Below, piece by piece: positions 1 to 35,890 of a stretch of DNA of 35,890 bases. Source of the stretch: an uncultured Mycoplasmatota bacterium (lineage in GTDB: Bacteria > Bacillota_I > Bacilli_A > RF39 > UBA660); contig CAMJBC010000001.1 of NCBI GenBank assembly GCA_946403755.1, positions 144,735 through 180,624 of the forward strand, in the 5' to 3' direction. A program made the position numbers and the translations under genes. The notes below the pieces were generated by a model. It ran no database searches and was not told the DNA's origin. It saw only the letters and a program-made list of their open reading frames with translations. Within the stretch, counting starts at the first letter, position 1. Every line of letters starts with the position of its first letter.

Positions 1-53
1 TCTCTAAATAAATTAGTATGAGCACTTACTATTTTATTAATGACATCATTCAT
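1..53 (-). CDS. 5' end of an unidentified protein (partial)
   Basis: The minus strand has an ATG at 53-51 behind an AGGTGAT-type ribosome binding site, the form used by many genes here. It reads open to the window edge as MNDVINKIVSAHTNLFR. Seventeen residues are too few to assign a family. It follows the tmRNA terminator, so it probably has its own promoter or uses read-through. Confidence 0.5.
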   Translation of the reverse strand, partial: MNDVINKIVSAHTNLFR

Positions 54-78
54 AAGAATCACCTAGATTTATTATATC

Positions 79-100
79 AAAAAAAGAACCATTAGGTTCT
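79..100 (-). terminator. Terminator of tmRNA
   Basis: Read on the minus strand, AGAACC-taat-GGTTCT forms a six-pair stem followed by a U tract. It lies 12 bases beyond the CCA end of the tmRNA. Confidence 0.8.
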
Positions 101-112
101 TAAAATTCATAT

Positions 113-470
113 TGGTGGAGCTGAGGAGTAATGAACTCCTGTCCAAGATATATTCTATTAACACATCTACATGTTTAGTTGGTTTTTATTCTCATATAAT
201 AATATAGATTGCCAACATCTTTTATTATACAAAGTTCATAAAACCTTCATTAATTAGTATGAACACCTAATTAGTATAGTTCACTTTATGACACCCATCT
301 TAAATCTCGTGAACAAAAGATAAAAGTGGATGCTCTAGCTTTTAACTAATTATTAAGCAAAAGCTGGAGAGAAACTATATTCGTTTCCGTTTATTTTAAG
401 TTTTGCATTTATAGTATGCCTACTACATGCATATTAACCAAACATTATCCTGTCGAATCAATGCAGCCCC
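113..470 (-). ncRNA. ssrA: Transfer-messenger RNA (tmRNA)
   Basis: tmRNA rescues stalled ribosomes and tags the unfinished protein for proteolysis. The 5' end (GGGGCTGCATTGATTCGACA) and the 3' end (CAGCTCC-A-CCA, minus strand) pair as a seven-base acceptor stem, and a T-arm with GGAGTTCATTACTCC-like sequence precedes the 3' end. The tag frame starts with the resume codon GCA at 406 and ends with tandem TAA stops at 355-350, giving AKLKINGNEYSFSPAFA (17 residues). The tail AFA replaces the ALAA common in Firmicutes and resembles Mollicutes tags. Length is 358 nt, normal for one-piece tmRNA. CCA is encoded. smpB is not in the window. Identification is firm; internal pseudoknots were not folded. 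Confidence 0.97.
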
Positions 471-487
471 AAATTAATAATACATAG

Positions 488-516
488 ATTATACCATAAA
501 ATAATTAAAATGACAA
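488..516 (-). promoter_or_regulatory. Promoter of ssrA
   Basis: On the minus strand TTGTCA (516-511), a 17-base spacer and TATAAT (493-488), with an extended TGG before the -10. Initiation is predicted near 481, about 11 bases before the mature tmRNA 5' end. Confidence 0.85.
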
Positions 517-521
517 TTGTA

Positions 522-550
522 ATGACATTTAAAACAAAATATGTTAAAAT
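522..550 (+). promoter_or_regulatory. Promoter of the thioredoxin-like gene
   Basis: ATGACA (522-527), a 17-base spacer and TAAAAT (545-550) with an extended TGT. It is back to back with the ssrA promoter, the two -35 boxes being five bases apart. It lies downstream of the ATG at 510, which rules out that start. Confidence 0.7.
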
Positions 551-566
551 AATTGTGGTGTTAGAA

Positions 567-1187
567 ATGAAAAGAATAAAAATTATAGGTATAATTATTT
601 TTGCTGTTATTGGAGCTTTATTAATATATAATCACTTTAATACAGAAGAATTTAAAAATAGTTTACCAAACAAAATATCAAAAGCTTATGGTTTAGATAG
701 CAAAACAGTAGTATATGAAAGTGCTAATATTGATGAAATTATTAATATAATAGCAAATAAGTATGGAATCATATTTATGTGTACTCCTGAAACTAAATGG
801 TGTAAGAAATATGCAGAACTACTTAATGAAGTAGCTATTGAAAAAGATGTAGATAAAATATACTATCTAAATATTAAAAATGAAAGAAGTATGAATACTA
901 ATAAATATCAAAAATTAGTAAATCAGTTAGAAGATGTATTATTTACAGATGATACTGGTAATAAAAGAATATATATGCCAGAAGTAGTATTTGTACGTGA
1001 TGGTAAAATAATAGCTCATGATAATGAAACATCATTTATAACAAACGATCAAACAGTAAGTGATTATTGGACTCAAGAAAATATTAATAAATTCAAAGTT
1101 AAATTATATGAATATATAGATTTATTAAATACAATAGAAGAAAACAATGAAACAACTGATAATTCTACATTAGAAAGTGAGGAATAA
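567..1187 (+). CDS. Membrane-anchored thioredoxin-like protein
   Basis: 206 residues from the ATG at 567. An earlier in-frame ATG at 510 lies upstream of the promoter and is rejected. The N-terminus (MKRIKIIGIIIFAVIGALLI) is one membrane segment or uncleaved signal; the rest should face outward. Residues 68-85 (IIFMCTPETKWCKKYAEL) resemble the thioredoxin active-site strand and helix, but the cysteines (C72, C79) are spaced CX6C, not CXXC. MPEVVF near residue 137 fits the cis-Pro region of the fold. This matches the general look of bacteriocin-accessory or thioredoxin-like proteins of Firmicutes. Redox activity is uncertain because of the cysteine spacing. It is co-transcribed with the following gene, two bases downstream. 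Confidence 0.75.
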   Translation: MKRIKIIGIIIFAVIGALLIYNHFNTEEFKNSLPNKISKAYGLDSKTVVYESANIDEIINIIANKYGIIFMCTPETKWCKKYAELLNEVAIEKDVDKIYYLNIKNERSMNTNKYQKLVNQLEDVLFTDDTGNKRIYMPEVVFVRDGKIIAHDNETSFITNDQTVSDYWTQENINKFKVKLYEYIDLLNTIEENNETTDNSTLESEE

Positions 1188-1189
1188 AT

Positions 1190-1501
1190 ATGCAATGGCA
1201 ATATTTAATAATAGCTGGCATTTTATTAGTAATATCATTAGTAATAATTAAACTTAGAAAAAAAGATTTTCATGATGATATGAATAAATTAATACAATAT
1301 TTAGGTGGAAAAGAAAATATAATTGATTCACAAATTAATTTATCTAGATTAAAAGTTACATTAAAAGATACAAGTATTGTAAATAAAGAAGGAATTCAAA
1401 AATTAGGTGCTAAAGGAATAGTTGAAATTGATAATGAATTAAAAATAATACTTGGTCCTAATTCAAAACAAATTAAAAAATATATGGCTGATTTAAAATA
1501 A
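1190..1501 (+). CDS. Membrane-tethered PTS EIIB-like domain without the active cysteine
   Basis: 103 residues: one N-terminal membrane helix (about 4-21), then a domain resembling the glucose-family PTS EIIB fold (LIQYLGGKENIIDSQINLSR, LKVTLKDTSIVNKEGIQKLG and a GPN near residue 90). In true EIIB proteins the phosphorylated cysteine sits in a CATRLR motif; here the aligned stretch is NLSRLK, with Asn in place of Cys, so it should not carry phosphate. There is no EIIC domain. GAGG at 1179-1182 is the ribosome binding site. The role is unknown; a structural or sensing function is inferred. The pairing with a thioredoxin-like protein is the only context. Confidence 0.75.
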   Translation: MQWQYLIIAGILLVISLVIIKLRKKDFHDDMNKLIQYLGGKENIIDSQINLSRLKVTLKDTSIVNKEGIQKLGAKGIVEIDNELKIILGPNSKQIKKYMADLK

Positions 1502-1520
1502 TCAGTCTTTTTTATTATAA

Positions 1521-1546
1521 AAAAAGCACTTTTTATAGTGCTTTTA
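1521..1546. terminator. Bidirectional terminator between convergent genes
   Basis: AAGCACT (1524-1530), loop TTTTAT, AGTGCTT (1537-1543). The U tract is long on the minus strand and short on the plus strand. The hairpin contains the stop codon of the minus-strand gene. Confidence 0.8.
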
Positions 1547-2435
1547 ATCTATATAAATTAAATGAAGGTCTATTATTTAATCTAAAATCATATTCATTAG
1601 TACCAAGACCACTAGATATATAAATATTTGTAATACCTTTTTTATAATATTCTTCACTATATTTATACATAGAACTATCTTTTATAAGGCCTCCATAGAA
1701 AGGTATTTGAATTAAACCTCCCAAAGAGTGACCACCAAGTATTAAATCTACTTCATAATTACTATCATCTATTGATTTAATTGTTTTACCATCATGAACT
1801 AAAGTAATAACATATTTTCTATTATCATCTTTATAAAATTCAAATGCTTTATTTAAATCAGATTTTTCTTTAATAGAACTTGGTAATCCAACTATATAAA
1901 TACTTTCATTAGTTTTATAAAATATTTCTTCATATGAATTACTTAATATAGTAAAACCAGAAGTAGTCATTATTTCTTCATAATTATTTAATTTGTAATC
2001 ATTATCTCCATATATAGCATATTTGCCAATTTTAGCCTCAATTTTAGATAAATTCTCATTTAATATATTTATATCATCATCATTTAATTTAATCATTGGT
2101 GGGACTAAATCACCCGTAAAAACAACTATATCAGGTTTAAGTATATTAATTTTATCTACAAGTGCTATTAAATCATCTTTTTCAAATGTAGATTTATAAT
2201 ATAAATCAGAAAAATGAACTATTTTAATACCACTAAAATTTTCACTTAATATATTACTTTCTACCCTATACTCTTTAACTATTAATCCTTTAGTACCAAC
2301 ATATTTAGAATAAAAGATTAAACCAACTATTATTATAATTAGAATAATAATGAAATTTATTAAACCTTTATGACTAGGTCTTACTTCTTCATCTTCTTCT
2401 AATTCTTCAATTTCTTCATCATCTTTCTTACTCAT
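1533..2435 (-). CDS. Membrane-anchored metallophosphoesterase-like protein with degenerate metal site
   Basis: 300 residues: an acidic N-terminus, one membrane helix (about 27-45), then a YkuE/YaeI-like calcineurin-type domain. The five blocks are recognisable but altered. DXH reads SDLYY (His to Tyr), GD is intact in FTGDLV, GNHD reads GDND (Asn to Asp, His to Asn), LVH is intact, and GHTHGG reads GHSLGG (second His to Leu). Two ligands of metal site 1 are therefore missing. Either the enzyme works with one metal or it is inactive. Its start overlaps the upstream stop codon by one base (TAATG), so the two are translationally coupled. The active members of this group cleave phosphodiesters or UDP-lipid intermediates; function here is not assignable. 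Confidence 0.85.
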   Translation of the reverse strand: MSKKDDEEIEELEEDEEVRPSHKGLINFIIILIIIIVGLIFYSKYVGTKGLIVKEYRVESNILSENFSGIKIVHFSDLYYKSTFEKDDLIALVDKINILKPDIVVFTGDLVPPMIKLNDDDINILNENLSKIEAKIGKYAIYGDNDYKLNNYEEIMTTSGFTILSNSYEEIFYKTNESIYIVGLPSSIKEKSDLNKAFEFYKDDNRKYVITLVHDGKTIKSIDDSNYEVDLILGGHSLGGLIQIPFYGGLIKDSSMYKYSEEYYKKGITNIYISSGLGTNEYDFRLNNRPSFNLYRLKAL

Positions 2436-3157
2436 TATAATACTCCTAGAAAATGTAAATTAATTAATATTAAACCATTCATTAAATTATGAAAACTATG
2501 CACCATTATACTACTGAAAGTAGTTTTAGTAGTATGATCCATTAATGCAAAAGCAAATCCATAACTTCCATAAGGTAATATATATAATAAATCAGTTAAA
2601 ATAAATGTCCCACTAAATACATTAGTCATAATATGAGCTCCACCAAATAAAATACCACTCATAATAGCAAATACCCATTTATTCTTAAATACTGTAGATA
2701 CACTTTTTCTAAATACTAATTCTTCGGTAATAGGAGCAACAATAACAATATTAATTAACATTAATACTGGATTACTAAATAATACCTCTCTTACTAAATC
2801 CTCATTTTGAGAAATACCCTTTAATATACCAATCAACAATATATTAAATGTAATCATCATTACTATCCCTATTACATAATATCTAACTACTGTTTTAAAA
2901 TCTTTCTTAAAATTCTTAGTAAATAATTTAAACTCTTTACCTAAGTCTTTTGAATATATTGCAAGTAATATAATACAAAATAAACTACTACCTAATAAAC
3001 TACATAAAGTAGTATTTCTAAATACTTTAGTAAAAGAATAACCAAATATACTTGGCAATACTAAAACTCCTATTAAACAAAATAAACTTAATAAAACATT
3101 TATAAATAAAGTCCTATTATTTGAAAAATCAAATATTTGCTTAACTATCTTTTTCAT
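2435..3157 (-). CDS. CPBP-family intramembrane glutamic protease (CAAX/Abi)
   Basis: 240 residues with about seven hydrophobic segments. The CPBP motifs are present in order: TEELVFR (EExxxR, about residue 140), FGGAHI (FxxxH) and HSFHNLMN (HxxxN near the C-terminus). Family members are membrane proteases or self-immunity and processing proteins. The GTG at 3166 lies inside the ribosome binding site AGGTGAA, so the ATG at 3157 is chosen. A weak promoter (-10 TATAAT at 3180-3175) precedes it, separating it from tyrS, which ends in a strong terminator. The substrate is unknown. Confidence 0.88.
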   Translation of the reverse strand: MKKIVKQIFDFSNNRTLFINVLLSLFCLIGVLVLPSIFGYSFTKVFRNTTLCSLLGSSLFCIILLAIYSKDLGKEFKLFTKNFKKDFKTVVRYYVIGIVMMITFNILLIGILKGISQNEDLVREVLFSNPVLMLINIVIVAPITEELVFRKSVSTVFKNKWVFAIMSGILFGGAHIMTNVFSGTFILTDLLYILPYGSYGFAFALMDHTTKTTFSSIMVHSFHNLMNGLILINLHFLGVL

Positions 3158-3204
3158 ATATTTCACCTATATTAATTATATAATAATAAACATATTTATA
3201 AAAG

Positions 3205-3237
3205 AAAAAAGTTAACTTATTCAGTTAAGTTAACTTT
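3205..3237 (-). terminator. Terminator of dut-tyrS
   Basis: A perfect 12-pair stem (AAAGTTAACTTA at 3208-3219 and its complement at 3226-3237) is followed on the minus strand by a U tract. It starts just before the tyrS stop codon. Confidence 0.85.
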
Positions 3238-4422
3238 AATATGTACTTTTTTACCTTTACTAATAATAAATTTATCCTTAAACATATCTTTAGTAATTAG
3301 CATATTTGGATCAGTAACTTTTTCAGAATTAATACTTATTCCATTACCTTGTATTAATCTTCTAGCTTCGGATTTAGAAGGTGCTAAGTTAGTTTGTACA
3401 AGTACATCCATTATATTAGTATTATCTTCTAATTTAACTTCTGCTTCTTCCATACCTTCTTCACTATATCCTTTAGAGAATACTTCTTCACTTGTTTTAA
3501 CAGCTAAATCAGCTTCTTCTTTACCATGTAAATCTTTAACAAATTCATAAGCAAGTGTTTTTTGAGCTAATCTCTTTTCAGGTTCATTTTTAACACTTTC
3601 TTCTAATTTATCAATTTCTTCTGGAGTTAAGAATGTAAATACTTTTAAGTATTCAATTACTTTAGAGTCATCAGTATTAATTAAATATTGATAAATTTTA
3701 TATGGACTAGTTTTTTCTTTATCAAGCCATAGTGCATTTCCCTCACTTTTACCAAATTTATTACCATTTTGATCTAATATTAATGGCATAGTAAATCCAT
3801 ATGCTTCTTTATTTAATTTCTTTTTAATTAATTCAATACCAGTAGTAATATTACCCCATTGATCAGAACCAGCAACTTGCATAATACAATTATTTCTTTG
3901 GAATAATTCTAAAAAGTCATTTCCTTGTATTAAAGTATAAGAAAATTCTGCATAAGTAATGCCAGTTTCTAATCTTCTTCTAATAATATCTTTATCAAGC
4001 ATGTAATTAACATTAATATATTTACCTACATCTCGTAAGAAATCTAAGTATGAAACATCTTTAGTCCAATCATAATTATCAACAAGAGTTGCTTTTCCAT
4101 CTAAGATTTTATCAATTTGATTTCTAATTCCTTCAATGTTTTTTCTTACAGTTTCATAACTAATAATTTCTCTTTCAGCAGTAGGTCTTGGATCTCCTAT
4201 TAAACCAGTTGCACCACCACATAATAAAATTGGTTTATGTCCATGCATTGCTAGTCTTTTAGCAGTAACAAGCGAACAATAATGTCCTATATGTAATGAA
4301 TCAGCAGTAGGATCAGTTCCCCAATAAAATGTTACCTTCTCATTATTAATTAAATTTTCTATTTCAGGACTACTTATATCTTTTACAAGTCCTCTCCATT
4401 TTAATTCTTCAAAAAATGTCAT
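3217..4422 (-). CDS. tyrS: Tyrosyl-tRNA synthetase
   Basis: 401 residues. It attaches tyrosine to tRNA-Tyr in the cytoplasm. The class I signature is LHIGH at residues 43-47 and the KMSKS loop is KFGKS near residue 228. TGLIGDP, YTLIQGNDF and QVAGSDQWGNI are typical of the TyrRS core. The C-terminal S4-like RNA-binding domain (APSKSEARRLIQGNGISIN) is present. Length is normal. The start overlaps the dut stop by one base, so it is translated in the same operon, behind a tyrosine T-box. Confidence 0.98.
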   Translation of the reverse strand: MTFFEELKWRGLVKDISSPEIENLINNEKVTFYWGTDPTADSLHIGHYCSLVTAKRLAMHGHKPILLCGGATGLIGDPRPTAEREIISYETVRKNIEGIRNQIDKILDGKATLVDNYDWTKDVSYLDFLRDVGKYINVNYMLDKDIIRRRLETGITYAEFSYTLIQGNDFLELFQRNNCIMQVAGSDQWGNITTGIELIKKKLNKEAYGFTMPLILDQNGNKFGKSEGNALWLDKEKTSPYKIYQYLINTDDSKVIEYLKVFTFLTPEEIDKLEESVKNEPEKRLAQKTLAYEFVKDLHGKEEADLAVKTSEEVFSKGYSEEGMEEAEVKLEDNTNIMDVLVQTNLAPSKSEARRLIQGNGISINSEKVTDPNMLITKDMFKDKFIISKGKKVHIKVNLTE

Positions 4423-4907
4423 TATTTTCCCTCCTTATTAGTAGAGCCAATTCCACCTTTTCTTTTTTTAATATTTTTGTCTTCATCATCAACAGTTAAG
4501 AATTTTACAAATATTCCTTGAGCAATTCTATCCCCTACTTTTACTTCAAAATCCTTAGTGCCATGATTTATTAATTTAATAGCGAAGTGTCCTTCATTTT
4601 CTTCATTATTATAGAAGTCTGCATCTATAACACCTACACTATTTGATAAACAAACATCATATTTAAAACCAACTGAACTTCTATCAAATATAAAGAATAC
4701 TTCATCATCATTCATTTCAACTTTAACACCAGTTTTAAATGCATGAGATTCACCAGGTTTTAAAGTATACTCTTCTATACTTCTAATATCATATCCTGCA
4801 CTTTTAGAAGTGCTTCTTTTAGGAAGTTCAATACTTTCATATAATTCTTTATCATCACAAACATCTTTCTTAAATTGTTCATATGATATTTTGTAAAACT
4901 TTCTCAT
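4422..4907 (-). CDS. dut: dUTP diphosphatase (trimeric type)
   Basis: 161 residues. It hydrolyses dUTP to dUMP and pyrophosphate, keeping uracil out of DNA and feeding dTMP synthesis. Motif 1 is KSAGYDIRS, motif 2 RSSVGFKY, motif 3 GVIDADFYNN, motif 4 GDRIAQGIF and the C-terminal motif 5 GGIGSTNK. A GGAGG ribosome binding site lies seven bases before the ATG. It is the first gene after the tyrosine T-box and precedes tyrS, which places a nucleotide-pool enzyme under tyrosine control. Confidence 0.95.
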   Translation of the reverse strand: MRKFYKISYEQFKKDVCDDKELYESIELPKRSTSKSAGYDIRSIEEYTLKPGESHAFKTGVKVEMNDDEVFFIFDRSSVGFKYDVCLSNSVGVIDADFYNNEENEGHFAIKLINHGTKDFEVKVGDRIAQGIFVKFLTVDDEDKNIKKRKGGIGSTNKEGK

Positions 4908-4922
4908 AATTTTCCTCCAAAT

Positions 4923-5123
4923 AAAAAGGTACCATTATAAGGACGAATATATCGTGGTACCACCTTAATTTATAGAATAATCAAATTAATCTACCTCTTG
5001 ATTATATCGCATCACCATCAAGCTCCAAAATATGTAACTTATTATGAATATCTAATAGTTTTCACCAACCACTATTTCTCTATAAAAGACATTTCATAAC
5101 TCTTTTATTTCTTCACAGCTATC
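4923..5123 (-). promoter_or_regulatory. T-box leader (tyrosine) upstream of dut-tyrS
   Basis: The minus strand contains the T-box core AAGGTGGTACCACG at 4966-4953. The UGGU bulge fits a tRNA discriminator A, as in tRNA-Tyr. A terminator stem GGTACC...GGTACC with a U tract ends at 4923. The Stem I apical sequence (AGAGAAATAGTGGTTGGTGA, about 5082-5063) is typical. On the 3' side of Stem I, AAGTTACATA carries TAC (Tyr) at the expected specifier position. Uncharged tRNA-Tyr should favour the antiterminator and turn the operon on. The structure was traced by eye only. Confidence 0.9.
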
Positions 5124-5129
5124 GAATAA

Positions 5130-5158
5130 AGTATATGATATTAAATAGTTTTTGTCAA
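5130..5158 (-). promoter_or_regulatory. Promoter of T-box-dut-tyrS
   Basis: TTGACA (5158-5153), a 17-base spacer and TATACT (5135-5130) on the minus strand. The -35 box abuts the U tract of the efp terminator. Confidence 0.85.
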
Positions 5159-5183
5159 TAAAAAAGAAACCTTTTGGTTTCTT
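5157..5183 (-). terminator. Terminator of rpmG-efp
   Basis: AAGAAACC-aaaa-GGTTTCTT followed by Ts on the minus strand. It overlaps the efp stop codon. Confidence 0.85.
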
Positions 5184-5739
5184 ATCCTTTACTGAAATAT
5201 TTACCATCTCTAGTAGTAATAACTACTTCATCACCTTCACTAATAAATAAAGGTGCTTTTAATTCATATCCTGTTTCAATAGTAATATCTTTTTGTGCTC
5301 CACTAGTTGTATTTCCTTTAACAGCATCTGGTGCACTAATTACTTTGTAAGATACTTTTTCTGGTAATGTAATTCCTACTACTTCACCTTCAATAATCAT
5401 AGATTCAACTTCCATTCCTTCTTTTAGGAATTTGATTTGATCTTCAATTAATGAGGCAGGTATTTCAAGTTGATCATATGTATTTAAATCCATAAATACA
5501 TAATTATCACCAGCAGCATATAAATATGAAAGTTGATTTTTTCTAACATCAGCTTTTTCCATTTTAATACCAGCATTGAATGTAATTTCTTGAGTAGTAC
5601 CAGCTTTTAAATTTTTAAGCTTAGTTTTAACAAAAGCACTACCTTTACCTGGTTTAACATGTTGGAAATCTACTACTTGATAGATAACTCCTTCATATTT
5701 AATTGTCATCCCATTTTTTATATCATTAATATTAAACAT
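5182..5739 (-). CDS. efp: Elongation factor P
   Basis: 185 residues, full length. It binds ribosomes stalled at polyproline stretches and promotes peptide bond formation. The N-terminal KOW-like domain carries the exposed loop KPGKGSAF with Lys32, the position modified in Bacillus subtilis EF-P. The two OB domains follow and the C-terminus keeps the usual GDEVVITTRDGKY form. The gene starts six bases after the rpmG stop, with its weak ribosome binding site inside the end of rpmG. The pair shares a promoter and terminator. No modification enzyme is seen in the window. Confidence 0.98.
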   Translation of the reverse strand: MFNINDIKNGMTIKYEGVIYQVVDFQHVKPGKGSAFVKTKLKNLKAGTTQEITFNAGIKMEKADVRKNQLSYLYAAGDNYVFMDLNTYDQLEIPASLIEDQIKFLKEGMEVESMIIEGEVVGITLPEKVSYKVISAPDAVKGNTTSGAQKDITIETGYELKAPLFISEGDEVVITTRDGKYFSKG

Positions 5740-5745
5740 AATTTA

Positions 5746-5916
5746 TTACGCTGCCTTTCTTTCTTTATGAGCAGTAGATTTATTACATTTTGGACAATAT
5801 TTTTTTACTTCTAATTTTCCTTCTGTATTTTTCTTATTTTTACTAGTTAAATAGTTAATGTTTTTGCATTCAGAACATTGAAGTGCAATTCCTTCTCTAT
5901 TTTCTTTCTTTGCCAT
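5746..5916 (-). CDS. rpmG: Ribosomal protein bL33 (zinc-ribbon form)
   Basis: 56 residues, beginning [19 protein letters not shown]. Two CXXC pairs (C14/C17 and C41/C44) form a zinc ribbon, so this is the zinc-containing paralogue type. The ending HKERKAA is close to the family pattern. AGGAGG lies 10-15 bases before the ATG. It is the first gene of the rpmG-efp unit. In related bacteria the zinc form can be swapped for a zinc-free copy under zinc starvation; no second copy is visible here. Confidence 0.95.
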
Positions 5917-5948
5917 AGGACTTTATTCCTCCTTTTTGTACGTATAAA

Positions 5949-5977
5949 ATTATAACAAACAAATATTTAAATATCAA
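5949..5977 (-). promoter_or_regulatory. Promoter of rpmG-efp
   Basis: TTGATA (5977-5972), a 17-base spacer and TATAAT (5954-5949) on the minus strand. Confidence 0.85.
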
Positions 5978-6039
5978 GAAAAATATTCAAGAATATTAGA
6001 TAAAATAAGGAAATAATTGTATTTTATTAAAAAAATATA

Positions 6040-6068
6040 TTGAAAATACGTTTTATTTATGCTATTAT
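6040..6068 (+). promoter_or_regulatory. Promoter of the tRNA pair
   Basis: TTGAAA (6040-6045), a 17-base spacer and TATTAT (6063-6068) with an extended TGC. Initiation is expected near 6075, five bases before the first tRNA. Confidence 0.75.
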
Positions 6069-6079
6069 TAATTAGCGAT

Positions 6080-6156
6080 GGACCTTTAGCTCAATTGGTT
6101 AGAGCATCCGGCTCATAACCGGGCGGTTGTAGGTTCGAGTCCTACAAGGTCCACCA
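6080..6156 (+). tRNA. tRNA with CAT anticodon, most likely tRNA-Ile2 (lysidine-modified)
   Basis: 77 nt with encoded CCA. The cloverleaf closes: acceptor GGACCTT/AAGGTCC, anticodon loop CTCATAA, T-arm TTCGAGT. CAT could mean Met, but the acceptor stem carries C4-G69 and C5-G68, the pairs recognised by TilS, and the body closely resembles tRNA-Ile2 of Bacilli. It lacks the initiator feature of an unpaired first base and three G-C pairs in the anticodon stem, so it is not fMet. It would read AUA, a very common codon in this AT-rich DNA, after conversion of C34 to lysidine. Elongator Met remains the alternative. Confidence 0.9.
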
Positions 6157-6163
6157 CTAATTT

Positions 6164-6248
6164 GCAGGTGTGGCGGAATTGGCAGACGCACTAGACTTAG
6201 GATCTAGCGGAGCAATCCATGGGGGTTCAAGTCCCTTCACCTGCACCA
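6164..6248 (+). tRNA. tRNA-Leu (TAG)
   Basis: 85 nt with encoded CCA. Acceptor GCAGGTG/CACCTGC, anticodon loop CTTAGGA with anticodon TAG, and a long variable arm of the class II type. It is seven bases after the preceding tRNA and co-transcribed with it. Confidence 0.96.
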
Positions 6249-6280
6249 CTAATGATTATATTTGAACTTAGTTCAATTAA

Positions 6281-6313
6281 AAAAAACAATACTTGATTAA
6301 GTATTGTTTTTTT
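6281..6313. terminator. Bidirectional terminator
   Basis: AAAACAATACTT-gatt-AAGTATTGTTTT, a 12-pair stem flanked by A and T runs. It serves the tRNA pair on the plus strand and the metallophosphoesterase on the minus strand. Confidence 0.85.
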
Positions 6314-6315
6314 AT

Positions 6316-7458
6316 TTATCTAGTAAGAGTTCTACCCTTACCTGTGATTTCAACTTCATTCATAGTAACAAATTTTTCTGTTGGTTTAAATAATGGTGTA
6401 ACACCTTCAGAAATAAGCATATAGTGGAAATTATTACTAAGTATTAAACTTCTTGCATGTCTTTCATCAATTGGTTGCCAATCTTGTTGGTTTGGTTCAT
6501 TTGTAATGTTGATATAGAATTTTCCTTCAGGTGATTGCCATATTCTTTGTTGTGCATTATTATCAATATAAACAATTCCACGGCATAAATTAATTTTTCC
6601 TAAATAAATTGGGAAAAGTTTTCTTTTAATCTTTTTACCATCTTTATCAACTATGTATGATGGTTGATCTGTAAATCCTCTATCAAATAATAATGAATTA
6701 TCAGCATCTAAAGATTTGAATCCTTTACCAGTCAAGGCAGTTTTTAATCTTTCTAAATATTCAACTACAAGTCTATATCCATCATGTAAGTGACCTGTTA
6801 TGAAAAAATCACAACTTGATAAATCACCAAGTCCAATTCCGTTTTCTGAAGCAGCAATTAAATGTGGATCGTGTCCTAAATAAACATTTATAACGCCATC
6901 TTGATTACTGAATTTAACCCCTTCTCTATTGTAGTCTGCTATAAATTCATCATGAGCTAAACCATGGACTTGAATTTTAAGTCCTCTTTTTTCCATTAAT
7001 TCAAATCTAGGAACATAACCAACTACTTCCATTCCTTTAACAAAAACTCTATCATTATATAATGGGAAAACATTTCCAGATCTTACATTTTCTAAGTTTT
7101 TGAATTTTTTTATTCTTCCTTGAAGATTCTCATCTGTTTTGATTCCTCTTAAGTCATGGTTTCCCCAGGTAATACATACAGGGGCTATTTCTGATATTGC
7201 TCGAATAAAATATTCAAATGATTTTAGTTTTTCACTATTCTCCCAAGAACTACCACCACTGAATATATCACCAGCGATAAATATAACCTCGGGTTGTTGC
7301 ATTTGAATGTACTCGATTAATCTAATAGTTCTTTTTAAGTCATTTGTGTACCCGTGAAGATCAGCTAATGTTAAAGTTCGAATACTTTGTCCTTCCTTTA
7401 ATTTTTCACTTTCTACTTTTTGTTTTACCAACTTTCCTTTAAAATTGGTTGTTTCCAT
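6316..7458 (-). CDS. Calcineurin-like metallophosphoesterase, intact active site
   Basis: 380 residues, cytoplasmic, no signal peptide. All binuclear-metal motifs are present in order: ADLHG (about 33), AGDIF (about 63), WGNHD (about 98), LGHDPH (about 195) and GHLHDGY (about 223). These coordinate two metals, usually Mn2+ or Fe/Mn, in phosphodiesterases and phosphatases. The substrate is not clear; the C-terminal 130 residues match no family I recognise. AGGAGG lies eight bases before the ATG. It stands alone behind a probable Mn2+ riboswitch and terminator, consistent with a Mn-dependent enzyme made when Mn is available. That link is inference. Confidence 0.92.
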   Translation of the reverse strand: METTNFKGKLVKQKVESEKLKEGQSIRTLTLADLHGYTNDLKRTIRLIEYIQMQQPEVIFIAGDIFSGGSSWENSEKLKSFEYFIRAISEIAPVCITWGNHDLRGIKTDENLQGRIKKFKNLENVRSGNVFPLYNDRVFVKGMEVVGYVPRFELMEKRGLKIQVHGLAHDEFIADYNREGVKFSNQDGVINVYLGHDPHLIAASENGIGLGDLSSCDFFITGHLHDGYRLVVEYLERLKTALTGKGFKSLDADNSLLFDRGFTDQPSYIVDKDGKKIKRKLFPIYLGKINLCRGIVYIDNNAQQRIWQSPEGKFYINITNEPNQQDWQPIDERHARSLILSNNFHYMLISEGVTPLFKPTEKFVTMNEVEITGKGRTLTR

Positions 7459-7513
7459 ATTTCATTCCTCCTTTTCTAAAAAATTTTTATAAAGGTCCTA
7501 AATAAAATATGGT

Positions 7514-7548
7514 AAAAAAAACAAGACCTTTATAGTTAAAAGTCTTGT
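7514..7548 (-). terminator. Riboswitch-controlled terminator
   Basis: On the minus strand ACAAGACTTTTA (5' arm) pairs with TAAAGGTCTTGT (3' arm), followed by eight Ts. The 5' arm overlaps the 3' strand of the aptamer, so aptamer and terminator exclude one another. A second complement of the 3' arm (GACCTTTAT, 7497-7489) lies downstream. Confidence 0.85.
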
Positions 7549-7623
7549 CCGATTTTACTCTATTACACCGAAAATTAATGTGTTTGACGAATGCAATACA
7601 TTCAAGGACTACTCCCTGTTAAC
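7535..7623 (-). promoter_or_regulatory. Probable Mn2+ riboswitch (yybP-ykoY class)
   Basis: The minus-strand RNA has a closing stem GUUAA/UUAAC. An internal loop follows with CAGGGAGUA on its 5' side and AAGACUUU on its 3' side. Then come a GUCC/GGAC stem, a GAAUG/CAUUC hairpin, GUCAAACAC, and an ACAC/GUGU hairpin. The GGGAGUA and CAAGAC loop strands and the GUCAA segment match what I recall of the yybP-ykoY consensus. The layout predicts an ON switch: ligand-bound aptamer sequesters the terminator 5' arm. The class call comes from motif and layout, not a covariance search. Confidence 0.7.
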
Positions 7624-7630
7624 GGTTTAC

Positions 7631-7659
7631 ATTATACCATAAAATCGTCTAAAAGTAAA
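7631..7659 (-). promoter_or_regulatory. Promoter of the riboswitch leader
   Basis: TTTACT (7659-7654), a 17-base spacer and TATAAT (7636-7631) with extended TGG on the minus strand. Initiation is predicted a few bases before the aptamer. Confidence 0.8.
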
Positions 7660-7759
7660 GGGAGTATCTAAAAAAAACTGGTTTAAATGTCCCCATCAAA
7701 TTGGCAAAATGCCCATTTTATGCCATAATATTAGCGTTTTTTAAATGGGTGTTTCTTAA
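7660..7759. other. Intergenic stretch with a hairpin and inverted repeats
   Basis: No convincing gene. GGCA-AAATG-cc-CATTT-ta-TGCC (7703-7724) forms a strong hairpin with no U tract on either side. CCCATTT (7712-7718) recurs inverted as AAATGGG (7743-7749). The sequence is richer in G and C than its surroundings and looks like possible insertion-sequence debris, but no terminal repeats or target duplication are visible. Confidence 0.4.
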
Positions 7760-7936
7760 ATGGAAATTAATTTTAAAAAGGAAATAGAATTGTTATCTCA
7801 AAATATTAATATGGGAATTCATAAACTAACTATTTTTGCTTTAAGTTATGAATTATATAAAAGAGTTATTGAATCATTTATACATGGATTTAGACAATTA
7901 AATGGGCATGATGGTTATCAACTAAAATTACAATAA
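7760..7936 (+). CDS. Small ORF of 58 residues, doubtful
   Basis: It reads MEINFKKEIELLSQNINMGI at the start and ends in NGHDGYQLKLQ. An in-frame stop immediately precedes the ATG, so the start is fixed. The ribosome binding site is poor (GGGTG eight bases upstream) and no promoter is evident. It lies alone on the plus strand between two minus-strand units and ends exactly at a bidirectional terminator. I do not recognise it. It may be a remnant of a mobile element or a chance ORF. Confidence 0.35.
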   Translation: MEINFKKEIELLSQNINMGIHKLTIFALSYELYKRVIESFIHGFRQLNGHDGYQLKLQ

Positions 7937-7959
7937 AAAACAAGCTATTGCTTGTTTTT
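7936..7959. terminator. Bidirectional terminator
   Basis: AAAAACAAGC-tatt-GCTTGTTTTT. It mainly serves the minus-strand flippase-like gene, whose stop codon lies in the loop. Confidence 0.8.
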
Positions 7960-8970
7960 CTTTTTGTTGTTCATATTGAATATTGTTGTTGCTAATACAA
8001 CTATTGAAGCTATTACCATGAATAAATAGAAACTTATACCTCTACTTATTACCATAGCACTAGCTAATATTTCTGCTCCATAAATATATTCATATATACT
8101 TAAGAAAGCTCCTTCACTTACCCCTACTGAACCAGGTAATGGTATACTAGCAACAGATAAGTATAATAAGGCTTGTAATAATAGCATTTCTATCCAATTA
8201 TAATAATTTAAACCAAATGCTCTATAAATAAAATAAGATAAACTAAAATATACCACTACTTGTAAGAACATAAGAGATAATGACTTAAAGAATATTTTTA
8301 TATGTTTTCTAATATACCAAGCACCATTATTATAATCTTCTATAGTTTCATCTACTGTTTTTTCTAATTTATCTAAATTCTTTACTTTAAATTTCTTTAA
8401 TATATTAAATATAAATGTTGCTATTTTTTTACCAGCATATTTATTTCTAAATCCTATATACATTAATGCTAATACAATTGATTTAATTACAGTACCAACT
8501 GCAAATAAAATAATCATTCCACTAGATAGTAAATTATAATTAAATATAAATCCAAATACACCAAATACTAGTGTAATAGCATGGAATGATATTAATTGTA
8601 CTATTAATGATAATGTTGCATAAGAGGATGGTATACCATCTCTACTCATATAATATGCTTGCATTGGTTGTCCACCACCTGAAGCTGGTGTTATACCACT
8701 AAAGAAAAATCCAATTAGAGGATATTTTAAGGCTTGTAGGAAGTTAATCTTTGAGCCTAAACTCTCTAATATCCATTTATTATTTAAAGCTTCAGCAGCA
8801 AAATAAAAAAACATACAAAATACAGCTAATATTATATAGAATATATTAGCATTTAAAATCATATCAAATGTTTCTTTTATATTATAATTTCTAAATATAA
8901 TATAAAAAGTAACAACAATTAATATAATAAATAATAATATATTTCGAACTATTGATTTAGCGCTTTTCAT
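7945..8970 (-). CDS. Flippase-like membrane protein (LPG synthase TM region, UPF0104/YbhN)
   Basis: 341 residues with about eight membrane helices. GITPASGGGQP (about 95) and PLPGSVGVSEGAF (about 280) are the hallmark blocks of the family that includes the MprF flippase domain and YbhN. There is no catalytic aminoacyl-transferase domain, so it is the membrane half only. A role in lipid or glycolipid translocation is inferred from the family. The ribosome binding site AGGTG lies four bases before the ATG. A 35-residue membrane protein ends seven bases upstream and is probably co-transcribed. Confidence 0.88.
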   Translation of the reverse strand: MKSAKSIVRNILLFIILIVVTFYIIFRNYNIKETFDMILNANIFYIILAVFCMFFYFAAEALNNKWILESLGSKINFLQALKYPLIGFFFSGITPASGGGQPMQAYYMSRDGIPSSYATLSLIVQLISFHAITLVFGVFGFIFNYNLLSSGMIILFAVGTVIKSIVLALMYIGFRNKYAGKKIATFIFNILKKFKVKNLDKLEKTVDETIEDYNNGAWYIRKHIKIFFKSLSLMFLQVVVYFSLSYFIYRAFGLNYYNWIEMLLLQALLYLSVASIPLPGSVGVSEGAFLSIYEYIYGAEILASAMVISRGISFYLFMVIASIVVLATTIFNMNNKKKNKQ

Positions 8971-8977
8971 ATTACAC

Positions 8978-9085
8978 CTATTTTATCTTAACTATTAGTA
9001 AAATAATACCTACTAAAACAATTTGTAATAATATTACAAATTTTAATACGTTAAAAAAAGTTTTTCTCTTTTCTTTATTTTTCAC
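8978..9085 (-). CDS. 35-residue single-pass membrane protein
   Basis: GTG start at 9085. The protein begins MKNKEKRKTFFNVLKFVILL and ends LIVKIK. It has a strongly basic N-terminus, one membrane helix of about 19 residues and a short basic tail, the layout of a genuine small membrane protein with the N-terminus inside. It ends with TAG eight bases before the flippase-like ATG, whose ribosome binding site starts at this stop codon. No good ribosome binding site precedes the GTG, which is the weak point. It may assist the flippase-like protein. Confidence 0.6.
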   Translation of the reverse strand: MKNKEKRKTFFNVLKFVILLQIVLVGIILLIVKIK

Positions 9086-9118
9086 AAGTATAATTTTATC
9101 ACATATATTATTTTTTAT

Positions 9119-9147
9119 CTACAAAAAACATATAAATATAGTATAAT
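9119..9147 (+). promoter_or_regulatory. Promoter of murC
   Basis: TATAAT at 9142-9147 with a poor -35 (CTACAA) 17 bases upstream. Initiation near 9154 would leave a leader of about ten bases, essentially only the AGGTGAT ribosome binding site. Confidence 0.6.
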
Positions 9148-9164
9148 AGACATAGGTGATTAAG

Positions 9165-10460
9165 ATGATTTATTATTTTATAGGAATAAAAGGTAGTGGA
9201 ATGAGTGCCCTAGCCCAATTAATGCATGACTTAGGATATAAAGTAATGGGTAGTGATAAACCAGATCATTTCTTTACTCAAGTTGGTTTGGAAGAAAAAG
9301 GTATTGAAATATTAGAATTTAATAAAGATAATATTAAACCTGGTATGATTGTAATTCAAGGTAATGCATTTAATGATGATCATGAAGAAGTAGTTAGAGC
9401 TAAAGAGCTAGGATTAAAGATATTTACATATCAAACTATGATAGCAGAGCTTACTAATAATACTAAATTAATAGCAATATCTGGATGTCACGGTAAAACT
9501 ACTACAACTACTATGATGAGTAAAGTTTTTGAAAACATTGGTATTAATTATCTAATTGGTGATGGTACTGGATTTGCTAATAAGAAAAATGATTATTTTG
9601 CTCTTGAAGCATGTGAATTTAAAAGACATTTTTTATCTTATAGCCCATATTATGCAGTTATTACTAATGTGGAATTAGATCATACAGATTATTATAAAGA
9701 TTTAAATGATGTAATGGATGCATTTAATTCCTTTGCTAATAGTGCTAGACATTATGTAGTAGCATGTGGTGATGATGAAAATGTAAGAAAACTAGATATT
9801 AAAAAACCATTATTTACTTATGGATTTAAAGAAGATAATAATTTATATGCTAAAAATATTGTAATTAAAGATGATACTACTACAGCAGATATTTATGTAA
9901 ATAATGAATTTTATGAAAAACTTAAATTCCCTTTTGTAGGAGATCACTTACTTCTAAATGTTATGGCTGTACTTAGTGTATGTTATTTAGAAAATATAGA
10001 TAAAAAAGAAGTTAAAAAACAGGTATTAAAAATAGAACATGCTAAAAGAAGATTTATTGAATCTAAATTTGGTACTAATATCCTTATTGATGATTATGCT
10101 CATCATCCTACTGAAGTTAGAGTAACAATTGAAGCTGCTAAAAAGAAATATCCTGATAGACAAATAATAGCAATATTTAAAGCTCATACTAAATCAAGAG
10201 TTAAATTTTTCCATAAAGAGTTTGCTGATGCATTAAATATAGCAGATAAAGCATATGTAATGCCTATTGGAGAAGATAGAAAAGAAGTTGGATATGATGA
10301 GGTTACTCATTTTGATATCTTAAAAGATGTTAAAAATGGTGAAGAAATTACACTTGATACTGCTGAAAAATTATTACCATATGAAAACTCAGTACTGCTA
10401 TTTATGAGTAGTAAAGATATATACTTCTTAGAAGATAAATATAAAGAAATAAAAAAGTAG
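9165..10460 (+). CDS. murC: UDP-N-acetylmuramate-L-alanine ligase
   Basis: 431 residues. It adds L-Ala to UDP-MurNAc using ATP, the first step of peptide stem synthesis in the cytoplasm. The N-terminal Rossmann domain starts GIKGSGMSALAQLM, the ATP loop SGCHGKTTTT lies near residue 105, and the C-terminal domain carries DDYAHHPTEVRVTI. A GTG nine bases earlier lies in the ribosome binding site AGGTGAT, so ATG 9165 is chosen. Its presence shows the organism makes peptidoglycan, in contrast to wall-less Mollicutes. It is a single-gene unit. Confidence 0.95.
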   Translation: MIYYFIGIKGSGMSALAQLMHDLGYKVMGSDKPDHFFTQVGLEEKGIEILEFNKDNIKPGMIVIQGNAFNDDHEEVVRAKELGLKIFTYQTMIAELTNNTKLIAISGCHGKTTTTTMMSKVFENIGINYLIGDGTGFANKKNDYFALEACEFKRHFLSYSPYYAVITNVELDHTDYYKDLNDVMDAFNSFANSARHYVVACGDDENVRKLDIKKPLFTYGFKEDNNLYAKNIVIKDDTTTADIYVNNEFYEKLKFPFVGDHLLLNVMAVLSVCYLENIDKKEVKKQVLKIEHAKRRFIESKFGTNILIDDYAHHPTEVRVTIEAAKKKYPDRQIIAIFKAHTKSRVKFFHKEFADALNIADKAYVMPIGEDRKEVGYDEVTHFDILKDVKNGEEITLDTAEKLLPYENSVLLFMSSKDIYFLEDKYKEIKK

Positions 10461-10479
10461 TTATTTAACTACTTTTTTT
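10451..10479. terminator. Bidirectional terminator
   Basis: AAGTAGTT-attt-AACTACTT flanked by A6 and T7 runs, between convergent murC and the lipoprotein gene. Confidence 0.85.
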
Positions 10480-11011
10480 AATATTTTAAATCTTGATTAC
10501 AATAAATTACTTTATTAGTATCTTTAACTTTATATAATTTTCCTGTTTTAGTATTACGTAAAGTAATATTTTTTATTTTTATGACAAATTCGCCACAGTC
10601 TTTAGCCTTTTTAAATGATAAATCAATATATGCAACTATATAGCTATTACCTTGTTTTTTATATTCATCAAGAAAACTATCTGGAAAAATATATCTAATA
10701 TGATTTCCTTCTTGAATAAATTCAGAACCTTTATTATTAGAATTATAAAATTTTGCTTCTTTATATTTTCCTATTAATTCATAATCAAATTCAATTATAT
10801 TATAAGGTACATCATCATGTATTAATATATGAGTATTATAAAGTAAATCATTAGTTTTTTTGTCATAAGAATAACTGTTATTACCAAAAAATGCTACATC
10901 TAATACTTCTTCATCGTTTTCAATTGTCTCATTATTATTCTTTTCAATATTTTTATTATTACATCCAGTAATAAATAGCATTAATAATAATATAATTAAT
11001 ATTTTTTTCAT
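10478..11011 (-). CDS. Lipoprotein of unknown function
   Basis: 177 residues. The N-terminus (MKKILIILLLMLFITGC) is a lipoprotein signal with lipobox ITGC, so Cys17 would be lipidated and the protein anchored outside the membrane. A low-complexity Asn/Glu linker (about 18-36) precedes a folded, beta-rich-looking domain with two further cysteines (DCGEF and IYCNQ). I do not recognise the domain. The ribosome binding site GGTGAT lies three bases before the ATG. It is a lone gene. Confidence 0.85.
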   Translation of the reverse strand: MKKILIILLLMLFITGCNNKNIEKNNNETIENDEEVLDVAFFGNNSYSYDKKTNDLLYNTHILIHDDVPYNIIEFDYELIGKYKEAKFYNSNNKGSEFIQEGNHIRYIFPDSFLDEYKKQGNSYIVAYIDLSFKKAKDCGEFVIKIKNITLRNTKTGKLYKVKDTNKVIYCNQDLKY

Positions 11012-11048
11012 ATTATCACCAATATAATTATATTACTATTTCAAATTA

Positions 11049-11072
11049 AAAGGAAGAATTATTCTCTTCCTT
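11049..11072 (-). terminator. Terminator
   Basis: AAGGAAGA...TCTTCCTT stem (11050-11057, 11065-11072) followed by TTTAATTT on the minus strand, overlapping the stop of the next gene. Confidence 0.7.
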
Positions 11073-11484
11073 CTAATCTACATAATAAATCAATTTTAAA
11101 CATTTCTTTTTGAGCATTAGCTTTAGAAATCATAATTCCTTTATAAGCTGTTAACTCAGATCTATGACCATCTAATAAAATATCTTTTGGTTCTAGATTG
11201 TTTAACATAACAATGTTATTACCTTTATAAACTGTATAATTTAATTTTACTTCTCCATAAACTTTAACAAATAATGAATCTGTAGGTAATCTTAAGTCAT
11301 AAGTTTCAGTTTGTTCATGTTTATTAACTGATGTACATTCACCAACAAACTCACCATTTCTTAATTTAGGATAAAAATCAAACATAAGTTTTTTATAAGC
11401 AACCATGTTATATTTTTTTAAACTTCTTTCTAACTTTTTAAAATTATTTTCATCCAAATAATCTAAAATATATCTATTTTTCAT
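11059..11484 (-). CDS. Conserved-looking protein of unknown function
   Basis: 141 residues from the ATG at 11484. An in-frame ATG at 11544 lies on the -35 box of the promoter and is rejected. It begins MKNRYILDYLDENNFKKLER, an amphipathic helical segment. A beta-rich middle follows (LRLPTDSLFVKVYGEVKLNY, VYKGNNIVMLNNLEPKDILL). There is no signal or membrane segment, so it is probably cytoplasmic. The GGGGG ribosome binding site lies 9-13 bases upstream. I do not recognise the family. Confidence 0.8.
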   Translation of the reverse strand: MKNRYILDYLDENNFKKLERSLKKYNMVAYKKLMFDFYPKLRNGEFVGECTSVNKHEQTETYDLRLPTDSLFVKVYGEVKLNYTVYKGNNIVMLNNLEPKDILLDGHRSELTAYKGIMISKANAQKEMFKIDLLCRLEGRE

Positions 11485-11515
11485 TACCCAAACCCCCTTA
11501 TTGATTTGTGTATAA

Positions 11516-11544
11516 ATTATAGCATAAATACTAAGAAAAGTCAA
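11516..11544 (-). promoter_or_regulatory. Promoter
   Basis: TTGACT (11544-11539), a 17-base spacer and TATAAT (11521-11516) with extended TGC on the minus strand. Confidence 0.88.
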
Positions 11545-11581
11545 GTTTTTCCTTTATTTTTCTAGTAACTCTTACATTATG

Positions 11582-11764
11582 TTATTTATTTAATAATAAT
11601 TTTTTAGCTCTTTCATATTTAAAACAAGCATCCAAATTATTATAATTTAAGCACCTTAAATATGCATTTACCAAGACTCTTTTTCTCTTATGGAGATCGC
11701 AAAGAGCTTGTTTTCTTTTTAAATTTTTTTCTCTATTTAAAGCTTCAAATCTATAATTTGCCAT
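11582..11764 (-). CDS. Small basic protein, unknown
   Basis: 60 residues, rich in Lys and Arg (MANYRFEALNREKNLKRKQA and onward), with three cysteines (C22, C38, C47). It looks helical and could bind nucleic acid, but no family is recognised. AAAGGGGG lies 10 bases before the ATG, a strong ribosome binding site, which supports reality. It begins 26 bases after the second ABC permease and may be the last gene of that operon. Confidence 0.6.
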   Translation of the reverse strand: MANYRFEALNREKNLKRKQALCDLHKRKRVLVNAYLRCLNYNNLDACFKYERAKKLLLNK

Positions 11765-11790
11765 AATATATCAATCCCCCTTTGCAATAA

Positions 11791-12585
11791 TTAAATTCTT
11801 GAAATCATTAAATTACTTGAAGAATATCTTCTAAGTCCTTTATAAAAGATTAAATAAGCAAATGCAATAATCACTAAACATACGCCTATAACTATCATAA
11901 AATAGTATATATTAAAGTTTCTTATAATATTAACTGGTAAGTATGTAGCTATACCTACTGGTACTATTGTATATAAAATTATTTTTGCTACGCCTTTAAA
12001 TATACCATCTGGATAAGTTGCAAAGTTTACCATTAAACTATTAGCAGTATCACTAACCATATCTGCTTTTCTAAACCAAAAACTAAGTGATGAAAAAATA
12101 ACAGATATGCTAACTAATAATAATCCCCCAGTAATTATAAATAAAGTAAATATAGCAAAATTCTTAATAGTAATACCATATATACATAGCATAATATAAC
12201 TATATAAAATATCTCCTAAAGCAGATACTTCTACATCAGTTGTGATACAAGATAATAAAACATCTTTTGGTTGAACTAAGAAAGCATCTAGTTTACCATT
12301 AGTTATTATATTTGAAAGATTAAATGCATTCTTAAAGAAGAATCTAGCTATTCCATAAGTTCCTGAAGCCATTCCCCATAATAATACAACATCTTTTATA
12401 TCATAACCTGCAATGTTCTTTTTAATTGAGTAAATAACTAACCATTGAATAATAAAACTTGCATTATTTAACATCATAAATACTACGTTAGAAAAAAATG
12501 ATACTTTATTTAACATTTCTCTCATTAATGCATATTTTATAGATAAAGCCATTACTCTAAATTGACTTCTAGCCTCCGTTAACAT
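11791..12585 (-). CDS. ABC-2 type exporter permease
   Basis: 264 residues, six predicted membrane helices, of the type paired with COG4586-like ATPases (daunorubicin/NatB-like exporters). Sequence such as VLLWGMASGTYGIARFFFKN and KLDAFLVQPKDVLLS fits this permease group. It overlaps the preceding permease gene by 17 bases. The ATG at 12585 is served by GGGGTGA. The complex would be one ATPase dimer and two different permeases. The substrate is unknown. Confidence 0.88.
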   Translation of the reverse strand: MLTEARSQFRVMALSIKYALMREMLNKVSFFSNVVFMMLNNASFIIQWLVIYSIKKNIAGYDIKDVVLLWGMASGTYGIARFFFKNAFNLSNIITNGKLDAFLVQPKDVLLSCITTDVEVSALGDILYSYIMLCIYGITIKNFAIFTLFIITGGLLLVSISVIFSSLSFWFRKADMVSDTANSLMVNFATYPDGIFKGVAKIILYTIVPVGIATYLPVNIIRNFNIYYFMIVIGVCLVIIAFAYLIFYKGLRRYSSSNLMISRI

Positions 12586-13360
12586 TTATATTCTTCACCC
12601 CTTTACTATACATTAATTTACATAATAAGTATGCTACAAAAATATAAAATACTTGAGATAAAATAACTAGACATAAATTATTATATGAAAAATCAACAAA
12701 TAATTTAGCTGGTCCATAACTAACTGCATAAATTGGACTATAATTTAATATTTTTCTTGCCCATACTGGGAAAAATTCAATTGGGAAAATAACTCCAAGT
12801 ACTAAAATAAATTTACTATATAACCAATAAAATGGTTTTGAATCTTCAATAAAGAAAGATAATAAGCCAATACAAGTAATTAATAAAATACTAATTACTA
12901 TTGATAATATAAAAGTTATTAATACTGAAATTACTCCAATAATAGTTAATTTTGGAAATGATCCTAAAAATAACAATCCAACTGCCATACCAAGAATTAT
13001 ATATAATACACCTCTTATAGCACAATCACCTAAATGTGATGATAATACATATCCTATATAACTGTATGGCTTATTAATGTTGTATGCTATATTTCCACCT
13101 TTAACATCATCACTAATACGTCTACATAAATTTCTTCCACCTAATGTAGACCAAATTAATTCAGTAATAATAACATACCAAATCATTTGTTTCATAGTAT
13201 ATCCATTTATTAATTCAGATGGATCACTATAAATATATTGCCATAAATTTAAAAATATATATAAAATTAAGAAATATCCAATAAAATTAGTCAATATATT
13301 AGCAACATAAGTGATATTACTCATTACTTCTGATTTAAAAATAAATAAGTACTTTTTCAT
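12569..13360 (-). CDS. ABC-2 type exporter permease
   Basis: 263 residues, six predicted membrane helices, a second and divergent ABC-2 permease. It carries the typical GGRNLCRRISDDVKGGNIAY and INKPYSYIGYVLSSHLGD region of COG4587-like proteins. Its start (ATGA) overlaps the stop of the ATPase gene, indicating translational coupling. Together with the following permease and the ATPase it forms a heteromeric exporter. Confidence 0.88.
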   Translation of the reverse strand: MKKYLFIFKSEVMSNITYVANILTNFIGYFLILYIFLNLWQYIYSDPSELINGYTMKQMIWYVIITELIWSTLGGRNLCRRISDDVKGGNIAYNINKPYSYIGYVLSSHLGDCAIRGVLYIILGMAVGLLFLGSFPKLTIIGVISVLITFILSIVISILLITCIGLLSFFIEDSKPFYWLYSKFILVLGVIFPIEFFPVWARKILNYSPIYAVSYGPAKLFVDFSYNNLCLVILSQVFYIFVAYLLCKLMYSKGVKNINVNGG

Positions 13361-14340
13361 TTTTTACTCTCTTTTTTATAAATGTTACTAATAATTTCTT
13401 CTAGTGGAACATTAGAAATATTTATATCCACAATATTATCTGGATTTAGTAATTTAATCGCATCAGATACACTTCTCTTTTGAGTATCTACTTCTATTTT
13501 TAAATTATAGCCTTTATCTTTTAAAATAGTGATTCCTTCTTCATCATCTAAATTAACTTTTTCTTTCATTTTGGCATCAACAATTTTTTTATTTAAATAA
13601 TGATATTTAAGGTTTTCCATAGAATCATCAAGTACTATTTGTCCATTGTTAATTATGATAACCCTCTTACAAAGCTTTTCAATATCTCCCACATCATGAC
13701 TAGTTAAAAATATAGTTGTTTTATATTCTTTGTTCATTCTTTTAATTAAGGCTCTTATGTTTTCCTTAACAACTGGGTCAAGTCCAATAGTTGGTTCATC
13801 TAAAAATAATACTTTTGGTTCATGTATTAATGAAGCAACTATTTCACAACGAATTCTTTGTCCTAAACTAAGATTTCTAACTGGAGTGTTAATAAATTCT
13901 TCTAATTCAAAGATTTCGTTGAATTCTTTAATTTTTTGTTCAACTCTAGACTCAGGAATATCATAAATTGCTCCAAAGTATTTAAAGTTATCATATGGAG
14001 TTAAGTGAGTCCATAATTGTTCTTTTTGACCAAAAACTGTTCCTATATTGTAAGCAAGTTTTTTTCTATCTTCTTTTGGATCAAAATCTAATACTTTAAT
14101 ACTACCACTATCAGGATATAAAATTCCTGTTAGCATTTTAATAGTAGTACTTTTACCAGCACCATTAGGGCCTATAAAAGCAAGTATTTCTCCTTTTTCT
14201 ACTTCGAAATTTATATTTTTAACTGCATAAATATTTTTATATTTGGGTTTAAATATAGATTTTAAACTTCCTTTAAATCCTTTTTCTTTTACTTTTATTT
14301 TAAATGTTTTAGATAATTTCTTAACTTCAATTATTCCCAT
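13357..14340 (-). CDS. ABC exporter ATP-binding protein
   Basis: 327 residues from the ATG at 14340 (MGIIEVKKLSKTFKIK), served by GAGG close upstream. The longer reading to 14394 begins in AT-rich DNA without a ribosome binding site. Walker A is GPNGAGKST (about 56), the Q-loop GQKEQLW, the signature LSLGQR (about 155), Walker B VLFLDEP (about 175) and the switch His in TSHDVGD. A KIKVKEKGFKGSLKSIFKPK insertion near the N-terminus is typical of the COG4586 group. It energises the two permeases. The operon lies behind a complex leader with two terminators. Confidence 0.95.
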   Translation of the reverse strand: MGIIEVKKLSKTFKIKVKEKGFKGSLKSIFKPKYKNIYAVKNINFEVEKGEILAFIGPNGAGKSTTIKMLTGILYPDSGSIKVLDFDPKEDRKKLAYNIGTVFGQKEQLWTHLTPYDNFKYFGAIYDIPESRVEQKIKEFNEIFELEEFINTPVRNLSLGQRIRCEIVASLIHEPKVLFLDEPTIGLDPVVKENIRALIKRMNKEYKTTIFLTSHDVGDIEKLCKRVIIINNGQIVLDDSMENLKYHYLNKKIVDAKMKEKVNLDDEEGITILKDKGYNLKIEVDTQKRSVSDAIKLLNPDNIVDINISNVPLEEIISNIYKKESKK

Positions 14341-14385
14341 AAACCTCACACTCCTTACTATTATAATAATATAAATTTCAAAGCA

Positions 14386-14430
14386 AAAATTCAATCACTA
14401 AGGAGTAAAAAAGTTTACTTCTAGTGATTA
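14386..14430 (-). terminator. Leader terminator T2, before the ABC operon
   Basis: AATCACTA (14429-14422) pairs with TAGTGATT (14400-14393), with an inner AGTAAA/TTTACT stem, then GAATTTTT on the minus strand. It begins on the stop codon of the 21-residue ORF. A TATAAT at 14369-14364 could start a further transcript beyond it. Confidence 0.75.
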
Positions 14431-14493
14431 ACTTTTCCCGTATAATCTCATAGTACGATAGAGAAAACTATCAACGACAATATAATCGGTCAT
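14428..14493 (-). CDS. 21-residue ORF, possible leader peptide
   Basis: ATG at 14493, eight bases after a strong AAAGGAGG. The peptide starts MTDYIVVDSF and ends MRLYGKS, then TAA. Codons such as ACC, GTC, CTC and GGG are unusual for this AT-rich window, which argues against chance and hints at transfer or a constrained RNA. The stop overlaps terminator T2, and a CGTACTAT stretch inside the ORF can pair with upstream ATAGTACG. The position between two terminators and ahead of an exporter suggests an attenuation peptide. Not recognised. Confidence 0.6.
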   Translation of the reverse strand: MTDYIVVDSFLYRTMRLYGKS

Positions 14494-14520
14494 AATTTTT
14501 ATCCTCCTTTCTTTTAAGGT

Positions 14521-14645
14521 GGCCGTACTATAAAAATTAATAAAAAAAGTACGCAGTCACCATATTAGTGACTCCGTACTTGTAAAAGTTCGTGTAGGTT
14601 TTACCCCGAGATAGCTAACCAAATTGTATATATCTCCTCACTTGC
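14521..14645 (-). promoter_or_regulatory. Structured leader region upstream of the ABC exporter
   Basis: The RNA begins near 14644. GAGAUA/UAUCUC and GUAAAA/UUUUAC hairpins precede terminator T1. Downstream of T1, AUAGUACGGCC (14531-14521) can pair with the T1 3' arm (GCGUACU), and CCACCUU can pair with the AAGGAGG of the 21-residue ORF (six of seven positions pair). A GAGGAG (14639-14634) might serve a TTG at 14622 whose frame ends inside T1. No known riboswitch class is recognised. Confidence 0.55.
14541..14580 (-). terminator. Leader terminator T1
   Basis: AGTACGGAGTCAC and GTGACTGCGTACT pair with one internal mismatch around a seven-base loop, followed by seven Ts on the minus strand. 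It probably also ends the thrS transcript. Confidence 0.88.
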
Positions 14646-14650
14646 TAGCA

Positions 14651-14679
14651 AGTTTAGCACAATTTTTTTACTTTGTCAA
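14651..14679 (-). promoter_or_regulatory. Promoter of the ABC leader
   Basis: TTGACA (14679-14674), a 17-base spacer and TAAACT (14656-14651) with extended TGC on the minus strand, directly after the thrS stop codon. Confidence 0.85.
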
Positions 14680-14680
14680 A

Positions 14681-16438
14681 TTATTTATGTTTTTGTTCAA
14701 TTTCTTTTTTTACTAATTTAACAAAATCTTTTTGACTTAAGTTAGAAGTATCATTGCTTCCATAGCATCTATAACTAATAGATTTATCGTCTCTTTCTTT
14801 ATCTCCTAGTATAAGAGCATATGGTATTTTACTTACAACACTTTCTCTCATCTTATAACTTAATTTTTCTTCTCTATCATCAAGTTTAACTCTAATTCCT
14901 TCTTTTTCTAACATATCGAATATTTCATGAGCATATTCTAAATGATATTCATTATTAACAGGAATAATATTTACTTGAACTGGACTTAACCATAATGGTA
15001 AAGCACCTTTAGTTTCTTCAAGAATATAAGCCATAAATCTATCAAGTGAACCTAATATTGCTCTATGAAGAACAACTGGAGTTTTCTTTTCACCATTTTT
15101 ATCTATATATTTTAGATCAAATTTAGCTGGTAAACAGAAATCTAATTGACAAGTTGATAATGTATATTCATTACCTACTGCAGGTTTAACATTAACATCT
15201 AATTTAGGTCCATAGAAAGCAGCTTCACCTATTTCTTCAGTATATTCTATACCAAGTTCATTTAATACTTCACGTAATTCATTTTCTGCTTTATTCCACA
15301 TTTCATCATCTGGATGATATTTTTCTTTATCTTCAGGATCTCTTAAAGATAAAACACATCTATAATCTGTAATATTAAAATCTTTATATACATCAAATAT
15401 TAAATCTACTACGCTCTTAAACTCATCCTTTATTTGTTCTGGAGTTACAAATAAGTGGGCATCATTTTGACAGAAATGTCTTCCTCTTTCGATACCTTTT
15501 ACTGCTCCTGAAGCTTCAAATCTAAAGTCATGAGCTATTTCACCTATTCTAATTGGTAAATCTTTATATGAATGTAATGTATTAGAATAAATCATCATAT
15601 GATGAGGACAGTTCATTGGTCTTAATACAAAACTTTCTCCTTCTAATTCCATTGCTGGGAACATATTATCTTTATAATGATCCCAGTGACCACTAGTTTT
15701 GTATAAATCAACAGTTCCAACACATGGAGTTAATACATGTTGATATCCTAGTTTTCTTTCTTTACCTTTAATATAATTTTCTAATTCTTCCCATATAATA
15801 TAACCATTTGGTAAGAACATTGGTAAACCTCTACCAACTAGGTCATCAGACATAAATATTCCTAAATCTTTACCTATTTTTCTATGATCTCTTTCTTTAG
15901 CTTCTTCTAATTCATGTAAGTATTCATTCAAATCTTCTTCATTATCATATGCTACTCCATATATTCTTTGTAGCATTTTATTTTTAGCATCACCTTTCCA
16001 ATAAGCTCCACTAACTTTTAATAACTTAAAGTATTTAATTTTCTTAGTTGATTCTACATGTGGCCCTCTACAAAGATCAATAAAATCATCTTGTTTGTAA
16101 GCAGAAATAACTGTATCATTTTCATCCATTCTACTTATTAAATCTTGTTTATATTCATCATCTTTAAACATATCTAATGCTTCTTCTTTAGATAGTTCTA
16201 TTCTTTTAATTAATTTATCTGATTTAGAGATTTTTTTCATTTCTTTTTCAATATTTGGTAAATCTTCTTCGGTTAATGTTACATCTCCTAAATCAATGTC
16301 ATAGTAAAATCCCTCATCAATTACTGGACCAACCCAATATTTTGCATGTGGGTATAAATGCTTTACTGCATGAGCAAGTAGATGAGCACAACTATGATTT
16401 AACATATTTAGTTTTTCATCATTTTTAATTTCTTTCAT
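14681..16438 (-). CDS. thrS: Threonyl-tRNA synthetase lacking the TGS domain
   Basis: 585 residues, about 55-60 shorter than the usual bacterial enzyme. The missing part is the N-terminal TGS domain: the protein opens almost directly with the editing domain (NHSCAHLLAHAV, HXXXH) and keeps LCRGPHV. Class II motif 2 and zinc ligands are intact (RPMNCPHHMM and GRHFCQNDAHLF), with motif 3 in LHRAILGSLDRF and a C-terminal anticodon-binding domain (VNIIPVN...LILGDKE). AAGGAGG just before the ATG, and the T-box terminator upstream of it, fix the start. Charging and editing should be normal. Confidence 0.97.
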   Translation of the reverse strand: MKEIKNDEKLNMLNHSCAHLLAHAVKHLYPHAKYWVGPVIDEGFYYDIDLGDVTLTEEDLPNIEKEMKKISKSDKLIKRIELSKEEALDMFKDDEYKQDLISRMDENDTVISAYKQDDFIDLCRGPHVESTKKIKYFKLLKVSGAYWKGDAKNKMLQRIYGVAYDNEEDLNEYLHELEEAKERDHRKIGKDLGIFMSDDLVGRGLPMFLPNGYIIWEELENYIKGKERKLGYQHVLTPCVGTVDLYKTSGHWDHYKDNMFPAMELEGESFVLRPMNCPHHMMIYSNTLHSYKDLPIRIGEIAHDFRFEASGAVKGIERGRHFCQNDAHLFVTPEQIKDEFKSVVDLIFDVYKDFNITDYRCVLSLRDPEDKEKYHPDDEMWNKAENELREVLNELGIEYTEEIGEAAFYGPKLDVNVKPAVGNEYTLSTCQLDFCLPAKFDLKYIDKNGEKKTPVVLHRAILGSLDRFMAYILEETKGALPLWLSPVQVNIIPVNNEYHLEYAHEIFDMLEKEGIRVKLDDREEKLSYKMRESVVSKIPYALILGDKERDDKSISYRCYGSNDTSNLSQKDFVKLVKKEIEQKHK

Positions 16439-16459
16439 TTTTTCCTCCTTCTAAAAAAT

Positions 16460-16645
16460 AAAAAAGGATGGTACTAAGGAGTCATTTCTGACGGTACCAT
16501 CCTTTTATTAACTTATTTGTTTTGTAACGAGAACAACTCGTAGGCTATTAACCTCATACAATTAGTAGTAACTTTTAAACAATTACTTTAGTTTACACCA
16601 ACCACTAAATCTCTTTGCTAATTAGTTTAAAAATCTCGTCTAATT
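16460..16645 (-). promoter_or_regulatory. T-box leader (threonine) upstream of thrS
   Basis: The T-box core AGGATGGTACCGTC (minus strand, about 16503-16490) overlaps a terminator GGATGGTAC...GTACCATCC with a six-T tract at 16465-16460. Stem I shows AAAGAGATTTAGTGGTTGGT (about 16616-16597), and its 3' side reads GTTACTACTAAT, containing ACT (Thr) in the specifier region. UGGU fits discriminator A. The exact specifier register is uncertain because TAC also occurs there. Confidence 0.88.
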
Positions 16646-16662
16646 AATTCATTTATGTAGTA

Positions 16663-16691
16663 ATTATATTACTATTTTAATAATTAAGCAA
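16663..16691 (-). promoter_or_regulatory. Promoter of T-box-thrS
   Basis: TTGCTT (16691-16686), a 17-base spacer and TATAAT (16668-16663) on the minus strand. The -35 box overlaps the last codons and stop of the upstream gene. Confidence 0.7.
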
Positions 16692-17394
16692 CATCTTTTG
16701 CTTCTTTTTTCTTGCTTTCAGCTAATAAACTAATTTTTTCACTTAAAGCTTTTAATTCAAATTCACTTAATTCTGATATTGCTTTTGCTATATCACTATT
16801 AGATACTTTATTTTCATTTTCATCAGGTACTACTATTACTTCAGGTACTTTTTCAACATAATCTACTTCTTCATTATTTTCTGCTTTTTCAGCTACGAAT
16901 GGAGTAATTTTATTATCTGGATTCTTTTCAAATTCACGTGTTATATATTCAATAGGAGTTTCCTCTTCATCATATATCTCATTTATATCTAGCTTTCTAG
17001 CTTTATAAGTTCCAACATCTTCATATTTAAAAATATTAGGGTCATAAGCTAGTGAAGCTTCAGCTTGTTCTTCTTCTGTTCTAAATATTTCTTCATCTTC
17101 TTTAGAAATATAGTTTCCATTATCTATCTCTTCTTTCATTAATAATCCTACTGGATCTTCACTATTAACTAAAGACATAGCTTTAAATGCAAAGTAAAAA
17201 GGAATAAAACCTTTTAGGAAATATTTAAACCAATCATTAAATCTATATAAACTGTTTTTGTCTCTTTCTGTATATCCAGCTGCTCTTAATCTTTTTCTTA
17301 AAGCAGGTATTCTTTTGGCAGAGTTAATTACTGTTATACCATAAGCAGTAGATATTAATTGACAAACAACATAAATCCAAAATACGTAATACAT
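16684..17394 (-). CDS. Membrane protein of unknown function
   Basis: 236 residues. A membrane helix at about 3-22 (MYYVFWIYVVCQLISTAYGI) and a second at about 58-72 (FLKGFIPFYFAFKAM) are separated by a basic stretch. The C-terminal two thirds are soluble, very acidic and repetitive in Glu and Asp, ending in a possible helix (ELSEFELKALSEKISLLAES). Not recognised. It stands alone between a promoter-terminator junction and the thrS promoter. The low-complexity acidic tail suggests a cytoplasmic scaffold or interaction segment. Confidence 0.8.
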   Translation of the reverse strand: MYYVFWIYVVCQLISTAYGITVINSAKRIPALRKRLRAAGYTERDKNSLYRFNDWFKYFLKGFIPFYFAFKAMSLVNSEDPVGLLMKEEIDNGNYISKEDEEIFRTEEEQAEASLAYDPNIFKYEDVGTYKARKLDINEIYDEEETPIEYITREFEKNPDNKITPFVAEKAENNEEVDYVEKVPEVIVVPDENENKVSNSDIAKAISELSEFELKALSEKISLLAESKKKEAKDVA

Positions 17395-17425
17395 AACCTA
17401 TACCCCTTTCTTAAATTGCTCGAAT

Positions 17426-17454
17426 ATTATACCAAAAAAGTGCCTTAATGTCAA
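17426..17454 (-). promoter_or_regulatory. Promoter nested in the dnaI terminator
   Basis: TTGACA (17454-17449), a 17-base spacer and TATAAT (17431-17426) with extended TGG on the minus strand. TTGA of the -35 box is the terminator loop. Confidence 0.88.
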
Positions 17455-17463
17455 CATTAAGGC
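17434..17463 (-). terminator. Terminator of dnaB-dnaI
   Basis: GCCTTAATG-ttga-CATTAAGGC, nine perfect pairs, followed by ACTTTTTT on the minus strand. It begins at the dnaI stop codon. Confidence 0.88.
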
Positions 17464-18365
17464 TAATTTCTTTTATTTTTACTAATTAATTTATCTTCTA
17501 CTGTGAGATATTTTATTCTTTCAATTATTCTTCTCGCTTTAATTTCATCTGAATCATTTTTAGTATCACTAAGTACACTTTCTAACTCTTCTATAGTAAA
17601 GTTTGAAGTAAAAAATGTAGTTAAATCATTATCCATTCTATATTGAAGAATTGTTCCTAAAACCTCATCTCTAGACCAAGATGTATTGTTTTCAGCACCT
17701 ATATCATCTAGTAACAATATATCAGCATCCATTATTTCATTTAATATATCATCATAATTTGAATCATTAAATGATGCTTTTAGAGTTTTTAATAATGATG
17801 GATAATAAACATTTACTGTTTTATAGCCTTTATTTGACAGTTCATTTAATAATGCACTTAATATATAAGATTTACCACTACCAAATGAACCACTTAAATA
17901 CATACCTTTAACACTTTCACCAGATATTTTTTTCTTTAAGAAATCTTTTATATATTTAAGAATACTTGTTCTTTCTTTTTCACTTATTAAATCACTTAAT
18001 GAAGCATTTTGAAGTACTTTAGGTGTCTCAAAAAATATTGTGTTATTTTTTAAACTATCTTCTTTATAATACTTACATGGTTTATATGAGAATTCTAAAT
18101 AATCTTTAATAACTTCAGGATAATATACATGACCTGATACTTCATTTTTACATTTATCTAAACCTTTACATTTAGAACAATTCTTAAGTTCACAAACTGT
18201 ACTTTCTAGTTTAGAAGTATATTTCATAAGTACTTCATCATCACATTTAAGTCTAGTACATAATTTTTTAAATGTATCATCTTCGCCAGCTAAAATAAAC
18301 TCTTTTCTTAAGTCATCATTAATAGCTTTTTTACTCTTTTTAACAAAACTTTGTGATTTTATCAT
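17463..18365 (-). CDS. dnaI: Helicase loader DnaI
   Basis: 300 residues. It loads the replicative helicase at the origin and at restart sites, together with DnaB and DnaD-type proteins. The N-terminal zinc-binding region has cysteines in CELKNCSKCKGLDKC. The AAA+ domain has Walker A GSFGSGKS (about 157), Walker B ILLLDDIGAE (about 217), sensor 1 in FFTSNF and a C-terminal arginine-rich ARRIIERI. Length is usual. It overlaps the dnaB stop by four bases (ATGA), so the two are co-translated. Confidence 0.95.
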   Translation of the reverse strand: MIKSQSFVKKSKKAINDDLRKEFILAGEDDTFKKLCTRLKCDDEVLMKYTSKLESTVCELKNCSKCKGLDKCKNEVSGHVYYPEVIKDYLEFSYKPCKYYKEDSLKNNTIFFETPKVLQNASLSDLISEKERTSILKYIKDFLKKKISGESVKGMYLSGSFGSGKSYILSALLNELSNKGYKTVNVYYPSLLKTLKASFNDSNYDDILNEIMDADILLLDDIGAENNTSWSRDEVLGTILQYRMDNDLTTFFTSNFTIEELESVLSDTKNDSDEIKARRIIERIKYLTVEDKLISKNKRN

Positions 18366-19639
18366 TTTCTAAACTCCTCTAAAAATTCTTTGAAGTCATT
18401 ATCTTCTTCATCTGTAGTAGATTCAATTCTTTCATTAAACCATGATGGTATAACTTTATTCTTTGTTTTAGTTTTAGTACCAGATATATTTTTCTTATGT
18501 TCTTTTTCTGCGATAGACATTGCTTCTTCTGCAGTTTCTACATTGCTTCTTTTCCAATGACCTGCGATTGTTTCTACGTAAGACTTAGTAAACTTATTAT
18601 TATTTGTTCTAAGTACATAATCTATTAATACATTTATAACTGCAGGATTAAGTTTTTGATCTTCAAGTAAACCTTCTAATATTTCCATATCTTTACTAGT
18701 TGGTTTACCACCTTTATATTTTGCTTTAAGAAATTCATATGGAGAATATTTTTCAAATACTCTAATCATTCTACCTCTATTTGAATTATCACCTTCAGCG
18801 CTTTTTAAATATTCAGGTTGACTCTTAAATAATAAACTAGGTAATCTATTATCATTATTAAATTGATAGAATTTTCTTGTTTTCTTTCTTAATTCTTCTT
18901 TTACAATATTACCTTTTTCATTAAGGGATGCTCTTATAATATCAGCCATAGTAACTGGATCTATATCATATAGGAAAGATAAATTAATTATTAATTCTTT
19001 CATTGATTTATTTAAACATTTTGGATTAAATATACCTTCTCCAATAGATGAAACTAATAAATCAAAATCATAATCTAATTCATAAGTTAATAATAACTTA
19101 TTTTTAGAAATAATATTTTCCCCAGTATATTCTAACGCAGTATAATTTCTAGATTTAAATACACTATCAAAACTAGCTGAAATATCTTCATAATCTTTTA
19201 ATGAAACACTAGGCTCTTTAAAATATTCATATAATCTATTGTATTCATTTTTACCAACATTATTATATAAAACAACATTAAATATAGGATGTGAAAAGAA
19301 TTCACTTGGTGAAACTGGACTATATATTTCATAAACATATGAATTAATATCATCTTTATGATAATAAGATTTTAAAAGTCCAATTCCCTCTAATTTAAGA
19401 CGTGCTTCTTTAATATTATCAAGTGTTAGTCCCATACTTGTCATTAAATGATGATGAGTTAATTCAGGAGATATTAAAGTATTTCCTGCTTCTGTTTGCA
19501 ATTTTAAGTATAATGAAACAGCCATATTTCCAATAATTGGCATATATAGCATATTTAAAACAAGTTTATCCATTTCTGATAATAAACTTTTATCAACAAC
19601 TACATATATATCTGCTGGATATAAACTTACTTTTTTCAT
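18362..19639 (-). CDS. dnaB: Replication initiation protein DnaB (Firmicutes type, helicase co-loader)
   Basis: 425 residues. It is the Bacillus-type DnaB, which recruits the helicase-loader complex to the origin and membrane, not the helicase. It opens MKKVSLYPADIYVVVDKSLL with a winged-helix-like N-terminal region, and the C-terminal half carries a DnaB/DnaD-like region with YSPYEFLKAKYKGGKPT and LRTNNNKFTKSYVETIAGHW. GAGG lies before the ATG. Pairing with dnaI in one operon is the standard arrangement and supports the call. Confidence 0.92.
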   Translation of the reverse strand: MKKVSLYPADIYVVVDKSLLSEMDKLVLNMLYMPIIGNMAVSLYLKLQTEAGNTLISPELTHHHLMTSMGLTLDNIKEARLKLEGIGLLKSYYHKDDINSYVYEIYSPVSPSEFFSHPIFNVVLYNNVGKNEYNRLYEYFKEPSVSLKDYEDISASFDSVFKSRNYTALEYTGENIISKNKLLLTYELDYDFDLLVSSIGEGIFNPKCLNKSMKELIINLSFLYDIDPVTMADIIRASLNEKGNIVKEELRKKTRKFYQFNNDNRLPSLLFKSQPEYLKSAEGDNSNRGRMIRVFEKYSPYEFLKAKYKGGKPTSKDMEILEGLLEDQKLNPAVINVLIDYVLRTNNNKFTKSYVETIAGHWKRSNVETAEEAMSIAEKEHKKNISGTKTKTKNKVIPSWFNERIESTTDEEDNDFKEFLEEFRK

Positions 19640-19668
19640 ACTACCTCATCAAATTAATTATACATTAT

Positions 19669-19697
19669 ATTATAAAAATAAAAAAGAACTTATTCAA
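19669..19697 (-). promoter_or_regulatory. Promoter of dnaB-dnaI, nested in a terminator
   Basis: TTGAAT (19697-19692), a 17-base spacer and TATAAT (19674-19669) on the minus strand. The -35 box sits in the loop of the upstream terminator. Confidence 0.82.
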
Positions 19698-19707
19698 GTA
19701 AGTTCTT
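19676..19707 (-). terminator. Terminator of the TPM gene
   Basis: AAGAACTTA-cttgaa-TAAGTTCTT, nine pairs, followed by a T-rich tract on the minus strand. Confidence 0.85.
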
Positions 19708-19719
19708 AATTATTTTTTA

Positions 19720-20604
19720 TTAAAATCTGTGGCCTCCACCACCACCAGAGAAGCCTCCTCCTCCACCGGAGAATCCACCGCCTCCGCCAGAGTGGGCTCC
19801 GCCGCTACCGCCTGATGATGAACTACGTGGTGAATATACTTTATGTGTACCATCACTTTTAACATCTATTGATTTTACAACAAATGATATGTCACAATTT
19901 TCTAATATATCTGAATTCTTAGCTGCTTTTATTTTAGATTTTTGTAATACATAAATAAAGCTAATAAAGAATCCTGTAACTAATGATAAAACAATATTAC
20001 TAACATGTCTCATTGGTTCATTAATTTTTCCACCTGATAATAATGTTCCAATTTGATCAAATGCTCTACTAGCGCACTCATAATATTGTTGTCTAGATGC
20101 ATATGTATAAATGTTATCAGTAATGATTTCAGCTTTTTGCTTAGTTATTATTTTATAATTCCAACCTTCTGATACAACATATATCCATCTATTTCTAGGA
20201 TCCATATCAATAATAAGCATTGTTCCACTACCATTACCAAAATTTTTATAATAGTAATCTGTCGCATATTCATAAGTGTCTCTATCATTAACTGCTACTG
20301 ATTTAAATATAATATTACCATACTCAGTTAATGGTTTCATTTTTTCTCTTAATAATATTAATTCATTGTCATTTAATAATTTAGCATCATCTTCAATTAC
20401 TAAATAATTTCCATTAACAAGTTCTTTATATTGAGAATTATCTTGTACTTGTAATACTTCAGTAGTATTTGTTTCATTACTAGTAAAATAACTATCTAGA
20501 TTATGAGATTCATTAGTTTCTGTTTCATTAAGAGCATATATAGGTGATACTATAAAACAAAATGCTAATAAAAATGTAAAAAATAATTTTAAATTCTTAT
20601 GCAT
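19720..20604 (-). CDS. Secreted or membrane TPM-domain protein with Gly-rich tail
   Basis: 294 residues from the ATG at 20604, eight bases after AGGAGG; the earlier GTG and ATG overlap or crowd that site. It has a signal peptide (about 1-25), a TPM/YgcG-like domain (YLVIEDDAKLLNDNELILLR, then DPRNRWIYVVSEGWNY), one membrane helix (about 210) and a C-terminal SGGGGGFSGGGGG tail ending HRF. The tail is a local GC-rich spot. TPM-domain proteins act at membranes, for example in photosystem repair or as phosphatase-like domains; role here unknown. It overlaps the zinc-ribbon gene and likely works with it. Confidence 0.88.
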   Translation of the reverse strand: MHKNLKLFFTFLLAFCFIVSPIYALNETETNESHNLDSYFTSNETNTTEVLQVQDNSQYKELVNGNYLVIEDDAKLLNDNELILLREKMKPLTEYGNIIFKSVAVNDRDTYEYATDYYYKNFGNGSGTMLIIDMDPRNRWIYVVSEGWNYKIITKQKAEIITDNIYTYASRQQYYECASRAFDQIGTLLSGGKINEPMRHVSNIVLSLVTGFFISFIYVLQKSKIKAAKNSDILENCDISFVVKSIDVKSDGTHKVYSPRSSSSGGSGGAHSGGGGGFSGGGGGFSGGGGGHRF

Positions 20605-22018
20605 TTTCATCACCTCCTCTTTTATTTAATTGAGGCAATTTTCTAGTAGTTAACATATTATGTTCTTTAACTAAGTCTTTGAATGATAATAAAACTAATC
20701 CTAAAGAAATAATTGATGCTCCATAATATATTGAATCTTGAACTAGATTTAATAATACAAGTAATACTGGTAATAAAAATCCAATTAAAGCTTTATATGA
20801 ATATTTAAATCCATGGAATTTTTCTTTCTTAGGTTCTTCTTTCTTTTCATCTTTATTTTCTTCTTTTTTATTTGCTTCTTCTATTAATTTAGTAGCAGAA
20901 TAACCTTTATCATCTTCATGATTTAATTTCTTTTTAATCTTTGAAGCTTGAACTGTTGCTAGAATAAAACTTAAAAAACTAAATATAGCAGCATATATAG
21001 CTACTTTTGTAGGTGTTAATACTACAAAACTATTAATTAATACAAACATTATTGCTGATAATATTAAAGATAAAATAACATACTTTTTAAATGCTACAGG
21101 TAAATCTATAGCAACTTTACCTGTTTGGCCATTTATAACAGCATAACTAACATTTTCATTCTTTTTATCTCTTATAGCTAAGAAGTATACTGGGAAAAAT
21201 GCCATTTTTCTATCAGTAACATCTAAATCAACATTAGCAGTAGTAACATTGTATTGAGAATATTCTCTATTTTTAAATAATCTTTTCCTTGAATCTGCTT
21301 TAGTTATCGCTTCAGCATCATAATCATACACTGCTCCATCTACATTAGAATTATCTGCATAAAAACCAACCATATAGTTTGGATTAAATTCCTTACTCTC
21401 TTTATTATTAAATGGTATAGCTTTACTATATTTATCATAGAAATTGCTAGATAAATCGAAAGAAATTCCATTATATTGAACATCTAAGTCTGCATTTAAC
21501 TTATAGTCATTATAATAAACATAATCTCCACTTCTATAAGCATATTTACTACCCTTAGCAGTATTAATACCATGAAATTCTAAATTATATACAGCATAAG
21601 GCATATAAATACCTCTAAATTTCTCAATAACTACATCATCTTTCATATAATCAGGTACTAAGAAATTCTTTTTGATAATACTTTTATATTCATTAATACA
21701 TTCTTCTTTAGTTTTAGCAAAAGGTATAACTAAATCAGGGCTTAGTTTTTCAGTAACTACGTCATCTAACATAGCTTGAGAACCACAATAACTACAGAAT
21801 GTAATAGCAGTATCATCAAAAGTCATTAAAGTTGCTCCACATTGAGCACATGTATAACTTTTACCTGTTGCTGATAAAGGATTATCTTTCTTTTTAGAAG
21901 TTTTAACTTTAACTTCTAAATTAGTTGGATCAAAATCAGATCTACAATATGGACATGTAACTTTTTGAGTTCCTGCCTTAAACTCCATTTCTCCACCACA
22001 ATGTGGACATTTAATCAT
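20597..22018 (-). CDS. Zinc-ribbon membrane protein
   Basis: 473 residues. Two zinc ribbons open the protein: CPHC at 4-7 with CPYC at 22-25, then CAQC near 57 with CSYC near 77. A long soluble domain follows (RGIYMPYAVYNLEFHG, FFPVYFLAIRDK), then two membrane helices (about 310-365), a charged Lys/Glu linker and two more near 420-450. Such proteins are frequently encoded next to TPM-domain genes, as here, with eight bases of overlap. Function unknown; a membrane complex with the TPM protein is inferred. Confidence 0.85.
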   Translation of the reverse strand: MIKCPHCGGEMEFKAGTQKVTCPYCRSDFDPTNLEVKVKTSKKKDNPLSATGKSYTCAQCGATLMTFDDTAITFCSYCGSQAMLDDVVTEKLSPDLVIPFAKTKEECINEYKSIIKKNFLVPDYMKDDVVIEKFRGIYMPYAVYNLEFHGINTAKGSKYAYRSGDYVYYNDYKLNADLDVQYNGISFDLSSNFYDKYSKAIPFNNKESKEFNPNYMVGFYADNSNVDGAVYDYDAEAITKADSRKRLFKNREYSQYNVTTANVDLDVTDRKMAFFPVYFLAIRDKKNENVSYAVINGQTGKVAIDLPVAFKKYVILSLILSAIMFVLINSFVVLTPTKVAIYAAIFSFLSFILATVQASKIKKKLNHEDDKGYSATKLIEEANKKEENKDEKKEEPKKEKFHGFKYSYKALIGFLLPVLLVLLNLVQDSIYYGASIISLGLVLLSFKDLVKEHNMLTTRKLPQLNKRGGDENA

Positions 22019-22040
22019 ATAATCACCTACTTTATAATGG

Positions 22041-22063
22041 AAAAAGACTTACTGGAATAAGTC
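22041..22063 (-). terminator. Terminator
   Basis: GACTTA-ttccag-TAAGTC followed by five Ts on the minus strand, overlapping the stop of the DUF1292 gene. The stem is short. Confidence 0.6.
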
Positions 22064-22291
22064 CTTATTCTTTTTAATAAATTTATCTAAAATTTCATCA
22101 AATTTATCTTCATCTAATCTTTCTAAATGTTCTTCTCCATTTACTTTATTATAGACTAAATTTCTGATAACAATATTTTTTAAATTATTTACTTCAGCAA
22201 GTAAAAGGTATGTGTTATTGTCTTCTTCAATAGTGTCATATACTTCATATTCATTATTATCTTCTAATGTATATATATCACAATCCAACAC
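22049..22291 (-). CDS. DUF1292-family protein
   Basis: 80 residues from a GTG at 22291, placed eight bases after AGAAGG; an in-frame GTG at 22300 lies within that site. The sequence (YEVYDTIEEDNNTYLLLAEV, RNLVYNKVNGEEHLERLDED) has the pattern of DUF1292, small acidic cytoplasmic proteins common in Firmicutes. It overlaps the end of the upstream gene by 14 bases. Function unknown. Confidence 0.8.
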   Translation of the reverse strand: MLDCDIYTLEDNNEYEVYDTIEEDNNTYLLLAEVNNLKNIVIRNLVYNKVNGEEHLERLDEDKFDEILDKFIKKNKDLFQ

Positions 22292-23453
22292 TTTTATCAC
22301 CTTCTAACTCATATTCAAAGTTTTCTACAATAGTTGGATCTATTGGAGCTTGTTCAGCGCTTAAAACTTGTGGTTGTTCTTCAGGTAATACAACTGTATT
22401 ATCTGAAGGGTTATATCTTAATCTTTGAATATTATTACTTACTCTATCAATATCAAAAGCTGTATCTTCTATATTAAATTTACTTCTATTATGTTTTGGT
22501 TCTTCTTCTTTTTCATGAATAGATTTATATATTAAATTTTCTAATGCCATTAAACCAAATAATATTGCTAAAACAATGGCTGTTTTTTTAGCATGTTCTA
22601 TTCTTTCTTCTTTAACTTCTCTTGGTAATTTTTTCCATTTTTCCCATTCAGTTTCTTGTTTTGGCCTTGTTGAGTTTATTCTAATTAAATCTCTTTGAAT
22701 ATAATCTTGTATAACTGAAGCTTCAGGTGAACTAGAAGTTAATTGTTTAGCATTAACTCCTCTTCTTACAAATTCAATTGATAAACAAAATATTACATTA
22801 ACTAAAATATTTCTATTATCATAATAATTATATTCAAGACTATTCCTACTATTATATTTTAAAGATTGTTTTTTCATATAATTAAAGTATGGAACTACAA
22901 GTTTAGTAACTGCTTCTCTCATATCTTTAAAATCTTCAGATAATCTAAGATCAAAATATCCACCAGCCATTAATGCTATTACTCTTTGATCTGCATTACC
23001 TGCTAAGATATCATCATCTTTATACCCTTCATAGACTAAATCATCTCTTACGTTTTTACTATATCTACCTATATTAAAATCTTCTTTAAATATATACTTT
23101 TTATTCTTAAAATCTTTATATAAATAATCAACTGCTTCATTCTTTTCTGGGAAAGGTTTTTGTTCTTCAGCTGGTTTTCTTGATTCAACTGAATCATAAA
23201 CTCTTTTTATAATAGCTTCTAATTCATCATCAAAATTACCATTTAATACTTCACTAGTAGTATGTTTTGATAAAAATTGACACATTGCATATAAAACTAA
23301 TTTATCTAATTCAGCAAAAGAGACACCTCTAAAAGATAGAATTTCTTCTATCTTTGCTTTTAAACTTGTTCTTAGTTTTTCATAGTCTTCGTATTGCAAA
23401 TCACTTACAAATCTACTACCATATTGATTAATAAAGTTTAAATAATCTCCCAT
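22278..23453 (-). CDS. Tail-anchored-type protein of unknown function
   Basis: 391 residues from the ATG at 23453 (MGDYLNFINQYGSRFVSDLQ), seven bases after GGAG. The longer reading to 23504 crosses the promoter and is rejected. It is largely helical and soluble up to about 290, then has a membrane helix (AIVLAILFGLMALENLIY, about 305-322) and a polar tail. Not recognised. It lies between uvrC and DUF1292 and shares a transcript with the latter. Confidence 0.8.
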   Translation of the reverse strand: MGDYLNFINQYGSRFVSDLQYEDYEKLRTSLKAKIEEILSFRGVSFAELDKLVLYAMCQFLSKHTTSEVLNGNFDDELEAIIKRVYDSVESRKPAEEQKPFPEKNEAVDYLYKDFKNKKYIFKEDFNIGRYSKNVRDDLVYEGYKDDDILAGNADQRVIALMAGGYFDLRLSEDFKDMREAVTKLVVPYFNYMKKQSLKYNSRNSLEYNYYDNRNILVNVIFCLSIEFVRRGVNAKQLTSSSPEASVIQDYIQRDLIRINSTRPKQETEWEKWKKLPREVKEERIEHAKKTAIVLAILFGLMALENLIYKSIHEKEEEPKHNRSKFNIEDTAFDIDRVSNNIQRLRYNPSDNTVVLPEEQPQVLSAEQAPIDPTIVENFEYELEGDKSVGL

Positions 23454-23475
23454 AGCTTTACTCCATATCATAATA

Positions 23476-23504
23476 ATTATACAATTAAATACTATAAAAA
23501 TCAA
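23476..23504 (-). promoter_or_regulatory. Promoter
   Basis: TTGATT (23504-23499), a 17-base spacer and TATAAT (23481-23476) on the minus strand, immediately after the U tract of the uvrC terminator. Confidence 0.8.
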
Positions 23505-23510
23505 TCAAAC

Positions 23511-23532
23511 AAAAAGACTAATTTATAGTCTT
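23511..23532 (-). terminator. Terminator of uvrC
   Basis: AAGACTA-taaat-TAGTCTT followed by TTTGTTT on the minus strand. Confidence 0.8.
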
Positions 23533-25291
23533 ATATGTTTTTTAAATATTCTTTTAATTCAATAGCTACTTTTTCAGGAATAATATCTTTTAATTCTTCT
23601 ATACTTGCTTCTTTCATCTTAGAAACACTACCATATTTTTTAATAAGTTGTTTCTTTCTTTTATCACCTAATCCATTAATATTATCAAGAACACTAGATA
23701 TGCTTCCTTTACTTCTTATTTCTTTATGATAAGTTATTACAAATCTATGAGCTTCTTCATCTATTCTAGCAAGTAATCTAAATACATTACTCTTTTTATC
23801 TATTGGAATAATACCATAAGTATCTCCATCAACTATTGATTCTGGGGTATGATGATTATCTTTTTTAACACCAATAACTTTAATATTTAAATTTAAGTCA
23901 TTTAAGATACTTTTACATGCGTTTATTTGATTATTACCACCATCTACAATAATTAAGTCTGGTCTAGTTAAATCTTCATTTAAAACCTTAAAATAACGCC
24001 TATACATTACTTCTTTCATAGCAGCAACATCATCATTTTTATCATAAGTTAGTTTAAACTTTCTATAATTCTTTTTAGATGGTACTCCATCAATAAAACT
24101 AACCATTGCTGATACATTAAAAGTGCCAAATAAATTTGAATTATCAAAAGCTTCAATGATATGTAATTTATCTAATCCTAAGATACTTGCTAACTCCTCA
24201 TTAGCTTCACTAGTTATTTGTTCATTACTATATATTAAATTAATTTCTTTCTTATACTGAGTCTTAGCATTATCATATGCCATAGTATATAGTTTTCTTT
24301 TAGCTCCTCTTTTAACACTAATAACATTACTATTTAATACTTCACTTAATAATTCCATATTTAATATATCAGGTACTATTAATTCTTTAGGAACAATATT
24401 CTTTTTAGAATAAAAATCTACTAAATAATATTCTAAAGTTTCTTCTATATCATTAATAACTGGCATAATTTTATAATGATTACCTACTAATTTACCATTA
24501 CGTACAAAAAATATTACTACACTAATATATGCATTTTCAAAATAATAATTAACTATATCTGCATTTAAGTCTTTAGATAACTCAACTATATTTTGACTAT
24601 TAAATATAGTTTTAATATATCCTAATTCTTCCATTAATTCTTTACATATTTCAAAATTTAATGATTCAGAATTAACTTTAATTTTTTCATTTATTTTATC
24701 TATTAATAATTTATCATTTCCATTTAATATATCTAATATTTCATTCTTAATTGGTTCAATATTTATATCTTTATTAACACAATAACCAAGACATTCTCCA
24801 ATATGATAATATAAACATACTTTATTAGGCATATTATTACATTTTTTTAATGGATATAATCTATTAATTAAATTAACTAATCTTCTAGCAGCATATTGAT
24901 TAGGATATGGCCCAAATAAATTAGTTTTCTTTTTACTAGCATTTATTTCTCTTTTAACTATTAATCTTGGATATTTATCATTAGTTAATTCTATGTAAGG
25001 ATAACTCTTATCATCTCTAAGTAATATATTATATTTAGGATCATATTTTTTAATTAAATTTAATTCTAAAATAAATGCTTCTGTTTCACTATTAGTAACT
25101 ATATATTCAAAATGATCTATTTCACTAACCATTTTTTTAGTTTTACCAGTGTGAACTCTATTAAAATAACTATGAAGTCTATTAAATAAAATCTTAGCTT
25201 TTCCCACGTAAATAACGATGTTATCACTATTATACATTAGATAACATCCACTCTTTTTAGGTACTTCACTTAATTCTTTACTAAACCTCAT
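23531..25291 (-). CDS. uvrC: Excinuclease ABC subunit C
   Basis: 586 residues. It makes both incisions in nucleotide excision repair. The N-terminal GIY-YIG nuclease has GCYLMYNSDNIVIYVGKAK and NSETEAFILELNLIKKY. A cysteine cluster (CNNMPNKVC, HIGECLGYC) suggests a zinc or Fe-S site. The middle holds a UVR-like helical pair. The RNase H-like nuclease has AFDNSNLFG and IIVDGGNNQINA, and two helix-hairpin-helix motifs end the protein (INGLGDKRKKQLIKKYGSVS). Length is usual. The start is coupled (TAATG) to the DUF4298 gene. Confidence 0.97.
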   Translation of the reverse strand: MRFSKELSEVPKKSGCYLMYNSDNIVIYVGKAKILFNRLHSYFNRVHTGKTKKMVSEIDHFEYIVTNSETEAFILELNLIKKYDPKYNILLRDDKSYPYIELTNDKYPRLIVKREINASKKKTNLFGPYPNQYAARRLVNLINRLYPLKKCNNMPNKVCLYYHIGECLGYCVNKDINIEPIKNEILDILNGNDKLLIDKINEKIKVNSESLNFEICKELMEELGYIKTIFNSQNIVELSKDLNADIVNYYFENAYISVVIFFVRNGKLVGNHYKIMPVINDIEETLEYYLVDFYSKKNIVPKELIVPDILNMELLSEVLNSNVISVKRGAKRKLYTMAYDNAKTQYKKEINLIYSNEQITSEANEELASILGLDKLHIIEAFDNSNLFGTFNVSAMVSFIDGVPSKKNYRKFKLTYDKNDDVAAMKEVMYRRYFKVLNEDLTRPDLIIVDGGNNQINACKSILNDLNLNIKVIGVKKDNHHTPESIVDGDTYGIIPIDKKSNVFRLLARIDEEAHRFVITYHKEIRSKGSISSVLDNINGLGDKRKKQLIKKYGSVSKMKEASIEELKDIIPEKVAIELKEYLKNI

Positions 25292-25587
25292 TATTTCTCC
25301 TTATCAAAATATTTAATAATTGATTTCATTTCATCTATTAAATAATTAATTTCTTCATTCATATTCCATATAGCATCTTCACTAAGAACTCCTGCTTTTA
25401 CTTTAGGTATTTTATTATTATCATAGTCTTCTCTATCACTAAACCAATCATCACTACCATAATACTTATTTAACAATTTTAGATTTTTTCTATTATTATT
25501 AAAATTATCTAAAGACTCTCCTAGTTCTTTAATACTTAATAATATACTATCTAATCTTTCTTCATTCTTAGTAATTCTATCTATCAT
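25291..25587 (-). CDS. DUF4298-family protein
   Basis: 98 residues. It is helical with the typical order: MIDRI at the start, LKLLNKYYGSDDWFSDRED in the middle, then GVLSEDAIWNMNEEINYLID. These features match DUF4298, small cytoplasmic proteins of Firmicutes with unknown role. It is the first gene of the unit with uvrC. GAGGG lies four bases before the ATG. Confidence 0.85.
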   Translation of the reverse strand: MIDRITKNEERLDSILLSIKELGESLDNFNNNRKNLKLLNKYYGSDDWFSDREDYDNNKIPKVKAGVLSEDAIWNMNEEINYLIDEMKSIIKYFDKEK

Positions 25588-25610
25588 ATGCCCTCTTCAT
25601 TAACAAGTTA

Positions 25611-25619
25611 ATTATAACA
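25611..25619 (-). promoter_or_regulatory. Extended -10 promoter of DUF4298-uvrC
   Basis: TGTTATAAT on the minus strand. No good -35; the region 17 bases upstream is the preceding terminator. Confidence 0.6.
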
Positions 25620-25620
25620 T

Positions 25621-25645
25621 AAAAAAAGAAGGTTTAACCTTCTTT
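25621..25645 (-). terminator. Terminator
   Basis: AAAGAAGGTT and AACCTTCTTT form the stem with a T-rich tract on the minus strand. It ends the transcript of the following 144-residue protein gene. Confidence 0.85.
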
Positions 25646-25669
25646 TTATTTCATAATAAATCTTTTATA

Positions 25670-26104
25670 TTACATACTAAAGCCATTTGATCTTTCTCTT
25701 TGAGCTTTTCTAACTTGTTCTTGTAAATTAAAGACTTTGTTTGCTAAATCATTAATTGAAGCTTCAGTATCATGATCTGGTCTTAAAACTCCACCACTTT
25801 CAAATTGCTGAACATTTGCTAGTCTACTCATTGTATAATCATCTACTTCTGGTAATGAATTAATTTCATCTTTTAGTTGACTATAAAGCAAATTTAACAT
25901 ATTCATTAAATTATCTTGTTTTATAACTGCACCTTTAATACGATCTGGAAAGTCTTGTAATAGTCTTTGCAATACAGCCACACTCACAAGATCAGTTTGT
26001 CCAGCAGGAGTAGCATAATTTGATTGAACTAATTCACCTCTTACATTTTGATCAACTGAATCAATTCCAGCAAGATAATGTACATATGCATACTTAGAAT
26101 CCAT
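25670..26104 (-). CDS. Protein of unknown function with C-terminal coiled-coil-like helix
   Basis: 144 residues, soluble, no cysteine. It starts MDSKYAYVHYLAGIDSVDQN, and the C-terminal part (INDLANKVFNLQEQVRKAQR) looks like a coiled coil. AGGAGG lies before the ATG. Not recognised. It is a single-gene unit between its own promoter and terminator, so it is probably expressed. Confidence 0.78.
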   Translation of the reverse strand: MDSKYAYVHYLAGIDSVDQNVRGELVQSNYATPAGQTDLVSVAVLQRLLQDFPDRIKGAVIKQDNLMNMLNLLYSQLKDEINSLPEVDDYTMSRLANVQQFESGGVLRPDHDTEASINDLANKVFNLQEQVRKAQRERSNGFSM

Positions 26105-26127
26105 CTTATTACCTCCTTATATTAATC

Positions 26128-26136
26128 ATTATACCA
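26128..26136 (-). promoter_or_regulatory. Extended -10 promoter
   Basis: TGGTATAAT on the minus strand, with no clear -35, about 24 bases before the ATG at 26104. Confidence 0.6.
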
Positions 26137-26208
26137 CATTAAGAAATATTTTTTATATAATTTACATTATACTTTACTCTTTATTCTAAATAAAAAGTAC
26201 ATATCTTG

Positions 26209-26237
26209 TTGTTAAAAATCAACTTTATAGGTATAAT
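26209..26237 (+). promoter_or_regulatory. Promoter of the IMPACT-family gene (leaderless transcript)
   Basis: TTGTTA (26209-26214), a 17-base spacer and TATAAT (26232-26237). The ATG begins seven bases after the -10 box, where transcription should start. Confidence 0.8.
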
Positions 26238-26243
26238 TAAACT

Positions 26244-26603
26244 ATGAAAAAGATTAATGAAAGTTATTTAGAAGTTAAAAAATCTAAGTTTATTGGTATA
26301 CTTTATTCAGTAAATAATGAAGATGAAATAAAGTCTATTTTAGATGAATTATCAAGTGAACATAAAAAAGCAAGACATATAGTTTATGCATATAGAATTG
26401 GTTCACAAGAGAAAAATTATTCTGATAAAGAACCTAGTGGCACTACTCGTGGATTATTAGATTTAATTCATGTAAAAGAATTAAATAATACTATGATAGT
26501 AGTTATAAGATACTTTGGTGGTACCCTACTTGGTAGTGGTTTATTAACAAGAACATATACTAAAGTTGCCTCAATGCTACTAAAAAACGTTGATTTTTCG
26601 TAA
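26244..26603 (+). CDS. IMPACT/YigZ-family protein, N-terminal domain only
   Basis: 119 residues; the usual bacterial member is about 200. The UPF0029 domain is complete: KSKFIGILYSV at the start, KKARHIVYAYRIG, DKEPSGTTRGLLDLI and VVIRYFGGTLLGSGLLTRTY. The C-terminal DUF1949 domain is absent, and the stop is followed directly by the rpsT promoter, which overlaps its last codons. There is no ribosome binding site, consistent with a leaderless mRNA. The family is linked to translation and stress responses; the exact role is unclear. Confidence 0.88.
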   Translation: MKKINESYLEVKKSKFIGILYSVNNEDEIKSILDELSSEHKKARHIVYAYRIGSQEKNYSDKEPSGTTRGLLDLIHVKELNNTMIVVIRYFGGTLLGSGLLTRTYTKVASMLLKNVDFS

Positions 26604-26618
26604 TTTATTTGTTAGAAT
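26590..26618 (+). promoter_or_regulatory. Promoter of rpsT
   Basis: TTGATT (26590-26595), a 17-base spacer and TAGAAT (26613-26618) with extended TGT. It overlaps the last codons of the preceding gene. Confidence 0.8.
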
Positions 26619-26646
26619 TAAAGAAGTCTTTAAAGGAGGAGAGAAA

Positions 26647-26898
26647 ATGCCTAATATTAAAAGTGCTAAAAAAAGAGTTTTAATTACTAAAAAAGAAACA
26701 GTATTAAACAATGATGTAAGAGCTAGTATGAAAACAGCTATTAAGAAAGTAGAAAAAGCTCAAACTAAAGAAGATGCTACTACATTAGCAGCAAATGCAA
26801 TGAAAAGAATAGATAATGCTGCTTCAAAAGGTGTTATTAAAGCTAATACTAGAGATAGATATAAGACAAGAATAAATAAAATAGTTAATTCAAAATAA
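26647..26898 (+). CDS. rpsT: Ribosomal protein bS20
   Basis: 83 residues from ATG 26647 (MPNIKSAKKRVLITKKETVL), three bases after AAAGGAGGAG plus AAA. The longer frame from 26590 runs through the promoter and is rejected. The protein is helical and basic, with ASKGVIKANTRDRYKTRINK at the C-terminus as in other S20 proteins. It binds 16S rRNA early in 30S assembly. It has its own promoter and terminator. Confidence 0.97.
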   Translation: MPNIKSAKKRVLITKKETVLNNDVRASMKTAIKKVEKAQTKEDATTLAANAMKRIDNAASKGVIKANTRDRYKTRINKIVNSK

Positions 26899-26901
26899 AA
26901 T

Positions 26902-26924
26902 AGTAGAGAAATCTACTTTTTTTA
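26902..26924 (+). terminator. Terminator of rpsT
   Basis: AGTAGA-gaaa-TCTACT followed by seven Ts. Confidence 0.88.
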
Positions 26925-26933
26925 TGTTATAAT
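26925..26933 (+). promoter_or_regulatory. Extended -10 promoter of the transglutaminase-like gene
   Basis: TGTTATAAT directly after the rpsT terminator U tract, with no clear -35. Initiation is predicted near 26940, at the GGTGAAG ribosome binding site. Confidence 0.6.
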
Positions 26934-26951
26934 GTTTATGGTGAAGAATAA

Positions 26952-27878
26952 ATGAGGTCAACAAGAGTATTATTAAATATCGTTTATATTCTAATAACAG
27001 CAATCTTTGTTGTTCTTTTATTTACCTATAGAGAAGAAGTAACTAGTACTATTCACTCTACTATTAATGAAGTATTAAAAGAAAAAGTAATAATACCATC
27101 AGAGAGATATAATACTAGAAGTTTTACTTTTGAAACAGTTAGAACTACTGAAGATTTTGAACCAAATAATTTAGATGAATTAAAAAATATTTATTATACT
27201 GTTTTAAATAATGGTTGGACTAATTTTACATTCTATTGCCCTACTGATTATAAAACATGTATAGATGATACCTTAAAACTTGCTAATAAAAGTGATTATT
27301 TAGAAATAATTAATTATTATGTTAGTCCATATAATAATTATTCACTTTATAATACAACAGTATCTACAACTGGTGAAATTAATTTATCAGTTGATAAAGT
27401 ATATGAAGATTCAGAAATAGAATATTTAAAGAAATATGTAGATGAAGTACTTAAAATATTAAGCATTAATCCTGAAGAAACTCCTACTAAAGAATCATTA
27501 AAAAAGATACATGATTACTTAATAAGTAAAATTAGTTATGATGAAGATTATAAAGAATCTGATATAAATAGCAATTCTAATAACGCTTATGGAGCTGTTA
27601 CAACACATAAAGCAATATGTAGTGGATATACTGATATTTATGCTTTATTCTTGGATAGATTAAATGTCAAAAATATAAAACTACCAAGTGAAAATCATAT
27701 TTGGAATTATGTATATTTTAAAAATAAATGGTATCATATAGATCTTACTTGGGATGATGATGAAGTTAATAAAAATAATACTAGTAATTTCTTTATGATA
27801 GATACTAAAAAATTACATGAATTAGATAAAGAAAAACATAATTTTGATAAAGAATTCTTTATAGAAACAAAGGAATAA
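26952..27878 (+). CDS. Membrane-anchored transglutaminase-like protein
   Basis: 308 residues. An N-terminal membrane anchor (about 7-26) is followed by an extracellular part. The transglutaminase/protease-like core is at the C-terminus: Cys in KAICSGYTDIYALFLDRLN (about 222), His in ENHIWNYVYF (about 247) and Asp in WYHIDLTWDD (about 263), a complete catalytic triad. Such domains act as cysteine proteases or cross-linkers, often on the cell surface. The first 180 residues match nothing I recognise. It converges on miaA. Confidence 0.88.
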   Translation: MRSTRVLLNIVYILITAIFVVLLFTYREEVTSTIHSTINEVLKEKVIIPSERYNTRSFTFETVRTTEDFEPNNLDELKNIYYTVLNNGWTNFTFYCPTDYKTCIDDTLKLANKSDYLEIINYYVSPYNNYSLYNTTVSTTGEINLSVDKVYEDSEIEYLKKYVDEVLKILSINPEETPTKESLKKIHDYLISKISYDEDYKESDINSNSNNAYGAVTTHKAICSGYTDIYALFLDRLNVKNIKLPSENHIWNYVYFKNKWYHIDLTWDDDEVNKNNTSNFFMIDTKKLHELDKEKHNFDKEFFIETKE

Positions 27879-27900
27879 GTATAAACTTATTCCTTTTCTT
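27868..27900. terminator. Bidirectional terminator
   Basis: AAAGGAATAAGT-ataa-ACTTATTCCTTT, 12 pairs, between convergent genes; it covers both stop codons. Confidence 0.85.
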
Positions 27901-28774
27901 TTAAATATTTAATTACTTCATTAATAGTATTTTTAAAATTACTATAATCAGTATTAAACCAAACTATATTATCAAATTGATGTTTATAAAAAGTAATTTG
28001 TCTTTTAGCATAATGTCTAGTATTCTTTTTCATTTCTTCTTTTGCTTCTTCAAGAGATATATTTCCATTAAAATATTCATTTAATTCTCTATATCCAATA
28101 ATAGTAGTAAAGTTTTTAAAATGTTTGTCATACAAACTTTTAGCTTCATCAAGTAATCCATTATTGAACATTTCATCTACTCTATTATCACATCTTTTAT
28201 ATATCTCTTCTCTAGGAGCATTTAAACCAATAGTAATAAAATCATATATTTTTTTGTTTATTTCATCAGTTTTAGTAATAATTTTACCAGTCTTTTTATT
28301 ATATTTAATATATCTTTCTAATCTATGTCTATTATTAACATGAATATTATTATTTTCATCTATTAAATCTGCCATAGATTTTAATTCTTGATTAGAATAT
28401 TTGCTTAAATCAATATCATTTGATGATTCTTTTTCTAAATTATAATCATATAATAAAGCTTTAACATATAAACCACTACCACCTACTATAATTATGTTTT
28501 TATCTTTTTTGATTAAATCATCTAATACTTCTCTAGCATCTTTTTGATAATCATAGATACTATATTCTTCACTTAATGATTTAATATCAATCATATGATG
28601 AGGAATATTTTCTTTTTCTAATTCGGTAATTTTAGCGGTAGCTATTAATGGTTCTTTATATATTTGAGTAGAATCAGCATTTATAATTTCTGCATTATAT
28701 TCTTTTGCTAATGCAATAGATAGTGCTGTTTTACCTGTTGCTGTTGGTCCAACAATTAATATTATTTTACTCAT
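27887..28774 (-). CDS. miaA: tRNA dimethylallyltransferase
   Basis: 295 residues. It transfers a dimethylallyl group to A37 of tRNAs reading UNN codons. The P-loop is GPTATGKT at 9-16, followed by INADSTQIYKEPLIATAKIT, HHMIDI and GGSGLYVKALLYD. The C-terminal NTRHYAKRQITFYKH is the family's conserved block. Length is normal. It lies eight bases after mutL, the common mutL-miaA arrangement. Confidence 0.97.
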   Translation of the reverse strand: MSKIILIVGPTATGKTALSIALAKEYNAEIINADSTQIYKEPLIATAKITELEKENIPHHMIDIKSLSEEYSIYDYQKDAREVLDDLIKKDKNIIIVGGSGLYVKALLYDYNLEKESSNDIDLSKYSNQELKSMADLIDENNNIHVNNRHRLERYIKYNKKTGKIITKTDEINKKIYDFITIGLNAPREEIYKRCDNRVDEMFNNGLLDEAKSLYDKHFKNFTTIIGYRELNEYFNGNISLEEAKEEMKKNTRHYAKRQITFYKHQFDNIVWFNTDYSNFKNTINEVIKYLKEKE

Positions 28775-28782
28775 AATATCAC

Positions 28783-30537
28783 CTACTCCAAATCATTCAT
28801 TTCTTTAGAAAAATTAACTCTCTTAAACATTTTTTCTAATTCATGAATTGGGTATTTAATTACAGTTGGTCTTCCATGAGGACAAGTATATGGAAATTCA
28901 CACTCAAATAATCTATTTATTAATTCTTCTTGTTCTTCATATGTAATAGAAGTATTTCCTTTAACACTAGCCTTACATGCTAAACGAGCTGCTAGAGCAT
29001 CATTAAATTTAACTCTATCAAATTTACCTTTAAATTCTCCAACTAACTCAAATATTCTTCTTATACTTTCATCTTCAAAGCCTTGCTTTAACCAATTTGG
29101 ATGAGATTTTACTCTAAATGTATTAGTACCAAACTCTTCTACTTCAAATCCCATTTTAGTTATTTCTTCTAAATTAGATTTAATACTCATAAATTCATTA
29201 GTAGTATATTCTAAAGTCAATGGAAATAACATATTAGTTACATATATTTCATCGCTTTTAAAGGCTTTTAAATATCTTTCATAGTTAATTCTTTCATTAG
29301 CAGCATGAATATCCATCATATACATAATATCTTCATCTTGAGCTATTAAATATGTTCCAAGAGCTAAACCAACTGGTTTTATAAGAGTTTGTTTACTTTT
29401 AACTTCTTCTTCATCATATGTTACTTCATCTTCTTTAACACCAAAATCTAATCTAATTTCTTCAACTTTCTTCTCTTCAGGATATAAATTATCATTTAAT
29501 GAATAATCAGTGTCATCAACTACTCTTTTTTCTTCATAAACTTTTTTAGTATTATCGGACTCTAATAAAGCACCTCTAATAGTACTAAATAATAAATCTT
29601 CCAAACTTTCCAATTTAGAAAATTTAACATCTTGTTTAGTTGGATGAATATTAACATCTACTAAAGTAGGATCTGTTTCAATATTTATTACTACTACTGG
29701 ATACTTATTATCTGCAAGTACTGTATGATATGCATCTTTAATTGATCTATTTACATTAATATTAGATACTACTCTACCATTAACTAAAATAATCATTCCA
29801 TTTCTATTAGATTTAGAAATATTTAAATTACTAACATAACCACTAATTGAATAATCATAATTTTCACCTTCAATTTTAATCATATTCTTAGTAGTATTTA
29901 TACCAAATATTTCATGAATAGTTTTATATAAATCTCCACTACCACTTGTTTTTAACACTTCTTTTTCATCATTAATAATACTAAAAGAAATATCTGGATG
30001 TGATAATGCAACTTTTTCAATTAAGCTAACTGTATTAGAAAGTTCTGTTTGTAAACTTTTTAAGAATTTTAATCTAGCAGGAGTATTATAAAATAACTCT
30101 TTTACTTCAATAATAGTTCCTTGTCTCATAGAACCTACTTTAGTATCAGTTATTTTTCCTGCTTTTACTGTAACAAGTGTTGATTCATTACCATCATATG
30201 TATCAAGTGTACAATTAGATACTGATGATATTGCTGCTAGTGCTTCACCTCTAAATCCTAAAGTACTAATAAAAAATAAATCATTTTCTGTTTTAATCTT
30301 ACTAGTAGCATGTCTACTAAAGCATAATATAGCATCTTCTTTAGACATACCACATCCATCATCAATTACTTTAATAGATTTAGTTCCAGACAAAACTAGT
30401 TCTACTTTTATATTTTTAGAACCTGCATCAATACTATTTTCAACTAATTCTTTAACAACATTAGCAATTCTTTCAACTACTTCACCTGCTGCTATTTTAT
30501 TAGCTAAATTTTCACTCATTACATTGATTTTGCCCAT
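28783..30537 (-). CDS. mutL: DNA mismatch repair protein MutL
   Basis: 584 residues. The N-terminal GHKL ATPase has IAAGEVVERIANVVKELVEN, DDGCGM, RHATSKI and GFRGEALAAISSV. The C-terminal endonuclease region has DIHAANERINYE (about 405), corresponding to DQHAxxExxxxE with Gln replaced by Ile, then ACKASVKGN and CPHGRPT. It should nick DNA after MutS recognition. mutS is not in the window. The start is coupled (TAATG) to yqeH. Confidence 0.97.
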   Translation of the reverse strand: MGKINVMSENLANKIAAGEVVERIANVVKELVENSIDAGSKNIKVELVLSGTKSIKVIDDGCGMSKEDAILCFSRHATSKIKTENDLFFISTLGFRGEALAAISSVSNCTLDTYDGNESTLVTVKAGKITDTKVGSMRQGTIIEVKELFYNTPARLKFLKSLQTELSNTVSLIEKVALSHPDISFSIINDEKEVLKTSGSGDLYKTIHEIFGINTTKNMIKIEGENYDYSISGYVSNLNISKSNRNGMIILVNGRVVSNINVNRSIKDAYHTVLADNKYPVVVINIETDPTLVDVNIHPTKQDVKFSKLESLEDLLFSTIRGALLESDNTKKVYEEKRVVDDTDYSLNDNLYPEEKKVEEIRLDFGVKEDEVTYDEEEVKSKQTLIKPVGLALGTYLIAQDEDIMYMMDIHAANERINYERYLKAFKSDEIYVTNMLFPLTLEYTTNEFMSIKSNLEEITKMGFEVEEFGTNTFRVKSHPNWLKQGFEDESIRRIFELVGEFKGKFDRVKFNDALAARLACKASVKGNTSITYEEQEELINRLFECEFPYTCPHGRPTVIKYPIHELEKMFKRVNFSKEMNDLE

Positions 30538-31541
30538 TATATCATACTCTTTCTAACACTAACTAATTTAGTATCAATAATATTTATTTCAAATTTACCT
30601 GGTTTAGTCACTCTAATAAAACCAAGACCATTTATTAATATATCTGATTCCTCTTCTACTTCTATTTCCATTTTATTTAAGTATTTTAATTTAGAATTCT
30701 TATTATTTAGTTTTTCATATCTTAATCTATCATTCATATAAAAACTTAAACTATTAGATTTATCAGATAAATTCTCTATTCTTAATATATCATTTATTAC
30801 TACAGAATAACCTGATTTAACTTGAAAAGTTTTAACTTTTATTTCTTTTTTAGGATAATATTTAATTATCTTATTATAATCAACAAAATTATATATAGCT
30901 TTTTCATCTATAAATCCAGGAGTATCTACTATAGTTAATTTACTATTTAATTTAATAGCTATATAACTAGCTGTAGTATTAGGAACACTACTAGTAGTAA
31001 TAACTGGTTTTTTTAATTGACTTGTAAGAATATGATTTATAAATGTAGATTTTCCACTATTAGTAAACCCTACTATATAAAGTCTTCTTACATTATCTTT
31101 TTCTATTCTTTTTAAGAAATTATCAATATTATAATTCTTAACTGAACTAATACACATTATATTTTCAGTATCACATACATTATTTCTTATGTATTCAATT
31201 AATTTCTTTTCTTTAATACTTTTTGGTAATACATCTTTCTTAGTAACAAGAATATATTTTCTATTTTTAAATTTATTTATATATTTTTTAGTATTTTCAT
31301 TTATATTTAATGCATCTACTAAAAAAGCTACTGATGAAATATTATCACTATTTATATTTCTTATTATTCCATCAGCATCTATCTTTTTATCAAGAACACT
31401 ATATTCACCATAATGCATTATTTTAAAGCATCTTTCACAATACTCTGCTTTATCATAAATACTTAGTTTAACAAAACCATCTTTACTAGCGTTATCGCTT
31501 TGTAAAACACTTCCACAACCCAAACATTTCTTTTTATTCAT
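30537..31541 (-). CDS. yqeH: YqeH-type circularly permuted GTPase
   Basis: 334 residues. It is involved in 30S ribosome assembly in relatives. The N-terminal zinc finger is CLGCG (6-10) with CERC (34-37). The G motifs are permuted: G4 VTKKD (about 97) comes before G1 GFTNSGKS (about 160) and G3 DTPGF (about 205). A C-terminal domain follows. It sits between yqeG and mutL, overlapping yqeG by eight bases. The zinc finger plus permuted order is diagnostic. Confidence 0.93.
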   Translation of the reverse strand: MNKKKCLGCGSVLQSDNASKDGFVKLSIYDKAEYCERCFKIMHYGEYSVLDKKIDADGIIRNINSDNISSVAFLVDALNINENTKKYINKFKNRKYILVTKKDVLPKSIKEKKLIEYIRNNVCDTENIMCISSVKNYNIDNFLKRIEKDNVRRLYIVGFTNSGKSTFINHILTSQLKKPVITTSSVPNTTASYIAIKLNSKLTIVDTPGFIDEKAIYNFVDYNKIIKYYPKKEIKVKTFQVKSGYSVVINDILRIENLSDKSNSLSFYMNDRLRYEKLNNKNSKLKYLNKMEIEVEEESDILINGLGFIRVTKPGKFEINIIDTKLVSVRKSMI

Positions 31542-32058
31542 AATACTTTCCTTTTAAAAATAATTCTTTTTTATTTAGTTTATTAAATATAAATCTTTCT
31601 ATAATTCTATTTAAAATGGTTACATAATAATCTTTAGATGTTAAAGGATTTACTAGAATACTAGTAATATCTAACTTATTAGCGCCATATATATCAGTTA
31701 TTAATTGATCACCTACTGCTGCTATTTCAGTTGGTTTATAACTAAATTTTTCCATTATTTTTTCATATTTATTACTTTTAGGTTTTAAAGAAAAAGAACA
31801 TGCATCAACATTTAAATAGTTTTTAAATGGATCTATTCTATGTTTAGGTGCATTAGATAAAATAATTATCTTAAAACCTTTATCTCTTAATTCATCAAAT
31901 AATTTTTTAAGTCTTTTAGTTGGTAATTTTATATGACTTGGAGTAATAGTATTATCTAAATCAAATAATATACAACGTATGCCTTTTTTATAGAGTTTAT
32001 CATAGTTTATATAGTATATACTTTTTTGATAAATATCTGGTACGAAATTTTCTATCAT
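31534..32058 (-). CDS. yqeG: YqeG-type HAD-superfamily phosphatase
   Basis: 174 residues from the ATG at 32058 (MIENFVPDIYQKSIYYINYD), seven bases after GGAGG; the longer frame to 32157 crosses the promoter and upstream terminator. HAD motif I is FDLDNTI (about 30), motif II LSNA, motif III Lys in LKPK, and motif IV GDQLITDIYGAN. The group is HAD IIIA; the physiological substrate may be a phosphatidylglycerophosphate-like lipid or be unknown. yqeG-yqeH is a conserved Firmicutes neighbourhood. Confidence 0.92.
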   Translation of the reverse strand: MIENFVPDIYQKSIYYINYDKLYKKGIRCILFDLDNTITPSHIKLPTKRLKKLFDELRDKGFKIIILSNAPKHRIDPFKNYLNVDACSFSLKPKSNKYEKIMEKFSYKPTEIAAVGDQLITDIYGANKLDITSILVNPLTSKDYYVTILNRIIERFIFNKLNKKELFLKGKYYE

Positions 32059-32079
32059 ACTAAAACCTCCACTAATAAA

Positions 32080-32108
32080 ATTATATAATATTTGGTATAA
32101 AATATAAA
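32080..32108 (-). promoter_or_regulatory. Promoter of yqeG-yqeH-mutL-miaA
   Basis: TTTATA (32108-32103), a 17-base spacer and TATAAT (32085-32080) on the minus strand. The -35 is weak. Confidence 0.5.
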
Positions 32109-32121
32109 GATAATTTAACAT

Positions 32122-32149
32122 AAAAAAACTCAAGAAATTTTCTTGAGTT
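32122..32149 (-). terminator. Terminator
   Basis: AACTCAAGA...TCTTGAGTT stem followed by TTTTT on the minus strand, just after the next gene. Confidence 0.85.
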
Positions 32150-32163
32150 AAAATCATAATCTA

Positions 32164-32658
32164 TTAATTACATGAAGGAATTGTTACGTTCTTTTCAGAT
32201 AATAAATGAACATCATTTTTAGATATTGAAGTAATATTCAAATCTTCACCTTCATACTCATATCCATAAGTATCATCATTAACTATTAGTTGTTTAATTT
32301 TACCTGTTTCATCCATCCTAACATAATAATTAATTTTTGGTGATAAGGTAGTATAAATTTGATTTTTACATGTAGCACCATTATTAAAAGAATATACTAT
32401 AGGAGTACCTTTTGAATAATTAGTCCATTCCGTCATTGATTCTTGTGCTATAGTTTGTGTTTCCATTACAAATGTTTTTAATTTAGCTTCATCTAACAAA
32501 CCACTAACGTTTTTAGCTGCACTAAATATTGTTATACCCAAATATAAAAATACTGCTCCTACTACTACTAAAACTACTATTAAAACAGTATGATCTTTCT
32601 TTTTAGGTTGTTCGCTTACTACATTATTTTCTACTGGTACTTGATTATTTTCTTGCAT
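32164..32658 (-). CDS. Single-pass membrane protein of unknown function
   Basis: 164 residues. A short polar Asn/Glu-rich N-terminus, a basic KKKDH, one membrane helix (about 25-48), then an outer domain with two cysteines (ATCKNQ and IPSCN at the C-terminus) that could form a disulfide. The layout resembles pilin-like or single-anchor surface proteins, but no prepilin cleavage motif is seen. AAGGAGAG lies before the ATG. Unrecognised. Confidence 0.8.
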   Translation of the reverse strand: MQENNQVPVENNVVSEQPKKKDHTVLIVVLVVVGAVFLYLGITIFSAAKNVSGLLDEAKLKTFVMETQTIAQESMTEWTNYSKGTPIVYSFNNGATCKNQIYTTLSPKINYYVRMDETGKIKQLIVNDDTYGYEYEGEDLNITSISKNDVHLLSEKNVTIPSCN

Positions 32659-32682
32659 AAATAACTCTCCTTCCCTAGTTTA

Positions 32683-32711
32683 ATTATATGTATTAAAACT
32701 ATTTAATTCAA
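32683..32711 (-). promoter_or_regulatory. Promoter
   Basis: TTGAAT (32711-32706), a 17-base spacer and TATAAT (32688-32683) on the minus strand. Confidence 0.8.
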
Positions 32712-32733
32712 TAATTGAAAAGAATATTTACAT

Positions 32734-33276
32734 CTACTTAATCCATTCTTCTTTTAATAAACCCGTAATATGTTCATCAACTATTTTTCCAGTAGATAAA
32801 CATTTATATCTTTGTCTTTTGGTTCCTTCAATCTTATATCCAAAAGATTGTTGCATTTTCCATGATTTTTCATTTCCATCAAAAAATCCATTCTCTAATC
32901 TTCTTAGTCCTAGAACTTCAAAAGCATATTTAATTCTAGCTCCCCATGCTTCTCTACCATAACCATGTCCATGATATTTTTCATTTATCCAAATACCACC
33001 ATGTGCTGTTCCTTGAACTAAATCAATATTTCTAAGTTGAGTACCACCAATTACTTTATTATTTTCTTTTAATACAATAGCAAAATTATATGCTTTTGTT
33101 TCAATAGAATGTTTTATAAAATCTTCTGCATCTTTTTTAGTATATGGATATGGAACTACACTCATCCATTTTGAAACATTAAGATTATTTAATCCATCTA
33201 CAACATCATCCACATCATTTAAATTCCATGCTCTTAGTATTAATCTTTCTGTTTCAATAACTAAATCTTTATCCAT
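32734..33276 (-). CDS. GNAT acetyltransferase, RimJ/RimL type
   Basis: 180 residues. It opens ETERLILRAWNLNDVDDVVD, typical of this subgroup. The acetyl-CoA loop is YHGHGYGREAW (about 101), followed by LGLRRLENGFFDGNEKSWKM and FGYKIEGTKRQRYK. It transfers acetyl from acetyl-CoA to an amine, possibly a protein N-terminus or small molecule. The substrate cannot be assigned. AAGGAG lies before the ATG. Confidence 0.92.
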   Translation of the reverse strand: MDKDLVIETERLILRAWNLNDVDDVVDGLNNLNVSKWMSVVPYPYTKKDAEDFIKHSIETKAYNFAIVLKENNKVIGGTQLRNIDLVQGTAHGGIWINEKYHGHGYGREAWGARIKYAFEVLGLRRLENGFFDGNEKSWKMQQSFGYKIEGTKRQRYKCLSTGKIVDEHITGLLKEEWIK

Positions 33277-33309
33277 AATATCAACTCCTTATAAATTATA
33301 TCATATATT

Positions 33310-33341
33310 AAAACTCATATACTTAAAGCATATGAGTTTTT
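33310..33341. terminator. Bidirectional-type terminator at the end of obg
   Basis: AAACTCATAT...ATATGAGTTT stem (33311-33320 with 33330-33339) flanked by A and T runs. Confidence 0.8.
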
Positions 33342-33342
33342 A

Positions 33343-34623
33343 TTAGTATAGTCTATCTTCATATTCAAATTCTTGATCTAATATACAAACTATATCACCA
33401 TGTTTAGCACCAAGACTCTTTAATTCATCATCTACTCCTAGATGTTGTAATTTCTTAGCAAATCTTAAAGCAGCTTCATCTGAGTTAAATCTAGTCATTT
33501 TAAGAAGTTTTTCTAGTTCCTTACCACTAATTATCCATTTATTACCTTTTTGTTCAATATGATATGGTTTTTCCTTCTTAAATTCATATAATACATAATC
33601 TTCTTTTTCATTATCATTATATATTTCTTCATCAGGAATAGTAATTAAAACATCTTTAAGTTTATATATTAATTCTTTAATATTTTCATGAGTTGCTGCG
33701 CTTACTTCAATAATTTCTGCATTTGGATATTCTTTTTTAAATCTTTTAAGATTTTCTTTAGCAGTATCTATATCCATTTTATTAGCAACAATTATTTCTT
33801 TTTTGTTATATAGTTTTTCATCATAATTTTTAATTTCATTACGAATTATTTTATAGTCTTCTATAACATCTCTTCCTTCAACTTGTGCCATATCAAGAAC
33901 ATGGCATACTATTTTACAACGGCTAGCATGTTTTAAGAATTTATCTCCAAGGCCTACTCCTTTAGATGATCCTTCAATAAGTCCTGGAAGGTCTGCTACT
34001 ACATAACTATAGTCCCCTGCACTAACAACACCTAGATTTGGAGTTAAAGTTGTAAAATGATAATCAGCTATTTTAGGTTTAGATGCACTTATAACACTAA
34101 TTAATGAACTTTTTCCAACACTTGGAAATCCAACTAAACCTACATCAGCAAGAAGTTTTAATTCTATTAATACATTTCTTTCTTCTCCAGGTTCACCAAG
34201 TTCACTAGTGTAAGGTGCTTTATTTTTATTAGACATAAATGCTGCATTACCTTTTCCACCTCTACCACCATGAGCCACTATACATTCTTGGTCATCTTTA
34301 GTTAAATCACAAATTACTAAATTTGTATCTATATCTTTAACAGTTGTTCCTACTGGTACTCTAATTACAGTATCTTCTGCAGATTCACCTGTTCTATTTC
34401 TACCCATACCATTTGAACCACTATTTGCTTTTAATACCTTTTTATATCTTAAATCTATTAATGTTCTAAGACCCTTATCTGCTTTAAAAATAATATTTCC
34501 ACCATGTCCACCATTACCGCCATCTGGACCACCTAATGGAACATATTTTTCACGTAAAAAAGAAGTGACACCATCTCCACCTTTTCCTGCTACTAATTTA
34601 ATACTAACTTCATCAATAAACAT
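33343..34623 (-). CDS. obg: GTPase Obg/CgtA
   Basis: 426 residues from the ATG at 34623 (MFIDEVSIKLVAGKGGDGVT); the longer frame to 34674 includes the promoter. The Gly-rich Obg fold (GGPDGGNGGHGGNI) is followed by the G domain with G1 GFPSVGKSS (about 162), G3 DLPGLIEG and G4 NKMD, then a C-terminal OCT domain (YHIEQKGNKWIISGKELEKL). It acts in late 50S assembly and stress control. It is a single-gene unit. Confidence 0.98.
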   Translation of the reverse strand: MFIDEVSIKLVAGKGGDGVTSFLREKYVPLGGPDGGNGGHGGNIIFKADKGLRTLIDLRYKKVLKANSGSNGMGRNRTGESAEDTVIRVPVGTTVKDIDTNLVICDLTKDDQECIVAHGGRGGKGNAAFMSNKNKAPYTSELGEPGEERNVLIELKLLADVGLVGFPSVGKSSLISVISASKPKIADYHFTTLTPNLGVVSAGDYSYVVADLPGLIEGSSKGVGLGDKFLKHASRCKIVCHVLDMAQVEGRDVIEDYKIIRNEIKNYDEKLYNKKEIIVANKMDIDTAKENLKRFKKEYPNAEIIEVSAATHENIKELIYKLKDVLITIPDEEIYNDNEKEDYVLYEFKKEKPYHIEQKGNKWIISGKELEKLLKMTRFNSDEAALRFAKKLQHLGVDDELKSLGAKHGDIVCILDQEFEYEDRLY

Positions 34624-34645
34624 AGTATCCCCTTCTTTCCGCATA

Positions 34646-34674
34646 ATTATAGCATATTTAAATCTATTTAACAA
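34646..34674 (-). promoter_or_regulatory. Promoter of obg
   Basis: TTGTTA (34674-34669), a 17-base spacer and TATAAT (34651-34646) with extended TGC on the minus strand. Confidence 0.85.
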
Positions 34675-34705
34675 TTATTTTTCACTCTAATATAAATTAT
34701 AACAT

Positions 34706-34732
34706 AATAAAAAGATGTATTACTACATCTTT
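34706..34732 (-). terminator. Terminator of the nrd operon
   Basis: AAAGATGTA-gtaa-TACATCTTT followed by a T-rich tract on the minus strand, overlapping the nrdG stop. Confidence 0.85.
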
Positions 34733-35303
34733 ATACATACATTGGTTCTCTTTCAAAATATTTACTTTCATTATATTCATATTCATTTAGTAGAACTACT
34801 TCACCTTTTTCAAGTGTTTTTTGTACGTCAATTAATCTTTGATTTCTGCTTCCTCTAAATAGTACACTTAAATCTCTTTCAGCTAGTTTAAATCTACCAT
34901 CAACTAAAACATCAATCTTCTTTAAAAATTCAGTGTATATAGGATTTTTCTTAGCAAGTTTTTCAATTTCTTCATAAGTAAATCCAGTATATACCCAAAT
35001 ATTTAAACCTTTTTTCTTAGCATATTCAGCAATTATATTACATGCTTCAGGTTGATACATAGGATCTCCACCACTAAAAGTTAGTCCTGATTGATATTCA
35101 AGTTCATCTATTGCTTCTAATACTGCAGAAATAGGAACTAATCCTCCTCCTTCAAAATCCCATGTTTGAGGATTTTGACAACCTTTGCAGTGATGTCCAC
35201 AACCTTGTGTCCATAAAACTGCTCTTAAGCCTGGCCCATCTACAATACTATCAGTTTGAAGATCAGCAGCTAAACGAATATACTTTGTTTTATTTTGTTG
35301 CAT
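34731..35303 (-). CDS. nrdG: Anaerobic ribonucleotide reductase activating protein
   Basis: 190 residues. This radical SAM enzyme generates the glycyl radical on NrdD. The Fe-S ligands are CGHHCKGC (C35, C39, C42), the CX3CX2C spacing of radical SAM enzymes, followed by LTFSGGDPM (SAM binding). The start lies within the 3' end of the glycyl-radical ORF, overlapping by 14 bases, so the proteins are co-expressed. The length is slightly above the usual 155-175 because of a C-terminal extension (NEYEYNESKYFEREPMYV). Confidence 0.96.
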   Translation of the reverse strand: MQQNKTKYIRLAADLQTDSIVDGPGLRAVLWTQGCGHHCKGCQNPQTWDFEGGGLVPISAVLEAIDELEYQSGLTFSGGDPMYQPEACNIIAEYAKKKGLNIWVYTGFTYEEIEKLAKKNPIYTEFLKKIDVLVDGRFKLAERDLSVLFRGSRNQRLIDVQKTLEKGEVVLLNEYEYNESKYFEREPMYV

Positions 35304-35445
35304 GAGTTACTCTATCAGTTACTTCTGCTTTTTTAGCATTGTTAAATCTATCAAGAGTACCAACTAAGTATCCAGTGATTCTTCTAATTCTTTCGAATTT
35401 TACTCCTTCACCTACAGTTTTTGCTTTTTTAATATCCTTTTCCAT
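35290..35445 (-). CDS. nrdD: Separate glycyl-radical segment of NrdD
   Basis: 51 residues, with ATG at 35445 after AGAGGTAA. The sequence RRITGYLVGTLDRFNNAKKA, then EVTDRVTH, aligns with the C-terminal glycyl-radical end of class III reductases (RRVCGYLG...RVKH in phage T4 NrdD). The radical would sit on Gly25. It is encoded 27 bases after the stop of the main NrdD ORF, so the radical domain is a separate polypeptide. NrdG, the enzyme that activates this glycine, follows directly. Confidence 0.9.
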   Translation of the reverse strand: MEKDIKKAKTVGEGVKFERIRRITGYLVGTLDRFNNAKKAEVTDRVTHATK

Positions 35446-35472
35446 TTTATATTACCTCTTTTCTTTCTATTT

Positions 35473-35890
35473 TTATCGACCACAGCAGTCGTAGCAATTA
35501 ACTTTTTCCATTTCTACGCCTTCACCTTCATGTCGACCACATCTTGGACATACATCCTTGATAACCCCAACATATCCACAAACTGGATCTCTATCAACTG
35601 GATGGTTAATAGCACCATATCCAATATCATTATCGTGCATTATTCTAACTACTGATTCAAATGCATCTACATTATTAACTGTATCTCCATCTAATTCAAC
35701 ATAAGAAATATGCCCTGCATTAGTAAATTTATGATATGGTCCTTCAATTTCCATCTTATGTTTAACAGTTGTCTTATAATAAACAGGTACATGGAATGAG
35801 TTAGTATAATAATCTCTATCAGTAATACCTTTTAATTTTCCATATATTGATCTATCAATAGCAACAAATCTACCAGATAATCCTTCAGCA
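35473..35890 (-). CDS. nrdD: Anaerobic ribonucleoside-triphosphate reductase, C-terminal part of main chain (partial)
   Basis: About 138 residues are visible; the start is beyond the window end. The frame is open from 35889, so the Met at 35754 is internal. AEGLSGRFVAIDRSIYGKLK then TDRDYYTNSFHVPVYYKT is characteristic of NrdD. The zinc site CGYVGVIKDVCPRCGRHEGE is present. It ends EKVNCYDCCGR with TAA, lacking the glycyl-radical block, which is on the following ORF. It reduces ribonucleoside triphosphates to deoxy forms without oxygen. Confidence 0.95.
   Translation of the reverse strand, partial: AEGLSGRFVAIDRSIYGKLKGITDRDYYTNSFHVPVYYKTTVKHKMEIEGPYHKFTNAGHISYVELDGDTVNNVDAFESVVRIMHDNDIGYGAINHPVDRDPVCGYVGVIKDVCPRCGRHEGEGVEMEKVNCYDCCGR

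Follow-up and report, generated by a model that had tools for sequence, protein, structure and literature searches.

A divergent yybP-ykoY-type leader RNA ahead of a metallophosphoesterase gene, and its relatives before non-transport genes

Riboswitches of the yybP-ykoY class (RF00080) are known from structures of the L. lactis and X. oryzae RNAs and from the mntP and alx leaders of E. coli. The L. lactis and X. oryzae RNAs bind Mn2+ through the N7 of an invariable adenosine in loop L3 (UCA41AUUC and ACA48UAC, respectively; PMC6754395), and for L. lactis a strand common to P1.1/L1 and a terminator has been described, together with read-through in Mn2+ (PMC11087558). Control at the levels of both transcription and translation by one aptamer has been predicted for dual expression platforms, in which the ribosome site lies inside the 3' arm of the terminator (Barrick and Breaker 2007, PMC2258182).

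The leader described here lies in a window of 35.9 kb (the whole stretch of DNA analysed) from an uncultured Mycoplasmatota bacterium. It resembles the known class in the L1 strands GGAGUA and AAGA, in the invariant C-A of L3, in helices P1.1, P1.2 and P3.1 and in a terminator that shares the 3' strand of P1.1, and in the class's other families such RNAs likewise have transporter targets. It differs in being a short form below Rfam detection, in that P2 or P4 is often missing (both in the window), in the targets, which in the window's own family are mostly non-transport genes, and in an extra strand, C, after the terminator. Like the dual platforms, leaders of this kind may use one aptamer at both levels; unlike them, they would do so by a separate strand C that alternates between terminator arm and Shine-Dalgarno. 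What is new here is that in this family the switches have moved beyond metal pumps and now precede many genes of unrelated function, and that many of their leaders carry strand C, a second conserved pairing strand. This non-transport regulon, a second copy in the same genome and strand C itself are additions to an initial annotation of the DNA, which had proposed a Mn2+ riboswitch controlling a metallophosphoesterase.

Layout and class membership of the leader

The full leader, encoded on the minus strand, occupies 7659-7458 and comprises promoter, RNA (7622-7536), terminator, Shine-Dalgarno and ATG (Table 1), with about 60 nt from the terminator to the AAAAGGAGG Shine-Dalgarno and the ATG of the phosphoesterase at 7458. 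Several elements named in the initial annotation were found in place. TTTACT and TATAAT, 17 nt apart and with a TG extension ahead of the -10, lie upstream of the RNA and match the consensus at 10 of 12 positions; because a promoter scan returned about as many promoter-like sites as in shuffled sequence, the support for this promoter is its position and a similar TGGTATAAT-like box before many homologous leaders. The loop strands CAGGGAGUA (L1, 5'), CAAGAC (L1, 3') and CGUCAA (L3) are present, and the terminator (7550-7519), a 14 bp stem plus U-run, does overlap the aptamer, whose 3' strand is its 5' arm. The folding of the 136-nt leader (z=-4.8 against shuffles) is due mostly to this terminator, since with the terminator removed the aptamer alone folds no better than shuffles (z=0.04).

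Table 1. Features of the locus, in window coordinates
Feature	Position	Strand	Details
Terminator-like hairpin with U-run, after the phosphoesterase gene	6279..6309	-	from sequence; not listed by terminator scan
Metallophosphoesterase gene, 380 aa	6316..7458	-	PF00149, E=2.8e-14
Shine-Dalgarno region AAAAGGAGGAAUG	7463..7475	-	from sequence
Strand C	7488..7500	-	can form 13 pairs with terminator arm B; predicted alternative Shine-Dalgarno partner
Strand predicted to pair with start-codon region	7500..7512	-	minimum-energy folds
Intrinsic terminator	7519..7550	-	arms: strand A 7537-7547, strand B 7522-7534; U-run follows
yybP-ykoY-type aptamer	7536..7622	-	R2 and R3 matches; covariation
P1.1	7616-7620 with 7538-7542	-	one mismatch (C)
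L1 5' strand GGAGUA	7610..7615	-	other strand AAGA 7543-7546
P1.2 5' strand GUCC	7606..7609	-	pairs with GGAC 7547-7550
P3 hairpin	7561..7598	-	UAUUGCAUUCG 7588-7598 with CGGUGUAAUA 7561-7570
L3 start UCA	7585-7587	-	predicted Mn2+-ligand adenosine at 7585, by alignment with PMC6754395
Promoter	7631..7659	-	-35 TTTACT 7654-7659, 17-nt spacer, extended -10 TG-TATAAT 7631-7636

The RF00080 search that the initial annotation had proposed as a check returned nothing in the window, at the cut-off or at E<=10, which is part of what that annotation had named as a refutation, and the model had no match in the window's own genome, in 114 genomes of the family or in 120 of the phylum. The same model (Rfam 15) places the authentic Mn2+ riboswitches of E. 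coli K-12 mntP and alx below its gathering score of 45 bits, so its silence is weak evidence against a short or divergent member; the gathering cut-off is a detection threshold and no biological feature. Three class-level loci outside the family were scored at E 1.5e-5 to 0.0015, below that cut-off. Weak matches to other Rfam families, such as MIR478 and SSRC10, lay far below the cut-offs of those families and were rejected.

Purpose-built covariance models recognise the RNA. R2, built without the window sequence, finds it as the only match in the 35.9 kb (50.3 bits, E=3.4e-12). R3, whose seed combines mntP and alx of E. coli with 21 transporter-type leaders from other families and leaves out the window's own, gives a single match (44.0 bits, E=2.5e-9); across the 35 family loci tested it recovers every one of the 36 leaders. 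Because the R3 seed was aligned with R2, which holds family members, the alignment, though not the sequences, was informed by the family. At E. coli mntP and alx, the best matches of both R1 and R2 fall on the leader aptamers.

A DNA search recovered the same RNA in relatives (best match 79% identical, E=5.7e-16), and a pattern search of 385 genomes of the order gave 18 sites in 12 genomes, the reversed pattern giving 0. With R1 there were 38 sites in 26 of 370 genomes of the order, and 58 of 247 genomes of the class carried sites; three of the 38 sites in the order were set aside as weak (L097 and L106, with a broken core, and L098, which lies within what looks like the reading frame of an ABC transporter). 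When 20 of the sequences were aligned by MAFFT (A2), 97.2% of cells in P1.1, P1.2 and P3.1 were paired, against 83.0% shuffled, with changes on both sides in 10 pairs (47 cells); P1.2 is paired in 20/20, one of its pairs exchanging C-G to U-A. In A4, an alignment fitted to the structure and holding 37 sequences on which R1 had not been trained, 95.9% of cells are paired and both-side changes occur in 157. A phage origin was rejected, since neither a relative of the phosphoesterase nor either of two aptamer patterns turned up in viral contigs.

The assignment to the Mn2+ riboswitches of the yybP-ykoY class is thus backed by independent covariance models, by covariation and by invariant binding-site nucleotides. 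Family membership, the conserved core and the mutual exclusion of P1.1 and terminator are established by computation; judged by its sequence the window RNA is a yybP-ykoY RNA, and by analogy with described members it very probably antiterminates in response to Mn2+. We give a probability of about 0.75 to the reading of the leader as a divergent yybP-ykoY (Mn2+) riboswitch that is ON by antitermination, its ligand and ON logic being inferred from the family. At low Mn2+, strand A would pair with strand B and transcription would stop; at high Mn2+, the ion would bridge L1 and L3 through A7585, and this docking would stabilise P1.1; with strand A thus retained by the aptamer, no A:B terminator would form and RNA polymerase would read on. 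Against this reading stand the silence of RF00080 on the window, the absence of P2, P4 and a closed P3.2 from the window copy, an aptamer that by itself folds like shuffled sequence, a target that is no Mn transporter, and phosphoesterase homologs without the RNA.

Genes downstream of the aptamer

The regulated gene encodes, as had been proposed, an intact metallophosphoesterase, with the DxH, GD, GNHD and GHxH motifs present. It shares intact binuclear-metal motifs with the calcineurin-like enzymes of PF00149, and its metal-binding motifs (DLH, AGDIF, GNHD and GHLH) are kept in three homologs. NCBIfam matches to YaeI, PdeM and SbcD are weak, all NCBIfam scores being far below cut-off, so no specific subfamily is assigned, and a search by sequence found no relative in the PDB. 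A relative of the enzyme occurs in a Bacillota metagenome assembly.

The initial annotation's further idea, that Mn availability gates a Mn-dependent enzyme, is conjectural, and its suggestion to look for the same riboswitch-enzyme pair in related genomes recovered the RNA with 1/4 of the enzyme family members found, the window's only. The three homologs (59, 52 and 42% identity) have no riboswitch before them; a conserved pairing is therefore rejected, and the combination of aptamer and phosphoesterase is so far unique.

Among 37 family leaders, 32 precede non-transport genes and five precede transporters, namely one P-type ATPase and four CaCA (by Pfam for one of each). The non-transport targets include Nuc_deoxyri_tr2-like FLGGTCA proteins (deoxyribosyltransferase-like) in five genomes, counting the second copy in the window's own genome, SPFH proteins in three genomes, NfeD, AdoMet decarboxylase, the phosphoesterase, small lipoproteins and unknowns. 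That second copy (L107, 7005-8000, contig 10 of G000) stands before a gene for a 136-aa unknown, the FLGGTCA protein being encoded by the second gene, after it; a CaCA gene and a P-type ATPase gene of the same genome both lack the aptamer.

Outside the family, the 21 class-level loci that supplied leaders for R3 precede 13 P-type cation ATPases, five CaCA exchangers, two oxaloacetate-decarboxylase beta subunits and one CitMHS permease, gene types assigned by appearance and confirmed by Pfam for five representatives.

Some individual loci are of interest in their own right. At L090 (1501-1586) the aptamer precedes a gene for S-adenosylmethionine decarboxylase (PF02675), a possible link between Mn2+ and polyamine synthesis. 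At L108 (7821-8514, contig 3 of G206) two aptamers stand in tandem, followed respectively by the genes of a 138-aa unknown and of an SPFH protein, in a genome with six copies in all. The oxaloacetate-decarboxylase beta subunits (PF03977) and the CitMHS-type permease (PF03600) at L129, L132 and L124 are neither of them an obvious Mn exporter.

Strand C and a possible second level of control

In many leaders the U-run is followed by a strand complementary to terminator arm B (in L086, for example, B is UAUAAAGGUCUCG and C is CGAGACCUUUAUA), and in the window the B:C duplex reaches -15.3 kcal/mol (p=0.002 against shuffles). B:C pairing goes beyond shuffles (p<0.01) in 19/32 non-transport leaders versus 2/26 transport leaders (Fisher 7e-5), counts that are not independent because leaders of related genes share ancestry; the two transport cases, L115 and L122, seem to stem from a script error in placing the end of the terminator. 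As modelled from these pairings, the bias suggests serial control of transcription and translation, in which the one aptamer of a non-transport leader would act on the terminator and then, through C alternating between B and the Shine-Dalgarno, on translation. Such control would extend the antitermination reading. In leaders that have C, a free B would pair with it and so expose the Shine-Dalgarno, giving a relay in which A would be claimed by either the aptamer or the terminator, B would pair with either A or C, and C with either B or the Shine-Dalgarno.

Two further comparisons favour the relay. Leaders pair B with their own C at an average of -10.7 kcal/mol, against -5.8 when the partners are swapped. 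Masking strand A, as if it were held by the aptamer, makes the Shine-Dalgarno more accessible in C-positive leaders (+0.24), compared with a change of -0.08 in the remaining leaders (p=0.003). Direct pairing of C with the Shine-Dalgarno, however, exceeds shuffles in only 3/21 leaders and does not do so in the window, where accessibility stays at 0.34 (occluded) because 7500-7512 pairs with the start region, and C might serve instead to stabilise the 5' end of the RNA. In RNA extending up to C only, B:C is the minimum-energy fold both with A free and with A held, so a kinetic route may be possible. The first step, on transcription, is well supported by analogy with the described switches, while the second, on translation through strand C, is hypothetical; we rate serial control as a little short of an even chance. 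The same tentative standing applies to the broader proposal that a Mn2+ riboswitch has been redeployed in the family from metal export to a dispersed non-transport regulon, with a four-strand relay gating transcription and then translation.

The predicted metal site and the state of the window copy

The nucleotides expected to hold the metal are strongly conserved. The L1 strands are invariant in 57 aptamers, in which the pairs of P1.1 vary, and the predicted ligand adenosine, A7585 in the window's L3 (CGUCA), aligns with A41 and A48 of the known structures (PMC6754395) and is kept in 57/57; the structure-fitted alignment shows no variation in GGGAGUAG, in AGAC or in the C-A of L3. The L3 variants CGUCA, CGACA and CAACA each occur before both transport and non-transport genes, which on sequence grounds would argue for one ligand. 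A reading of these variants as specificity changes was dropped once the alignment showed an unchanged ligand adenosine next to a G-C pair that exchanges with A-U.

The periphery is more variable. The window copy has neither P2 nor P4 as a helix of at least 3 bp, and so no four-way junction, and is the sole one of the 57 aptamers to lack both; its distal P3.2 is open. Since one helix or the other is missing from many homologs, transporter leaders among them, the P2/P4 junction is treated as usual and non-essential, with the window as the extreme case. An unpaired conserved CCUUAAAUGU (window 7598-7608: CCUUGAAUGU) replaces the P2 hairpin in the window and in L034, L036, L037, L038 and L062.

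Lacking P2 and P4, and with P3.2 open, the window copy may respond weakly or fail to respond. It could then be a decaying copy, recognisable by descent, that has lost its metal response and serves as a constitutive attenuator, an idea that also fits the C mismatch in P1.1 and the unconserved pairing with the phosphoesterase gene; we consider it unlikely, since the invariant core nucleotides, a P3.1 of 8-9 bp, P1.2, promoter, terminator and strand C are all intact. Slightly less likely again is an RNA of the yybP fold in which the pocket has turned to a different divalent metal, a variant that a review expects among yybP RNAs with diverse genes (PMC7266159) and that would explain targets unrelated to Mn export, most of the family's being non-transporters, but L1 and the L3 adenosine are invariant and the same L3 variants precede transport and non-transport genes alike.

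The reading as a divergent Mn2+ riboswitch has consequences beyond this locus. The standard Rfam model has a blind spot that leaves many Mn-riboswitch RNAs of a whole lineage unannotated, and the distribution of their targets suggests that in these small-genome bacteria Mn2+ is a signal for functions other than efflux. Genes of unknown function would be tied to metal status in this way, among them those of the FLGGTCA proteins (five genomes) and the SPFH proteins (three). If the strand relay is true, a single aptamer would control two steps in series.
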